Shown here: in pieces, positions 1 to 64,000 of the stretch
How positions within the stretch are numbered: position 1 is the first letter of the stretch
Layout of the letters: the number at the start of each line of letters is the position of its first letter
Origin: Thauera sp. GDN1
GTDB taxonomy: Bacteria; Pseudomonadota; Gammaproteobacteria; Burkholderiales; Rhodocyclaceae
Assembly (NCBI RefSeq): GCF_029223545.1
Contig: NZ_CP097870.1
Span: forward strand, 1,178,001 to 1,242,000
Direction of reading: 5' to 3'
DNA length: 64,000 nucleotides
Translations under genes and position numbers: made by a program
The notes under the pieces: model-generated
Seen by the model: the letters and a program-made list of their open reading frames with translations, nothing else
The model's database searches: none
What the model was told of the DNA's origin: nothing

Positions 1-569
1 TGCACGAAGACCCGCGGCTCGGCCAGGTTGACCGCGAGGATCCTGTCGAAGGCGGCGTTCAGCGTGGCGGTCTCGGCGTCGGTGAGGGTGACGCCCTTGT
101 GGCGGGCGACGTACCACTCGGGAAAGAGCTGCAACTCGCGCAGCAGCAGCGCGCGGTCGTACTCGGGCAGCACGCCGGGGCGGCTGGCGGACTGGATGGC
201 GGCGAGCGAACCGAGGGCGTCGGCGTAGAGGTGGGCGGCGCGGTGTTCGTCGTCCTGCGCCTCGAGCGCCTGCAGGTAGGTGGTCGAGCCGAGGTCCGAC
301 AGCAGCAGGAAGCCCTGCGCCAGGTCCTGCGCGAGCACCTCGGGTACATGCGCGCCGGCAGCGCGAAAGAGTTCGGCCACGTGCAGCCAGGGGCGCACGT
401 CCTCCTTTTCCGGAGGGGCGTCCATGACGATGCGCGGGGGGCTGCCGTCGGCGAAGGTGGCGCGGAAATAGCGCCGGAAGCTGGCGTCGGCCGAGGCGGG
501 GGCGAGTTCGAAGGACTGGCCGGGCAGGGCGGCGGCGAGCCAGGTCCTCAGTTGTTCTAGGCGATGCAA
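1..569 (-). CDS. amgK: Aminoglycoside phosphotransferase-family sugar kinase, AmgK-like (3' part outside window)
   Basis: The reading frame stays open from a TTG at 567-569 to the window edge (about 189 codons); the C-terminal half is missing. The visible part has the N-terminal hallmarks of the AmgK family: DASFRRYFR at residues 28-36, a MDAPPEKEDVRPW segment near residue 48 and YDRALLLRELQLFPEWYV further on. The catalytic HxDxxxxN loop would lie beyond position 1. Known AmgK proteins are anomeric N-acetylmuramate/N-acetylglucosamine kinases in cytoplasmic peptidoglycan recycling, and they are commonly encoded divergently from lptD, as here. TTG was chosen because GCGGAG sits about 8 nt upstream and no ATG or GTG lies nearby in frame. 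A general phosphotransferase of unknown substrate is the alternative. Confidence 0.82.
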   Translation of the reverse strand, partial: MHRLEQLRTWLAAALPGQSFELAPASADASFRRYFRATFADGSPPRIVMDAPPEKEDVRPWLHVAELFRAAGAHVPEVLAQDLAQGFLLLSDLGSTTYLQALEAQDDEHRAAHLYADALGSLAAIQSASRPGVLPEYDRALLLRELQLFPEWYVARHKGVTLTDAETATLNAAFDRILAVNLAEPRVFV

Positions 570-593
570 ACCGGTTCTCCGCGGGCGTTCGTG

Positions 594-599
594 TAGAAT
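594..599 (+). promoter_or_regulatory. Possible -10 element for lptD
   Basis: TAGAAT lies in the amgK-lptD divergent gap, 72 nt upstream of the chosen lptD ATG. Very similar TAGAAT boxes precede argA and yggX in this window. No convincing -35 was found. Confidence 0.3.
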
Positions 600-671
600 C
601 CGCGAGTTTATCAATACGGTGGTCCGGGTGTGCAGCCGTGCACGCCGGACGATCGCAAAGGCTTGATCCGC

Positions 672-3347
672 ATGGCTCCCCGTATGGCTCCAAACACGCG
701 CATTCGTCTGATTCCGCTGCTGTTGCTCTGCATGTCGGGCGCGAGTCTCGCCGAATCCCTGCCGCCGCTGAAGGTGGCGCCGGATCTGCTGCGTGGCGTG
801 CGACCCGCGGCGGTGCAGGCGCCGGAATCCGGTGTTTCGACCCCGGCAGCAGAGGAACCCGCGGCGGGGGAAGGGGCCGTGGCAGCGGGCGAGGCGCTTG
901 ATCCCACGGCGGCGAAGGCGCCGGCCGCCCCGGTCCTGCCGGCGGCGACCACGCCCCGTGCGCCGATCGAGGAGCGCGCCGTGCCGGCCGACGAGCCCGC
1001 AGCTGCAGCCGAGGCGGCGACCGCCGTCCCCGCACCGAAATCGGCGGCCGATACCCAGCAGCGTGAGCAGTCCTCGGCCACGCCAGCGGCACCCGCATCG
1101 GCGGCCGACACCCCGGTGTCTCGGGCCCCGCGGGATGCGCAGGCTTCGGCAGCGCCGCTGCCGGTCGGCACCACGGCCATCACCGCACTGCGCATCCACG
1201 GTTCGCGCGGCATCGAACTCGTCGCCGAGGGCGAGGCGGAGCTGCAGCGTGACGACACCGTGCTGACCGCCGACAAGGTCACCTATCGCGAGCCGACCGA
1301 CGAGGCCGTCGCCGAGGGCAACGTCGTACTCAGCCGTGGCAGCGACACCATCAAGGGACCGCAGGCGACCCTGGTCGTCGGAGACCGCACCGGGCAATTC
1401 GAGTCGCCGCGTTACCAGCTTTCGCGTGCGCGCGGCCCTGCGCTGGCCGGTGATGCGCCGCGCTCGGTGTCCGGCAGCGGCGAGGCCGATGTGCTCAAGC
1501 TCGAGGGCGAGAACCAGTACCGCCTGAAGAACGCCACGTGGACGACCTGCAGCCCGACCGACCCCGACTGGTACATCAAGGCGCGCGACCTGGAGCTCGA
1601 CTACGACCGCGAGGTCGGTACCGCGCGCGGCGGCTCGATCGTGTTCATGGACACGCCGCTGTTCTGGATGCCGTGGATCGAGTTCCCGCTCAATGGCCAG
1701 CGCCAGTCAGGACTGCTGCCACCGACCTTCGGCTCCTCGAACAAGACCGGCGTCGATTTCACCCAGCCCTACTACTGGAACATCGCGCCCAACTACGACG
1801 CGACCATCGCACCGCGCATCATGAGCCGGCGTGGCCTTCAGGTCGGTGGCGAGTTCCGCTACCTGGGAGCGGACTACCAGGGCACGACCCGCGTCGAATG
1901 GATGCCGGAAGACCGGGTGACGGGCGAGGAGCGCCGCCTCGGCTCGATCCAGCACCAGCATCGCTTCGCGCCCAACCTGTACGGTACGCTGGACCTGAAC
2001 GCGGTGTCGGATGACGCCTACTTCGAGGATCTGTCTTCGAACATCGGTGTCGCCTCTCGCGTTAACCTGCTGAGGCAGGGGCTGCTGAGTTACAGCGGCG
2101 GCTGGTGGAATGCATCGGCCCGTGTCCAGAGCTACCAGACGCTCAGCCCGGATCCCGACAAACCGAAGAACGTCAGCCCATATCGCCGCGTGCCGCAGAT
2201 TCTGGTGTCCGCGCTGCGTCCGGACCTGGCGGGAGGCCTCAGTGCGGGAATGGAGGCGGAGTACGTAAGGTTCGAGCATGAGTTGGCAAGCCGCGTCGAC
2301 GGCGATCGCTTCACGGCCTACCCGCATCTCTCGCTGCCGATGCAGGGCGCTTCCTGGTTCGTCACGCCCAAGGTGGGCGTCAATTACAGCCAGTATTCGC
2401 TCGACAGGCCGGACGTCGCCAGCCAGGCCGGGTTGGCGACATCTATAACGCGGTCGGTGCCGATCGCCTCGATCGATAGCGGTCTGTTCTTCGATCGCGA
2501 GACCACGGCCTTCGGTCGTGACTACGTGCAGACGCTGGAGCCACGCCTCTTTTATCTGAAAGTGCCCTATCGCGACCAGAGCGAGATCCCGCTCTTCGAT
2601 ACCAGCCGGTACGACGTCGGGTTCGCGCAGATCTTTGCGGAGAACCGGTACTCGGGCAAGGATCGGATCGGCGACGCCAACGACCTGACTGCGGCAGTGA
2701 CGACGCGCTTCATAGAGTCCGATACCGGCGTCGAGCGCCTGCGTGCACTGATCGGCCAGCGTTACTACTTCTCGGATCAGAAGGTTGGGCTGAACCAGTC
2801 GGAGACCTTGAGGGAGTCCGGTCGTGGCGCCGAGCTGCTCGCCGGCCTGGGCGGACGCATTTCGCGTTCGGTCTCGATCGACTCGTATGTCCAGTACAAC
2901 ACCGAAACCAATCGCAGCGAGCGGATCAATGCGAACGTTCGCTACCAGCCGGAGTTCGCGAAGGTGCTCAACCTCAGCTATCGCTATGCGCCGACCCTGC
3001 GCATCGTGGACGACATCGTCGGCCTCGAGGACATCGACGTCTCCGGCCAGTGGCCGATCGCGCGCAATTGGTACGGCGTTGGCCGCGTGACCCACTCGCT
3101 CAAGGACGACCGCGTCACCGAGGCCGTCGCCGGCCTCGAGTACGACGGCGGCTGCTGGGTCTTCCGCACCGCGGTGCACCGCTTCGCGATCGATGAAAGC
3201 GATGTCACCAACGCCATCTTCGTCCAGCTCGAACTCAACGACCTGGCCGGCATCGGCTCCAACCCGCTCAGCCTGATCAAGCGCAGCGTGCCGGGCTATG
3301 GCAAGATCAACGACTCCTCCGCCGACCGGGTGTTCGGTGCCGAGTGA
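672..3347 (+). CDS. lptD: LPS-assembly protein LptD (OstA/Imp)
   Basis: This outer-membrane beta-barrel, with LptE, inserts lipopolysaccharide into the outer leaflet. The 891-residue product starts with a signal peptide (hydrophobic RLIPLLLLCMSGASLA, residues 8-24). An Ala/Pro-rich linker of about 130 residues follows, then an LptA-like OstA domain at about 167-253 and the C-terminal barrel. It is longer than E. coli LptD (784) because of the linker. The mature chain has only two cysteines, C293 (TWTTCSP) and C828 (DGGCWVFR), where E. coli has four. ATG 672 is preferred because the signal peptide begins there; a GTG at 630 would add 14 residues. surA follows 25 nt later, the usual envelope-biogenesis pairing. 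Confidence 0.96.
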   Translation: MAPRMAPNTRIRLIPLLLLCMSGASLAESLPPLKVAPDLLRGVRPAAVQAPESGVSTPAAEEPAAGEGAVAAGEALDPTAAKAPAAPVLPAATTPRAPIEERAVPADEPAAAAEAATAVPAPKSAADTQQREQSSATPAAPASAADTPVSRAPRDAQASAAPLPVGTTAITALRIHGSRGIELVAEGEAELQRDDTVLTADKVTYREPTDEAVAEGNVVLSRGSDTIKGPQATLVVGDRTGQFESPRYQLSRARGPALAGDAPRSVSGSGEADVLKLEGENQYRLKNATWTTCSPTDPDWYIKARDLELDYDREVGTARGGSIVFMDTPLFWMPWIEFPLNGQRQSGLLPPTFGSSNKTGVDFTQPYYWNIAPNYDATIAPRIMSRRGLQVGGEFRYLGADYQGTTRVEWMPEDRVTGEERRLGSIQHQHRFAPNLYGTLDLNAVSDDAYFEDLSSNIGVASRVNLLRQGLLSYSGGWWNASARVQSYQTLSPDPDKPKNVSPYRRVPQILVSALRPDLAGGLSAGMEAEYVRFEHELASRVDGDRFTAYPHLSLPMQGASWFVTPKVGVNYSQYSLDRPDVASQAGLATSITRSVPIASIDSGLFFDRETTAFGRDYVQTLEPRLFYLKVPYRDQSEIPLFDTSRYDVGFAQIFAENRYSGKDRIGDANDLTAAVTTRFIESDTGVERLRALIGQRYYFSDQKVGLNQSETLRESGRGAELLAGLGGRISRSVSIDSYVQYNTETNRSERINANVRYQPEFAKVLNLSYRYAPTLRIVDDIVGLEDIDVSGQWPIARNWYGVGRVTHSLKDDRVTEAVAGLEYDGGCWVFRTAVHRFAIDESDVTNAIFVQLELNDLAGIGSNPLSLIKRSVPGYGKINDSSADRVFGAE

Positions 3348-3372
3348 GTCCCGCTCCGCGAATCCACAGCGA

Positions 3373-4695
3373 ATGAACATGACCCGTCTTTTTCTCCATA
3401 CCCGTGTCGCGCTGGCCATCGGCCTGGCGGCGGCGACGCTCGCCATGCCGGTCCATGCCGCGCCGCGCGCGGTCGAAGTCGATCGCATCGTCGCGGTCGT
3501 CAATAGCGAAGTGATCACCTCCCTGCAGCTGCGCGCCCGCATCGAACAGGCCAAGCGCCAGCTCGCGCGCCAGGGCGTCGAACTGCCGCCGGACAACGTG
3601 CTCGAGCGCCAGCTCCTCGAGCGCCTGATCGTGGAGCGCGCGCAGGTGCAGCTCGCGCAGGAAACCTCGCTGCGGGTCGACGATGCCACGCTCGAGCGCG
3701 CCATCGAGCGCATCGCGGCCAACAACAAGCTGTCGGTCGAGCAGCTGCGCGAGGCGCTGGAGAAGGACGGCGTCGCCTGGGGCCGTTTCCGCGACGAGAT
3801 CCGCACCGAGATCCTGCTCACCCGGCTGCGCGAGCGCGAAGTCGACAGCCGCGTCGTCGTCACCGATGCGGAGATCGACAACTTCATCGCCAACAACCCG
3901 GATGCATTCTCAGGCCAGGAGTTCGCGGTCGCGCACATCCTGCTGCGCACGCCCGAGGGCGCTTCGCCGCAACAGATCGAGGCGGTGGCGCGGCGCGCCG
4001 AGCAGGTTATGTCGCGGCTGCGCTCGGGCGAGGATTTCGCCCGCGTCGCCGCCGAGGTGTCCGACGCCCCCGACGGCCTCCAGGGCGGCAGCCTGGGCTG
4101 GCGTCCGCTCGACCGCCTGCCGGCGCTGTTCGCCGACGCGGTGCGCCGCATGCAGCCGGGCGAGACCTCGCCAGTGCTGCGCAGCGCGGCCGGCCTGCAC
4201 ATCGTGCGCCTGGTCGAGCGCCGCGGCGGCGGCGCCGAGGCGGTGCAGCGGCTCGAACAGACGCGTGCCCGCCACATCCTGATCAAGACCTCCGAGGTGC
4301 TGTCCGACGCCGATGCCGAGGCGCGCCTGCTGGCGATCCGCGAGCGCGTGGTCAACGGCGCCGACTTCGGCGAGCTCGCCAAGGCCAGCTCCGCCGACCT
4401 GTCCGCCGCCAAGGGCGGCGACCTCGGCTGGCTGAATCCGGGCGATACCGTGCCCGAGTTCGAGCGCGCGATGAATGCGCTGCAGGCCGGCGAGGTGAGC
4501 CCGCCGGTGCGCTCGCCCTTCGGCTGGCACCTGGTCCAGGTGATGGAGCGCCGCGTGCAGGACGTCACCGACGAGCGCAAGCGCGCCGCGGCGCGCCAGG
4601 CCCTGCGCGAGCGCAAGGCCGAGCAGGCCTACGAGGACTGGGTGCGGCAGCTGCGCGACAGCACCTACGTCGATTACCGCCTCGAGCGCGAGTGA
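3373..4695 (+). CDS. surA: Periplasmic chaperone / peptidyl-prolyl isomerase SurA
   Basis: SurA escorts outer-membrane proteins, LptD among them, through the periplasm. The 440-residue product has a signal peptide (cleavage predicted after VHA, near residue 29), an N-terminal SurA chaperone domain and two parvulin domains beginning near residues 183 (VAHILLRT) and 298 (RHILIKTS), each ending in a GWHLV-type or GLHIV-type strand. Length and order match the family. ATG 3373 is followed at once by a second in-frame ATG at 3379, so the start may be two codons later. The stop overlaps the pdxA start, indicating translational coupling. Confidence 0.96.
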   Translation: MNMTRLFLHTRVALAIGLAAATLAMPVHAAPRAVEVDRIVAVVNSEVITSLQLRARIEQAKRQLARQGVELPPDNVLERQLLERLIVERAQVQLAQETSLRVDDATLERAIERIAANNKLSVEQLREALEKDGVAWGRFRDEIRTEILLTRLREREVDSRVVVTDAEIDNFIANNPDAFSGQEFAVAHILLRTPEGASPQQIEAVARRAEQVMSRLRSGEDFARVAAEVSDAPDGLQGGSLGWRPLDRLPALFADAVRRMQPGETSPVLRSAAGLHIVRLVERRGGGAEAVQRLEQTRARHILIKTSEVLSDADAEARLLAIRERVVNGADFGELAKASSADLSAAKGGDLGWLNPGDTVPEFERAMNALQAGEVSPPVRSPFGWHLVQVMERRVQDVTDERKRAAARQALRERKAEQAYEDWVRQLRDSTYVDYRLERE

Positions 4696-5708
4696 GCGTG
4701 AGCGCTGGCGGCACCCGGCCGGTCGTCGCCATCACCAGTGGTGAACCGGCCGGCGTCGGCCCGGAGTTGTGCCTGCGCATCGTCGAGCGCGACTGGCCGG
4801 CGCGGCTGGTGGTGCTCGGCGACATCGAGCTGATGCGCGCGCGCGCGGCGCAGGTGGGCAGCACGGTGGAGATCCGCGCCTGGCAGCCCGATGCGGACGT
4901 GCCGGCGGGTGTGATCGAGGTCTGTCACCAGCCGCTGTCCAGGCCTTCGTCGCCCGGCCGGCTCGATCCCGCCAACGGCGCCTGCGTGCTGCGCCTGCTC
5001 GATCGCGCGATCGCCGGCTGCGTCAGCGGCGAGTTCGCCGCCATGGTCACCGCGCCGGTGCACAAGGGCGTGATCTGCGAGGGGCTCGGCGCCCGCGACA
5101 GCATGCCCTTCACCGGCCACACGGAATACCTCGCCGAACACACCGGCGCGCCGCGGGTGGTGATGATGCTGGTGGGCGGCGGCATGCGCGTGGCGCTGGC
5201 GACGACCCACCTGCCGCTGGCCGCGGTGCCGGCCGCGATCACGCCGCAGGTGCTGGAAGAGACGCTGCGTATCCTCGACGCCGACCTGAGGCGCCACTTC
5301 GGCCTGGCCGCGCCGCGCGTCCTGGTCGCCGGCCTCAACCCGCATGCGGGCGAGGGTGGCCACATGGGGCGCGAGGAGATCGACGTCATCATCCCGGTGC
5401 TCGACAGGCTGCGTGCCGAGGGCATGCACCTCGTCGGCCCGCTGCCGGCCGACACCCTGTTCGTGCCGCACACGCTGGCGCAGGGCGATGCGGTGCTGGC
5501 GATGTACCACGACCAGGGCCTGCCGGTGCTCAAGCACGCGAGCTTCGGCGGCGGCGTCAATGTCACCCTCGGCCTGCCGATCATCCGCACCTCGGTCGAC
5601 CACGGCACCGCGCTCGACCTCGCCGGCACCGGGCGCGCCGACCCGGGCAGCCTGTTCGCCGCGATCGAGCTGGCGATCGACATGGCCGCAGCCCGGGCCG
5701 CCGCCTGA
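4692..5708 (+). CDS. pdxA: 4-hydroxythreonine-4-phosphate dehydrogenase PdxA
   Basis: PdxA carries out the NAD-dependent oxidation and decarboxylation of 4-phosphohydroxy-L-threonine in pyridoxal-5'-phosphate synthesis. Visible motifs in the 338-residue product: GEPAGVGPE (17-25), TAPVHKG (120-126), TGHTEY near 141, [10 protein letters not shown] near 214 and YHDQGLP near 272; the histidines in the last three match the family's metal ligands. The GTG start overlaps the surA stop by 4 nt (GTGA). The surA-pdxA-rsmA order is widespread in proteobacteria. Confidence 0.96.
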
Positions 5709-5733
5709 AGCGGACGGCCCGCAAAGGAATTTC

Positions 5734-6561
5734 ATGCACGACCTCGAGACCGACGGCCATCGCGCGCGCAAGCGCTTTGGCCAGAACTTCCTGTCCGACC
5801 CCAACATCATCCGCAAGATCATCGACGGCATCCGCCCGCAGCCGGGCGAGCTGATGGTCGAGATCGGCCCCGGCCTGGGCGCGATGACCGCGCCGCTGAT
5901 CGAGCGCCTCGGCCACCTGCACGTGGTCGAGATCGACCGCGACCTGATCGAGCGCCTGCACGAACGCTACACGCCGGCGCAGATCACGGTGCACGAGGGC
6001 GACGCGCTGAAGTTCGACTTCGGCAGCCTGTGCGGCACCGAGGACGCGGGTGGAGAGCGCACGCTGCGCATCGTCGGCAACCTGCCCTACAACATCTCCA
6101 CGCCCATCCTGTTCCACCTCGCCGCCTTCGCCGACAAGGTCAAGGACATGACCTTCATGCTGCAGAAGGAGGTGGTGATGCGCATGGTGGCGGAGCCCGG
6201 CACCGAGGAATACGGCCGCCTGTCGGTGATGCTGCAGTACCGCTTCCGCATGGGGCGGCTGTTCGATGTGCCGCCGGGCGCGTTCCGGCCGGCGCCCAAG
6301 GTGATGTCGAGCATCGTGCGCATGGCGCCGCTGCCGAAGGACCAGCTCGGGGCGAAGGACGAGGCGCTGCTCGGCCGCATCGTCACCGCCGCCTTCGGCC
6401 AGCGTCGAAAGACGCTGAAGAACACCCTGCGCGACTTCATGGGCGATGCCGATTTCGAGGTGGTCGGCATCGATCCTGGCCTGCGCGGCGAGAAACTGTC
6501 GGTCGAACAGTACGTCGCGATCGCCAATCACTGCAGCGCACGCGGCGGCGACGCACAGTAA
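5734..6561 (+). CDS. rsmA: 16S rRNA dimethyladenosine transferase RsmA (KsgA)
   Basis: RsmA dimethylates the two adjacent adenosines of the helix-45 loop of 16S rRNA late in 30S assembly, using S-adenosylmethionine. The 275-residue product has KRFGQNFL (13-20), SAM motif [12 protein letters not shown] (about 43-53) and the adenine methyltransferase motif NLPY (116-119). A strong AAAGGAA lies 5 nt before ATG 5734. The frame is open further upstream, but the homology and ribosome site fix this start. It is the last gene of the lptD-surA-pdxA-rsmA run and is followed by a hairpin terminator. Confidence 0.96.
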
Positions 6562-6580
6562 GCGCAGTGCCCGAAAACGA

Positions 6581-6605
6581 GGAAGCCGGCGCAAGGCCGG
6601 CTTCC
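6581..6605. terminator. Bidirectional terminator between rsmA and the DUF2892 gene
   Basis: A 10-bp perfect stem, GGAAGCCGGC (6581-6590) with GCCGGCTTCC (6596-6605), has a 5-nt loop. On the minus strand it is followed by a T-rich TCGTTTTCG. It lies between convergent genes. Confidence 0.75.
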
Positions 6606-6628
6606 GTTCGTCGTGCGGCGCCTGCCGC

Positions 6629-6820
6629 TTACTTCTTGCTCAGGGGGCAGGTGTTCATGCCGAGCAGGGTGTAGGCGGGGCACCAGCCGAGCAGGCCGGT
6701 GGCGAGCGGCACGACGCCGATCCACGCCCACACCGGGCCGCCCATCAGGGCCCAGGCGATCAGCGCGATGCCGGCCACAATGCGAAGAATCTTGTCGATG
6801 CCGCCAACGTTCGTTTTCAT
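6629..6820 (-). CDS. Small DUF2892 (YgaP transmembrane-type) membrane protein
   Basis: The 63-residue product has an N-terminal MKTNVGGIDKILRIVAG segment, a hydrophobic helix (residues ~11-28), a second hydrophobic segment (~32-50) and a C-terminal CPAYTLLGMNTCPL with two cysteines. This is the DUF2892 fold, which also forms the membrane half of the rhodanese YgaP; a sulfur-related role is therefore possible but not shown. AGGAG precedes ATG 6820. The gene lies downstream of a Crp/Fnr regulator on the same strand, with a perfect palindrome 63 nt upstream of its start. Confidence 0.85.
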   Translation of the reverse strand: MKTNVGGIDKILRIVAGIALIAWALMGGPVWAWIGVVPLATGLLGWCPAYTLLGMNTCPLSKK

Positions 6821-6882
6821 GATGCGCTCCTGGTAGGGAAGGGACAGTGGCGCCATTGGAGCATGACGGTCGATGCCCCGTC

Positions 6883-6898
6883 TGTAACCGAGGTTACA
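6883..6898. promoter_or_regulatory. Perfect palindrome, probable Crp/Fnr-type operator
   Basis: TGTAACC-GA-GGTTACA is a perfect 7+2+7 inverted repeat centred about 70 nt upstream of the DUF2892 start and just after the Crp/Fnr stop. Size and symmetry suit a Crp-family dimer. It does not match the FNR consensus TTGAT-N4-ATCAA. The neighbouring regulator is the natural candidate ligand; that is inference. Confidence 0.6.
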
Positions 6899-6925
6899 TA
6901 GCCCCTGCCGCATCGCCCCCGGGGT

Positions 6926-7621
6926 TCAGGCCCGGCCCGAGCCTTCGGCCGACAGCCGGCGCAGGCCGGCCGGATCCAGGATCTCCACCTGCTCGCGCGC
7001 CAGCCGCACCAGGCCCTGGTCGGCGAAGCTCTTCAGCAGGCGGCTGACGATCTCGCGCACGCTGCCGAGTTCGTCGGCGAGCTGCTGGTGGGTGACGTGC
7101 AGCACTCGCCCCTTGCCCAGCAGCAGCGCTGCCAGGCGCTGGTCGAGCTTGCGGAAGGCGACCTCCTCGATCAGCTGCATCAGGTCGGCGATGCGCTCGG
7201 AGAAGAGGTGGAAGACGAAGTCGCGGAAGGGGCGCTCGGCCATCATCTCGTCGAACACCGCTTTCGGCAGCAGCATCAGCAGGGTGTCGGACTCGGTGAC
7301 GCCGCGCGCGTTGTAGTCCTCGTGGCCGAGCAGGCAGGACGAGGAGATGATGCAGGTCTCGCCCGGACCGACCCGGTACAGCGGCAACTCGCGCCCGCTC
7401 GGCGCGCACTTGCTCACCCGCACCGAGCCCTCGACCACGAAGGGGAAGCCCTCGCAGGCCTGGCGGTCGTCGAACAACATCGCGCCCGCGGGAACGCGCA
7501 TCCATTGCGCGCTGCGCAGCAGGCGGTCGCGTGCCGGGACGGCCAGCGCGGAAAGTACCGGGTAGCAGGCAGAAAGGCGTGCTGCGTCTGCAGCCGGTGC
7601 GGCGGTGTCGTTCGAGCTCAT
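6926..7621 (-). CDS. Crp/Fnr-family transcriptional regulator
   Basis: This 231-residue protein has an N-terminal cyclic-nucleotide-binding-type sensory barrel (about 20-130, with EGFPFVVEGSVRV), a long dimer helix (near 140-160) and a C-terminal winged helix-turn-helix (HQQLADELGSVREIVSRLLK). It lacks the N-terminal cysteine cluster of oxygen-sensing FNR. Cysteines are scattered (ACYP, QACEG, SKCAP, ETCIISSSC), so a thiol- or heme-based signal is possible but unknown. ATG 7621 was chosen, with GAAGA 8 nt upstream; an in-frame GTG at 7639 would add six residues. The likely target is the palindrome at 6883-6898 controlling the DUF2892 gene downstream. Confidence 0.88.
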   Translation of the reverse strand: MSSNDTAAPAADAARLSACYPVLSALAVPARDRLLRSAQWMRVPAGAMLFDDRQACEGFPFVVEGSVRVSKCAPSGRELPLYRVGPGETCIISSSCLLGHEDYNARGVTESDTLLMLLPKAVFDEMMAERPFRDFVFHLFSERIADLMQLIEEVAFRKLDQRLAALLLGKGRVLHVTHQQLADELGSVREIVSRLLKSFADQGLVRLAREQVEILDPAGLRRLSAEGSGRA

Positions 7622-7661
7622 AGGGCGGTCTTCATGCACGTCAGGGCGGGGCGGGGGCTCG

Positions 7662-8435
7662 TCATGCGCCGAGCGCCAGTTCCAGCACTACCGGCGCGTG
7701 ATCCGACGGCCGCTCCAGCCGGCGCGGTTCCTTGTCCACGCTGCAGCTGCGGCAGGCCTCGCGCAGCGCGGGCGACACCAGCAGGTGGTCGATGCGCAGG
7801 CCGAAATTGCGCCGGAAGGCCATCATCCGGTAGTCCCACCACGAGAACGCGCGCTCGGGCTGTTCGAACAGGCGGAAGGCGTCGATCAGGCCGAGCTCCT
7901 GCAGCGCGCGGAAGGCGGCGCGCTCGGGTGCGGAGACGTGGATCTCGTCCTTCCAGTCCGGGTGGGCGTCGCGGTCCTCGGGGGCGATGTTGAAGTCGCC
8001 CGCCAGCACCAGGCGCTCGTGCGTCTGCAGTTCCGCGCGCAGCCAGTCGGTCAGCGCCGCGAGCCAGCGCAGCTTGTACTCGAACTTGTCCGAGCCCACC
8101 GCCTGGCCGTTGGGGAAGTAGCCGCACACCACGCGCACGCTAGCGATCGTGGCGGCGACGATGCGCTTCTGCTCGTCCTCGAAGCCGGGGATGTTGCGCA
8201 CCACCGTCGCCTCGTCGATCGGCTGCGGGCTCAGGATGGCGACGCCGTTGTAGGTCTTCTGGCCGATGAAGACGGCGTGGTAGCCGGCGGCCTCGAGTTC
8301 GGCGACCGGGAAGGCCCTGTCCTCGAGCTTGAGCTCCTGCAGGCACAGCGCGTCGGGCTTGTTGGCGGCGAGCCAGTCGAGGACCTGGGGCAGGCGGACC
8401 TTGAGCGAGTTGACGTTCCAGGTGGCGATCTTCAT
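7662..8435 (-). CDS. xthA: Exodeoxyribonuclease III
   Basis: Exonuclease III family, Mg-dependent 3'-5' exonuclease and AP endonuclease of base-excision repair. The 257-residue product begins [15 protein letters not shown], has the catalytic acid E34 (LQELKLED), the GDFNIAP metal/phosphate motif near 145 and the terminal SDHAPV catalytic histidine motif. Its ATG overlaps the prlC stop in an ATGA junction, so the two genes are translated in tandem. Confidence 0.95.
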
Positions 8436-10540
8436 GCTTGCGCCACCATGCCGCTATGGCGAAGCAGCGCGTCGACCTTGGGCTCGCGGCCGCGGAAGGC
8501 CTTGAAGGAATCGAGCGCCGGGCGGCTGCCGCCCACCGCCAGGATCTCGCGCCAGAAGCGCTCGCCGGTCTCGGGGTCGAGCAGGCTGCCGCGACCGGCG
8601 CCGGCTTCCTCGAAGGCCTCGAAAGCGTCGGCCGACAACACCTCGGCCCACTTGTAGCTGTAATAGCCCGCCGCATAGCCGCCGGCGAAGATGTGCGAGA
8701 AGCTGTGCGGGAAACGATGCCAGGCGGGCGGGATCATCACCGCGACTTCGCGCCGGACCTCGTCGAGCAGGGCCATCACGCGCTCGATCGGCACGGGACC
8801 TGAGGAGGCATCCACTTCGCTGTGCAGGCGCAGGTCGAACATCGAGAACTCGAGTTGGCGCACGGTCTGCATGCCGCTCTGGAAGTTCTTGGCGGCGATC
8901 ATCTTGTCGTAGAGCGCGCGCGGCAGCGGCTCCCCGCTGTCGATGTGCGCGGTCATGCCCTGCAGCACGTCCCACTCCCAGCAGAAGTTCTCCATGAACT
9001 GGCTGGGCAGCTCGACCGCGTCCCACTCCACGCCGTGGATGCCGGACACCGCGAGCTCGTCCACCTGGGTGAGCAGGTGGTGCAGGCCGTGGCCGCACTC
9101 GTGGAACAGCGTCAGCACGTCGTCGTGGGTGAAGGTGGCGGGCCGTCTTTTCGTCCCTTCGCCCACCGGGCCGGGGAAGTTGCACACCAGGTAGGCCACC
9201 GGCGTGTCGCTGCCCCAGGTGTTGCGGTGGCGGCTGCGTGCCGAATCCATCCACGCGCCGCCGCGCTTGGTACTGCGCGCGTGCAGGTCGAGGTAGAAGT
9301 GACCGACGAGCTCCGGTCCGTTCGCACCCTCCTTCTCGATGCGGAAGAAGCGCACGTCGGGATCCCAGGTTGGCGCCTCGTCCGGCAGGATGTCGACGCG
9401 GTACAGCGCTCGGATCACGCCGAACAGACCGTCGAGCACCTTGGGCTCGGGGAAGTACTGCTTCACCTCCTGGTCGGAGTAGGCGTAGCGCGCCTGGCGG
9501 AGTTTTTCCGAGGCGTAGGCGACGTCCCAGGGCTCGAGCGTGTCGAGGCCCAACTCGGTCTTGGCGAAGGCCTTCAGCTCCTCCAGGTCTCTCTCGGCAA
9601 ACGGCTTGGCCTTGGCAGCGAGGTCGTGCAGGAAGCTGAGCACTTGTGCCGGCGAGTCGGCCATCTTGGGCACCAGCGAGACCTCGGCAAAGTTCCTGTA
9701 GCCGAGCATCCGCGCTTCCTCGTCGCGCAGCGCCAGGATGCGACCGATGAGCGGGCCATTGTCCAGTTCCGCGTTGCCGAGCTCCGAGGCGCGGGTGGCG
9801 TAGGCGCGGTACATGCGCGCGCGCAGCGCGCGGTCGTCGGCGTACTGCAGCACGGGCAGGTAGGAGGGCATCTGCAGGGTGAACTTCCAGCCCGGCTTGC
9901 CCTCGGCCTCGGCGGCGGCGCGGGCCGCCTCGCGGGCGTCGTCCGGGATTCCGGAAAGGCCGGCCTCGTCGGTGATCCACTCGGCGTGGGCGTTGGTGGC
10001 GTCGAGCAGGTTCTCGGAGAACTTGGCGGCGAGCTGGGACTGCTCTTCCTGGATCTCCTGGAAGCGCGGCTTCTGCGCGTCGGGCAGCTCGGCGCCGGAG
10101 AGGCGGAAGTCGCGCAGCGCGTGTTCGAGGATGCGCTGGCGCACCGGCGACAGGGTGGCGAACTCGGCGCTGTCGTGCAGCGCCTTGTACTTCTGGAACA
10201 GCGCCAGGTTCTGCCCGACCTCGGCGTAGAAGCGCGAGATGTCGGGCAGCATGGCGTTGTAGGCCTCGCGCCACTCGGGCACGTCGAACACGCTGTGCAG
10301 GTGGCCGACCACGCCCCAGGCGCGGCCGAGACGCTCGCCGGCCTCGTCCATCGGGCTGACGAAGGCGTCCCAGGTCGGCGTGGCGGGGTCGGCGGTCAGG
10401 CGTTCGATCAGGGCGCGGTTCTCGTCGATCAGGCCGCGGATGGCGGGCTCCACATGTTCCGGCTTGATGTCGGCGAAACGCGGCATGCCCGAGAAGTCGA
10501 GCAGGGGATTGGTGTTGGAGGAGGGCGTGCTCTCGTGCAT
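8432..10540 (-). CDS. prlC: Oligopeptidase A (M3 zinc metallopeptidase)
   Basis: Cytoplasmic thimet-like peptidase that degrades short peptides, including cleaved signal peptides. The 702-residue product carries the HEXXH zinc site HECGH at about residues 480-484, followed by the third ligand region [13 protein letters not shown], both typical of family M3. The N-terminus [20 protein letters not shown] is the standard OpdA beginning. It is co-transcribed with xthA downstream (4-nt overlap). Confidence 0.96.
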
Positions 10541-10595
10541 CTTCTACCTTGTCTGTACGTTCCGGCCTGGCCGGACAAGGCGGCTATTCTGCCGC

Positions 10596-10632
10596 AAAAA
10601 AAGACGGCGGGCGCCGCGCACGACGCCCGCCG
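10596..10632 (-). terminator. Rho-independent terminator after the DUF2189 gene
   Basis: On the minus strand, a 9-bp G+C-rich stem (10605-10613 with 10624-10632, 10-nt loop) is followed by seven T residues (10596-10602). It ends transcription before prlC. Confidence 0.85.
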
Positions 10633-10651
10633 CCGGTCTGATCGAGTGTAT

Positions 10652-11425
10652 TCAGCGGACCAGATCGCGATAGGCATGCCAGGTGGCGTGCCCCACCAGC
10701 GGCAGCAGGATCACCATGCCGACCATCATGCTGGCGAAGCCGATGCCGACCAGGAGGACGATCATCACCGCCCACAGCATCATCGTGTCGAAGTTCGTCT
10801 GTACCGCGCGCAGGCTGGTCATCGCGGCGGTGACGCCGTCGGTGTCGCGATCCATCAGCAGCGGGATCGAGATCGCCGACAGCGCGAACACGACGATCGC
10901 CAGCACGGCGCCGACGATGACGTACGCGGCCAGGAAGTAGAGGTTCTCGCCCGAGCCCAGGATGCCGCTGACGAAGTTCGTCACGTTGCCGATTTCGCCG
11001 CGGTAGAAGAGGGCGAACATGATCGCCGAGATGCGCTCCCAGCCGACCAGCGCGATGGCGAGGAAGGCGCCGAAGAAGGCGAGGCTGTCGGCATTGCGGG
11101 CGAGCCCGCGCAGGGAGCCCATGAAGGACACGCGCTCACCCTTCTCGTGCCGGCGCGAGATCTCGTACAGGCCTGCAGCTGCAAGCGGGCCGATCAGCAT
11201 GAAGCCGGAGATCGCCGCCATGAACAGGTAGGGCTTGTCTGCGGCGTAGGACAGGATCGCGTAGCCGATCGCTGCCAGGATCACGCCGTAGGAAAGGCTG
11301 GCGCCGAGGTTCTCGCGCATGTCGTCCCAGCCCATGCGCAGCCACTGCATCGGCCGCTCCGTCCCGACCGAACGGATGTGGGGCAGGTTGAAATGGTGGT
11401 CCAGCGAGTCGTAGGGCTTGTCCAT
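10652..11425 (-). CDS. DUF2189 family integral membrane protein
   Basis: The 257-residue product has an N-terminal cytoplasmic stretch (HFNLPHIRSVGTERPMQWLRMGWDDM), then about six hydrophobic segments in three pairs. This matches the DUF2189 family, predicted integral membrane proteins of unknown function. ATG 11425 is supported by GGAGA 5 nt upstream; the open frame extends further upstream without support. It is a single-gene unit with its own terminator. No function is assigned. Confidence 0.82.
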   Translation of the reverse strand: MDKPYDSLDHHFNLPHIRSVGTERPMQWLRMGWDDMRENLGASLSYGVILAAIGYAILSYAADKPYLFMAAISGFMLIGPLAAAGLYEISRRHEKGERVSFMGSLRGLARNADSLAFFGAFLAIALVGWERISAIMFALFYRGEIGNVTNFVSGILGSGENLYFLAAYVIVGAVLAIVVFALSAISIPLLMDRDTDGVTAAMTSLRAVQTNFDTMMLWAVMIVLLVGIGFASMMVGMVILLPLVGHATWHAYRDLVR

Positions 11426-11665
11426 GATCGTCTCCGCATGTCCTTCGTCGTTGTCGGCACGTCGCCCGTGGGTGGTATCGACGCGCACGGAGAAGTGCGC
11501 GCGATGCCTGGGGCCGTCGTGATCTTAGAATAGGACAGGTGCGAAGAGTTCGCGAATGAGAGCTGTTCCTCGTCCAGATAGGGTGAGGCTATGCGGCGCG
11601 CACGCTGCCCGCGCGCGCCCGTCCTGTGGGTTCATGAGGCCTGCATCTGGTCCTCACGGGCGCCG

Positions 11666-11700
11666 AAAAGCACAAGGGGCACCCCTTGGGGCGCCCCTTG
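11666..11700 (-). terminator. Terminator after purC
   Basis: CAAGGGGC (11673-11680) pairs with GCCCCTTG (11693-11700). On the minus strand a TTTT tract follows at 11666-11669. The rest of the 305-nt gap 11426-11730 shows no coding signal; a TATTCT on minus near 11532 could be a weak -10 for the DUF2189 gene, but no -35 is visible. Confidence 0.75.
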
Positions 11701-11730
11701 CCGACAGCCTGTGCGCCAGGTGCGCGGCGC

Positions 11731-12666
11731 TCAGTCCAGCTTGTGGCCGGTCAGGCGCTCGTAGGCCTCGCGGTACTTGCCCGCGGTGTGCTCGATGACG
11801 TCGGCCGGCAGCTTCGGGCCGGGGGCGGTCTTGTTCCAGTCGAGCGTCTCCAGGTAGTCGCGCACGAACTGCTTGTCGAAGGACGGCGGGCTGATGCCCT
11901 CGCGGTAGCTGTCGGCCGGCCAGAAGCGTGAGGAGTCGGGGGTCAGCGCCTCGTCGATCAGGTGCAGCGTGCCCGCGGCGTCGATGCCGAACTCGAACTT
12001 GGTGTCGGCGATGATGATGCCGCGGCTGGCGGCGTAGTCGGCCGCTTCCGAATACAGCGCGATCGCCGCGGCGCGCGCCTCTTCGGCGAGCTCGGCGCCG
12101 CTCTTGCCGGTGCCGGCGAGGGCGTCCGCGAGCATCGCGTCGCAGCGCGCCTGCGCCTGCGCGAACGAGATGTTCTCGTCGTGCTCGCCCATCTCGGCCT
12201 TGGACGAGGGCGTGAAGATCGGCGCCGGCAGCTTGGCCGCCTGCTGCAGGCCGGCGGGCAGGGCGATGCCGCAGATCGCGCCGGTGGCCTGATAGTCCTT
12301 CCAGCCCGAACCGATCACGTAGCCGCGCACCACCGCCTCGATCGGCAGCGGCTTCAGGCGCTTGACCACCAGCGCGCGGCCGCGCACCTGCTCGCGCTCG
12401 TCGGCTGCCACCACGCTCTCGGGGTCGATGCCGGTGAGCTGGTTGGGCAGGATGTGGGCGAGCTTGTCGAACCAGAAGTTCGCCAGCGCCACCAGCACGC
12501 GGCCCTTGTCGGGGATCGGGTCGGGCAGGATCACGTCGAAGGCCGACAGGCGATCGCTGGTCACGATCAGCAGCTTCTCGTCGTCGACGGCATAGATGTC
12601 GCGCACCTTGCCGCGGCCGAGCAGCGGCAGGCTCTTGATGGAAGTCTCGAAAATGGGCGTCGCCAC
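11731..12666 (-). CDS. purC: Phosphoribosylaminoimidazole-succinocarboxamide synthase (SAICAR synthetase)
   Basis: PurC joins aspartate to CAIR in an ATP-dependent step of purine synthesis. The 311-residue product contains [11 protein letters not shown] (nucleotide loop), [24 protein letters not shown] and IADTKFEFG, all signature segments. It starts at GTG 12666; a much longer frame upstream has no homology. A TATAAT -10 on the same strand lies 32 nt upstream of the start. Confidence 0.95.
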
Positions 12667-12697
12667 GGTGGGGCCTCGGGTTGCTGGCAAAAACGGG

Positions 12698-12703
12698 ATT
12701 ATA
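12698..12703 (-). promoter_or_regulatory. -10 element for purC
   Basis: A perfect TATAAT on the minus strand lies in the def-purC gap, 32 nt before the purC GTG. No matching -35 hexamer is obvious at 16-18 nt. Confidence 0.5.
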
Positions 12704-12742
12704 GGGGAGTGGAGGCGCGGCGTACCGCGGCCGTCGGATGCG

Positions 12743-13267
12743 CTAGCTGCCGAGCTCGGGGAACAGCACGTCGGTGAATCCGAACCGAGCGAAATCCCGC
12801 ACCCGCATCGGATACAGCGTGCCGTCCAGGTGGTCGCATTCGTGCTGCACCACGCGGGCGTGGAAGCCCTCGGCGATGCGGTCGATCGGTTCGCCATCGG
12901 GGGTGAAGCCCCGGTAGCGGATGCGGGTGTGGCGGGGCACGACGCCGCGCAGGCCGGGCACGGAGAGACAGCCCTCCCAGCCGTCCTCGGTCTCGTCGCC
13001 GAGCGGCGTGATCACCGGGTTGGCGAGGACGGTCATCGGCACCGGCGGCGCGTCCGGATAGCGCTGGCTGTGCTCGAAGCCGAAGATCACGACGCGCAAG
13101 CCGACGCCGATCTGCGGGGCGGCGAGGCCGACGCCGCCCTCGGCCGCCATGGTGTCGAGCATGTCTGCGATCAGCGCGGCGAGTTCGCGCGTGCCGAACG
13201 CGGTGACCGGGGCGGCGGGCTGCAGCAGGCGAGGATCGCCCATGCGCAGGACGGAACGGACGGTCAT
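12743..13267 (-). CDS. def: Peptide deformylase
   Basis: Removes the formyl group from nascent N-terminal methionine. The 174-residue product has all three motifs: GVGLAAPQ (45-52), EGCLSVP (98-104, metal Cys100) and HECDH (142-146, metal His and catalytic Glu). It is not next to fmt here, so this is probably one of several deformylases. The dioxygenase remnant lies 89 nt upstream on the same strand. Confidence 0.94.
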
Positions 13268-13356
13268 GGACGGGAGGATCTCAGGATGGGTTCAGGGGGC
13301 GCGCGTTGAAGGTTCAGGCCGGCAGGCTCATTCGCAAGCGAGCTTCGGGTCCGGGT

Positions 13357-13767
13357 TCATGCCGTGTGGGCTGCGAACAGCCCGGCCAGCACCGGCGACA
13401 ACACGAAATCGAATTCTGCCGCGAGTTCGGCGACCGGGTCATCCACCGGGACGAAGTCGGCGAGCAGCAGCGGCCGCAGCGCCTCGGGCACGCGCATGAA
13501 GAGCCCGTCGCGGTCGTTGAGCGGCTCGCCGGCGACGTAGATCTGGGTGACGAAGGGGCGGTCGCTTCCCTGGAACACCGCGGCGTGGATGTGCGGCGTG
13601 CGCCCGGGATAGGGCACCGGGCGGATGGTGCGGAAGCGGTAGCGCCCGTCGGCGTCGGTGATCGTGTGGCCGAAGCCCTGGAAGTTGGGGTCCTCATCGA
13701 GGCCGCCGCGGTCGCGCGGGTGGCGGTGTCCCTGTCGCTGCTCGCCGGGGCGAGTCCCTCTTGCCGT
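13357..13767 (-). pseudogene. 5'-truncated intradiol ring-cleavage dioxygenase remnant
   Basis: Directly after the DUF3422 stop codon, one open frame reads into the C-terminal half of an intradiol (protocatechuate/catechol-type) dioxygenase: HPRDRGGL, NFQGFGHTITDADGRYRF, then RPVPYPGRTPHIHAAV, which carries one Tyr and the two His iron ligands of this fold. The N-terminal half is absent, including the first Tyr ligand: the segment that should read GRYRHP reads GHRHP. There is no ATG in the fragment; the first possible start (GTG 13617) would lie inside the domain. It looks like a deletion remnant with the break near 13750. Confidence 0.72.
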
Positions 13768-15063
13768 TCAGGGATGCGCACTGCCTTCTTCCTCGCTCAA
13801 CAGCTTGCGCATGCGCCGCAGCCCCATGAACACCAGCCCGGCGATCACCGGGATCGACAGCGCGGTGATCACCTCCGGCGTGGCCGGGGCGATGAAGTCC
13901 TTGGCGCCCTTGGCGACGTAATTCACCAGTTGCGAGGCGTAGTAGGTGATCGCCACCACCGACAGGCCTTCCACCGTCTCCTGCAGGTGGAGCTGGATCC
14001 TGGCGCGGCGGTTCATCTGCGCCAGCAGTTCCTGGTTCTGGCGCTCGAGCTCGATGTCGACCCGGGTGCGCAGCAGTTGCGAGTTGCGCGCGATGCGGCC
14101 GGAGAGGTCTTCCTGGCGGCGGGCGATGGTGGCGCAGGTGGCTATGGCGGGGGCGAGGCGGCGCTCCATGAACTCGCGGATGGTGGGGAAGCCGCCGAGG
14201 CGGGTCTCGCGCAGATCCTCGACGCGCTGCTGCACCAGGCGGTAATAGGCCGCGGCCGCACCGAAGCGGAAGGTGGTCCGCGCCACCGAGCGTTCGACCT
14301 CGGCGGCGAGCCGGGTGAGGCGGCCGAGCATGATGCGGTCGTCCTCGGTGCTGCGCGCCTGGCCGAGGCCGTCCATGAGGTCGGCGAGCTCGTCCTCGGC
14401 GCGCGACAGCAGGCGCCCGACCTCCTTGGCGACCGGGAAGGCGAGGAGCGCCATCACGCGGTAGGTCTCGATCTCGACCAGGCGCTGCACCATGCGCCCG
14501 GCCTGGCGCGGGGTGAGGCCGTCGTCGAGCAGCAGGAAGCGCGAGAAGCCGTCGTGGAGGTGGAAGTCGGTGAACACCCAGCCGGCGCATTCGGCCACGC
14601 GCGCGGCGACCAGGGTCTGGCCCCGTGGCGAGGCCTGGTCGAGCACCTTGTCGGGCGACACGTCGTCGGTGCTGCGCAGCTCGATGTGGGTGGCGGCGAT
14701 GAGCTGGCCGGGGATGTCCTTGCGCCACGCTGCGGGGACGGAGAGCAGGGCATGTTCCTCGCCGGCGTCGCCGGCCTCGATGCGGCGGAAGAAGGTGTAG
14801 CTGGAGAACTCGTTGTGGCGCTCCCACTTCAGGCGAAAGGCACCGATGTCGAGGAACAGGTGGCCGCTGTCGGTCGCCGGCGCGGGCAGGCCGAACTGTT
14901 CGGCGAGCGAGGCGAGGTGCGCGGCTTCGCGCCCGGCACTGCCTTCGTGATGCAGGAAGGCGAGGTAGGTGACGTACTCGGGCGTCTCGAGCGGGACGGG
15001 CGGGCGCGCATGCACCTCGTCGTTGAGCGTCTGGCGCAGGGGATGCTGTTCGAACAGGGACAT
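13768..15063 (-). CDS. DUF3422 family protein with C-terminal membrane segments
   Basis: The 431-residue product begins MSLFEQHPLRQTLNDEVHAR (HARPP is a signature of the family) and ends with two hydrophobic segments (LSVVAITYYASQLVNYV and VITALSIPVIAGLVFMGL) preceded by an amphipathic helical region. This suggests a cytoplasmic body anchored at the inner membrane. Family function is unknown. ATG 15063 is chosen at the start of homology; the frame is open about 50 codons further. The stop at 13768 abuts the dioxygenase remnant. Confidence 0.85.
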   Translation of the reverse strand: MSLFEQHPLRQTLNDEVHARPPVPLETPEYVTYLAFLHHEGSAGREAAHLASLAEQFGLPAPATDSGHLFLDIGAFRLKWERHNEFSSYTFFRRIEAGDAGEEHALLSVPAAWRKDIPGQLIAATHIELRSTDDVSPDKVLDQASPRGQTLVAARVAECAGWVFTDFHLHDGFSRFLLLDDGLTPRQAGRMVQRLVEIETYRVMALLAFPVAKEVGRLLSRAEDELADLMDGLGQARSTEDDRIMLGRLTRLAAEVERSVARTTFRFGAAAAYYRLVQQRVEDLRETRLGGFPTIREFMERRLAPAIATCATIARRQEDLSGRIARNSQLLRTRVDIELERQNQELLAQMNRRARIQLHLQETVEGLSVVAITYYASQLVNYVAKGAKDFIAPATPEVITALSIPVIAGLVFMGLRRMRKLLSEEEGSAHP

Positions 15064-15214
15064 GAGGGCGGGCGCGCAGTGTGGCGTGATGAACGTGAAG
15101 GCGGGAGCGCCGGAGGCAGCGAGCGGGCATTCTTGCCCAGCGGCTCGCGCCGTGACAAGCGGATCGGTGCCGGCGGCCAGCGTTCGCGCGCAGGCGTGGG
15201 CCGGCCGGCGCCAC

Positions 15215-15250
15215 AAAAAGGAAGCCCGCTTCCGGGACGGGGAAGCGGGC
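15215..15250 (-). terminator. Terminator of the Calvin operon
   Basis: A 10-bp perfect stem GCCCGCTTCC (15224-15233) / GGAAGCGGGC (15241-15250) with a 7-nt loop is followed on the minus strand by a T-rich run (15215-15219), 57 nt after the cbbA stop. No gene was seen in 15064-15306. Confidence 0.85.
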
Positions 15251-15306
15251 CAAGGCCCGAGGGCCGGGAGAGGGGGGCGCGGCGCGTCCGTCGCTGGGGG
15301 AGAATC

Positions 15307-16356
15307 TCAGCGCGCGGTGCCGGCGTAGCGCCGTGCCAGCGCCTCCAGCGGCAAGGGCTTGATCCGGCTTGCGTGGCCGGCGCAGCCGAAGGCCTCGAAG
15401 CGCTCGCGACAGATGTCGCGTGCCGCGTCGCGCGCGGCCTTGAAGAACTTGCGCGGGTCGAACTCCTTGCGGTCGGTGGCCATCAGCCGGCGCATCGCAC
15501 CGCTCATCGCCAGACGCAGGTCGGTGTCGATGTTGATCTTGCGCACGCCGCTCCTGATGCCCTGCACGATGGCCTCGACCGGCACGCCGTAGGTCTCGCC
15601 GATCTCGCCGCCGTGTTCGCGGATGATGGCGAGCCACTCCTGCGGCACGCTGGAAGATCCATGCATCACCAGATGCGTGTCCGGGATGCGGGCATGGATG
15701 GCGGCGATGCGGTCGATGGCGAGGATGTCGCCGGTGGGCGGGCGGGTGAACTTGTAGGCGCCGTGGCTGGTGCCGATCGCCACCGCGAGCGCATCGACCC
15801 CGGTGGCGGCGACGAAGTCGGCGGCTTCGGCGGGGTCGGTCAGCATCTGGCTGTGGTCGAGCGTGCCTTCCGCGCCGACGCCGTCCTCCTCGCCGGCCTG
15901 GCCGGTCTCGAGCGAACCGAGGCAGCCGAGCTCGCCCTCCACCGACACCCCCACCGCGTGCGCCATCTCGACCACGCGGCGGGTGACCTCGACGTTGTAG
16001 GCGTAGCTCGCCGGGGTCTTCATGTCCTCGCGCAGCGAGCCGTCCATCATCACGCTGGTGAAGCCGCTGCGGATCGACTGCTGGCATACCGCCGGGCTGG
16101 CGCCGTGGTCCTGGTGCAGGCAGACGGGGAGGTCGGGCCACTGCTCGACCGCGGCCTCGACCATCTTCTTCAGGAAGGCCTCGCCCGCGTAGCCGCGCGC
16201 GCCGGCCGAGGCCTGCAGGATGACCGGGCTGGCGGTGGCCTCGGCGGCGAGCATGATGGCCTGGATCTGCTCCATGTTGTTGATGTTGAAGGCGGGTACG
16301 CCGTAGCCGTGTTCGGCGGCGTGGTCGAGCAGCTGGCGCAGGGCGATCATGGCCAT
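15307..16356 (-). CDS. cbbA: Class II fructose-1,6-bisphosphate aldolase, Calvin operon copy
   Basis: Zn-dependent aldolase condensing dihydroxyacetone phosphate with glyceraldehyde-3-phosphate or erythrose-4-phosphate. The 349-residue product begins [19 protein letters not shown]; it shows CLHQDHG (zinc His), [18 protein letters not shown] and [12 protein letters not shown], all class II (CbbA subtype) signatures. GGAGA precedes ATG 16356. It is the last gene of the operon. A close paralog is at 26345-27409. Confidence 0.95.
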
Positions 16357-16391
16357 GGGGTGTCTCCGGAGGGTTGGGAATGGCGGGCGTG

Positions 16392-17639
16392 TCAGGTCAG
16401 TTCGGGCTCGTGCTCGAACTGCGGCACCGGCTCGACGCGGCGGCTCCCGGGGCGGGCGCGGGCGCGCAGGGCGGCGACGGCGGGCAGCTCGCGGCCTTCG
16501 AGGAACTCGAGGAAGGCGCCGCCGCCGGTGGAGACGTAGTCGATGCGCTCGCCGACACCGAAGCGCGCGATTGCCGCCAGCGTGTCGCCGCCGCCGGCGA
16601 TGCTGTAGGCGGGGCTGGCGGCGACGGCCTCGGCGAGGCGGCGGGTGCCGGCGGCGAAGGCGTCCATCTCGAACACGCCCACCGGGCCGTTCCAGACGAT
16701 GGTTCCGGCGCGCGCGAGCACGCCAGCGAGGGAGTCGCGGCTGTCGGGGCCGATGTCGAGGATCATCCAGCCGGGCGGGACGCGTTCGGCGTCGCAGACG
16801 CGGGCGTCGGCGTCCGCCGCAAAGCGGTCGGCGATCACCACGTCCTCCGGCAGCCACACCACGCCGCCGCGCTCGGCCAGCCGGCGTTCCACCCGCCGTG
16901 CCGCCTCGACCAGCTCGGGCTCGTGCAGCGAGGCGCCGACCTCGCAGCCGCGCGCGGCGAGGAAGGTGTTGGCGATGCCGCCGCCGAGCACCATCAGGTC
17001 CACCTTGTCCGCCAGGCTCTCGAGGATGGTGAGCTTGGTCGACACCTTGGAGCCGGCGACGATCGCGGCGAGCGGGCGTGTCGGGCGGGCCAGCGCGCGG
17101 CCCAGCGCCTCCAGCTCGGCACTCATCAGCGGGCCGGCGCAGGCCACCGGCGCCGCCAGCGCCAGCGCGTGCAGCGTGCATTCCTTGCGGTGCGCGGTGC
17201 CGAAGGCGTCGTTCACGTAGACGTCGACGAAGCGCGCGATGCGCGCGGCGAGTTGCGGATCGTCGGCCTTCTCGCCGACATTGCCGCGACAGTTCTCCAG
17301 CATCACGACTTCGCCGGGGATGACGCCGAAGTCGCCGTTCGTCCACGCCTCGATCAGGCGTACCGGCCTGCCCAGCAGTGCGGACAGGCTCGCGGCGACC
17401 GGCGCCAGCGAGTCGGCCGTGCCCAGCGCGCCCTCGGTCGGGCGCCCGAGGTGGGAGGTGATCATCACCGCAGCCCCCGCCTCCAGGCAGTGGCAGATCG
17501 CCGGCAGCGTGGCGCGGATGCGGGTGTCGTCGGCCAGCGTGCCGTCGGCCTTGAAGGGCACGTTGAAGTCGGCGCGGATGAAGATCCGCTTGCCGGCGAG
17601 CTCGGCGGCCGGGATGTCGGAAAGGCGCAGGAAGTCCAT
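16392..17639 (-). CDS. cbbK: Phosphoglycerate kinase, Calvin operon copy
   Basis: Phosphorylates 3-phosphoglycerate to 1,3-bisphosphoglycerate. The 415-residue product has the substrate motif [16 protein letters not shown], the ATP-site GSKVSTKL and [10 protein letters not shown], and the final GGGDT and [13 protein letters not shown]. It is about 20 residues longer than the second copy because of a basic/acidic tail after ALRAR. AAGGAG lies 7 nt before ATG 17639. The cbbA gene follows 35 nt downstream. Confidence 0.95.
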
Positions 17640-17704
17640 GGCGGTCTTCTCCTTCGTTGAACCGTGTGGGCGCGGGGCGGGTGTGGTCTCAGAACGCTCG
17701 TCGC

Positions 17705-19756
17705 TCATGCGCCGGTTCCGGTCGTCGCCAGCAGCGCGCGGGCACGTTCGACCACCGCCTGCGGCGTGAACCCGAAGCGCTCGAGCAGCGCCGCCGCCGG
17801 GGCGGATTCGCCGAAGCGGTCGATGCCGACCACGTCGCCGCGCCCGCCCGCCAGGTAGCGCCACCAGCCATGCGGCTGGGCCGCCTCGATCACCAGCCGC
17901 GGCACGCCCGGTGGCAGTACGCGCTGGCGGTAGGCGGCATCCTGGCGGTCGAAGACCGAGGTGCAGGGCATGGACACCACGTGCACGGCGACGCCCTCGG
18001 CTGCGAGCGTGTCGTGCGCGGCCATCGCCAGCGCGACCTCCGAGCCGGTGGCGATGATCACCAGCGCGGGCCCCCCAGCATCCGGCGGGGCCTCGGCCAG
18101 CACGTAGCCGCCGCGGGCGATGGCCTGCACCTGGTCGGCCTCGCGCTGCTGGTGCGGCAGGTTCTGGCGCGACAGCGCGAGCAGCGTCGGGCCGTCGCGG
18201 CGCATCACCGCGGCGTTCCACGCGGCCTGGGTCTCGACCGCATCGCAGGGGCGCCACAGGTCCAGGCCGGGAATCAGGCGCAGGCTGGGGATGTGCTCGA
18301 CCGGCTGGTGGGTGGGGCCGTCCTCGCCGAGACCGATCGAGTCGTGGGTCATCACGTACGCCACGCGCTGCTTCATCAGCGCGCTCATGCGGATCGCGTT
18401 GCGGGCGTAGTCGGAGAACACCAGGAAGGTGGCGCCGAAGGGGATGAAGCCGCCGTGCAGCGCGATGCCGTTGAGCGCGGCAGCCATGCCGAACTCGCGC
18501 ACGCCCCAGTTGATGTGGCGGCCGGGCTGGTCGGCGCGCACCGCGCCGCAGGCGGGCCAGTCGGTGAGGTTGGAGTGGGTGAGGTCGGCCGAGCCGCCGA
18601 GCAGTTCGGGCAGCGCGCGTGCCAGGCGGCCGATGGCCTGCTGGCTGGCCTTGCGGCTGGCGACGGTGGCGGCCTCCTTGGCGACGCCGCGCAGGATGGC
18701 GTTCGACAGGATGCCGAAACCGACCGGCAGCTCGCCGGCCATGCGGCGGCGGAACTCCTCGGCCGCTTCGGGGAAGCCCTGCGCATAGGCCTCGAAGCGG
18801 GCCTGCCATTGCGCGCGCTGCTCGGCGCCGCGGGCGCGGGCGTCGAAGGCGCTGCGGATCTCGTCCGGGATCTCGAAGCGGGCGTGCGGCCAGCCGAGCG
18901 CCGCGCGCGTCGCGGCGATCTCCTCGGCACCGAGCGGGGCGCCATGCACGTCCGCGCTGCCGGCGCGCCCGGGGCTGCCGCGGCCGATGGTGGTGCGGCA
19001 GCAGATCAGCGTGGGGCCGATGTCGTTGTCGGCGTTGGCCTGCGCTTCGCGGATCGCGCGGTCGACCGCCTCGACGTCGTGGCCGTCGACCGCCTCGATG
19101 ACGTTCCAGCCATAGGCGCGGAAGCGTGCAGCGGTGTCGTCGGCGAACCAGCCTGCGACGTCGCCGTCGATCGAGATGCGGTTGTCGTCCCAGAAGCAGA
19201 TGAGTTTGGACAGGCGCTGCACACCGGCGAAGCTCGCGGCCTCGTGGCTGACGCCTTCCATCAGGCAGCCGTCACCGAGGAAGACCCAGGTGCGGTGATC
19301 GACGATGGGGTGGCCGGGGCGGTTGAACTCGGCGGCGAGCAGCTTCTCGGCCAGCGCCATGCCCACGGCGTTGGTGAGGCCCTGGCCGAGCGGGCCGGTG
19401 GTGGTCTCGACCCCGGGGGTGTGGCCGACCTCGGGGTGGCCGGGGGTGCGGCTGTCGAGCTGGCGGAAGCGCTCGAGCTCATCGAGCGGCAGCTCGTAGC
19501 CGCTGAGGTGGAGCAGGGCGTAGAGCAGCATGGAGCCGTGACCGTTGGAGAGCACGAAGCGGTCGCGGTCGGCCCACCCGGGGTTCGTCGGGTCGTGCTT
19601 CAGATGCCGCGTCCACAGCGCCACGGCGATCTCGGCCATACCCATCGGCATGCCGGGATGGCCGGACCTGGCCGCCTCGACGGCGTCGATGGCGAGAAAG
19701 CGCAGCGCGTTGGCGCACAGGGTGTCGATCGGCGCCTGGGTGAGTCGCATGTTCAT
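17705..19756 (-). CDS. cbbT: Transketolase, Calvin operon copy
   Basis: Thiamine-diphosphate enzyme of the regenerative phase of the Calvin cycle. The 683-residue product shows [18 protein letters not shown], the TPP motif [13 protein letters not shown] and the pyrimidine-domain segment [20 protein letters not shown] 19756 follows GGAGA by 8 nt. A 407-nt gap with three stem-loops separates it from prk upstream. A paralog lies at 31564-33579. Confidence 0.95.
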
Positions 19757-19814
19757 CGGAACGTCTCCAATCACAAATGAAACTGCTTATGGCCGTCGGC
19801 CAGTCGCCACGGCC

Positions 19815-19912
19815 AGCGTGGCGTATGGGGCGTTTCTGGAGCAGCCGAGGACTGTCCGAGCCCGCAGGGCGAGTTCCGCAGGCTGCGGAAGAAATGCCCC
19901 GTGCGACGCGCT
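19815..19912. repeat. Stem-loop element A: conserved 52-nt core inside self-complementary arms
   Basis: The arms 19815-19837 and 19890-19912 pair over 23 positions with one mismatch and a few G-T wobbles. They enclose a 52-nt core (19838-19889) containing GAGGACTGTCCGAGCCCG, a GCCC-GCA-GGGC mini-hairpin and a TCCGC/GCGGA mini-hairpin. The core recurs inverted in element C (47/52 identical) while the arms are unrelated. It lies in the gap between prk and tkt of the Calvin operon. No open reading frame with family similarity was seen in 19757-20163. Confidence 0.8.
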
Positions 19913-19920
19913 TTCCTGGA

Positions 19921-19973
19921 ACCGCCGGTGGTGCTGGGACGGTTGCAACAACCGTTGCTTGACCACCGCCGGT
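19921..19973. repeat. Stem-loop element B between A and C
   Basis: ACCGCCGGTGGT (19921-19932) pairs perfectly with ACCACCGCCGGT (19962-19973). Inside is a second hairpin, ACGGTTG (19939-19945) with CAACCGT (19949-19955) and a CAA loop. It has no sequence similarity to the A/C core. Confidence 0.75.
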
Positions 19974-19991
19974 CTCCGTAACCCGCGGCCT

Positions 19992-20075
19992 AGCAGGCGG
20001 TGTTCCTTCCGCTGGCTGCGGAACTCGCCCTTCGGGCTCGGACAGTCCTCGCCTGCTTCAGGAACACCGCCTGCT
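19992..20075. repeat. Stem-loop element C: inverted copy of the 52-nt core with different arms
   Basis: The arms 19992-20007 and 20060-20075 are a perfect 16-bp inverted repeat (AGCAGGCGGTGTTCCT). They enclose a 52-nt core (20008-20059) that is the reverse complement of the element A core with five substitutions. Two of those changes (G/C and T/A near the TCCGC/GCGGA hairpin) fall in its loop. Confidence 0.8.
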
Positions 20076-20163
20076 CTCCGCTGGACGTGGGTGGTGCACG
20101 GCGGCCGTGAAAGACCTTTCTGCTGCCGGACGTTGCTGGGGCGCAGCGGCAGGCGTTTCGTTC

Positions 20164-21045
20164 TCATTGCGCCAGCGCCTTGCGGCGGCGGTCCATCAGG
20201 CGCCAGATGAAGGGGGTGAAGATCAGTTGCATCGCCAGCTCCATCTTCCCGCCCGGCACCACGATGGTGTTGGCGCGGCTCATGAAGCTGTCGTTGATCA
20301 TGTTGAGCAGGTAGGGAAAGTCGATGCCCTTCGGATTGGCGAAGCGGATCACCACCATCGACTCGTCGGCGGTCGGGATCGAGCGCGCGATGAAGGGGTT
20401 GGAAGTGTCCACCATCGGCACGCGCTGGAAGTTCACATGGGTGCGCGCGAACTGCGGGCAGATGTAATGCACGTAGTCGTGCATGCGGCGCAGGATGGTG
20501 TCGGTCACCGCCTCGGTGGAATAGCCGCGGGTGTTCTTGTCGCGGTGCAGCTTCTGGATCCACTCCAGGTTCACCACCGGCACCACGCCGATCAGCAGGT
20601 CCACGAAGCGCGCCACGTCGATGTTCTCGTGCTGCACGGCGCCGTGCAGGCCCTCGTAGAACAGCAGGTCGGTGCCGGTCGGCAGCTCCTCCCAGGGCGT
20701 GAAGGTGCCGGGCTCCTGGCCGAAATGCTCGGCCTCCTCGAGGCTGTGCAGGTACTTGCGGCGCTTGCCGCTGCCGGATTCACCATAGCTGCGGAACAGG
20801 TTCTCGAGTTCGCCGAACAGGTTGGCCTCGGGACCGAAGTGACTGAGCTGGCAGCCGCCGCCGACCTCGCAGGCGGCGAGCTTCTCGCGCATGGTCTTGC
20901 GGTCGTGGGCGTGGAAGCTGTCGCCCTCGATGACCGCGGCGGTGACGCTCTCGCGGCGGAAGATCTCCTCGAAGGTGCGCTGCACGGTGCTGGTGCCGGC
21001 ACCGGACGAGCCGGTGATGGCGACGATCGGATGACGTTCGGACAT
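20164..21045 (-). CDS. cbbP: Phosphoribulokinase (class I), Calvin operon copy
   Basis: ATP-dependent phosphorylation of ribulose-5-phosphate to the RuBisCO substrate. The 293-residue product has the P-loop GSSGAGTST (12-20), [15 protein letters not shown] and the class I signature [15 protein letters not shown]. It differs from the second copy (33728-34603) around residues 58-65 (ACEVGGGCQLSHFG against [12 protein letters not shown]). fbp lies 18 nt upstream; the stem-loop cassette follows downstream. Confidence 0.96.
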   Translation of the reverse strand: MSERHPIVAITGSSGAGTSTVQRTFEEIFRRESVTAAVIEGDSFHAHDRKTMREKLAACEVGGGCQLSHFGPEANLFGELENLFRSYGESGSGKRRKYLHSLEEAEHFGQEPGTFTPWEELPTGTDLLFYEGLHGAVQHENIDVARFVDLLIGVVPVVNLEWIQKLHRDKNTRGYSTEAVTDTILRRMHDYVHYICPQFARTHVNFQRVPMVDTSNPFIARSIPTADESMVVIRFANPKGIDFPYLLNMINDSFMSRANTIVVPGGKMELAMQLIFTPFIWRLMDRRRKALAQ

Positions 21046-21063
21046 GGCGGTTCCCCCGGGGGC

Positions 21064-22152
21064 TTATTGAGCGAATTCGGTGTCGCGGAACAGCGAGCGG
21101 GCGTGGAACAGCGGCAGCTCGTCCTGCTCGCCGCCGATGACCGGCTCGTGGTGATAGCGCTCGATGCGCTCGACTTCTTCCTTCGAGCCGAACACGAAGC
21201 CGATGCGCTGGTGCAGTGAGTCGGGCTGGACCTCGAGCACCGGGCGCACGCCGGTGCTGGCGCGGCCGCCGGCCTGCTCGATCAGGTAGCCGATCGGGTT
21301 GCACTCGTAGAGCAGGCGCAGCCGCCCGGGCCTGGCGGGGTCCTTGCGGTCGCGCGGATAGAGGAAGACGCCGCCGCGCATCAGGATGCGGTGGGTCTCG
21401 GCCACCAGCGAGGCGATCCAGCGCATGTTGAAGTCGGCGCCGCGCGGGCCGCTGCGTCCGGCCAGGACCTCGTCGACGTAGCGCCGCACCGGCGGCTCCC
21501 AGAAGCGCGAATTGGAGGCGTTGATGGCGAACTCGCGCGTCGTCTCCGGCACGCGGATGTCGGGGTGGGTGAGGTAGAACTCGCCGATGATCGGGTCGAG
21601 GGTGAAGCCGGCGACGCCGCTGCCGACGCTGAGCACCAGCATCGTCGAGGGACCGTAGATGGCGTAGCCGGCGGCGAGCTGGCGGCTGCCGGGCTGCAGG
21701 AAGTCCGCGGCCGGCGCGTCCTCGCCCGGCGTGGGCGCGCGCAGGATGGAGAAGATCGAGCCGACGGCGACGTTGACGTCGATGTTGCTTGATCCGTCGA
21801 GCGGGTCGAAGGCGAGCAGGTACTTGCCGCGCTGGTCGCTGGCGGGCAGGGGGATGGGGGCCTCGTTCTCCTCGGACACCATGCCGGCGAGGTCGCCGCC
21901 CCAGTGCGTGGCGCGCAGGAAGATCTCGTCGGCGAGCACGTCGAGCTTCTTCTGCTCCTCGCCCTGCACGTTGGCGCTGCCGTGGCTGCCGAGCACGTCG
22001 GCGAGCGCGCCGTGGGCGACCGCGCGCGAGATCGCCTTGCAGGCCTGGGCGACCTGCAGGATCAGGGCGTTGAACTCGCCGGTGGCCTCCGGGTTGCGGC
22101 GGCGGTGTTCGATCAGGTATTCGGTGAGCGTGCTGCGGTCGAGGCTGAACAT
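21064..22152 (-). CDS. cbbF: Fructose-1,6-bisphosphatase class I
   Basis: Hydrolyses fructose-1,6-bisphosphate, and in many autotrophs also sedoheptulose-1,7-bisphosphate. The 362-residue product has VSEENEAP (metal Glu), the metal/phosphate motif FDPLDGSSNID and GGVFLYPRD near the substrate site. GGGGAGA precedes ATG 22152. It lies between cbbX and prk. Confidence 0.95.
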   Translation of the reverse strand: MFSLDRSTLTEYLIEHRRRNPEATGEFNALILQVAQACKAISRAVAHGALADVLGSHGSANVQGEEQKKLDVLADEIFLRATHWGGDLAGMVSEENEAPIPLPASDQRGKYLLAFDPLDGSSNIDVNVAVGSIFSILRAPTPGEDAPAADFLQPGSRQLAAGYAIYGPSTMLVLSVGSGVAGFTLDPIIGEFYLTHPDIRVPETTREFAINASNSRFWEPPVRRYVDEVLAGRSGPRGADFNMRWIASLVAETHRILMRGGVFLYPRDRKDPARPGRLRLLYECNPIGYLIEQAGGRASTGVRPVLEVQPDSLHQRIGFVFGSKEEVERIERYHHEPVIGGEQDELPLFHARSLFRDTEFAQ

Positions 22153-22238
22153 GGTGGTCTCCCCCGGTCCGGTGCCGGATCGGTCGTTGTCGTTTTGTGG
22201 TCGTCCTGGCTGCTGCGGTCCACCGCGGCGGCGTGCGT

Positions 22239-23141
22239 TCACCCAGCCTCGGCGGGCTGGAAGTGACGGCTGGCGCGCACGTCGGCTTCGGTGATCGTGG
22301 TCAGCGTTTCGGCGTCCACCGTGGCGCCGGACTCGAACAGGCGCAGGGCCTGGCGCAGGCGCATGCGGTCGAGCGCGTTGCGGATGCTGCGCGCGTTGGC
22401 GAAGTGGGGATGGCGGCGGCGCAGCACGATGTAGTCGTCGAAGGCGCGGCGCGCGCCCTCGTCGAAGCGGTAGTTCCAGCCGGCGAGCATGCGCCGGGCG
22501 ATTTCGCCCAGTTCGTCGTTGCTGTAGTCGGGGAAGTCGACATGGTGGGCGATGCGCGACTTCATGCCGGGGTTGGACTCGAAGAAGCGCTCCATGCGAT
22601 CTGCGTAGCCGGCGAGGATCACCACGAGGTCGTCGCGCTGGTTCTCCATGACCTGCAGCAGGATCTCGATGGCCTCCTGGCCGTAGTCCTTTTCGTTCTC
22701 GGGGCGGTAGAGGTAGTAGGCCTCGTCGATGAACAGCACGCCCCCCATCGCGCGCTTGAGCACGTCCTTGGTCTTGGGCGCGGTGTGGCCGATGTACTGG
22801 CCGACGAGGTCGTCGCGCGTTACCGCCACCACATGGCCGCGGCGGCAGTAGCCGAGGCGGTGCAGGATCTCGGCCATGCGCATCGCCACCGTGGTCTTGC
22901 CGGTGCCGGGGTTGCCGGTGAAGCTCATGTGCAGCGAGGGGTGCTCGGTGGCCAGCCCCAGGCGCTGGCGCACGCGGTCGACGAGCAGCAGGGCGGCGAT
23001 CTCGCGCACCCGGCGCTTGACCGGGGCGAGGCCGACGAGGTCGCGCTCGAGGGACTCGAGCACCTCGCCGATGCCGGCGTCGCGGAACTCGGCGGCAAGG
23101 TCGATGCTGGCGGGGGCGGGGGCCTTCTCGGGGGCGTTCAT
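22239..23141 (-). CDS. cbbX: Red-type RuBisCO activase CbbX
   Basis: AAA+ remodeller that pulls on the CbbL C-terminus to release inhibitory sugar phosphates. The 300-residue product has Walker A GNPGTGKT (76-83), the pore loop YIG (116-118) within [14 protein letters not shown], Walker B VLFIDE (135-140) and a sensor region with [15 protein letters not shown] precedes ATG 23141. Its presence next to cbbLS defines the red-type enzyme. A REP-like hairpin separates it from cbbS. Confidence 0.96.
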
Positions 23142-23175
23142 GGTCGGATCTCCTGCATCTGTGCGGACAGGCCCG

Positions 23176-23231
23176 GTGGGAGCGGCGGAAGCCGCGATTG
23201 CGACGCTGTTCGCGGCTTCCGCCGCTCCCAC
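23176..23231. repeat. Perfect 22-bp inverted repeat, REP-like hairpin
   Basis: The arms 23176-23197 and 23210-23231 are perfectly complementary over 22 bp around a 12-nt loop. They begin GTGGGAGCGGCGGAAGCC, resembling the GTGGGAGCGGC head of REP sequences of Pseudomonas and related genera. There is no T tract, so it is not a simple terminator. It lies between cbbS (stop 23255) and cbbX (start 23141). Confidence 0.85.
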
Positions 23232-23254
23232 GCGGGATCGTTCGATGGTCCGGC

Positions 23255-23680
23255 TCAGCCCGCGTAGCGCGCGCCTTCCGGGGCACGGCCGACGGCGTAG
23301 CTCTCCATCGTGTAGCGCAGGTTGCGGCCCTGGGTTTCCTGGCGGACGAGGCGGAAGCCGGGCTCGGCCGTGGGGCGCTGGACGATGAAGGACATGCGCA
23401 CCGTCTCCCAGCCCTTGGTCGAGTCGAAGGCGTTGATGCGGATGTAGGTCTCGGGGTTGGTCTCGCGGCAGGCCTTGAGTTCGCCCATCACGCCGGCGGG
23501 GTCGCGCAGGTCGAACATCGGCAGTCCCCACATGTTCCAGTAGGTGTTGCGCGGGTGCGGGTCGTCGGTGAATTCGATGGCGACCGCCCAGCCCTGTTCG
23601 AGGCAGTAGTTCACCTGCGCGGCGATCTGGGTGTCGGTGAGGTCGGGGAGGAAGGAAAAGCAGCCTTGGGTGATGCGCAT
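23255..23680 (-). CDS. cbbS: RuBisCO small subunit (red type)
   Basis: The 141-residue small subunit starts [16 protein letters not shown] and contains the conserved [10 protein letters not shown]. It ends in an extended tail ([20 protein letters not shown]) that in red-type (form IC/ID) small subunits forms the beta-hairpin lining the central channel. GGAGA precedes ATG 23680. cbbL lies 89 nt upstream. Confidence 0.96.
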
Positions 23681-23769
23681 GATGGTGTCTCCTCGAATGA
23701 TGGGGTGCAGGCCGCCTGCCGCGCGCCCGGCTGGGACGCGGCGGGGGCGATGCCGGATGGGGCCGGGAT

Positions 23770-26264
<2,495 letters not shown>

Positions 26265-26294
26265 AGGACTTGCAGCCGGGCAGCGCCGAAAATG

Positions 26295-26320
26295 AAAAAC
26301 GCGCCACGAGGGCGCGTTTT
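26295..26320. terminator. Bidirectional terminator between cbbR and fba
   Basis: AAAACGCGCC (26296-26305) pairs with GGCGCGTTTT (26311-26320) around a 5-nt loop. T tracts lie on both strands, between converging genes. Confidence 0.85.
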
Positions 26321-26344
26321 CAAGTGCTGCGGAGGCGGTGAAAC

Positions 26345-27409
26345 TCAGCGCACGACCTGCGTCAGCTCGCCGGCCTTGTAGCGCGCGGCCATCTTCTCGA
26401 GCGAGACCGACTTGATCTTGCTCGCCATGCCGGCGCAGCCGAAGGCTTCGAAGCGCGCCTTGCACACCAGCTTGGCGGCTTCGCGCGCGGGCTTGTTGAA
26501 TTCGCGCGGGTCGAACTTGGAGGGGTTCTCGACCAGGAACTTGCGCACCGCGCCGGTCATCGCCAGGCGGATGTCGGTGTCGATGTTGATCTTGCGTACG
26601 CCGTACTTGATGCCCTGCACGATCTCCTCGACCGGCACGCCGTAGGTCTCCTTCATGTCGCCGCCGTACTGGCGGATGATCTCGAGCAGCTCCTGCGGCA
26701 CCGAGCTGGAGCCGTGCATCACCAGGTGGGTGTTGGGGATGCGGGCGTGGATCTGCTTGATGCGCTCGATGGCGAGGATGTCGCCCGTGGGCTTGCGGCT
26801 GAACTTGTAGGCGCCGTGGCTGGTGCCGATGGCGATGGCGAGCGCGTCGCAGTCGGTCTGCTTGACGAAGTCGGCGGCCTGGTCGGGGTCGGTCAGCATC
26901 TGGCTGTGGTCGAGCGTGCCTTCGGCGCCGACGCCGTCTTCCTCGCCGGCCTGGCCCGTCTCCAGCGAGCCCAGGCAGCCGAGCTCGCCCTCGACACTGA
27001 CGCCGATGGCGTGCGAGAACTTCACCACCTCGCGGGTGACGGCGACGTTGTACTCGTAGGAGGCGGGCGTCTTGCCGTCTTCCAGCAGCGAGCCGTCCAT
27101 CATCACGCTGGAAAAGCCCGAGCGGATCGCGCCCATGCAGATCGCTGGCGACTGGCCGTGGTCCTGGTGCATGACGACCGGGATGTTCGGATAGGCCTCG
27201 ACTGCGGCGTCGATCAGGTGGCGCAGGAAGGCCTCACCGGCGTATTTGCGCGCGCCGGCCGAGGCCTGCATGATCACCGGGCTGTCGCATTCGGCAGCCG
27301 CTTCCATGATGGCCTGGACCTGTTCGAGGTTGTTCACGTTGAAGGCGGGCAGGCCATAGCTGTGCTCGGCGGCGTGGTCGAGCAGCTGGCGCATGGAAAC
27401 GAGGGGCAT
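26345..27409 (-). CDS. fba: Class II fructose-1,6-bisphosphate aldolase, second copy
   Basis: The 354-residue product [19 protein letters not shown] shares all motifs with the Calvin-operon copy: [37 protein letters not shown]. It carries a short C-terminal extension ([14 protein letters not shown]). GGAGAG lies upstream of ATG 27409. It follows pyk in the second carbon module. This copy is the better candidate for the housekeeping glycolytic/gluconeogenic enzyme. Confidence 0.95.
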
Positions 27410-27553
27410 GGAGTCTCTCCGGAAGGGGGCCGCAGCGGGCGGCGGGGCGATCGAAAAACGATATTTTAGCCTGTGTCGCGAGCGCTTGCCGCGGCTCCGA
27501 CACAGGGTGTGACACACGGGCGGTGCGGGCGCCAGCGGGCGGTCCTGCCGCGC

Positions 27554-29008
27554 TCAGACCGGGTCGTCGAGCGTGCCGGGCATGTGGTGTTCACCGACGC
27601 GCACGATCTTCAGCGTGTTGGTGCCGCCCGAGGCGCCGATCGGCTCGCCGATGGTGAGCACGATCAGGTCGCCGTACTCGACCACGCCCTGCTCCAGCAG
27701 CACCTGCTCGGCCTCCCACAGCAGCACGTCGCGGTCCTGATGGGTCTGGCTCATCAGCAGCGGATGGACCTCGCGGTACAGCGTCATCTGGTTGCGCGCG
27801 GACACCTCCGGCGTCAGCGCGTAGATCGGCACCCCGGCGTTGAGACGGCTCATCCACAGCGCGGTGGAGCCGGTCTGGGTCAGCGACGCGATCGCCTTCA
27901 CCTTGAGGTGATAGGCGGTCCAGATCGCCGCCATCGCGATCGACTGGTCGATGCGGGTGAACACGCGGTTGAGCACCTCGCGGTCGAGGCTGACCTCGGC
28001 GGACTTCTCGGCCTCGAGGCAGACGCGGCTCATCGCCTCGATGACCTCCACCGGGAACTGCCCGGACGCGGTCTCCGCCGACAGCATCACCGCGTCGGTG
28101 CCGTCGAGCACCGCGTTGGCCACGTCGGACACCTCGGCGCGGGTGGGCACCGGGCTGGTGATCATCGACTCCATCATCTGCGTGGCGGTGATGGTGAGCT
28201 TGTTGCGGTCGCGCGCGGCGCGGATCATCTTCTTCTGCAGCGCCGGCACCGCGGCGTCGCCGACTTCCACCGCGAGGTCGCCGCGCGCCACCATGATGCC
28301 GTCGGAGGCGTCGAGGATCTCGTCGAGGTTGGCGACGGCCTCGGTGCGCTCGATCTTGGCGATCAACAGCGCTGCGCTGCCGGCCGCGCGCATGAGCTGG
28401 CGGGCCATGTACATGTCGGCCGCGCTCTTGGGGAAGGACACCGCGACGAAATCCACCCCGATCAACGCCGCGGTGCGGATGTCGTCCATGTCCTTGGCGG
28501 TGAGCGCCGGCGCGGTCAGCCCGCCGCCCTGGCGGTTGATGCCCTTGTTGTTGGAGAGCTCGCCGCCGACCTTCACGATGGTGTGGATCTCGTGGCCGAG
28601 CACGCGGTGTACGGTCAGCTTCACCCGGCCGTCGTCGAGCAGCAGCACGTCGCCGGGCTTCACGTCCTTGGGCAGATCCTTGTAATCGAGGCCGACGCGC
28701 TGGGTGTTGCCGAGTTGGCAACGTGCATCGAGCACGAAGGGCGCGTCGCGGGTGAGGCTGATGCGGCCGTTCTCGAACTTGCCGATGCGGATCTTCGGTC
28801 CCTGCAGGTCGGCGAGGATGCCGATCGGGCGGCCGGTGCGCGCCGAGGCGTCGCGGATGGCGTCCGCGCGCGCGATGTGCTCCTCGGCCTTGCCGTGGGA
28901 GAAGTTCATGCGCACCACGTCCACGCCGGCATGCGCCATGCGTTCCAGGGTATGGAGGTCGGACGAGGCCGGTCCGAGGGTGGCGACGATCTTGGTGTGG
29001 CGGGACAT
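27554..29008 (-). CDS. pyk: Pyruvate kinase
   Basis: Converts phosphoenolpyruvate and ADP to pyruvate and ATP. The 484-residue product has KIVATLGPAS, VVRMNFSHG, the catalytic-lysine region LLIAKIERTEAV and MVARGDLAVEVG, ending with the C-terminal allosteric-type domain. GGAG precedes ATG 29008. Its place between pgk and fba in a Calvin-related cluster provides an exit from 3-phosphoglycerate toward pyruvate. A terminator separates it from pgk, so it may have its own promoter. Confidence 0.95.
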   Translation of the reverse strand: MSRHTKIVATLGPASSDLHTLERMAHAGVDVVRMNFSHGKAEEHIARADAIRDASARTGRPIGILADLQGPKIRIGKFENGRISLTRDAPFVLDARCQLGNTQRVGLDYKDLPKDVKPGDVLLLDDGRVKLTVHRVLGHEIHTIVKVGGELSNNKGINRQGGGLTAPALTAKDMDDIRTAALIGVDFVAVSFPKSAADMYMARQLMRAAGSAALLIAKIERTEAVANLDEILDASDGIMVARGDLAVEVGDAAVPALQKKMIRAARDRNKLTITATQMMESMITSPVPTRAEVSDVANAVLDGTDAVMLSAETASGQFPVEVIEAMSRVCLEAEKSAEVSLDREVLNRVFTRIDQSIAMAAIWTAYHLKVKAIASLTQTGSTALWMSRLNAGVPIYALTPEVSARNQMTLYREVHPLLMSQTHQDRDVLLWEAEQVLLEQGVVEYGDLIVLTIGEPIGASGGTNTLKIVRVGEHHMPGTLDDPV

Positions 29009-29093
29009 GCGGGACTCCAGCAGGGCGGATGCGGGCAGCTCGGCGCGCGCGGCGCAAGCGGGTGGGCAAGCCGACATTCTAGCCGCAGGCAGG

Positions 29094-29120
29094 AAAAAGG
29101 CCGTCGCGCAGGACGGCCTT
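29094..29120 (-). terminator. Terminator after pgk
   Basis: AAGGCCGTC (29097-29105) pairs with GACGGCCTT (29112-29120). On the minus strand a run of Ts follows (29094-29098). It lies between the pgk stop and the pyk start. Confidence 0.82.
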
Positions 29121-29146
29121 CGGGGGCAGGCGTGCTGCGCTGGAGA

Positions 29147-30331
<1,185 letters not shown>

Positions 30332-30349
30332 GATCTGTTCGGTCTCGTG

Positions 30350-30374
30350 AAAACGCCCTGCAGGACAGGGCGTT
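30350..30374 (-). terminator. Intra-operon stem-loop between gap and pgk (attenuator-like)
   Basis: AACGCCCTG (30352-30360) pairs with CAGGGCGTT (30366-30374) around a 5-nt loop, with TTTT following on the minus strand. The weak T run suggests partial termination or mRNA stabilisation rather than a full stop. Confidence 0.6.
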
Positions 30375-30398
30375 GATGGTTTGCGATGGCCAGCCGGC

Positions 30399-31427
30399 TT
30401 ACTTGGCGTTGTAGAAGGCACGGGCGGCGTCGAGCATGCGGCAGGAATAGCCCCACTCGTTGTCGTACCAGGCCAGCACCTTGACCAGCACCGAGCCGTC
30501 CTCGCCCTTGATGACGCGGGTCTGGGTGGCGTCGAAGGTGGACGACACGGTGGTGTGGTTGAAGTCGGAGGACACCAGCGGCTCGGTGTTGACCGCGAGG
30601 ATGCCCTTCAGCGGGCCCTTGGCCGCGGCGGTCATCAGCTCGTTGATCTCTTCCTTGGTGGTGGCGCGCTCGGCGGTGAAGGTGAGGTCGACCAGCGAGA
30701 CGTTGATGGTCGGCACGCGCAGCGCGAAGCCATCGACCTTGCCGGCGAGCTGCGGCAGCACCAGGCCGACGGCCTTGGCGGCGCCGGTCTTGGTCGGGAT
30801 GATGTTGGCGGCGGCGGCACGGGCGCGGCGCAGGTCCTTGTGGCGCACGTCCACGGTGACCTGGTCGTTGGTGTAGGCGTGGATGGTGGTCATCAGGCCC
30901 TGCTTGATGCCGACGCTGTCGGCCAGGACCTTGGCGACCGGCGCCAGGCAGTTGGTGGTGCACGAGGCGTTGGAGACGACGGTCATGTCGCCGCGCAGCA
31001 CTTCCTCGTTCACGCCCATGACGATGGTGGTGTCCACGTCGTCGCCGCCCGGGGCGGAGATCAGCACGCGGCGGGCGCCCTGGTCGAGCAGGGCCTGGGC
31101 CTTGGCCTTGGTGGTGTAGGCACCGGTGCATTCGAGCAGCACGTCCACGCCGTGGGTGGCCCAGTCCACGCCCTTGGGATCCTTGGTGGAGTAGAAGGGG
31201 ATCTTCTTGCCGTCGATGATGATGACGTTCTCGCCCTCGGTCTCGACCGAGGTCGCGAAGCGGCCGTGGGTGGTGTCGTACTTGAGCAGGTGGGCGTTGG
31301 TGGTCAGATCGCCGGAGGCGTTGATGGCGACCACTTCGAACTCGTTCTGCAGGCCCTGCTCGTAGATGGCGCGCAGCGTGCAGCGACCGATACGACCGAA
31401 ACCGTTGATGGCGACCTTGATGCTCAT
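30399..31427 (-). CDS. gap: Type I glyceraldehyde-3-phosphate dehydrogenase
   Basis: Interconverts 1,3-bisphosphoglycerate and glyceraldehyde-3-phosphate. The 342-residue product has GFGRIGR, the catalytic cysteine motif [19 protein letters not shown] and WYDNEWGYS. The residue after AIN in the cofactor loop is Ala (INASGDL) where NAD-specific enzymes have Asp, so NADP use is conceivable. This is the only gap in the window; the Calvin operon at 15-25 kb has none. GGGAGA lies upstream of ATG 31427. Confidence 0.96.
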
Positions 31428-31518
31428 CGATGCTTCTCCCTGAAATAACGGTGGAAAACCGGGTGTTTGTGTTTGCCGATGCCCTGCCGGCCGGTGCCGG
31501 ACCATGCCCTGATGTGCT

Positions 31519-31551
31519 GCGGGAGCGGTCCGCTTCCGGAGCCGCTCCCGC
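31519..31551. repeat. REP-like hairpin between tkt and gap
   Basis: GCGGGAGCGG (31519-31528) pairs perfectly with CCGCTCCCGC (31542-31551), with an inner TCCG/CGGA. Its GGGAGCGG head matches the hairpin at 23176-23231, and like that one it sits between two genes of a carbon operon without a T tract. Confidence 0.7.
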
Positions 31552-31563
31552 GCCAGTCTGTCC

Positions 31564-33579
31564 TCAGAGCACCGACTTCACTGCCTGCACCACCGCCTCC
31601 GCGGTGATGCCGAAATACTTGAACAGCTCGCTCGCCGGCGCCGATTCGCCGAAGCGGTCGATGCCGATCACGCGGCCCTCCAGGCCGACGTACTTGTACC
31701 AGCCGTCGGTGCTGCCGGCCTCCACCGCGACGCGCGGCAGGCCCGCGGGCAGCACGCTCGCCTTGTAGGCGGCATCCTGGCGGTCGAAGACGTTGGTCGA
31801 GGGCATGGACACCACGCGCACGGCGACGCCTTGTTCGCCCAGCGCCTTCTGCGCGGCCATGGCGAGCGCGACCTCGGAGCCGGTGGCGATGATCACCGCC
31901 GCCGGATTGCCGCCTTCGGCGTCGGCGAGCACGTAGCCGCCCTTGCGGATCGCGGCGATCTGCTCGGCGCTGCGTGCCTGGAAGGGCAGGTTCTGGCGCG
32001 AGAAGCACATCGCGGTGGGGCCATCCTTGCGCTCGATCGCGCTCGCCCAGGCCACGGCCGACTCGGTGGTGTCGCAGGGGCGCCACACGTCCATGTTGGG
32101 GATCAGGCGCAGCGTGGCGGTCTGCTCCACCGGCTGGTGGGTGGGACCGTCCTCGCCGAGGCCGATCGAGTCGTGGGTGAACACGAAGATCTGGCGCAGC
32201 TTCATCAGCGCGGCCATGCGCAGGGCGTTGCGCGCGTACTCGCTGAACATCAGGAAGGTGGCGGTGTAGGGGATCAGGCCGCCGTGCAGGCTGGCACCGT
32301 TGGCGATCGCCGCCATGCCGAACTCGCGCACGCCGTAATACACGTAGTTGCCGCCGCTGGTCTTGCTGACGCCCTTGGCGCCCGACCACAGCGTGAGGTT
32401 GGAGCCGGCGAGGTCGGCCGAGCCGCCGAGCAGCTCGGGCAGCCTGGGCGCGTAGGCTTCGATGGCGTTCTGGCTGGCCTTGCGGGTGGCGATGGTCTCG
32501 GCCTTGTCGACGACCTTGGCGAGCACCGCGGCGACGTGGGCGTCCCAGTCGGCGGGCAGGTTGCCGGCCATGCGGCGCTCGAATTCGGCGGCGAGCTCGG
32601 GGTGGGCGGCGCGGTAGGCGGCGAAGCCGGCGTTCCACTGCGCCTCGAGCGAGGCGCCCTTGGTGCGTGCATCCCAGGCGGCATAGACGTCGGCCGGGAT
32701 CTCGAAGGGCGGATGGTTCCAGCCGATGTGCGCGCGCGCGGCCTCGATCTCGGCGGCGCCGAGCGGGGCGCCGTGCACGTCGTGGCTGTCCTGCTTGTTG
32801 GGGGCGCCGGCGCCGATGATGGTCTTGCAGCAGATCAGCGTGGGCTGGGCGGTGTTGGCCTTGGCCTGCTGGATCGCGGCCTCGATCGCGACCGGGTCGT
32901 GGCCCTGCACGTCGCGGAAGACTTGCCATCCATAGGCTTCGAACCTTTTCGGGGTGTCGTCGGTGAACCAGCCGTCGACATGGCCGTCGATGGAGATGTT
33001 GTTGTCGTCGTAGAAGGCGATCAGCTTGCCCAGGCCCCAGGTGCCGGCGAGCGAGCAGGCCTCGTGCGAGATGCCTTCCATCAGGCAGCCGTCGCCGAGG
33101 AAGACATAGGTGTGGTGGTTGACCACCTCGTGGCCGGGGCGGTTGAACTCGGCGGCGAGGACCTTCTCGGCGAGCGCCATGCCGACCGCGTTGGTGATGC
33201 CCTGGCCGAGCGGGCCGGTGGTGGTCTCGACCCCGGGCGCGTAGCCGTACTCGGGGTGGCCGGGGGTCTTGCTGTGCAGCTGGCGGAAGCGCTTGAGCTC
33301 CTCGATCGGCAGGTCGTAGCCGGTCAGGTGCAGCAGCGCGTAGATCAGCATCGAGCCGTGGCCGTTGGAGAGCACGAAGCGGTCGCGGTCGGCCCACTTC
33401 GGGTTGGCCGGGTTGTGGCGCAGGTGGTGACGCCACAGCACTTCCGCGATCTCGGCCATGCCCATCGGCGCGCCCGGGTGGCCGGAGTTGGCCTGTTGCA
33501 CGGCGTCCATCGCCAGCGCGCGGATCGCACCGGTGATGGGGTTGAAGACCGGGGGCTTGACGTTGCGGGTCGACTGCAT
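31564..33579 (-). CDS. tkt: Transketolase, second copy
   Basis: The 671-residue transketolase has [17 protein letters not shown], the TPP motif [13 protein letters not shown] and [17 protein letters not shown]. It differs clearly from the Calvin-operon copy but has the same domain order. It lies between prk and gap. A weak promoter-like pair lies upstream in a 148-nt gap, so it may also be expressed apart from prk. Confidence 0.95.
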
Positions 33580-33618
33580 GCTGTTCTCGGGCCGGAGGCC
33601 AACATTAGAAAGGCCGCA

Positions 33619-33649
33619 ATTATCCCTTAAAAGGCCTTGTGGTTGGCAA
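33619..33649 (-). promoter_or_regulatory. Possible promoter for tkt
   Basis: On the minus strand, TTGCCA (33644-33649) and GATAAT (33619-33624) are separated by 19 nt in an A+T-rich stretch 40 nt upstream of the tkt ATG. The spacing is longer than ideal. Confidence 0.35.
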
Positions 33650-33727
33650 TGTTGCAGTGCGATTACGCCGTCCGCGCGGTGTGGCGGATGTGGCGTGGAC
33701 GCATCCGCCCGCGCCGTGTCCGCGGCC

Positions 33728-34603
33728 TCAGACCCACTGCCGGCGGCGTTCCATCAGTTTCCAGATCAGCGGCGTCAGGATCAGCTGCATCGCCAGGTCG
33801 AGCTTGCCGCCCGGGATCACGATGGTGTTGGCGCGGCTCATGAAGGCGTCGTGGATCATGCGCAGCAGGTAGGGGAAATCCACGCCGCGCGGATCCTTGA
33901 AGCGGATCACCACCATGGATTCGTCCTGCGTCGGCACGTCGCGCGCGATGAAGGGGTTCGAGGTGTCGACCACCGGTACGCGCTGGAAGTTGATGTGGGT
34001 GCACGCGAACTGCGGGACGATGTAATGAACGTAGTCGTGCATGCGGCGCAGGATGGTGTCCTGGACGGCCTCGGCGGTGTAGCCGCGCAGCTTGGTGTCG
34101 CGGTGCAGCTTCTGGATCCACTCCAGGTTGATGATCGGCACCACGCCGATCAGCAGGTCCACATGGCGGGCGATGTTGACGCTCTCGGTCACCAGCGCGC
34201 CGTGCAGGCCCTCGTAGAACAGGCAGTCGGTGCCGACCGGCAGGTCTTCCCATTCGGTGAAGGTGCCCATCGGCAGGTTCCAGCGCATGGCCTGGGCTTC
34301 GTTGTGGATGTAGTAGCGGCGGCGGCCGGTGGCGGCCTCGCCATAGGCGCGGAACAGGCTCTCGAGCTCGGGCAGCAGGTTGGCCTCGGGACCGAAGTGG
34401 CTGATGCCGCGCTTGCCTGCGTTCTCCGCGTCCTCGATCAGCGTCTTCATCTCGGTGCGGGTGTAGCGGTGGAAGCTGTCGCCCTCGACGATCGCGGCGT
34501 TGACGTTCTCGCGGTGGAAGATGGCTTCGAAGGTGTGCTTGACCGTCGTGGTGCCCGCGCCGGACGAGCCGGTGACCGCGATGATCGGGTGCTTCATGGA
34601 CAT
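33728..34603 (-). CDS. prk: Phosphoribulokinase, second copy
   Basis: The 291-residue class I phosphoribulokinase ([20 protein letters not shown]) has [34 protein letters not shown] and a C-terminus close to the first copy. It heads the second carbon module. GGAG lies before ATG 34603, and a GCGTAT/ATACGC inverted repeat lies just upstream. RuBisCO itself is not duplicated, so both kinases must feed the single enzyme. Confidence 0.95.
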
Positions 34604-34620
34604 GATGTGCTCCGCCGCTG

Positions 34621-34638
34621 GCGTATATCTGAATACGC
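34621..34638. promoter_or_regulatory. Inverted repeat upstream of the second prk
   Basis: GCGTAT-ATCTGA-ATACGC is a perfect 6-bp dyad, 18 nt before the prk start, in a short A+T-rich island. It may be an operator overlapping the transcription start. It does not resemble the cbbL-cbbR dyad. Confidence 0.4.
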
Positions 34639-34705
34639 TTATTGTGTGCCGCCGCAGGGCAGCGGAAAAGGGGCGCCGGCTTCCGGCTGCGCGCCGCACC
34701 GGGGC

Positions 34706-35515
34706 TCAGGAATGCCCCTTGATCCACGCCGACCATTCGGTGAACAGCGCCGGGCTGGCGGCGGCGATCACGCCGCGCTTGATCGCCGGGCCGGACATCA
34801 GCTTGCCACCGTCGAGCGCCTCGGCCTGGCCGCCGGCTTCGGCGAGGATCAGGCGTCCGGCCGCGTAGTCCCACAGCATCTGCCCGCCGTGCACATAGAC
34901 GTCGAGCCGGCCGGCGGCGACGAAGCACCATTCGAGCGCGCTGGAGCCGAAGTTGCGCTGCGAGTAGTAGGGCGGGCGCACGGCCAGCTCGTCGCCGAGA
35001 TGATGGCTGATGCGCTTGAAGTCGACGCCGGCGACCGCGTCGCCCAGGCTGCTCGCGCACTGGCGCAGCGGCAGCTCGTTGCCATTGAGGAAGGCGCCGG
35101 CGCCGCGCGCGGCGTAGAAGGATTCGTCGGTGATCGGGTTGTAGACCACGCCGATCACCGGCTCGTGCTCGATCAGGTAGGCGATCGACACCGCGAACAG
35201 CGGGATGCCGTTGGCGAAGTTGGTGGTGCCGTCGATGGGGTCGATGCACCACAGGCCGCGGGCACCCCCGTTCCAGTGTTCGGCCTGTTCGGCCGGGGTC
35301 ATCTCCTCGCCGAGCACCGCGCCGGGCAGGAACTCCGGCAGCGCCTCGGTGAAGCGGCGCTGGGATTCGAGGTCGGCCTCGGTGAACAGCGAACCATCGG
35401 CCTTGCGATTGCGCGAGGACTTCAGGTAACGCGGCAGGATTTCTTCGCGCGCGATGTCGCGGACCAGGGATTCGAGCGCGCGGGCACGGGCGAGACGCTG
35501 CGAGGCTGTGGGCAT
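34706..35515 (-). CDS. Inositol monophosphatase family protein
   Basis: Li-sensitive Mg-dependent phosphatase fold. The 269-residue product has GEEMTP (metal Glu), the motif LWCIDPIDGTTNFANG and the C-terminal LWDYAAGRLILAEAGG. It could be inositol-1-phosphatase, 3'(2'),5'-bisphosphate nucleotidase (CysQ type) or a sugar-bisphosphatase; the sequence does not decide. Position next to prk makes a role on sugar phosphates possible, but this is only context. It is divergent from rsmE. Confidence 0.88.
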   Translation of the reverse strand: MPTASQRLARARALESLVRDIAREEILPRYLKSSRNRKADGSLFTEADLESQRRFTEALPEFLPGAVLGEEMTPAEQAEHWNGGARGLWCIDPIDGTTNFANGIPLFAVSIAYLIEHEPVIGVVYNPITDESFYAARGAGAFLNGNELPLRQCASSLGDAVAGVDFKRISHHLGDELAVRPPYYSQRNFGSSALEWCFVAAGRLDVYVHGGQMLWDYAAGRLILAEAGGQAEALDGGKLMSGPAIKRGVIAAASPALFTEWSAWIKGHS

Positions 35516-35553
35516 GGGGACTTCCTTGCCGGTCGGATGGGCGGGGCGCAGCC

Positions 35554-35559
35554 TATAAT
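35554..35559 (+). promoter_or_regulatory. -10 element for rsmE (implies a leaderless mRNA)
   Basis: A perfect TATAAT ends only 6 nt before the rsmE ATG at 35566. Transcription would start at or next to the A of the start codon, and no Shine-Dalgarno sequence is present. Confidence 0.55.
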
Positions 35560-35565
35560 CTTACG

Positions 35566-36288
35566 ATGATTTCACGCTTCCACTTTCCCGGCCGTCTGCC
35601 CGCAGCGGGCGAACTCGAGCTCCCCGACGCGCTCGCCCACCATGCGGTGCGCGTGCTGCGCCTGCGCGACGGCGAGCGCATCGTGCTCTTCGACGGCGAA
35701 GGCGGGGAGGCCGAGGCGACGCTGCAGGTGCGCGGCAAGGCGGCGTGGGCGCAGGTCGAGGCGCGCCGCGAGGTCGATCGCGAGTCGCCGCTCGCCATCG
35801 TGCTGGTGCAGGCCCTGGCGGCCGGCGACAAGATGGACTGGGTGGTGCAGAAGGCGGTCGAGCTCGGGGTGAGCGCGATCCAGCCGGTGCAGGCGGAGCG
35901 CTCGGTGCTGCGCCTCGCCGGCGAGCGCGCCGACAAGCGCCTGGCGCACTGGCAGCAGGTGGCGGTGTCGGCCTGCGAGCAGTGCGGCCGCAACCGCCTC
36001 CCCGAGATCCGCCCGCTGCAGCCGCTGGCGAGCTGGCTGGCGGCGCACCGCGATGCGCTCAACTACGTGCTCGCGCCCGGCGGCGCAGCGGGTTTCGCCG
36101 CAGAGCCGGCGCCGCAGGCCGCGGTGCATCTGCTCGTCGGTCCGGAGGGCGGCTGGAGCGAGGGCGAGATGGCGGCCTTCGACGCCGCCGGCTGCCGCCG
36201 CGTGCGCCTGGGGCCGCGGGTGCTGCGCACCGAGACCGCGGGCCTGGCGGCGATCGCCGCGCTGCAGAGCCGCTGGGGCGATTTCTGA
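35566..36288 (+). CDS. rsmE: 16S rRNA m3U1498 methyltransferase RsmE
   Basis: SPOUT-fold methyltransferase acting on the 30S decoding region. The 240-residue product has the PUA-like N-terminus (MISRFHF, LAHHAVRVLRLRDGE), QKAVELGVSAIQPVQAERSV, the knot motif LLVGPEGGWSEGE and the final LGPRVLRTETAG. It is a single-gene unit divergent from the inositol monophosphatase gene. The promoter position suggests leaderless translation. Confidence 0.96.
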   Translation: MISRFHFPGRLPAAGELELPDALAHHAVRVLRLRDGERIVLFDGEGGEAEATLQVRGKAAWAQVEARREVDRESPLAIVLVQALAAGDKMDWVVQKAVELGVSAIQPVQAERSVLRLAGERADKRLAHWQQVAVSACEQCGRNRLPEIRPLQPLASWLAAHRDALNYVLAPGGAAGFAAEPAPQAAVHLLVGPEGGWSEGEMAAFDAAGCRRVRLGPRVLRTETAGLAAIAALQSRWGDF

Positions 36289-36364
36289 GGCAGGGCCCCC
36301 GTACTCCGGCCGGACGTGTCGCACGTCGTCGACGGCGAGCGCCGCATCTCGCCGCCTGGCCGCC

Positions 36365-39025
36365 CTACTTGCCTAGCAGCGGTTTCACCACCCGGCGCAA
36401 GGCGCTGTCTTCCGGATGGGGCTGGACGGTGAAACCGAGTCCCTGCATCAGGCGCAGCATCTTGGCGTTCTTGCCCAGCACGTCGCCGAAGATGGCGCGA
36501 CAGCCCTTGTTGCGCGCGACCTCGATGATGGCGCCCATCAGCCGGCGGCCCAGGCCGTAGCGCTGCCAGGCGTCCGACACCACCAGCGCGAACTCCACCG
36601 ATCCGCCGTCCTCGGCGAGCGCGTAGCGCGCGCTGCCGATCATCTGCTCGTTGCCGCGTTCGTCGAGGGTGGTGGCGATCAGCGCCATCTCGCGGTCGTA
36701 GTCGATCTGCGTGAAGCGCGCGACCAGCGCCGGGCTGAGCTCCTCGATTTCCTCCATGAAGCGCATGAAGCGGGTTTCCGCGCTCAGGCTCTCGAAGAAG
36801 CCGAGCAGCAGCTGCGCGTCCTCGGGGCGCACCGGCCGCGTGCGCACCGCGCGGCCGTCACCGATCTTCCAGTCCTGGACCAGATGCAGCGGATAGGGAT
36901 GGATCGCCATGTGCGCGTAGCGGTCGCTGCCCGCGGGCAGGCCCTGGTCGATGAGCACGCGCGCGTCGGCGGCGATCGCGCCCTCGGCATCCACGATCAG
37001 CGGGCCGATCTCCAGCTCGCGTACCGCGGGCAGCTCGCACACCAGATCCGACACGGCCACCAGCACCTGTTCGATCGCGCTGCGGTTGAGCGTGCCGGGC
37101 TGGCTGCGCGGGCCCTGGGTCGCTGGGGGCAGGGCCGAGTCGATGAGGTCGCGCGCCAGCACCGCGTTGAGCGGCGGCAGCGCGAAGGTGCGGGGCGCCG
37201 AGGCATCGTGCGGGCCGAGACTGATCACCGGGCCGAAGATCGCGTCGCGATGCACCTGGATGCTCAGCTCGCGCGCGCGCGGCCGGTACAGGTAGGGCTC
37301 GATCGACACGCCGTTGATGTGCGCCTCGGGGTGGCGGATGCGCACCGTGTCGACGATGTCGTGATAGGCGCTCCACACCGACTCGGTGGTGTTGAGGTTG
37401 AGGCGCACGCCGCCGGACTCGGACTTGCTGGAGACTTCGGGGGCGTCGACCTTCATCGCCACCGGGAAGCCCACCTGTTCGGCGACGAACAGCGCCTCGG
37501 TGGCATCGCGGGCGACCGTGGTGTGGGTGACCGGAATGCCGAAGCTGCGCAGCAGCGCCTTCGACTCCATGGCCGACAGGATGTGGCGGCGCTGGTTGAG
37601 CAGGCTCTCGACGAGCACGCGCGCGCCACCGCTGCGGCGCCAGGCGGTGGCGCTGCCCCCGCCGGCGGTCTGCAGCAACAGGGTCTGGCTGCGGTGGAAG
37701 CGCGAGATGTTGTGGAACAGCTCGATCGCCGCCTCCGGCGAGGAGAACACCGGGATTCCTGCCTTCTCCAGCAGGGTGCGCGCCTCGGCCACCTGGCCGC
37801 CGCCCATCCAGCAGCAGCACAGCTTGAGCCGCACCTGGGCGGCGAGGTCGATGATCTCCTGCGCGACCTCGACCGGATCGACGAGCGCGTGCGGCGACAG
37901 GATCACCAGCAGGTTCGACACGGCGCCGTCCTCGGCGAGCGCGAGGATGGCGTCGCGGTAGAGCTGCGCGCTGGCGTCGCCGCCGAGGTCGAGCGGGTTG
38001 TGGGTGCGGCGCTCGCGACCGCCCAGGCGCTCGAGCGCGGCGATCGTCGGCGAGCCTAGGTTCACCAGTCCGGTGCCGAGGTCCTTGGCGCGGTCGGCGG
38101 CGAGGTCGGCCGGGCCGCTGCCGTTGGAGACGATGGCGAGGCTGTCCTCGCGCGGACGGAAGCCGCAGGACAGGGCCTTGGTGGCGAAGAACAGCTGGTC
38201 CACGTTCTGCACCCGCACCACGCCGGCGCGGCGCATCGCGGCCTCGAACACCACGTCGGCCAGCGCCGCGGTGGCGGCGGCCGGGGTGCTGCCATCGGCG
38301 TGGCCGTGGCGTCCTGCCTTGAGCAGGATGATCGGCTTGACGCGCGCGGCCGAGCGCAGCGCGCTCATGAAGTGGCGGGCGTTACGTACATGGTCGACGT
38401 AGAGCAGGATGTAGCGCGTCTGCAGGTCGTGGGTCAGGTACTCGAGGGTTTCGCCGAAGTCGATGTCCACCGTGCCGCCGAGCGAGATCACCGAGGAGAA
38501 GCCGACGCCGTTGGTCAGCGCCCAGTCGAGCACGACCGAGCACATCGCGCCCGATTGCGAGACCAGGGCGATCTCGCCGGGCTTGACGGTGATGCGGGTG
38601 AGCGCGGCATTGAGCCCGCTGCCGGGACGGGCGATGCCGATGCTGCCGGGGCCGAGCAGGCGCAGCCCGGTCTCGCGCGCGGTCTCGATGATGCGGCGTT
38701 CGAGCGTGTGCCCGGTGGCGCTGACGATCACCGCGTTGCGCACCCTGCTGCGCCCGCACTGCGCGGTCACGCTGTGCAGCACGCGCGCCGGGGTGGCGAT
38801 GATGGCGAGATCGACCGGGCGGCCGATGTCCTCGATCGAGCGGTGGCAGGGATGGTCCTGGATGCTCTCGTACTTGGGATTGACCGCATACAGGCTGCCG
38901 CGATAGCCGCCTTCCATCAGGTTGCGGAAGATCATGCGCCCGACCGAACCCGGCGCGTCGGAAGCGCCGATGACGGCGATCGATGCGGGTTCGAAGGCGG
39001 TGCTCAGAGCGTGGGGGCCGGCCAT
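36365..39025 (-). CDS. Pat/PatZ-like protein: acyl-CoA synthetase (NDP-forming)-like domains plus GNAT acetyltransferase
   Basis: The 886-residue product has, in order, a CoA-binding Rossmann domain (from about residue 8; AVIGASDAPGSVGR), succinyl-CoA-ligase-like domains (SQSGAMCSVVLDWA, IVSNGSGPADLAAD), an ATP-grasp segment (KALLRSFGIPVT, GFPVAMKVDAPEV) and a C-terminal GNAT domain (RYGLGRRLMGAIIEVARNKG). This is the architecture of E. coli PatZ/Pka, which acetylates lysines such as that of acetyl-CoA synthetase. Start ATG 39025 is set by homology; the frame is open further upstream. It lies downstream of the paa operon but after that operon's terminator. A GATAC-N28-GTATC dyad like that of the paa promoter lies 36 nt upstream. 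A natural target would be an acyl-CoA ligase such as PaaK (inference). Confidence 0.88.
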   Translation of the reverse strand: MAGPHALSTAFEPASIAVIGASDAPGSVGRMIFRNLMEGGYRGSLYAVNPKYESIQDHPCHRSIEDIGRPVDLAIIATPARVLHSVTAQCGRSRVRNAVIVSATGHTLERRIIETARETGLRLLGPGSIGIARPGSGLNAALTRITVKPGEIALVSQSGAMCSVVLDWALTNGVGFSSVISLGGTVDIDFGETLEYLTHDLQTRYILLYVDHVRNARHFMSALRSAARVKPIILLKAGRHGHADGSTPAAATAALADVVFEAAMRRAGVVRVQNVDQLFFATKALSCGFRPREDSLAIVSNGSGPADLAADRAKDLGTGLVNLGSPTIAALERLGGRERRTHNPLDLGGDASAQLYRDAILALAEDGAVSNLLVILSPHALVDPVEVAQEIIDLAAQVRLKLCCCWMGGGQVAEARTLLEKAGIPVFSSPEAAIELFHNISRFHRSQTLLLQTAGGGSATAWRRSGGARVLVESLLNQRRHILSAMESKALLRSFGIPVTHTTVARDATEALFVAEQVGFPVAMKVDAPEVSSKSESGGVRLNLNTTESVWSAYHDIVDTVRIRHPEAHINGVSIEPYLYRPRARELSIQVHRDAIFGPVISLGPHDASAPRTFALPPLNAVLARDLIDSALPPATQGPRSQPGTLNRSAIEQVLVAVSDLVCELPAVRELEIGPLIVDAEGAIAADARVLIDQGLPAGSDRYAHMAIHPYPLHLVQDWKIGDGRAVRTRPVRPEDAQLLLGFFESLSAETRFMRFMEEIEELSPALVARFTQIDYDREMALIATTLDERGNEQMIGSARYALAEDGGSVEFALVVSDAWQRYGLGRRLMGAIIEVARNKGCRAIFGDVLGKNAKMLRLMQGLGFTVQPHPEDSALRRVVKPLLGK

Positions 39026-39060
39026 GGTGTGCGCGCTGCAGGTTGGATGGGGAATGAAGT

Positions 39061-39098
39061 GATACCAGTTTGTTTGTGATCGAGATTTGACTTGTATC
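39061..39098. promoter_or_regulatory. GATAC-N28-GTATC dyad upstream of the Pat-like gene
   Basis: GATAC 39061-39065 and GTATC 39094-39098 are separated by exactly 28 nt. On the minus strand the gene-proximal arm forms an extended -10, TGGTATCAC. The dyad edge lies 36 nt from the start codon, the same distance as at paaN. Confidence 0.55.
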
Positions 39099-39130
39099 AG
39101 CCGGCCGCGTCCCTGGCGCCGACGGCAATG

Positions 39131-39154
39131 AAAAACGGCCGTCGAGACGGCCGT
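39131..39154 (-). terminator. Terminator of the paa operon
   Basis: ACGGCCGTC (39135-39143) pairs with GACGGCCGT (39146-39154). On the minus strand TTTTT follows (39131-39135), 46 nt after the paaE stop. Confidence 0.82.
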
Positions 39155-39199
39155 CGGATGCTGCAGGGGCTTGCGGGCGCCGCCGGCCCGCAAGCCGGA

Positions 39200-40297
39200 T
39201 CAGCGCTCGTCGAAGCTGATCCTCAGGCGCTTGGTGGTGGCGCGCGCCTGGCAGCTCAGCACGTAGCCCTGCGCGACCTCGTCGGCCTCGAGCGTGAAGT
39301 TCTTGTCCATCACGACCTCGCCTTCCGTGACCTTGGCGCGGCAGGTGCAGCACACGCCGGCCTTGCACGAGAAGGGCAGGTCGAGACCGGCGTTGAGGCC
39401 GGCGTCGAGCAGGTGCTCGTCCGGACCGATCGCGATCTCGTGCTCCTTGCCGTCCAGCACCAGGGTCATGGTGATGTCCTTGGCCGCCGCGGCGACCGCC
39501 TCGGCGGTGCTCGAGGCGCCGACCGGGTGGGCGCCGGCGGGCAGGTTGGCGGTGAAGCGCTCGGTGCGGATGCGGTCGGCGGGCACGCCGGCCTGGACGA
39601 GTGCGTTCTCGGTGGCGGTGATCATCTCGTCCGGGCCGCAGATGAAGACCTCGTCCATGCTGCCCACCGGGAGCAGGGCGTCGATGATCGCCCGCACCTT
39701 GTCGCCGTCGATGCGGCCCTGCAGCAGATCGACTTCCTGCGCCTGGCGCGAGAGCACATGGATCATGGTCAGGCGGTCGCGGTAGCGGTCCTTGAGGTCC
39801 TGCAGGTCCTCGTTGAACATCACCGTGGACATGCGGCGGTTGCCGTAGATCAGCGTGAACTTGGAGTCCGGCTGCTCCTCGAGCGTGCTCGCGGCGATCG
39901 ACAGGATGGGCGTGATGCCCGAGCCGGCGGCGAAGCCGACGCGGTGGATCGCACGCTTCTTCTTGACCACGAAGCGGCCATCGGGCGGCATCACCTGGAT
40001 GGTGTCACCGGCCTTGATGGCGCGCGTGGCCCAGTTCGAGAACAGGCCGCCCTCGACCGGGCGGATGCCGATCTCGAGCTCGCCGTCGCGGGCCAGGCGG
40101 CTGCGCGGGCTGCTGATCGAGTAGTTGCGGCGTACGTCCTGGCCGTCGATGGTGGCGCGCAGGGTGAGGAACTGGCCCGGCTCGAAGGCGAAACGCTCGC
40201 GCTCGGCCTCGGGGATGGCGAAGGTGATCGCCACCGCGCCGGCAGCCTCGGGGCTCACGCGCTTGACGGCGAGTTCTTGAAAACGGAGTGCGGACAT
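39200..40297 (-). CDS. paaE: PaaE, reductase of the phenylacetyl-CoA epoxidase
   Basis: Passes electrons from NADPH to the PaaAC di-iron monooxygenase. The 365-residue product has a ferredoxin-reductase FAD domain (RNYSISSP), an NAD(P) domain (GFAAGSGITPILS, FICGPDEM) and a C-terminal plant-type 2Fe-2S domain (CKAGVCCTC plus a downstream Cys in VLSCQA). The last gene of the operon, 16 nt after paaD. Confidence 0.96.
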   Translation of the reverse strand: MSALRFQELAVKRVSPEAAGAVAITFAIPEAERERFAFEPGQFLTLRATIDGQDVRRNYSISSPRSRLARDGELEIGIRPVEGGLFSNWATRAIKAGDTIQVMPPDGRFVVKKKRAIHRVGFAAGSGITPILSIAASTLEEQPDSKFTLIYGNRRMSTVMFNEDLQDLKDRYRDRLTMIHVLSRQAQEVDLLQGRIDGDKVRAIIDALLPVGSMDEVFICGPDEMITATENALVQAGVPADRIRTERFTANLPAGAHPVGASSTAEAVAAAAKDITMTLVLDGKEHEIAIGPDEHLLDAGLNAGLDLPFSCKAGVCCTCRAKVTEGEVVMDKNFTLEADEVAQGYVLSCQARATTKRLRISFDER

Positions 40298-40313
40298 TGT
40301 GTGTGCTCCGACC

Positions 40314-40823
40314 TTAATAGGGTTTGAAGTAATCGAAGGGCTCCTGGCAGTCGAGGCACTTGTACAGCGCCTTGCAGGCCGTGGACCCGAACTCGGAGGT
40401 GACGACGGTGTGGGTGGAGCCGCACTGCGGACAGGCGACCGCCTCGGTCGGCTGCCGGCGCACGAACTTCAGCACGCTGACCTCGCCGGCGCCGCTGCCG
40501 CAGGTGCGGTGGGGCGGGGCGATGCCGTAGGCGCGCAGCTTCTCCTTCGCCTCGTCGCTCATCCAGTCGGTGGTCCAGGCCGGCGCGAGCTGGGTGATCA
40601 CCCGCGCCTCGATGCCGGCCTGTTCCAGGCTCGCCCGCACGTCGTCCTCGATCTGTCCCATGGCGGGGCAGCCGCTGTAGGTCGGGGTGATGACCACCTC
40701 GATGCCCGCCGGCGTTTGCCGCACGTCCCGCAGGATGCCCAGCTCGCGCAGGGTCACCACCGGGATCTCCGGGTCGGTCAGGGGCTCGAGGGTGGCCCAG
40801 ATCTTGTCCACGACGCTGCTCAT
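40314..40823 (-). CDS. paaD: PaaD, phenylacetyl-CoA epoxidase maturation protein
   Basis: MIP18/DUF59-type Fe-S assembly factor required for an active epoxidase. The 169-residue product has DPEIPVVTLRELGILRDV, TYSGCPAM and a C-terminal zinc-ribbon-like module (CPQC ... C ... CLDC). ATG 40823 lies 11 nt after the paaC stop; the larger frame upstream is paaC read in another phase. Confidence 0.95.
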   Translation of the reverse strand: MSSVVDKIWATLEPLTDPEIPVVTLRELGILRDVRQTPAGIEVVITPTYSGCPAMGQIEDDVRASLEQAGIEARVITQLAPAWTTDWMSDEAKEKLRAYGIAPPHRTCGSGAGEVSVLKFVRRQPTEAVACPQCGSTHTVVTSEFGSTACKALYKCLDCQEPFDYFKPY

Positions 40824-40834
40824 GGCCTTCGTCC

Positions 40835-41617
40835 TTACCAGGTGGCGCCCGGGTGGGCGCGGGCCAGGCCCTGCATCTCGCCGAGCAGGTAGCTCAGGTG
40901 CTCGGAGTGCAGGCCGATCTTGCCCTCGGTCACGTAGCCGTGGAAGTTCGGGCGGGTCAGCGTGGCTTCGGCCAGGGCGTCGTTCACCAGCGCATCCCAG
41001 GCCGGGCGCAGCGCCCACACGTCGATGCCGATCTTGGCCGCCACCGCGGCGCCTTCGGCCGGGCTGGTGGTCCAGAACTCCTCGGTGTAGGGCATGAGGT
41101 GGTTCACCGCGGCCTGGGCGCGGGCGTGCGATTCCTCGGTGCCGTCGCCCATGCGCACCAGCCAGTCACGCGAATGGTGCAGGTGGTAGCTGGTTTCCTT
41201 CAGCGACTTTGCGGCGATCGCGGCGAGGCTGGCGTCGGCGGACTGCTGCAGGCCGTCCCACACGTGCACCATCAGCGCCGAGTACAGGAAATTGCGCACG
41301 ATGGTGGTGGCGTAGTCGCGGTCGGCCGCGGCGTAGCCGACCAGCGGCCCGTGGTGCGGGAGTTCCAGCAGCGTGTAATTGCGGAACTCGTGCGGGCCGC
41401 GGAAGTAGGCCAGCTTGTCCTCGGTCGCGTCGCCGCCCATCAGCTCGGCCGCGCGCTGGTACAGCAGGCGGGCCTGGCCGATGAGGTCGAGGCTGACGTT
41501 GGCGAGCGCCATGTCTTCCTCGAGGATGGGGCCGTGCCCGCACCATTCGGCGTTGCGCTGACCGAGCACGACGGCGTTGTCGGCCAGGTGCAGCAGGTAG
41601 TCGATCGGCGTGCTCAT
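40835..41617 (-). CDS. paaC: PaaC, structural subunit of the phenylacetyl-CoA epoxidase
   Basis: Ferritin-like partner of PaaA in the heterodimeric core. The 260-residue product has QRNAEWCGHGPILEEDMALAN and SYHLHHSRDWLVRMGDGTEE. Its ATG overlaps the paaB stop by one base (TAATG), so the two are translationally coupled. Confidence 0.95.
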   Translation of the reverse strand: MSTPIDYLLHLADNAVVLGQRNAEWCGHGPILEEDMALANVSLDLIGQARLLYQRAAELMGGDATEDKLAYFRGPHEFRNYTLLELPHHGPLVGYAAADRDYATTIVRNFLYSALMVHVWDGLQQSADASLAAIAAKSLKETSYHLHHSRDWLVRMGDGTEESHARAQAAVNHLMPYTEEFWTTSPAEGAAVAAKIGIDVWALRPAWDALVNDALAEATLTRPNFHGYVTEGKIGLHSEHLSYLLGEMQGLARAHPGATW

Positions 41618-41913
41618 TACATGTGCCCCACTTCTTCAGGGATTTCGTAGAAGGTCGGATGGCGGTAGATCTTGTCGGCCGCGGGGTCGAACAGTTCGCC
41701 CTTGTCGTCCGGGTTGCTGGCGGTGATCGCCACCGAGGGCACCACCCAGATGCTCACGCCTTCCTGGCGGCGGGTGTAGACGTCGCGCGCCATGTGCAGG
41801 GCCTGGGCGGCGTCGGCCGCGTGCAGGCTGCCGCAGTGCTTGTGCTCGAGGCCTTGCTTGCTGCGGACGAAGACTTCCCAGAGGGGCCAATCCTTGAGTG
41901 CGGGGGTGTTCAT
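41617..41913 (-). CDS. paaB: PaaB, phenylacetyl-CoA epoxidase subunit
   Basis: The 98-residue product ([40 protein letters not shown], ending [10 protein letters not shown]) is a small bridging subunit of the PaaABCE complex. It overlaps paaA by 4 nt (ATGA) and paaC by 1 nt. Confidence 0.95.
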
Positions 41914-42917
41914 GCTGCCTCCTTCAGTGCGCGTTCTTTTTGCTTGCGGGCGTAGGCCTGAGCCGCATCGCGGACCCACTGGCCATCGTTGTGAGCCTTG
42001 ACCCGGGTGGCCAGGCGTTCCTTGTTGCACGGTCCGTTGCCTTCGACGGTGTTCCAGAACTCGGCCCAGTCGATCTGGCCGTAGTCGTAGTGCTGGCGCG
42101 CCTCGTTCCACTTCAGCTCGGGGTCGGGCAGGGTCACGCCCAGGACCTTGGCTTGCGGCACGGTGGCGTCGATGAACTTCTGGCGCAGGTCGTCGTTGCT
42201 GATGCGCTTGATGCCCCAGCGCATGCCCTGCGCGCTGTGCGGGCTGTCGGCATCCGGCGGCCCGAACATGGCCAGGCACTTCCACCAGTAGCGGTTGACC
42301 GCGTCCTGCACCATCGCGCGCTGCTCGTCGGTGCCCTTCATCATCACCAGCAGGGCCTCGTAGCCCTGGCGCTGGTGGAAGGACTCTTCCTTGCACACGC
42401 GGACCATGGCGCGGGCGTAGGGGCCGTAGGAGCAGCGGCACAGCGGGACCTGGTTCATGATCGCCGCGCCATCGACCAGCCAGCCGATCACGCCGACGTC
42501 GGCCCAGTTCAGGGTCGGGTAGTTGAAGATCGAGCTGTACTTGGCCTTGCCGGAGTGCAGGCCCTCGAGCATCTGGTCGCGGCTGGTGCCCAGCGTCTCG
42601 GCCGCCGAGTACAGGTAGAGGCCGTGGCCGCCCTCGTCCTGGACCTTGGCGATCAGGATGGCCTTGCGCTTGAGGCTGGGGGCGCGCGAGATCCAGTTGC
42701 CCTCGGGCAGCATGCCGACGATCTCGCTGTGGGCGTGCTGGCTGATCTGGCGGACCAGGGTCTTGCGATAGGCCTCGGGCATCCAGTCCTGCGGCTCGAT
42801 GCGGCCGTCGGCGTCGATGCGGGCCTCGAATGCGGCTTCCTGGTCGCTCGGCGCATTGGCGACCGGGGCCAGTTTCTTTCCGGACTCGTCCGGAATGTCC
42901 ATTGCCTGGGTGTACAT
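41910..42917 (-). CDS. paaA: PaaA, catalytic subunit of the phenylacetyl-CoA 1,2-epoxidase
   Basis: Di-iron oxygenase that epoxidises the ring of phenylacetyl-CoA. The 335-residue product has two ferritin-like metal motifs, [13 protein letters not shown] and [18 protein letters not shown] is optimally placed before ATG 42917; the alternative start seven codons upstream has no site. It is the first gene of the ABCDE block. The 111-nt gap from the preceding hydratase gene is the largest in the operon. Confidence 0.97.
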
Positions 42918-43028
42918 GTGTTTCCTCCTAGCAAACACCGCTCCGGGGGATACCGGAACGGAACGCGGGACGTGGATCTGGCCCGCCCTCTCCTCAATGG
43001 TCCGCCGCGCCCGGGGCGCAGCGGGTGT

Positions 43029-43814
43029 TCATGCCATCCATGCCGGCGGGCGCTTGTCGAAGAAGGCGGCGAAACCTTCGCGCGCCTCGTCGGTTGCGCG
43101 CTGGCGCGCGATGCGGATGGCGGTTTCCTCTGCGACCGCGTCGTCGATCGGCCGCCCCGACAGGGCCGCGATCAGCTGCTTGGCGGCGAGCTGGGCCTGC
43201 GGCCCGCAGGCGAGCAGTGCCTGGACCAGTCGGTCGAGCGCCGCGTCGAGTTCATCCAATGCGACGACCTCGTTGACCAGGCCCATGGCTTCGGCTTCCG
43301 CGGCGCCGAAGCGTTCGGCGCTCTGGAAGTAGCGCAGCGCGTGGCGCGGACCGATGGCACGCAGCACGTAGGGGCTGATCACCGCGGGGATGATGCCGAA
43401 CTTGACCTCGGAGGTCGCGAAGCTGGCATTGTCCGCCGCGATCGCCATGTCGCAGGCTGCGGCAAGGCCGGTGCCACCACCCAGCGCCGCACCCTGCACG
43501 CGGGCGATGGTCGGCTTCGACATCCCGGACAGCGCGCGCAGCATGGCGGCGAACTTGCGCGAATCGGCGAGGTTCCCGGCCTCGGTGCTGTCGGCGGCGC
43601 GGCGCATCCAGTTGAGGTCGGCGCCGGCCGAGAAGTGCTTGCCGCGACCGGCCAGCACCACCACGCGCACGCTGGCGTCGGCGTCGAGTTCGACGCAGGC
43701 GGCAGCGAGCTCGGCGATGAGCTGCTCGTTGAAGGCGTTGAACACCTCCGGGCGGTCCATCCAGATGGTGGCGACCGCGCCGCGGCGTTCGATGGCGAGG
43801 GTTTCGTAATTCAT
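43029..43814 (-). CDS. Enoyl-CoA hydratase/isomerase (crotonase family; PaaF-position, LiuC-like)
   Basis: The 261-residue crotonase has the oxyanion motif HFSAGADLNWM and GAALGGGTGLAAACDMA. The FSAGADLNWM form recalls methylglutaconyl-CoA hydratases more than E. coli PaaF. By position it should be the 2,3-dehydroadipyl-CoA hydratase (PaaF), or the stand-alone oxepin-CoA hydrolase needed when PaaZ is not bifunctional. Which one cannot be read from the sequence. Confidence 0.8.
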   Translation of the reverse strand: MNYETLAIERRGAVATIWMDRPEVFNAFNEQLIAELAAACVELDADASVRVVVLAGRGKHFSAGADLNWMRRAADSTEAGNLADSRKFAAMLRALSGMSKPTIARVQGAALGGGTGLAAACDMAIAADNASFATSEVKFGIIPAVISPYVLRAIGPRHALRYFQSAERFGAAEAEAMGLVNEVVALDELDAALDRLVQALLACGPQAQLAAKQLIAALSGRPIDDAVAEETAIRIARQRATDEAREGFAAFFDKRPPAWMA

Positions 43815-43830
43815 GGCCCTGTCCCGTGCC

Positions 43831-45036
43831 TCAGACGCGCTCGATGATCATCGCGATGCCCTGGCCGACGCCGATGCACATCGTGCACAGCGCGTAGCGG
43901 CCGTTGCGGCGCTGCGGCTCGTAGGCGGCGGTGGTCACCAGGCGCGCGCCGCTCATGCCGAGCGGGTGACCCATGGCGATCGCGCCGCCGTTGGGGTTGA
44001 CGCGCGCTTCGTCGTCGGCGAGGCCGAGGTCGCGGACCACGGCGAGCGCCTGCGCGGCGAAGGCTTCGTTGAGCTCGATGACGTCCATCTGCTCGAGCGT
44101 GAGGCCGGCCTTGGCCAGCACCTTGCGCACCGCGGGCGCCGGACCGAAGCCCATGATGCGCGGCGGCACGCCGGCGGTGGCCATGGCGACGACACGCGCA
44201 CGCGGGGTCAGGCCGTACTTCGCAGCGGCGGCCTCGGAGGCCAGCAGCACGGCGCAGGCGCCGTCATTGACGCCCGAGGCGTTGCCCGCGGTGACGCTCA
44301 GCTCGGGGCCGTTGACGCCCTTGAGCTTGGCCAGCATCTCCAGCGTGGTTTCGGGGCGCGGATGTTCGTCGGTGTCGAACAGGATCGGGTCGCCCTTCTT
44401 GCGCGGGATCTCGACCGGCACCAGCTCGTCCGCGAAGCGGCCGGCGGCGTGGGCCGCGGCCCAGCGCTGCTGCGAGCGCAGCGCGAAGGCGTCCTGGTCG
44501 GCGCGCGAGATGTTGAACTCGGCGGCGACGTTGTCCGCGGTCTGCGGCATCGAGTGCGTCTCGTACAGCTTCTTCATCATCGGGTTGATGAAGCGCCAGC
44601 CGATCGTGGTGTCGTAGATCGCGGCCTGGCGGGAGAAGGCCGACTCGGCCTTGCCCATCACGAAGGGCGCACGCGACATGCTCTCGACGCCGCCGGCGAT
44701 CATCAGCTCGGTCTCGTCCGACTTGATCGAGCGCGCGGCCAGGCCGATGGCGTCCATGCCGGAGCCGCACAGGCGGTTCACCGTGGTGCCCGGCACCTCG
44801 ATCGGCAGCCCGGCGAGCAGGCCGGACATGCGCGCGACGTTGCGGTTGTCTTCGCCGGCCTGGTTGGCGCAGCCGTAGATGATGTCCTCGACGGCGGCCC
44901 AATCGACCTGCGGGTTGCGCGTCATCAGCGCCTTGAGCGGCACGGCGCCGAGGTCGTCGGCGCGGACCGCCGCCAGGGTGCCGCCGTAGCGGCCGATCGG
45001 GGTGCGGATGGCGTCGCAGATGAAGGCTTGGGTCAT
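43831..45036 (-). CDS. paaJ: 3-oxoadipyl-CoA / 3-oxo-5,6-dehydrosuberyl-CoA thiolase
   Basis: The final thiolytic steps release acetyl-CoA and succinyl-CoA. The 401-residue product has the acyl-accepting Cys in NRLCGSGMDAIG, GGVESMSRAPF, GHPLGMSGARL (His) and CTMCIGVGQG (second Cys). It begins MTQAFICDAIRTPIGRYGG, typical of PaaJ/PcaF. The neighbours are 10-16 nt away on both sides. Confidence 0.94.
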   Translation of the reverse strand: MTQAFICDAIRTPIGRYGGTLAAVRADDLGAVPLKALMTRNPQVDWAAVEDIIYGCANQAGEDNRNVARMSGLLAGLPIEVPGTTVNRLCGSGMDAIGLAARSIKSDETELMIAGGVESMSRAPFVMGKAESAFSRQAAIYDTTIGWRFINPMMKKLYETHSMPQTADNVAAEFNISRADQDAFALRSQQRWAAAHAAGRFADELVPVEIPRKKGDPILFDTDEHPRPETTLEMLAKLKGVNGPELSVTAGNASGVNDGACAVLLASEAAAAKYGLTPRARVVAMATAGVPPRIMGFGPAPAVRKVLAKAGLTLEQMDVIELNEAFAAQALAVVRDLGLADDEARVNPNGGAIAMGHPLGMSGARLVTTAAYEPQRRNGRYALCTMCIGVGQGIAMIIERV

Positions 45037-45046
45037 CGCCAGCTCC

Positions 45047-46372
45047 TTACAGTTGCTTCGGGCGCTGATCGATGACGCGGCGAGCCTTGCCGGTCAGCGT
45101 GCGCGGAATGGCTTCGAACTCCATCACGTTCACCTTGGTGCTGATGCCGATGATGGTCTTGATGTGGTGCTGTAGCTCGCGGGCGATGTTCTCCGTCTCG
45201 GTGCGGCTGAGCTTGCCCGACAGTTCGCGCTGGACCTCGACGCGGATCTCGACGTTGTCGAGGTGGCCGTCGCGGGTGAGCACGATCTGGTAGTTCCCCG
45301 ACAGGCGCTTGTCGCGCAGGATCTGCTCCTCGATCTGGGTCGGGAACACGTTCACCCCGCGCACGATCAGCATGTCGTCCGAGCGCCCGGTGATCTTGCC
45401 GATGCGGCGGAACGAACGCGCGGTCGGCGGCAGCAGGCGGGTGAGGTCGCGGGTGCGGTAGCGGATGACCGGGAAGGCTTCCTTGGTCAGCGAGGTGAAC
45501 ACCAGCTCGCCTTCCTCGCCGTCGGGCAGTACCTCGCCGGTCTCGGGATCGATGATCTCGGGGTAGAAGTGGTCTTCCCAGATCACCGGACCGTCCTTGG
45601 TCTCGATGCACTCGCAGGCCACGCCCGGGCCCATCACTTCGGTCAGGCCGTAGATGTCGATGGCGTCGATGCCGAGCTTGCGCTCGATCTCGGCGCGCAT
45701 GCCTTCGCCCCAGGGCTCGGCACCGAACACGCCGACCTTCAGCGAGATCTCGTCCGGCTTGATGTTGAGGCGCTCGAACTCCTCGGCGATCACCAGCGAG
45801 TAGGACGGCGTGACCATGATCGCGTCGGGGCGGAAGTCCATGATCTGCTGGACCTGCTTCTCGGTCTGGCCGCCGGACATCGGCACCACCGTGCAGCCGG
45901 CGCGCTCGATGCCGTAGTGGGCGCCGAGGCCGCCGGTGAACATGCCGTAGCCGTATGCGTTGTGCACCATGTCGCCGGCGCGCACGCCCGCCGCGCGCAG
46001 CGAGCGGGCGACGACGTCGGCCCAGTTGTCGAGGTCACGCTTGGTGTAGCCGACCACCACCGACTTGCCGGTGGTGCCGCTCGAGGCGTGCAGGCGGGCG
46101 ACCTTGTCGCGCGGCACGGCAAAGAGGCCGAAGGGGTAGTTGTCGCGCAGGTCCGTCTTGGTCATGAACGGGAACTTGGCGAGGTCGGCCAGCGACTTCA
46201 GGTCGTCGGGGTGCACGCCCGCTTCCTCGCAGCGCTTGCGGTACGGTGCCACGTTGTCGTAGGTGTGGCGCACCGACCACTGCAGGCGCTGCAGCTGGAG
46301 GGCGGAGATCTCGTCGCGGCTGGCGGTTTCGATCGGGTCGAGGTCGCCGGGACTGGGGCTTTTCACGGTCAT
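45047..46372 (-). CDS. paaK: Phenylacetate-CoA ligase
   Basis: AMP-forming ligase that activates phenylacetate, the entry step. The 441-residue product has the phosphate loop ASSGTTGKSVVVGYT, YGYGMFTGGLGAHYG, DIYGLTEVMGPGVACEC and RGVNVFPTQIEEQIL. The invariant lysine expected near the C-terminus is probably the one in LTGKARRVID. ATG 46372 begins MTVKSPSPGDLDPIETASRDE. Confidence 0.96.
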   Translation of the reverse strand: MTVKSPSPGDLDPIETASRDEISALQLQRLQWSVRHTYDNVAPYRKRCEEAGVHPDDLKSLADLAKFPFMTKTDLRDNYPFGLFAVPRDKVARLHASSGTTGKSVVVGYTKRDLDNWADVVARSLRAAGVRAGDMVHNAYGYGMFTGGLGAHYGIERAGCTVVPMSGGQTEKQVQQIMDFRPDAIMVTPSYSLVIAEEFERLNIKPDEISLKVGVFGAEPWGEGMRAEIERKLGIDAIDIYGLTEVMGPGVACECIETKDGPVIWEDHFYPEIIDPETGEVLPDGEEGELVFTSLTKEAFPVIRYRTRDLTRLLPPTARSFRRIGKITGRSDDMLIVRGVNVFPTQIEEQILRDKRLSGNYQIVLTRDGHLDNVEIRVEVQRELSGKLSRTETENIARELQHHIKTIIGISTKVNVMEFEAIPRTLTGKARRVIDQRPKQL

Positions 46373-46408
46373 GGTCTTGTCTTCTCCTCTCTGTTCTGGG
46401 GTGGCCGT

Positions 46409-46876
46409 TCAGGCCCGTTCGGCCGCCAGGCCGGCGATCACTTCGCCGGAAATGCGGTAGCTCTTGCCGCGGAAAAGCGCGACCGTCCGGCCGGCGCTGT
46501 CACGCACGGTGACGTCATAGACGCCGGTGCGGCCCGACGCCGAGCGCTCGACCGCTTCGGCCTGCAGGGTGTCGCCTTCCTTGCCCGGGGCGACGAAGTC
46601 GATGTTGCAGCCCGAGGCCACGGTGTTGCGGTTGTAGGCGTTGCAGGCGTAGGCGAAGGCGGTGTCGGCGAGGCTGAAGATCAGGCCGCCGTGGCAGATG
46701 TGGTGCCCATTCACCATGTCGCTGCGCACCCGCATGCTCAGCGTGGCGGTGCCGGGACCGACGCTGTCGATGCGCATGCCGAGCGCCTGGGCGGCGCGGT
46801 CGCGCGACCACATCGCCGTCGCGACGGCTTCGGCCAGCGCCTGCGGATCGGTGGGGATGTCGTGACGTTCAGTCAT
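46409..46876 (-). CDS. paaI: Hydroxyphenylacetyl-CoA thioesterase PaaI
   Basis: Hot-dog-fold thioesterase that rescues CoA trapped in dead-end phenylacetyl-CoA derivatives. The 155-residue product has [21 protein letters not shown], the characteristic active-site helix, and [17 protein letters not shown] 46876 lies inside the end of paaH (8-nt overlap). Confidence 0.94.
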
Positions 46877-48428
46877 GGATCTTCTTTCCGGCAAGGACGC
46901 GCTGCTGGATCAGCGGCGAGACGCGGTAACGGTCCTCGCCGTAGAAGCGGGCGAGATTGGAGAGCACGTTGCAGATGGTCGGCAGGCCGACGCGGTCTGC
47001 CCATTCCAGCGGTCCGCGCGGATAGTTCACGCCCAGTTTCATCGCCGCATCGGCGCCGGCGGCGTCGCACACGCCCTGGTTCACCGCATCGGCGGCCTCG
47101 TTGGCGAGCGTCGCCACGGTGCGCATGACGGCCAGGCCAGGGGTGTCGCCGAGGCGGCAGACCTCGAAGCCGGCGGCCTGCAGCAGGCCGATGGCCGCGC
47201 CAACCGCGGGTGCGAAACAGTTGATCGCGGCGCCGACGGCGATGCGGGTCGCGCTCGCGTAGTCGAGGGCGAGGTCGATCAGCACCACATTGGCGATGCC
47301 CATTTCCGCGGCGCGCTGGGTGGCGGTGCGGCCGTCGGTGACGAAGATCACCGCGCCGCCGACCTCGGCGATGCGGCCGTCGGCGGCCTCGCCCCAGGAG
47401 TGGGGGATGTTGCGTTCGAACAGGCGGTCGGCGAGCGCATGTACCGCGGCCGAGTGGCCGTGCAGCACGACCTCGCCCGGTGCCTGCTGTGCCACCGCGA
47501 CCTGCGCTTCGGGACGTTCGGCGCCTTCGCGGTAGTCGTAGAAGCCGCGGCCCGACTTGCGGCCGTAGAAGCCCGCATCGACCAGTTCCTGCTGGATCAG
47601 CGAGGGCGTGAAGCGCGGATCGTTGTAGAAGGCATTCCACACCGAGCGGGTCACGGCGAAGTTCACGTCATGGCCGATCATGTCCATGAGCTCGAACGGC
47701 CCCATGCGGAAGCCGCCGGCGTCGCGCATGATCGCGTCCAGCGTCGCGCAGTCGCCGCCGCCCTCGTTCACGATGCGCAGCGCCTCGGCGTAGTAGGGGC
47801 GGGCGACGCGGTTGACGATGAAGCCCGGCGTCGAGCGCGCATGCACCGGCGTCTTGCCCCAGGCCGCGGCGGTGGCGAACAGGGTGTCGGCGATGGCGCG
47901 GTCGGTGGCGAGCCCGGAGACGATCTCCACCAGCTTCATCAGCGGCGCGGGGTTGAAGAAGTGCAGCCCGGCCAGGCGCTCGGGGCGCCGGAGCGCGGCG
48001 CCGATCGAGGTCACCGAGATCGACGAGGTGTTGGTGCCGAAGATGCAGTCGGCGCCGACGATGTCTTCCAGGTCGCGGTACAGCTTCTGCTTGGCTTCCA
48101 GGTTTTCGACGATGGCTTCGACCACCAGGGCGGCGTCGGCCAGGTCGGCGAGCTGTTCGACGGCAACCAGGCGAATGCCGGCGGCCTGCGCGGACTCGGC
48201 GCTCATCCTGCCCTTGTCGGCGAGCTTGCCGAACTGGGCGCGGATGCCTTCGATCGCCTTCGCGGCGGCGCCCGGGCGGTTGTCGAGGAGCTTGACCACG
48301 TGGCCGGCGGCGGCCGCCACCTGGGCGATGCCGGCACCCATGGCGCCGGTGCCGACCACGGCGATGATGGCCGAGGCGGGCAGCGGCGGCGCGGACGGCT
48401 TGGAGGTCTGGGTGTCGGTCACGCTCAT
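46869..48428 (-). CDS. paaH: 3-hydroxyadipyl-CoA dehydrogenase PaaH
   Basis: NAD-dependent dehydrogenase of the beta-oxidation-like part. The 519-residue product has the dinucleotide motif [44 protein letters not shown] (catalytic His-Glu region) and a second C-terminal hydroxyacyl-CoA dehydrogenase domain ([17 protein letters not shown]). The length matches the two-domain PaaH/PaaC type. It overlaps paaG by an ATGA junction. Confidence 0.95.
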
Positions 48429-49219
48429 TCCCCCGTGAACTTCGGTGCGCGCTTTTCCATGAAGGCGGCGACGCCCTCGGCGTAGTCCGGGCTCCAGCCC
48501 AGCTCGCGCATGAAGCCGCCCTCGAAGGAGAGCTGCTGCTCGAGCGTGTGGCCGGGCGCGGCGTGCATCGCCTGGCGGGTGCGCACCAGCGCCTTGGTCG
48601 GCATCGTCGCGAGCTGCGCGGCGAGCGCTTCCACCTTGGCGCCGAACTCGGCGTCGTCGTACGCGGCCCAGATCAGCCCCCACTCGGCGGCCTTGTCGGC
48701 GGGCAGCTTGTCGGCCAGCATCGCCAGGCCCATCGCGCGCGCCATGCCGACGCGCTGGGGCAGGAACCAGGTGCCGCCGGTGTCCGGGATCAGGCCGATC
48801 TTGCTGAAGGCCTGCAGGAAGGAGACCGACTTCGCCGCCACCACCAGGTCGCAGGCCAGCGCCACGCTGGCGCCGGCGCCTGCGGCGATGCCGTTGACCG
48901 CGGCGATGGTGGGCACGCGCAGGTTCTGCAGGCGCAGCACCAGCGGCTTGTAGTTGTTCTCGACCACGTTGCCGATGTCGGGCATCTTGCCGTCGGCGGC
49001 GGCCATGTCCGGGTCGGCGAGATCCTGGCCGGCGCAGAAGGCACGGCCGGCGCCGGTGAGCACCAGCACGCGCGCGGCCTTGTCGGCCTGGATGCGGTCG
49101 AGCGCGTCACGCAGCTCGGCGTGCATCTCGCCGGTGAAGCTGTTGAGCTTGTCGGGGCGGTTCAGCGTCAGGCGGGCGATGCCCGCGTCCACTGCAAACT
49201 GGATGTTCCTGTATTCCAC
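48425..49219 (-). CDS. paaG: 1,2-epoxyphenylacetyl-CoA isomerase PaaG
   Basis: Converts ring-1,2-epoxyphenylacetyl-CoA to oxepin-CoA and later shifts a double bond. The 264-residue crotonase has [13 protein letters not shown] (AGQDL is typical of PaaG), [14 protein letters not shown] and [18 protein letters not shown]. It starts at GTG 49219, with GAGGAG 7 nt upstream. It lies between paaN and paaH. Confidence 0.94.
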
Positions 49220-49229
49220 GGACGGCTCC

Positions 49230-50897
49230 TCAGACGTGGTAGCGACGCTGGACGACACGGAAGCGGTTGGCGACGAAGGCCGAATCCGAATACGAGGCGT
49301 TGGCCGACGGGTTGCCACCGGTGCCGTGGTAGTCGGAGAAGGCCGCCGACTGGTTCACGAAGATGCCGCCGGTGAGGTTGATCGACAGGGCGACCTTGCC
49401 GCGCCAGGTGGCCTCGGTCATCGCGTCGATGACGTCCTGCCGGGTGGAGTAGAGGCCGACCGTCAGCGCGCCATGGGTCCTGACCACGCGCTCCGAGAGC
49501 GCGATCGCGGCGGCGGTGTCGGCGACCTTGACGATGAAGCTGATCGGGCCGAAACGCTCTTCCATGTAGGCCTTCTCGTCGGCCGCGTCGCAAGCCAGCA
49601 GCACCGGCGTGCGCACCTTGGCGCCGGGGAACTCGGGGTTGTCGAGCTTCTGCGAGGCGAGCACGACCTTGCCCAGCGCGCCGCTGTTGGCGATCTCGAT
49701 GCGCTCGGCGGTGTCGGCGGACTGGATCGCACCCAGCACCGCGAAGGCGACTTCCGGCTTGGACAGGAAGCGCTCGACCGCGCGGGCGAGATCGGCGCAG
49801 ACCTCGTCGTAGCTCTTGTGGCCGTCCTCGGTGTCGATGCCGCCGGCGGGCACGAAGATCGCTTGCGAGGTGGTGCACATCTGGCCCGAGTACAGCGACA
49901 GCGTGAACGCGAGGTTGCCCAGCATCGCCTTGTAGCTGTCGGTGGAGTCGATGACGATGTTGTTGACGCCGGCGAGCTCCGCGTAGACCTGGGCCTGGCG
50001 GCAGTTGTCGATCAGCCACTGGCCGAACACGTTGCTGCCGGTGAAGTCGATCGACTGCACCGCGGGGTGGGTGGCGAGCGCCTGGGTGACGGTGCGCGCG
50101 GTGGCCACGCACAGGCTCACCAGGTTGGGGTCGATGCCGTTCTCGGCGAGCACTGCGCGGATCGTGCGCACGGTGATCGCGGCCGGCAGGATGGCGTTGC
50201 TGTGCGCCTTGACGATGACCGCGTTGCCGGTGGCGAGCGCGGCGAACAGGCCCGGGTAGGTGTTCCAGGTCGGGAAGGTGCCGCAGCCGATCACCAGGCC
50301 GACGCCGCGGCCGACGATCTGGAAGTGCTTCTTCATGACCAGCGGCGGGTTCTTGCCCTGCGGCTTCTCCCAGGTGGTCTCGGCCGGCACGAAGCTCTGC
50401 TCGCGCCAGGCGTAGGTCACGGCCTCGAGGCCGCGGTCCTGGGCGTGCGGGCCGCCGGCCTGGAAGGCCATCATCCAGCCCTGACCGGTGGTCATCATGA
50501 CCGCGTGGGCGATCTCGAAGCTCTGCTTGTTCAGGCGGTCGAGGATCTCCAGGCAGATGCCGGTACGACCGTCGGCGCCGATGCCCTGCCAACCCTTCAT
50601 GGCCTCGAGGCCCGCGGCGATCAGCGCGTCGGGTTCGCACACCGGGTAGCTGACGTCCAGCGCGACGCCGTAGGGCGAGGTCTCACCGCCGTGCCAGCCG
50701 GTCTGGCCGGGCTGGTCGAGCTCGAAGCGCTTGCCCAGGTTGGCCTCGAAGGCGCGCTTGCCTTCGTCGGGCGCGTTCTCGCCGTAAAGCTTGGGGCTCG
50801 GCATCTCGGGGAAGGGAGACCAGTAGCCGCGCGTGGCGATGGCTTTGAGGGCGCTTTCGAGGGTGGCGCGATGCTTCTCGAGCAGGGGGTGGGTCAT
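49230..50897 (-). CDS. paaN: PaaN-type aldehyde dehydrogenase (PaaN_2 form), 3-oxo-5,6-dehydrosuberyl-CoA semialdehyde oxidation
   Basis: The 555-residue ALDH-fold protein has a CGTFPTWNTYPGLFAAL segment, IDFTGSNVFGQ, the general-base Glu in YAELAGVNNIV and the catalytic Cys in YSGQMCTTSQ. It ends at RRYHV without the MaoC-like hydratase domain that makes E. coli PaaZ about 680 residues long, so only the aldehyde oxidation can be assigned. GGAGAG precedes ATG 50897; two upstream in-frame Mets lack support. It is the first gene of the operon, 27 nt from the predicted transcription start. Confidence 0.92.
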   Translation of the reverse strand: MTHPLLEKHRATLESALKAIATRGYWSPFPEMPSPKLYGENAPDEGKRAFEANLGKRFELDQPGQTGWHGGETSPYGVALDVSYPVCEPDALIAAGLEAMKGWQGIGADGRTGICLEILDRLNKQSFEIAHAVMMTTGQGWMMAFQAGGPHAQDRGLEAVTYAWREQSFVPAETTWEKPQGKNPPLVMKKHFQIVGRGVGLVIGCGTFPTWNTYPGLFAALATGNAVIVKAHSNAILPAAITVRTIRAVLAENGIDPNLVSLCVATARTVTQALATHPAVQSIDFTGSNVFGQWLIDNCRQAQVYAELAGVNNIVIDSTDSYKAMLGNLAFTLSLYSGQMCTTSQAIFVPAGGIDTEDGHKSYDEVCADLARAVERFLSKPEVAFAVLGAIQSADTAERIEIANSGALGKVVLASQKLDNPEFPGAKVRTPVLLACDAADEKAYMEERFGPISFIVKVADTAAAIALSERVVRTHGALTVGLYSTRQDVIDAMTEATWRGKVALSINLTGGIFVNQSAAFSDYHGTGGNPSANASYSDSAFVANRFRVVQRRYHV

Positions 50898-50930
50898 CGG
50901 TCTCTCCATGTGGGTGGTCTTCTGGTGCAA

Positions 50931-50959
50931 ACGATACGAACTGATTTGGATTGTGTCAA
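50931..50959 (-). promoter_or_regulatory. Sigma70-type promoter of the paa operon
   Basis: On the minus strand, TTGACA (50954-50959), 17 nt and TATCGT (50931-50936) give a near-consensus -35 with a weaker -10, about 34 nt upstream of the paaN ATG. The GATAC/GTATC dyad brackets it. Confidence 0.72.
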
Positions 50960-50970
50960 TGCTTTGTATC
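50933..50970. promoter_or_regulatory. GATAC-N28-GTATC dyad at the paa operon promoter
   Basis: GATAC 50933-50937 overlaps the -10 and GTATC 50966-50970 lies just upstream of the -35, so a bound dimer or tetramer would cover the promoter. The same spacing is found at 39061 and 51131. The 491-nt gap 50898-51388 holds this site, the one at 51131 and otherwise an A+T-rich stretch to 51180, then a G+C-rich leader without a recognisable gene. Confidence 0.65.
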
Positions 50971-51130
50971 TGTTCTGGACGAGGTCATGCTTCGAGATTC
51001 CCTTATCCGGAACAGCTTAACTAAAAAGGAAGTCACGTAAAAACAATGAGCTATGGCGTAGTTTTGGCGCTTTGAATCCCGTTGGGTGCTGTCTGAAAAA
51101 GTTCATCGCGCAGATTGTGAGTATGAAAGC

Positions 51131-51168
51131 GATACTTGTAAGTTGATGGTGATGTATCATTGAGTATC
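51131..51168. promoter_or_regulatory. GATAC-N28-GTATC dyad at the paaX promoter
   Basis: GATAC 51131-51135 and GTATC 51164-51168 are 28 nt apart, with an extra GTATC at 51154-51158. On the plus strand, TTGATG (51143-51148), 16 nt and TATCAC (51165-51170) form a plausible promoter in the same register as at paaN. Confidence 0.6.
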
Positions 51169-51388
51169 ACAAAAACATCCCTGGAGCTTGCTCCCGCCAG
51201 GCCCCGGGGCGCAGGCGCCTCCGCTGCCATCCGCGCCGCCTTTGCGCCCGCCGGTCCGGCAACGACTCCCTCGATCCTCGATGCTCATGACCCATTCGCT
51301 CCTTCCCGCGCGCCGTCCGGGCGCTAGGCGTCACGCCACGGAATCGATAGACTTCCGCCCCCCAGGCGCCGGTCACGAAATTCAGCCC

Positions 51389-52336
51389 GTGAGCACATCC
51401 ATCCAAGACCGTCTCGAAGCGTTTCGCAAGCAGGACCGCATCCAGGCAGGGTCGCTGATCATCTCCGTCTTCGGCGACGCAGTCGTGCCGAGGGGCGCGC
51501 GCGTCTGGCTGGGCAGCCTCATCCGTCTGCTCGAGCCGCTGGGCTTGAACGAGCGTCTGGTGCGGACCTCGGTGTTCCGTCTCGTGCGCGACGAGTGGTT
51601 GTGCAGCGAGCCGCGTGGCCGCCGTACCGACTATCTGCTGACCGCCTCGGGCATGCAGCGCATCGAGGAGGCCTCGCGCCGCATCTACGCGTCCCATGCG
51701 CAGGTCTGGGACCGGCGCTGGCGGCTGATCCTCACGGTCGGCGAGCTTGCCGCCAAGGATCGGGAGCGCTTGCGCAAGGCGCTGTTCTGGCAGGGCTTCG
51801 GCACCCTGAACGGGGACTGTTTCGTGCATCCGAGCGCGGATCTGATCGGCGCCTTCGACGCGCTGGTGGGGGAGGGGCTGGGGGCGCTGCTGCCGAGGCT
51901 CAAGCCGCTGATGGCGGCCGAGGCGGCATCGGGGACGGCGGCGAGCGATGCCGACCTGGTGCACGCGGCATGGAATCTCGAACGCCTGGCCGCCACCTAT
52001 CGGGATTTCGTCGCGCGCTATCAGCCGATCCTCGCCCAGTTGCGTGACGGTGCGGGCGAGACCGACGACGAAAGCGCCTTCCTGCTGCGGGTGCTGCTCA
52101 TCCACGATTTCCGGCGGCTGCTGCTGCGCGACCCCGGTCTGCCCGACGTGCTGCTTGCCGGCGACTGGCCCGGTCAGCGTGCGCGGCTCCTGTGCCGCGA
52201 ACTCTATCGCCGTCTGCTCGCCGCCTCCGAGCGTCACATCGACGCGCACTTCCAGCTCGCCGACGGCCGCACGCCCGAGGCGTCGTCCCGGCTTTTCGAG
52301 CGTTTCCAGGACGCGGATCCGCTGCTCGGCGGCTGA
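51389..52336 (+). CDS. paaX: PaaX-family transcriptional repressor
   Basis: PaaX represses paa genes and is released by phenylacetyl-CoA in enterobacteria. The 315-residue product has the N-terminal winged helix (RIQAGSLIISVFGDAV, GLNERLVRTSVFRLVRDEWL), the central region WDRRWRLILTV and the C-terminal VLLIHDFRRLLLRDPGLPD. GTG 51389 begins at the family's usual N-terminus and gives the normal length; no good ribosome site is visible, and longer in-frame starts exist from 51188. The predicted leader is about 210 nt. Confidence 0.9.
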   Translation: MSTSIQDRLEAFRKQDRIQAGSLIISVFGDAVVPRGARVWLGSLIRLLEPLGLNERLVRTSVFRLVRDEWLCSEPRGRRTDYLLTASGMQRIEEASRRIYASHAQVWDRRWRLILTVGELAAKDRERLRKALFWQGFGTLNGDCFVHPSADLIGAFDALVGEGLGALLPRLKPLMAAEAASGTAASDADLVHAAWNLERLAATYRDFVARYQPILAQLRDGAGETDDESAFLLRVLLIHDFRRLLLRDPGLPDVLLAGDWPGQRARLLCRELYRRLLAASERHIDAHFQLADGRTPEASSRLFERFQDADPLLGG

Positions 52337-52438
52337 GTCGCCGACGCGTCGCGCGCGCGACCGTTCATCCGGGGCGCGGGCTGGCGGCGGGCGTTGCGCG
52401 TGCATGTCCGCGCTCACCGGGCCGATGCGCGTTCGCGC

Positions 52439-53056
52439 TCAGTCTTCCTTGTTGCGCAATGCCACCAGCGGCACCACGTCGGGCATGTGGATGCGCTTGC
52501 GGTCGGGTTCCGCCGCGGTCAGCGGCGTGGTTTCCTGCATGGTCGCCAGGCTGCGGCGGGCGAGATCCTGGTAGGTCGCGGTGCCTTCGCTCTTCCAGCG
52601 GACCTCCTCGTCGGTCAGGGCCCGGATCACCTTCGCCGGCATGCCGGCCACCAGCACGCGCGGCGGAATTTCCGCGCCGGCCTTGACGAAGGCCGAGGCG
52701 GCGACGATCGAGGCTTCGCCGATCACCGCGTTGTCCATGATCACCGCGTTCATCCCGACCAGCGCATTGCGTCCCACCCGGCAGCCGTGCAGGACGGCGC
52801 CGTGGCCGATGTGGCCATCCTCCTCGACCACGGTGTCGGTGCCGGGGAAGCCGTGCATCACGCAGGTGTCCTGGATGTTCGAGCCGCGCTCGAGGATCAG
52901 GCGGCCGAAGTCGCCGCGCAGGCTGGCGCACGGGCCGACGTAGCAGCCCGGGCCGACGATCACGTCGCCGATCAGTACCGCGGAGGGGTGGACATAGGCG
53001 GTCGGATCCACCACCGGCACGATCCCGTCGATCGCATAGACTTTCAATTGGGTCAT
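52439..53056 (-). CDS. paaY: PaaY, hexapeptide-repeat thioesterase/carbonic-anhydrase-like protein
   Basis: Left-handed beta-helix protein that hydrolyses toxic acyl-CoA side products of the Paa pathway. The 205-residue product shows repeated hexapeptides ([46 protein letters not shown]) and zinc-type histidines (HIGHGAVLH). It is convergent with paaX and divergent from the IclR gene. Confidence 0.93.
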
Positions 53057-53136
53057 TGCTGTTCTCCTGAAACTCGACTTATGTTACATATAAAGAAAAC
53101 AATTCTTCAATAAGTAATTTTATGGGCGAGGCGACG

Positions 53137-53952
53137 ATGAGTGAGGAACTGGACGGCAAGCATGGCGTGCAATCCCTCGAGGTGGGCATGAGCATCCTGC
53201 GTGCGATGGTCACCGGCAAGCGCTCGATGATGCTCAAGGACATCGCCCTCGCGGCGGACATGCCGCCCTCGAAGGCGCACCGCTATCTCGTCAGCCTGAT
53301 CCGCAGCGGTCTCGTCGAGCAGGACCGGCTGACCTCGCGCTACGACCTCGGTCCCTTCGCCCTCAATCTCGGCCTGGTTGCCCTCGATCGGGTGGATCGC
53401 ATCCGTCTCGGCCTCGCCGCCATCAGTGAATTGCGCGACCTCACCAACGAGACGGTCTCGCTCGCGGTGTGGAACGAGCGCGGGCCGGTCGTCGTGCGCT
53501 GGGAGCGTCCGCGTCGGCCGATCACCGTCAACGTGCTGACCGGCACCAGCCTCAGCCTGCTCGGTTCGGCCGCGGGACGGGTGTTCGCGGCCTGGCTGCC
53601 GGAGCAGCAGACCGAGGCGCTGCTGCTGCGCGAGATCGAATCCGGCCGGGTGCCCGAGGGCATCAGGACGATCGAGGATGCACGCCGCCTGCTCGCCGAG
53701 GTTCGCGAGCACGGTGTTGCGGTGATCTCCAGCGGTTATTTCGCCCCCGGCGTCGAGGCCGCCGCTGCGCCGGTGTTCAACTTCAAGAACGAGATCAACA
53801 TGAGCATCGCCCTCGTCGGCGTCGAGGGGACGCTCGATCTGAGCGAGCACAGTCCGGCGCTCGCTGCGCTGAAGGACGCCTGTGTGGCGCTGTCGGCGCG
53901 GCTCGGTGCGACCGCGCTTCCGGCCGCGGCGGCAGGCGAGGGCGCGGACTGA
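53137..53952 (+). CDS. IclR-family transcriptional regulator
   Basis: The 271-residue product has an N-terminal winged helix (VQSLEVGMSILRAMV, LKDIALAADMPPSKAHRYLVSLIRSG) and an IclR effector domain (LLGSAAGRVFAAWLPE, PVFNFKNEINMSIALVG). ATG 53137 is preferred because GCGAGG lies just upstream; ATG 53122 lacks a ribosome site. IclR regulators commonly control aromatic catabolism and transport. A likely target is the transporter operon, whose promoter carries a TAGAAC/GTTCTA palindrome. Confidence 0.9.
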   Translation: MSEELDGKHGVQSLEVGMSILRAMVTGKRSMMLKDIALAADMPPSKAHRYLVSLIRSGLVEQDRLTSRYDLGPFALNLGLVALDRVDRIRLGLAAISELRDLTNETVSLAVWNERGPVVVRWERPRRPITVNVLTGTSLSLLGSAAGRVFAAWLPEQQTEALLLREIESGRVPEGIRTIEDARRLLAEVREHGVAVISSGYFAPGVEAAAAPVFNFKNEINMSIALVGVEGTLDLSEHSPALAALKDACVALSARLGATALPAAAAGEGAD

Positions 53953-53988
53953 GCTGCGAAGGCTGCGGCTACGGGATGCGGTCGAATC

Positions 53989-54024
53989 GATACATTTTTT
54001 TTTGTTGACTCGTTCTTTTGTATC
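53989..54024. promoter_or_regulatory. GATAC-N26-GTATC dyad upstream of the ABC transporter
   Basis: GATAC 53989-53993 and GTATC 54020-54024, spaced by 26 nt, flank a nine-T run and the TTGACT -35. This fourth member of the dyad family has a spacer two nt shorter. Confidence 0.5.
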
Positions 54025-54033
54025 ATTTCTAAT
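54005..54033 (+). promoter_or_regulatory. Promoter of the ABC transporter operon
   Basis: TTGACT (54005-54010), 17 nt and TCTAAT (54028-54033). The predicted start near 54040 leaves a leader of about 105 nt. The GTATC arm lies between the two boxes. Confidence 0.65.
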
Positions 54034-54036
54034 TAC

Positions 54037-54050
54037 TAGAACAAGTTCTA
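54037..54050. promoter_or_regulatory. TAGAAC-AA-GTTCTA palindrome near the predicted transcription start
   Basis: A perfect 6-bp dyad with a 2-nt spacer overlaps the expected +1 of the transporter promoter. This is a size typical of IclR-family operators and a position typical of repression. The adjacent IclR gene is the best candidate. Confidence 0.55.
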
Positions 54051-54144
54051 TATTTCAGAACCAAATGCCGCAGCAGCAGCGGCGCGCCAACGACTCGCCG
54101 GATCAGGCGCACCGGCAATCGGCCCCATCACTGGAGGAGACACC

Positions 54145-55293
54145 ATGAAACTGCGTACCACCCTGCTGGCCGCCATCGGCCTCGCATTCGCCGCCACCGC
54201 CGCCCAGGCCGAGATCAAGGTCGGCGTCGTGCTGTCGGCCACCGGCCCTGCGGCCTCGCTCGGCATCCCGGAAAAGAACACGATCTCCCTGCTGCCGACC
54301 ACGATCGGTGGCGAGAAGGTCAGCTATATCGTGCTCGACGACGCCTCCGACACCACGACCGCGGTCAAGAACGCACGCAAGCTGGTCGCCGAGGACAAGG
54401 TCGACGTCATCGTCGGTACCACCACCAGTCCGGCTTCGCTGGCGATGATCGACGTCGCGGCCGAAACCCAGACGCCGATGATCTCGATGGCGGCCTCGGC
54501 CCGCATCGTCTCGCCGATGGACGACAAGAAGCGCTGGATCTTCAAGACCCCGCAGAACGACCAGCAGATGGCCTCGGCGATCATCGAGCACATGGGCGCC
54601 AGCAACATCAAGAAGGTGTCCTTCATCGGCTTCGCCAACGCCTATGGCGAAGGCTGGTACGAGCAGTTCAAGAAGCTGGCCGAAGCCAAGGGCATCGAGA
54701 TCGTTGCCAACGAGCGCTTCAACCCCGCCGACACCTCGGTGACCGGTCAGGCGCTCAAGCTGATGTCGGTGAAGCCCGACGCGGTGTTCATCGCCGGCTC
54801 CGGCACCCCGTCGGCGCTGCCGCAGAAGACGCTGCGCGAGCGCGGCTACAAGGGCCCGATCTACCAGACCCACGGTGTTGCCAATAACGACTTCCTGCGC
54901 ATCTGCGGCAAGGACTGCGAAGGCACGCTGCTGCCGGTCGGCCCGGTGCAGATGGCGCGCAGCCTGCCCGACAGCCACCCGGTGAAGGCCACCGCGCTGG
55001 CCTATGTCGAGAAGTACGAGGCCGCCAACGGCGCGGGTTCGGTGTCGAGTTTCGGCGCCTACGCCTGGGATGCCGGCGTGCTGCTGCAGGCTGCGGTGCC
55101 GAACGCCCTCAAGGCCGCCAAGCCGGGCAGCGCGGAGTTCCGTGCCGCGCTGCGCGACGCGCTCGAAGGCGTCAAGGAAGTCGCCGGCGCCACCGGCATC
55201 TACTCGATGAGCGCGGAAGACCATCTCGGTCTGGACGACCGTTCGCGCGTGATGATCGAGATCCGCAACGGCACCTGGTCGCTGCTGAAGTAA
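54145..55293 (+). CDS. Periplasmic substrate-binding protein, Liv/aromatic-acid ABC transporter
   Basis: The 382-residue product has a signal peptide (MKLRTTLLAAIGLAFAATAAQA, residues 1-22) followed by EIKVGVVLSATGPAASLGI, typical of type I periplasmic binding proteins of the branched-chain amino-acid family. In aromatic-degrading betaproteobacteria such proteins often bind aromatic acids. Position beside paaX, paaY and the IclR gene suggests phenylacetate or a related aromatic acid; the ligand is not known. GGAGG precedes the ATG. Confidence 0.92.
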   Translation: MKLRTTLLAAIGLAFAATAAQAEIKVGVVLSATGPAASLGIPEKNTISLLPTTIGGEKVSYIVLDDASDTTTAVKNARKLVAEDKVDVIVGTTTSPASLAMIDVAAETQTPMISMAASARIVSPMDDKKRWIFKTPQNDQQMASAIIEHMGASNIKKVSFIGFANAYGEGWYEQFKKLAEAKGIEIVANERFNPADTSVTGQALKLMSVKPDAVFIAGSGTPSALPQKTLRERGYKGPIYQTHGVANNDFLRICGKDCEGTLLPVGPVQMARSLPDSHPVKATALAYVEKYEAANGAGSVSSFGAYAWDAGVLLQAAVPNALKAAKPGSAEFRAALRDALEGVKEVAGATGIYSMSAEDHLGLDDRSRVMIEIRNGTWSLLK

Positions 55294-55415
55294 TCGCTTG
55301 AACGGGCGCGGGGCGTGCATGCGCCTCGCGCCCGCTTTGCCTTGCCGGCCGGGCCGGCGCGAGGAATGAAGAGCAGCCGGCGGTCGATGACCGCGGGCGA
55401 AGACGGGGCGTATCC

Positions 55416-56453
55416 ATGGATTTCTCAATTGCACTGATCCTGGGCCAGGACGGCATCACCAACGGCGCGATCTACGCGCTCTTGGCGCTGGCGCTGGTGC
55501 TGGTGTTCGCGGTCACGCGGGTGATCTTCATCCAGCAGGGCGAGTTCGTGGCCTACGGGGCGCTGACGCTGGCGATGATGCAGTCGGGGGCGACGCCGGC
55601 CACGGTGTGGCTGCTGGTGGCGATGGGGGTGCTGGTGACCGTGCTCGACGGCGCCCGTGCCTTGAAGGCCGGCCAGGGTCGCCGCGCCGCCGCGGTGGCG
55701 GGCTGGAACCTGGCGTACCCGCTGGCGCTGGCCGGGCTGCTGGCGACGACGGCGGCCAATGAGCTGCCGCTGGCGCTGCAGGTCGTGCTGACGCTGGCGA
55801 TCGTGGTCCCGATGGGGCCGATGATGTACCGCCTGATGTACCAGCCGATCGCCTCCGCCCCGGTGCTGATCCTGCTGATCGTCTCGGTGGCGCTGCACAT
55901 CGCGATGGTCGGGCTGGGGCTGCTGTTCTTCGGCGCCGAAGGCCAGAGGACGCCCACCTTCAGCGACGCGAGCTTCGAGCTCGGCCCGCTGATGGTCTCC
56001 GGGCAGACGCTGTGGGTGCTGGTGGTGTCGGTGCTCTTGATCGTGGCGCTGTACCAGTTCTTCGAGCGCACGCTCTACGGCAAGGCGCTGCGCGCGACCG
56101 CGATCAACCGCGTGGGCGCGCAGCTGATGGGGATCTCGCCCGCGCTCGCCGGCAAGCTGACGTTTTTCCTGGCCGCCTTCATCGGCGCGCTCTCGGGCGT
56201 GCTGATCGCCCCGATCACCACCATCTACTACGACACCGGCTTCCTGATCGGCCTGAAGGGCTTCGTCGCCGCCATCATCGGCGGCCTGGCGAGCTACCCG
56301 CTGGCCGCCGCGGGTGCGCTGGTGGTGGGGCTGCTCGAAGCCTTCGCCTCCTTCTGGGCCAGTGCCTACAAGGAAGTCATCGTCTTCACCCTGATCATTC
56401 CCGTGCTGCTGTGGCGTTCGCTGACCAGCCACCACGTGGAGGAAGAAGAATGA
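55416..56453 (+). CDS. livH: LivH-type ABC transporter permease
   Basis: The 345-residue inner-membrane permease has about eight to nine hydrophobic segments. Signature segments are NGAIYALLALALVLVF, RVIFIQQGEFVAYGAL, the EAA-like RATAINRVGAQLMGI and YYDTGFLIGLKGFVAAIIGGL. It follows the binding-protein gene by 122 nt and overlaps the next gene in an ATGA junction. Confidence 0.93.
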   Translation: MDFSIALILGQDGITNGAIYALLALALVLVFAVTRVIFIQQGEFVAYGALTLAMMQSGATPATVWLLVAMGVLVTVLDGARALKAGQGRRAAAVAGWNLAYPLALAGLLATTAANELPLALQVVLTLAIVVPMGPMMYRLMYQPIASAPVLILLIVSVALHIAMVGLGLLFFGAEGQRTPTFSDASFELGPLMVSGQTLWVLVVSVLLIVALYQFFERTLYGKALRATAINRVGAQLMGISPALAGKLTFFLAAFIGALSGVLIAPITTIYYDTGFLIGLKGFVAAIIGGLASYPLAAAGALVVGLLEAFASFWASAYKEVIVFTLIIPVLLWRSLTSHHVEEEE

Positions 56454-58243
56454 GAACCGACCGTCTGGTGCTGGGAGTCTTCCTGGCCGTGCTGCTGGCG
56501 GTGCCGGCGGTGCTGTCGCCGTACTACGTCACGCTGCTGAACTACATCGGCCTCTATGCGATGGTCGCGCTCGGGCTGGTGCTGCTGACCGGCGTGGGCG
56601 GGCTCACGAGCTTCGGCCAGGCCGCCTTCGTGGGCCTGGGGGCCTACACCACCGCCGCGCTCACCACCGCGACCGATCTGCCGTCGTGGATCGCCTGGGT
56701 GGGCGCCTCGCCCTGGCTCACGCTGGTGGCGGGCCTCGTCCTCACCGCGGTGGTGGCGGTGCTGATCGGCTCGCTCACGCTCAAGCTCTCGGGCCACTTC
56801 CTGCCCCTGGGCACGATCGCCTGGGGCATCAGCCTGTACTTCCTCTTCGGCACCATGGCGAGCCTGGGCGGGCACACCGGCATCAGCGGCATCCCGGCGA
56901 TCAGCCTCTTTGGCTGGACGCTCGACGACGGCGGCGAGATCTACTACCTGATCTGGGCCTTCCTGCTCGTGGCCATGCTCACCACCCACAACCTGCTCGA
57001 CTCGCGCGAAGGCCGTGCCATCCGCGCCCTGAAGGGCGGGCGGGTGATGGCCGAGGCGATGGGCGTGGATACCGGGCGCGCGCGCATGATCATCTTCGTC
57101 ATCGCCGCACTGCTCGCCTGTGCCTCGGGCTGGCTGTACGCGCACATGCAGCGCTTCGTCAATCCGACCCCGTTCGGCGTGCACATCGGCATCGAGTACC
57201 TCTTCATGGCGGTGGTCGGCGGTGCCGGCTACGTGTGGGGCGCGATCGTCGGCGCCGGCGTCATCACCGTGCTCAAGCAGTGGCTGCAGGACTGGTTGCC
57301 GACGCTTCTGGGCGCGAGCGGCAACTTCGAGATGATCGTGTTCGGCATCCTGATGGTGCTGGTGCTGCACCGAGCCCGCGAGGGCGTGTGGCCGATCCTC
57401 AAGAAGCTGGTGCCGGTGCGCGCCATCCACAAGCAGATCGACCCCAAGGCCGAGAACCTGCCGCGGCGCACGCTCCCCAAGGCCGGCGAGCTCATCCTCG
57501 AGGCGAAGAACGTCACCCGCAAGTTCGGCGGCCTGGTGGCCAACAACGACATGAGCCTGGAGGTGCGCGCGGGCGAGATCCTGGCGCTGATCGGTCCCAA
57601 CGGCGCGGGCAAGAGCACCATGTTCAACCAGATCTCGGGCGTCGACACCCCGACCTCGGGCGAGGTGCTGTTCCTGGGCAAGCCGGTGGCCGGCCACGAC
57701 TCGCGCGAGATCGCCCGCCTGGGCATGAGCCGCACCTTCCAGCATGTGAAGCTGCTGCCGACCATGACCGTGCTCGAGAACGTCGCCATCGGCGCGCACC
57801 TGAGGAGCGGCAAGGGCGTGCTGAGTTCGGCCTGGCGCCTGGACCGGGCGGAAGAAGCGCGCATCCTCAAGGAAGCCGCCTACCAGATCGAGCGCGTGGG
57901 CCTGAAGGAGCACATGTTCGACGAAGCCGGCAGCCTGGCCCTGGGCCAGCAGCGCATCCTCGAGATCGCGCGCGCGCTGTGCGCCGACCCCTGCCTGCTG
58001 CTCTTGGACGAGCCTGCCGCCGGCCTGCGCTTCAAGGAGAAGGAAGCGCTCGGCGAGCTGCTGCGAAAGCTGCGTTCGGAGGGCATGGCCACGCTGATCG
58101 TCGAGCATGACATGGACTTCGTGATGAACCTGGTCGATCGCGTGGTGGTGATGGAGTTCGGCCAGAAGATCGCCGAGGGCCTGCCCGACGAGATCCAGCA
58201 GAACCCGGCGGTGCTCGAAGCCTATCTGGGCGGCGTGGAGTGA
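56450..58243 (+). CDS. livMG: Fused LivM permease - LivG ATPase
   Basis: This is a single 597-residue product. Residues 1-310 form the LivM-type permease ([40 protein letters not shown]); residues about 345-597 form the LivG ATPase with Walker [10 protein letters not shown], signature LALGQQR, Walker [12 protein letters not shown] and switch His in IVEHDMDFV. The joining linker is smooth ([18 protein letters not shown]), so this is a genuine fusion, as occurs in other betaproteobacterial transporters, not a sequencing error. Confidence 0.92.
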
Positions 58244-58257
58244 GCGAGGAGAACGCG

Positions 58258-59046
58258 ATGACACAACAAACGCAAGCCGTAGCCTCGAACGCGGGCGCGA
58301 AGAACCCGGTGCTCGAGGTCAAGGACCTCACCGTGTCCTACGGCAAGGTCGAGGCGCTTACCGGTGCCAGCCTGACCGTGGGCGAGGGCCAGATCGTGAC
58401 CGTGATCGGCCCCAACGGCGCGGGCAAGACGACGATGCTCTCCGCGATCATGGGCGTGCTCGGCAGCAAGGGGCGTGTCGCCTTCGACGGCAGCCTGGAA
58501 GTCGTGCCCGAGGTCGAGCGCATGGTCGCGCGCGGCATGAACCTGGTGCCCGAGAAGCGCGAGCTCTTCGGCGAGATGAGCGTCGAGGACAACCTGATCC
58601 TCGGCGCCTTCCAGCGCTACCGCATGGGCAAGCGCGACCACGCGCAGACGCTGGAAGAGGTCTATGCGCTGTTTCCGCGCCTCAAGGAGCGCCGCGACCA
58701 GCACGCCGGCACCATGTCGGGCGGCGAGCGGCAGATGCTGGCGGTGGGCCGCGCGCTGATGGCCAAACCGAAGCTGCTGATGCTCGACGAGCCCAGCCTC
58801 GGGCTGGCGCCGCTGATCGTGCGCGAGATCTTCCGCATCATCAGCGAACTCCGGCGACGGGGCGTGTCGATCCTGCTCGTCGAGCAGAACGCGCGCGCCG
58901 CGCTGCAGGTGGCCGACTACGCCTACGTGCTCGAGACCGGCCAGATCGCCATGCAGGGCCCGGCGCACGAACTGGCGGACGATCCGCGCGTGATCGAGGC
59001 CTACCTGGGCTTCGGCGGCAAGCACCAGGCGATGCTGTCGACCTGA
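58258..59046 (+). CDS. livF: LivF-type ABC transporter ATPase
   Basis: The 262-residue second ATPase has Walker [10 protein letters not shown], signature SGGERQM, Walker [12 protein letters not shown] and [14 protein letters not shown] 58258 follows GAGGAGA by 5 nt; an in-frame GTG at 58240 overlapping the previous stop is the alternative. With LivH and LivMG it completes the transporter. Confidence 0.93.
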
Positions 59047-59074
59047 GCCCGATTCAACCGAAAAGGACACCCCC

Positions 59075-59674
59075 ATGGACGCGATGCGCATCCTGATGGA
59101 CGAACACCAGTCGCTGGCGGCGATCATCCACGCCATCCGCCACATGATCGGCGAGATCGGCGCGGGCCGCCTGCAGCCCGACCACAAGCTGCTCGAGGCG
59201 ATGGTGCATTACCTCGACGCCTATCCCGAGAAGCGCCACCACCCGAAGGAGGACGAATTCCTCTTCGGCCCGCTGCGCGCGCGCACGCACGACGCCGACG
59301 CCGCGCTCGACAGGCTCGAGGCCGAGCACGCCCAGGCCGACGCCCGCATCGCCGTGCTGGAGGCCGCGGTCAAGGCCTACGCGCAGGACCCGGCCGGTGG
59401 CTTCGAGGCCTTCAAGACCGCCTTCAACGACTACGCCGCCTTCTACCGCACCCACATGATGACCGAGGAGCGCGAGGTGCTGCCGCAGATCCGCAAGCAT
59501 TTCACCGCCGAGGACTGGGACCGTGCCAACGCCGGCTTCATCGCCGACGATCCGCTCTCCGGCACGCGGGCGACCGCCAAGGCCGGCGAGGAGGACTTCG
59601 CGCAGATCTTCTCCAAGCTCGTCGCCGCCGCCCCGGCGCCGATCGGGCTCGGCGCAGGACCGTACAAGGGCTGA
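59075..59674 (+). CDS. Hemerythrin-like domain protein
   Basis: The 199-residue cytoplasmic protein has a hemerythrin HHE-type metal pattern: MDEHQS, KRHHPKEDEF, AEHAQAD and YRTHMMTEEREV. A di-iron, oxygen- or NO-related role is possible. It is 28 nt after livF and probably co-transcribed with the transporter. This is a notable partner for an oxygenase pathway; the function is otherwise unknown. Confidence 0.88.
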   Translation: MDAMRILMDEHQSLAAIIHAIRHMIGEIGAGRLQPDHKLLEAMVHYLDAYPEKRHHPKEDEFLFGPLRARTHDADAALDRLEAEHAQADARIAVLEAAVKAYAQDPAGGFEAFKTAFNDYAAFYRTHMMTEEREVLPQIRKHFTAEDWDRANAGFIADDPLSGTRATAKAGEEDFAQIFSKLVAAAPAPIGLGAGPYKG

Positions 59675-59713
59675 GCGCGCGCGCCCTCGTCCCACGCCGG
59701 CGCGCGACCGGGC

Positions 59714-59719
59714 TAGAAT
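59714..59719 (+). promoter_or_regulatory. -10 element for argA
   Basis: TAGAAT in the context CGGGCTAGAATCCG, 64 nt before the chosen start. The same GCTAGAAT context recurs before yggX. Confidence 0.4.
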
Positions 59720-59782
59720 CCGTCATCGATTCCAGTCCGCCGGCTCGCCCCGTGTGTGCCCGGCTCCAACAGCGGTGAATGC

Positions 59783-61171
59783 GTGAGCGCCGAAAACAGC
59801 AGTTCCAGTCCCGAGACTTCCCCCACTTCTGCCCATTCCCCGGCCGTTCCGCGCGTCGATGACGCCACGGCGCAATTCGTCGCCTGGGTGCGCGGTGCGG
59901 CACCCTACATCCACGCCTTCCGCGGCCGCACCTTCGTCGTCGGCTTCGGCGGCGAGGTGGCGGCCGGCGAGCGTGCGCAGAGCCTCGCCTACGACTGCAA
60001 CCTGCTCGCCGCGCTCGGCATCCGCCTCGTGCTGGTGCATGGGGCGCGTCCGCAGATCGACGCCGAACTCGCGCGCCGTGGACTCGAGCCGCGCTTCCAC
60101 CACGGCCTGCGCGTCACCGACGCCGATGCGCTCGAATGCGTCAAGTCGGCGATGGCGGTGACCCGCTTCGAGGTCGAGGCGCTGCTGTCGCAGGGCCTGC
60201 CCAACACGCCGATGGCGGGCAGCTACATCCGCGTCACCGGCGGCAACTTCATCACCGCGCGTCCGTTCGGTGTGGTCGACGGCGTCGATTACCAATACAC
60301 CGGCGCGGTGCGCAAGATCATCGCCGAGGAGATCAATGCCGATCTCGACCAGCAGAACGTGGTGCTGATCACCCCGCTCGGCGTGTCGCCCGCTGGCGAG
60401 ATCTTCAACCTCGCGATGGAGGAGGTGGCCGAGGCGGTGGCGGTGGCGCTCAAGGCCGAGAAGCTGATCTACCTGTGCGACGCCCCCGGCCTGCTCGGCG
60501 GCGACGGACAGCTCGTCGAATCGGTGACCGCCGACGAGGCGCAGAGCAAGCTCGACACCGGCGAGGGGCTCACCGAGGACCTCGATCTCTTCCTGCCGTG
60601 CGCGATCCGGGCCGTGCGCAAGGGCGTGGCGCGCTGCCACCTGATCGACCGCGACCTCGACGGCGGCCTGCTGCTCGAGTTCTTCACCCACGCCGGGGTC
60701 GGCACCGTGGTGTCGCGCGATCCGCTGTTCCGCCTGCGCGAGGCCACGATCGACGACGTCGCCGCCCTGGTGGCGCTGATCTCGCCGATGGAGGCCGACG
60801 GCACCCTGGTGCGGCGCGGGCGCGAACTGCTCGAGCAGGAGATCGAGCGCTTCACCGTGGTCGAGCACGATGGCGTGCTGGTGGGCTGTGCGGCGCTGTA
60901 TCCGTTCAGCGAGGACAACGCCGCCGAGCTCGCCTGCCTTGCGGTGACGCCCGAGTATCGCCGCGCCGGCCTCGGCGACCAGCTGCTCAAGCGCATCGAG
61001 CGTCGTGCGCGCGTGCAGCGCCTGGAGCGCCTGTTCGTGCTCACCACCCGCACCGCACACTGGTTCCGCGAGCGAGGCTTCAGCGAGATCGGTCCCGAGG
61101 CGCTGCCGCGGCAGAAGCGCGAGCTGTACAACTTCCAGCGCCGCTCGAAGGTCTTCGTCAAGACGCTGTGA
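59783..61171 (+). CDS. argA: N-acetylglutamate synthase ArgA (amino-acid kinase plus GNAT)
   Basis: Acetylates glutamate, the first step of arginine synthesis. The 462-residue product has an amino-acid-kinase fold (residues ~30-310; VVGFGGEVAAGE, LVLVHGARPQID, GSYIRVTGGNFITARP) and a C-terminal GNAT domain (LAVTPEYRRAGLGDQLLKRIE), the classical ArgA layout. The kinase-fold part is a regulatory domain in this family. GTG 59783 and GTG 59756 are both possible starts; the first residues are low-complexity Ser/Pro. Confidence 0.93.
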   Translation: MSAENSSSSPETSPTSAHSPAVPRVDDATAQFVAWVRGAAPYIHAFRGRTFVVGFGGEVAAGERAQSLAYDCNLLAALGIRLVLVHGARPQIDAELARRGLEPRFHHGLRVTDADALECVKSAMAVTRFEVEALLSQGLPNTPMAGSYIRVTGGNFITARPFGVVDGVDYQYTGAVRKIIAEEINADLDQQNVVLITPLGVSPAGEIFNLAMEEVAEAVAVALKAEKLIYLCDAPGLLGGDGQLVESVTADEAQSKLDTGEGLTEDLDLFLPCAIRAVRKGVARCHLIDRDLDGGLLLEFFTHAGVGTVVSRDPLFRLREATIDDVAALVALISPMEADGTLVRRGRELLEQEIERFTVVEHDGVLVGCAALYPFSEDNAAELACLAVTPEYRRAGLGDQLLKRIERRARVQRLERLFVLTTRTAHWFRERGFSEIGPEALPRQKRELYNFQRRSKVFVKTL

Positions 61172-61217
61172 ACCGGCGGTGCGCGCCGGTCGCGGCGAGC
61201 GCGGCCGGCGAATCGGC

Positions 61218-61223
61218 TAGAAT
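61218..61223 (+). promoter_or_regulatory. -10 element for yggX
   Basis: TAGAAT in GGCTAGAATGCCG, 46 nt before the yggX ATG and 47 nt after the argA stop. Confidence 0.4.
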
Positions 61224-61268
61224 GCCGGCTTCGAGTTCCGATGAACCTGACAGCAGAGAGGATTGAAA

Positions 61269-61541
61269 ATGGCTCGCATGGTGAACTGCGTGAAACTGGG
61301 TCGCGAGGCCGAAGGCCTGGACCTGCCGCCGGTGCCCGGCGCGCTCGGCAAGCGCATCTTCGACAACGTGTCCAAGGAAGCCTGGCAGCAGTGGGTCAAG
61401 TACCAGACCATGCTGATCAACGAGAACCGCCTGAACCTGATGGATGCCCGTGCGCGCAAGTACCTGGCCGAGCAGATGGAGAAGCACTTCTTCGAAGGCG
61501 GCGCCGACCAGGTCGCCGGTTACGTTCCGCCGCAGCAGTGA
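61269..61541 (+). CDS. yggX: Fe(2+)-trafficking protein YggX
   Basis: This small 90-residue protein ([50 protein letters not shown]) protects Fe-S clusters and takes part in iron handling and oxidative-stress resistance. Start ATG 61269 is preceded by GAGAGGA. A strong terminator follows. Confidence 0.95.
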
Positions 61542-61572
61542 TCCGTGCGCCGGCTCCGGCGCGGCGGCAACG

Positions 61573-61603
61573 AAAAAGGGGATGCGCACTGCATCCCCTT
61601 TTT
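61573..61603. terminator. Bidirectional terminator between yggX and phoU
   Basis: A 13-bp perfect stem (AAAAAGGGGATGC / GCATCCCCTTTTT) with a 5-nt loop and A/T flanks works in both directions between converging genes. Confidence 0.92.
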
Positions 61604-61628
61604 CGTGGACGGGCGGGCCGTCGCCCGT

Positions 61629-62333
61629 TCAGCGCTTGTCGGCGCGCGCGGCCTGCGACTTCTCGAAGCGTACGTCCTGGCCGTGGGCCACATAGACGAC
61701 GTGTTCGGCGATGTTCATCGCGTGGTCGCCGATGCGCTCGATCGACTTGGCGATGAACAGCATCTCCAGGCTGTTCGAGATCGTGCGAGGATCTTCCATC
61801 ATGTAGGTGATGAGCTGGCGCATCGTGCCCTTGAAGCCGCTGTCGACTTCGGCGTCCTTGCGCCGCATCTCCTCGATGTTGTCGGCATTGACGCGGGCGA
61901 AGGCGTCGAGCGCGGTGCGCAGCATCTCGATCGCGGTCTCGGTCGCCTGCGACAGGCCCACGCGCGGAACGAACTTGATCTCGGCCTGATGCAGGCGGCG
62001 GGCCGCCTTGGCGATCTTCTTCGCCTCGTCGCCGATGCGCTCGAGGTCGGATGCGGCCTTGATGGTGGCGAGCACCAGGCGCAGGTCGCCGGCGGCGGGC
62101 TGCTGGCGGGCGATGATGTGGGTGCACGCGTCGTCGAGCTTGATCTGGGCGAGGTTGACCTCCTTGTCGCCCTGGATGACCGTCTCGAGCAGCGCGATGT
62201 CGCCGTTGCGCAGCCCCTCCAGCGCCTTCGTCACCTGCGCTTCCACCAGACCGCCCATCTGCAGCACGCCGCGGCGGATTTCTTCCAGTTCGGTGTCGAA
62301 CTTCCTGAGAGTGTGTTCGGTCATCTTTGCCAT
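61629..62333 (-). CDS. phoU: Phosphate signalling protein PhoU
   Basis: Negative regulator of the PhoR-PhoB and Pst phosphate system. The 234-residue product contains two PhoU three-helix repeats, each with an acidic metal motif (DLERIGDEAKKIA and SIERIGDHAMNIAE). It is not next to pst genes in the window. ATG 62333 (MAKMTEHT) is chosen; MTEHT at 62324 is possible. The 78-nt gap upstream holds GTTGC-GT-GCAAC but no clear Pho box. Confidence 0.94.
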   Translation of the reverse strand: MAKMTEHTLRKFDTELEEIRRGVLQMGGLVEAQVTKALEGLRNGDIALLETVIQGDKEVNLAQIKLDDACTHIIARQQPAAGDLRLVLATIKAASDLERIGDEAKKIAKAARRLHQAEIKFVPRVGLSQATETAIEMLRTALDAFARVNADNIEEMRRKDAEVDSGFKGTMRQLITYMMEDPRTISNSLEMLFIAKSIERIGDHAMNIAEHVVYVAHGQDVRFEKSQAARADKR

Positions 62334-62411
62334 GATCTGTTCGGAGGAAGCGTGCACGCTAGCAGCTCATTGTTAAGCTTTTGTTGCGTGCAACGCGGCT
62401 GAAATCCGCGC

Positions 62412-63074
62412 TCAGCGCGCCTGCAGCCGCTCCACGCCACCGGCACCGGCCAGCAGCAGCACGTCGGCGCCGCGCTCGGCGAACAGGCCATTGGTGACCA
62501 CGCCCACGATCTGGTTGATGCGGGTCTCGGTTGCCACCGGATCGGTGATCCGCAGCCCATGGACGTCGACGATGAGGTTGCCGTTGTCGGTCACGAAGCC
62601 CTCGCGCAGCTTCGGTTCGCCGCCCAGCTTGCGCAGTTCGCGGGTCACATGGCTGCACGCCATCGGGATCACCTCGATCGGCAGCGGGAAGCGGCCGAGC
62701 ACGTCCACCCGCTTGCTGGTGTCGCAGATGCAGATGAAGCGCTCCGACACCGCAGCGACGATCTTCTCGCGCGTCAGCGCGCCGCCGCCGCCCTTGATCA
62801 TCGCGAAGCCGCCGTCGATCTCGTCGGCACCGTCGACATAGACGGGCAGGGACTCGATGCCGTTGAGGTCGAAGACCTCGATGCCATGTGCCGCGAGCCG
62901 TTGCGAGCTGGCCTCGGAGCTGGACACCGCGCCGCGGATGCGGTCGCGCATGCCGGCGAGCGCATCGATGAAGTGGTTGACCGTCGAGCCGGTGCCGACG
63001 CCGACGATGCTGCCATCGATGATGTAGTCGAGCGCCGCGTGGGCGGCGGCCTTCTTGAGTTCGTCCTGGGTCAT
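62412..63074 (-). CDS. rpiA: Ribose-5-phosphate isomerase A
   Basis: Interconverts ribose-5-phosphate and ribulose-5-phosphate, needed by the Calvin cycle and the pentose phosphate pathway. The 220-residue product has [36 protein letters not shown] and the catalytic Asp/Glu/Lys in these motifs. It supplies the substrate of the two phosphoribulokinases but is unlinked to their operons. Confidence 0.96.
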
Positions 63075-63100
63075 GGGAATGCCGTTCCGGGTGGCGGCGC

Positions 63101-64000
63101 TCAGACGAGGCCGTGGAAGGGTTGAACGTGGACCGTGTCGCCGATCTGCACCGCCGTGCAGTCCTCGGGCAGCACGACGAAGCAGTCGGCTTCGGACATC
63201 GAGCGCAGCACGCCCGAGCCCTGGGCGCCGGCGAGGGCGACCGAGAGGCCGTCGGCGTCGCGCTGCAGGCGGCCGCGCAGGTACTCTACGCGACCGGGCT
63301 GCTTGCGCAGCGCGAACCCGGCACGTGCCGGGAAGCGCTCGACGGGCGGCAGCGGGCTCACCCCCATCAGCTTCAGCAGCGCATCCTGGACGAACTGGTA
63401 GAAGGTCACCATCACCGCCACCGGGTTGCCGGGCAGGCCGAACAGCACCGCGTCGCCGATGCGTCCGAAGGCCATCGGCCGGCCGGGCTTGATGGCGAGC
63501 TTCCAGAACGCGACCTCGCCCAGGCGGGCCATCATCTCGCGGATGAAGTCGGCCTCGCCGACCGACACGCCGCCGCTGGTGATGACCACGTCGGCGGCCT
63601 GCGATGCGTCGCGGAAGGCGGCTTCGAGCGCCTCGGGGCGGTCGGGCACCACGCCCATGTCGAGCAGCTCGCAGCCCAGGCGCGACAGCGCGCCGAAGAG
63701 GGTGTAGCGGTTGCTGTCATAGACCTCGCCCGGCCCGAGCGGACGGCCGATCGAGGCGATCTCGTCGCCGGTGGACAGGATGGCGACGCGCAGGCGGCGG
63801 CGTACCGCAACCTCGGCGATGCCGAGCGAGGCGATCAGCCCGAGCTCGGCCGGGCCGCAGCGGCATCCGGCCGCCAGCGCCACGCCGCCCTCGGCGAGAT
63901 CCTCGCCGGCATGGCGCAGGTTCTGGCCCTTCTTCTGCCCGGCGGGAACGAACACGCGGTCGTGTTCGCGGCGGGCGATCTCCTGCACCACGATGGTGTC
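63101..64000 (-). CDS. moeA: Molybdopterin molybdenumtransferase MoeA (5' part outside window)
   Basis: Inserts molybdate into adenylated molybdopterin. The visible 299 residues cover domains [54 protein letters not shown] and [17 protein letters not shown]. The frame remains open to the window edge, so the N-terminal part is missing. It lies 26 nt upstream of rpiA on the same strand. Confidence 0.95.

Follow-up and report, generated by a model that had tools for sequence, protein, structure and literature searches.

The spacer between prk and tkt in the Calvin operon of Thauera sp. GDN1 contains two hairpins with a common core, one inverted relative to the other, which raises the question of what kind of element these hairpins represent. 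The original prediction, made from the letters of the window (the whole stretch of 64,000 nucleotides that was analysed), had offered a structured RNA, a protein-bound hairpin, or a non-autonomous element that inserts into palindromes. That interpretation is partly supported by the findings described here.

Inverted hairpins A and C between prk and tkt

Hairpin A occupies positions 19816-19911 of the window on the plus strand, with its 5' arm at 19816-19845, its core at 19846-19881 and its 3' arm at 19882-19911, and hairpin C, including an outer GCGG/CCGC helix, occupies 19985-20083 on the minus strand, with its core at 20016-20051. The upstream gene, prk (phosphoribulokinase; 20164-21045, minus strand; NF011997, 505.2 bits), and the downstream gene, tkt (transketolase; 17705-19774, minus strand; TIGR00232, 904.7 bits), have the same sense as the core of C, and the core of A is antisense to the operon. 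The core of A consists of CGAGGACTGTCCGAG, an apical mini-hairpin with the loop C-GCA-G, and CGAGTTCCGCAG; the apical loop of C is C-GAA-G. The inverted, shared core was borne out by the sequence itself, by a repeat search of the window, in which A and C form a 119-nucleotide inverted repeat with 76% identity (and the arms of C a 25-nucleotide inverted repeat with 84%), and by a covariance model built from 30 copies, all taken from other records. In particular, this model matched A at 19827-19901 (53 bits, E 9e-15) and C at 19996-20070 (49.9 bits, E 8.8e-14), and found nothing else of significance in the window (next best E 0.19). A and C are inverted copies of one hairpin. The 17-mer GAGGACTGTCCGAGCCC also occurs exactly twice in the window, a count that is weak evidence when taken alone because two or more matches arose in 13 of 100 shuffles at up to three mismatches.

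The arms of A and C had been thought unrelated in sequence yet self-complementary. They do pair with themselves, and those of C covary among orthologues, but they are not wholly unrelated; both fit GG(T/C)GTTYCTGRAG / CGGAAGRAAYRCC, and their differences are compensated. A third hairpin, B, is present as expected in the spacer, where the 3' sides of A and C flank it (about 19922-19972, no strand assigned), but is weaker and, in orthologues compared by eye, poorly conserved. (Note that the window holds a second prk copy at 33741-34016, 80% identical over 276 nt; a scan with the model found no hairpin at five genus loci of such second copies.)

A conserved core on stems of free sequence

The layout of the core is CGAGGACTGTYYGAG-[mini-hairpin]-CGAGTTYCGCAG. 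Invariance of 25 of its letters holds by construction, since the search pattern fixed them; the C that precedes each core half lies outside the pattern, yet is invariant in all 30 of 30 hand-chosen copies. Genomes of many bacterial phyla have this core, on arms that are unrelated in sequence and pair with each other. Across named genomes the gapped core pattern matched at least 120 stretches, including some from Beta- and Gammaproteobacteria, Nitrospira, Myxococcota, Spirochaetes, Lachnospiraceae, Eggerthellaceae, Coriobacteriia, Barnesiella, Gastranaerophilales, Omnitrophota, Endomicrobium and several Patescibacteria, among which single taxon records may be misplaced because most are metagenome bins. 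A 14-mer of the core occurs at 1-135 copies per genome in 20 genomes, and its reversed control once in total. Within the genus a 17-mer from the core is present in 26 of 29 genomes, with a maximum of 55 copies, and a Thauera sp. record (L110) carries near-identical hairpins. The string GAGGACTGTCYGAGC has 8 copies in the genome of strain GDN1, and 18 of the 121 family genomes contain it, although at least one such match (L034) sits in no hairpin. The core pattern was found in a single stretch among viral contigs; no phage record matched the window cassette, plasmid records matched neither that cassette nor L121, and L168 matched plasmids, among the matches listed, through nif genes only. The hairpin has no Rfam match above the gathering score. 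The core strings were absent from the bacterial-repeat literature, and reports of such hairpin-ended cassettes were likewise absent, among the matches listed from a mostly open-access body of papers.

The structural reading had been made subject in advance to a check that could overturn it, namely a wider search for the core and a covariation test of the arms. Other genomes carry the core on variable arms and the arms covary, which supports both selection on structure and a non-autonomous element. In the 133 of 145 copies that have full flanks, the two arms of one copy pair with a mean score of 12.8, versus 6.1 for arms taken from different copies, and the own-arm score lies above the 95th percentile of the cross pairs in 102 of the 133. 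In an alignment of ten orthologues of C, pairing holds for 97.1% of cells, and both sides have changed in 9 of 35 pairs; the covariation score exceeds that of 500 of 500 shuffles and of every slid control, the number of pairs with a double change was matched by 2 of 500 shuffles, and the number of further pair types by 51 of 500. For the 30 cross-phylum copies the covariation score was 0.317, versus 0.081 when shuffled (reached by 0 of 500 shuffles), and the three pairs adjacent to the core each occur as four or five pair types; the double-change pair count and the pair-type count of these 30 copies were not above those of the shuffles.

The apical loops are those of a particular strand. GNA loops were found in 78 of 133 copies, 75 of them CGAAG, CGCAG or CGTAG (that is, C-GNA-G), against two reverse complements of GNA, one GNRA, one GNRA reverse complement and no UNCG; the remaining 51 comprise 17 other triloops, 14 other tetraloops and 20 longer loops. 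Perfect 4-bp hairpins in the 3' flanks likewise had a GNA loop 41 times, versus five times for a TNC loop. C-GNA-G triloops are exceptionally stable in single-stranded DNA, and the loops and this stability together point to single-stranded DNA, and to one strand of it, such that a folded DNA single strand may be the active form.

Hairpin pairs and cargo cassettes

When two cores lie within 4 kb of each other, they are usually inverted with their 5' sides inward (31 of 35 adjacent cases). The same order was found, in hand counts, for 15 of 15 pairs within 2.3 kb in ten Gallionellaceae-like genomes, for 7 of 7 pairs within 300 bp in one Parcubacterium, and for 30 of 34 pairs within 600 bp in the genus, among the matches listed. 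The closest 5'-inward pairs have a spacing of about 200 bp. Many copies are solo, however, and 5'-inward pairs account for 62 of 157 cores in loci from genome contigs and viral records; one Nitrospirales chromosome (G144) has 15 copies and no close pair. The pair A/C has the 3'-inward order, as do 4 of the 35 neighbour cases and 3 of the 34 genus pairs among the matches listed. (One 866-bp pair, L170, contains no ORF of 60 aa, and two genomes of the family have a putative short-chain dehydrogenase gene between 5'-inward hairpins with a spacing of 0.95-0.98 kb, at L076 and L079.)

Units at unrelated sites of the genus align through hairpin, spacer and hairpin over 341-384 nt at 70-79% identity, and their flanks are unalike. 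The arms are therefore part of the element, and the suggestion of an element that inserts into palindromes is not supported. At one site, G126 has a 476-nt stretch with a pair where G000 has 24 nt; the border is not clean. No target-site duplication was seen among the 23 cassettes that were read.

The cassettes came largely from ten genomes chosen through loci with such ends, nine of them titled Gallionella, Sideroxydans, Sideroxyarcus, Ferrigenium, Gallionellales or Gallionellaceae and one Proteobacteria. Forty stretches of these Gallionellaceae-like genomes, which come from iron-oxidising relatives, comprised 16 with a pair enclosing ORFs, 4 with a pair about 200-340 bp apart, and 20 with one full core, to 2 of which the model adds a weak 5'-inward partner. 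The 16 pairs with ORFs and 8 earlier loci give 23 distinct cargo cassettes (L345 repeats L202 and was counted once), with 0.66-2.3 kb between cores and one or two genes each. In 23 of 23 the cargo is poorer in GC than the fetched surroundings, with a mean difference of 15 points. Cargo was found only in the Gallionellaceae-like genomes and on a viral contig (L206). Of 8 cassettes compared end to end, 7 have ends that align with each other (85-98% over 85-211 nt); those of the viral cassette do not align. The inner border, TCCCCTGTGCGCCGCCGAG, is conserved and sharp in 36 end sequences, and by eye the end module reaches some 45 nt beyond the core on the inner side and some 155 nt on the outer side. 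Mean end likeness was 0.81 within a cassette, 0.82 within a genome, 0.80 at the same site and 0.79 for neither; because these groupings are about equal, the ends give no indication of recent movement. (Two further repeats, one like CCCTTCGACAAGCTCAGGGCGAACGG and one like GTTGGGTTACGC...CTAACCCAACCTAC, adjoin the outer edges of L306, L309, L310 and L176 by eye.)

Some cargo genes may serve in phage defence. Matches of the cargo proteins include AbiLi/AbiLii with AAA_21/RloB (L306), PDC-S33 with RelA_SpoT (L138), PDC-S31 with DUF2971 (L206), PDC-S67 (L116), a KilA-N protein resembling BstA (L202), Mrr_N (L311) and DUF4238 (L314). Enrichment of defence by count was rejected, since PADLOC matches at E<1e-10 were found for 6 of 27 cargo proteins versus 5 of 20 flanking host proteins (Fisher p 1.0). 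The host matches (three MutY and two to mad2) were all below 100 bits; above 100 bits, a limit chosen afterwards, 4 of the 27 cargo proteins had a match, as against none of the 20 from the host (p 0.13). The defence label is a lead rather than a result. Separately, the two-gene cassette at L125:272-1160 encodes one 8xMP protein (PF24838, E 1.2e-11) and a second protein that was unmatched.

At six conserved sites the cargo differs from one Gallionellaceae-like genome to another. The mutY site has five unrelated cargoes in five genomes (L202/L345, L307, L311, L313 and L329), and two cargoes each are found at lnt (L138, L315), acuI/yhdH (L306, L312), plsY (L176, L309), mltA (L308, L314; mltA was below the model cut-off) and rlpA (L116, L318); a sucB site was excluded because both of its loci come from one genome (G175). 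Among 26 cargo ORFs of at least 120 aa, no relatedness was detected at E 1e-4 save for the repeated L202/L345, in a comparison that left out the ORFs of L309 (94 aa) and L332 (113 aa). At the nucleotide level the comparison covered mutY. There, similarity on the left spans the flank and the end module and ends 47-101 nt past the left core, and on the right it returns at a point between about 140 nt before and 25 nt after the right core.

We think it rather probable that A and C are end hairpins of a family of non-autonomous mobile elements that is acted on in trans. A complete unit would consist of two inverted hairpins with their 5' sides inward, either about 200 bp apart and empty or enclosing one or two cargo genes, and solo ends would be common remains of such units. 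Each hairpin would act as a folded single strand of DNA with a fixed bulged core, a GNA triloop and a stem that can vary freely in sequence provided that pairing is kept, and a dedicated enzyme, presumably supplied in trans, would recognise it and move the unit or exchange the content between two ends. Excision and insertion of units as such would be the work of this putative enzyme. A mechanism tied to the lagging strand would predict a replication-strand bias, and counts of solo copies, assigned by hand, were not consistent in this respect (25 of 37 in G121, p 0.047; 7 of 15 in G144). Besides this, the proposal has against it that no enzyme was recognised among the families searched, that no target-site duplication was seen, that so many copies are solo, that the ends give no sign of recent movement, that cargo is confined to the Gallionellaceae-like genomes and L206, and that A and C have the non-canonical order.

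A bolder form of this proposal, which we regard as tentative, is that the hairpins mark a previously undescribed cassette system that crosses phyla. In this form, paired hairpins with an invariant core would serve as dispersed docking sites at which a trans-acting enzyme, possibly of the Xer type, inserts, removes or swaps one or two genes, partly for anti-phage defence, on a folded single strand, and the 3'-inward order of A, B and C would be a product of that reaction resembling the junction of a circle. If so, a repeat that looks like intergenic noise would mark a system for exchanging cassettes, with kin in different phyla, and the core would provide a handle on small cargo genes, some of them for defence, that annotation leaves as orphans. 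It would also raise the question of which enzyme reads a bulged core that stays fixed while the sequence of its stem is free.

Alternative explanations and known systems

Cargo could also be swapped with no dedicated enzyme at all, if the sites were fixed docking sites at which homologous recombination after DNA uptake replaces the content, with the hairpins serving as passive homology blocks or terminators. The homology at mutY, which runs through flank and end on both sides of different cargo, fits such an explanation, as does the finding that none of three enzyme families tested (see below) tracks the copies. However, it leaves unexplained the units at unrelated sites, the core that recurs across phyla on free but pairing stems, and the empty form of 200 bp that recurs. 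Recombination of homologous ends could account for the swaps of cargo, but not for dispersal. We consider this explanation doubtful.

Less credible still is that A and C exist for the sake of the prk-tkt transcript, as a structured RNA (an attenuator, or a determinant of processing or stability) or as a long A-C duplex that is cut by RNase III. The pair does have co-directional genes on its two sides, C shows covariation within its genus, and minimum-energy folding of the RNA predicts that A pairs with C as one large hairpin, as the original prediction had suggested. Moreover, 45 of 68 settings of the hairpin are co-directional, 18 convergent and 5 divergent, counts for which no expectation was computed. 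Against an RNA, the 45 co-directional settings (by crude ORF calls) have the core in sense 18 times and in antisense 27 times, the loops are of the DNA type, Rfam provides no match, and the gene context is not constant. Furthermore, a model scan of 17 prk loci of the genus found both hairpins in 8, one in 4 and none in 5 (a different gene follows prk in two of these five), and partial deletions are visible in the prk-tkt hairpin sequences. Loss on repeated occasions suggests that any role in the RNA of this operon is dispensable; such a role is possible, as a candidate only. The pair in the window, which encloses no cargo and has the less common 3'-inward order, is old within its genus, and several species have lost it in part or wholly. 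(Scars of deletion or insertion can be read in the prk-tkt hairpins of L243, L244 and L251, and in L243 the arm of C is fused to A.)

If the hairpins are ends acted on in trans, as we favour, the enzyme is not encoded beside them in any constant way. A linked transposase or tyrosine recombinase, which the original prediction had looked to, was searched for near copies and in cargo and not found; none of 27 cargo proteins belongs to a transposase or recombinase family, and among 1032 ORFs at 121 loci no protein was constantly linked in cis, the largest shared groups being the repeat's own frames (30 loci) and ABC-transporter ATPases (11 loci), with at most 4 loci for the rest. The integron integrase model TIGR02249 was over its cut-off in 14 of 36 genomes, including G048, which is free of copies, and not in G123, G170, G177, G179, G180, G181 or G149, and reverse transcriptase was found in 18 of 36 genomes and was missing from copy-rich ones; both were rejected as movers because their presence does not track copies. 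Tyrosine-recombinase-like matches, mostly below the integron cut-off, were found in 36 of 36 genomes, so that a host enzyme of the Xer type could still serve.

The Y1 transposase PF01797 was present in 16 of 31 genomes with copies and in 9 of 15 without, and was not found in G121 (55 copies, the maximum of the genus) or G123 (27 copies); drafts may miss genes, but G026 and G086 are single contigs. No hairpin lay within the fetched flanks of 42 of 44 Y1 loci, including the two of the GDN1 genome; the exceptions, L074 (G126) and L225 (G103), both belong to the genus. At L074, two same-strand hairpin copies lie beside a 299-aa Y1_Tnp protein and a frame read as IS66-like. In the GDN1 genome, RAYT-like Y1 genes at 1548852 and 1878670 (L082 and L083) lie amid a different repeat (with frames ERRQPRS) and without the hairpin. 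That the hairpins are REP or BIME elements mobilised by a RAYT (TnpA-REP, a Y1 transposase) is therefore improbable, and RAYT was rejected as the mover, despite the presence of hairpins near two Y1 loci and of GTAG at the 5' foot of some ends in the genus, because Y1 is no commoner where there are copies, is absent from G121 and G123 and is hairpin-free at 42 of 44 loci, and GTAG occurs in the 60-nt 5' flank at the level of chance (27 of 133, versus 24.9 shuffled).

The likeness to REP, BIME and REPIN elements is nevertheless considerable, since these, too, are short intergenic palindromes that form inverted dimers, have many copies and are non-autonomous, according to PMC3733652. GTAG and CGTC REPs are elements of 20-40 bp tagged at the foot, and Thauera sp. 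MZ1T has GTAG-1 repeats, which are unlike the present hairpin (same paper). In contrast to REPs with their conserved foot tag, the hairpin family has a bulged core conserved at the apex, free stems, no dependence on Y1 and forms that bear cargo. TIRtrons (TIRYT) have long, sometimes self-complementary terminal repeats, are moderately abundant and flank a tyrosine transposase gene, as described in PMC3733652. The repeats of the hairpin cassettes are similar, but no such gene was found between their ends.

Mobile insertion cassettes (MICs) have terminal inverted repeats and passenger genes and no transposase. The hairpin cassettes share with MITEs and MICs the terminal inverted repeats with no transposase between them, and no parental insertion sequence or autonomous element was found among the 23 cassettes read; unlike in MICs and MITEs, the ends are long modules of several hairpins. 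In the attC cassettes of integrons, the cassettes are small and the sites are folded, free in sequence and kept in structure. The hairpin cassettes are likewise small, with folded sites of free sequence, but have two inverted ends per cassette and dispersed single sites; paired R boxes of attC (RYYYAAC/GTTRRRY) occurred within 60 nt in 0 of 133 copies (0.11 shuffled). Finally, in the dif (pdif) modules of Acinetobacter, cargo lies between 28-bp recombination sites, the recombinase is encoded elsewhere and content is shuffled. The best match of copies to E. coli dif averaged 12.9 of 28 (maximum 18), versus 12.8 (maximum 16) for shuffled sequence. The hairpin cassettes resemble these modules in having cargo between sites, shuffled content and a recombinase that would likewise be encoded elsewhere, and differ from them in being chromosomal, in spanning many phyla, and in having long hairpins in place of 28-bp sites.
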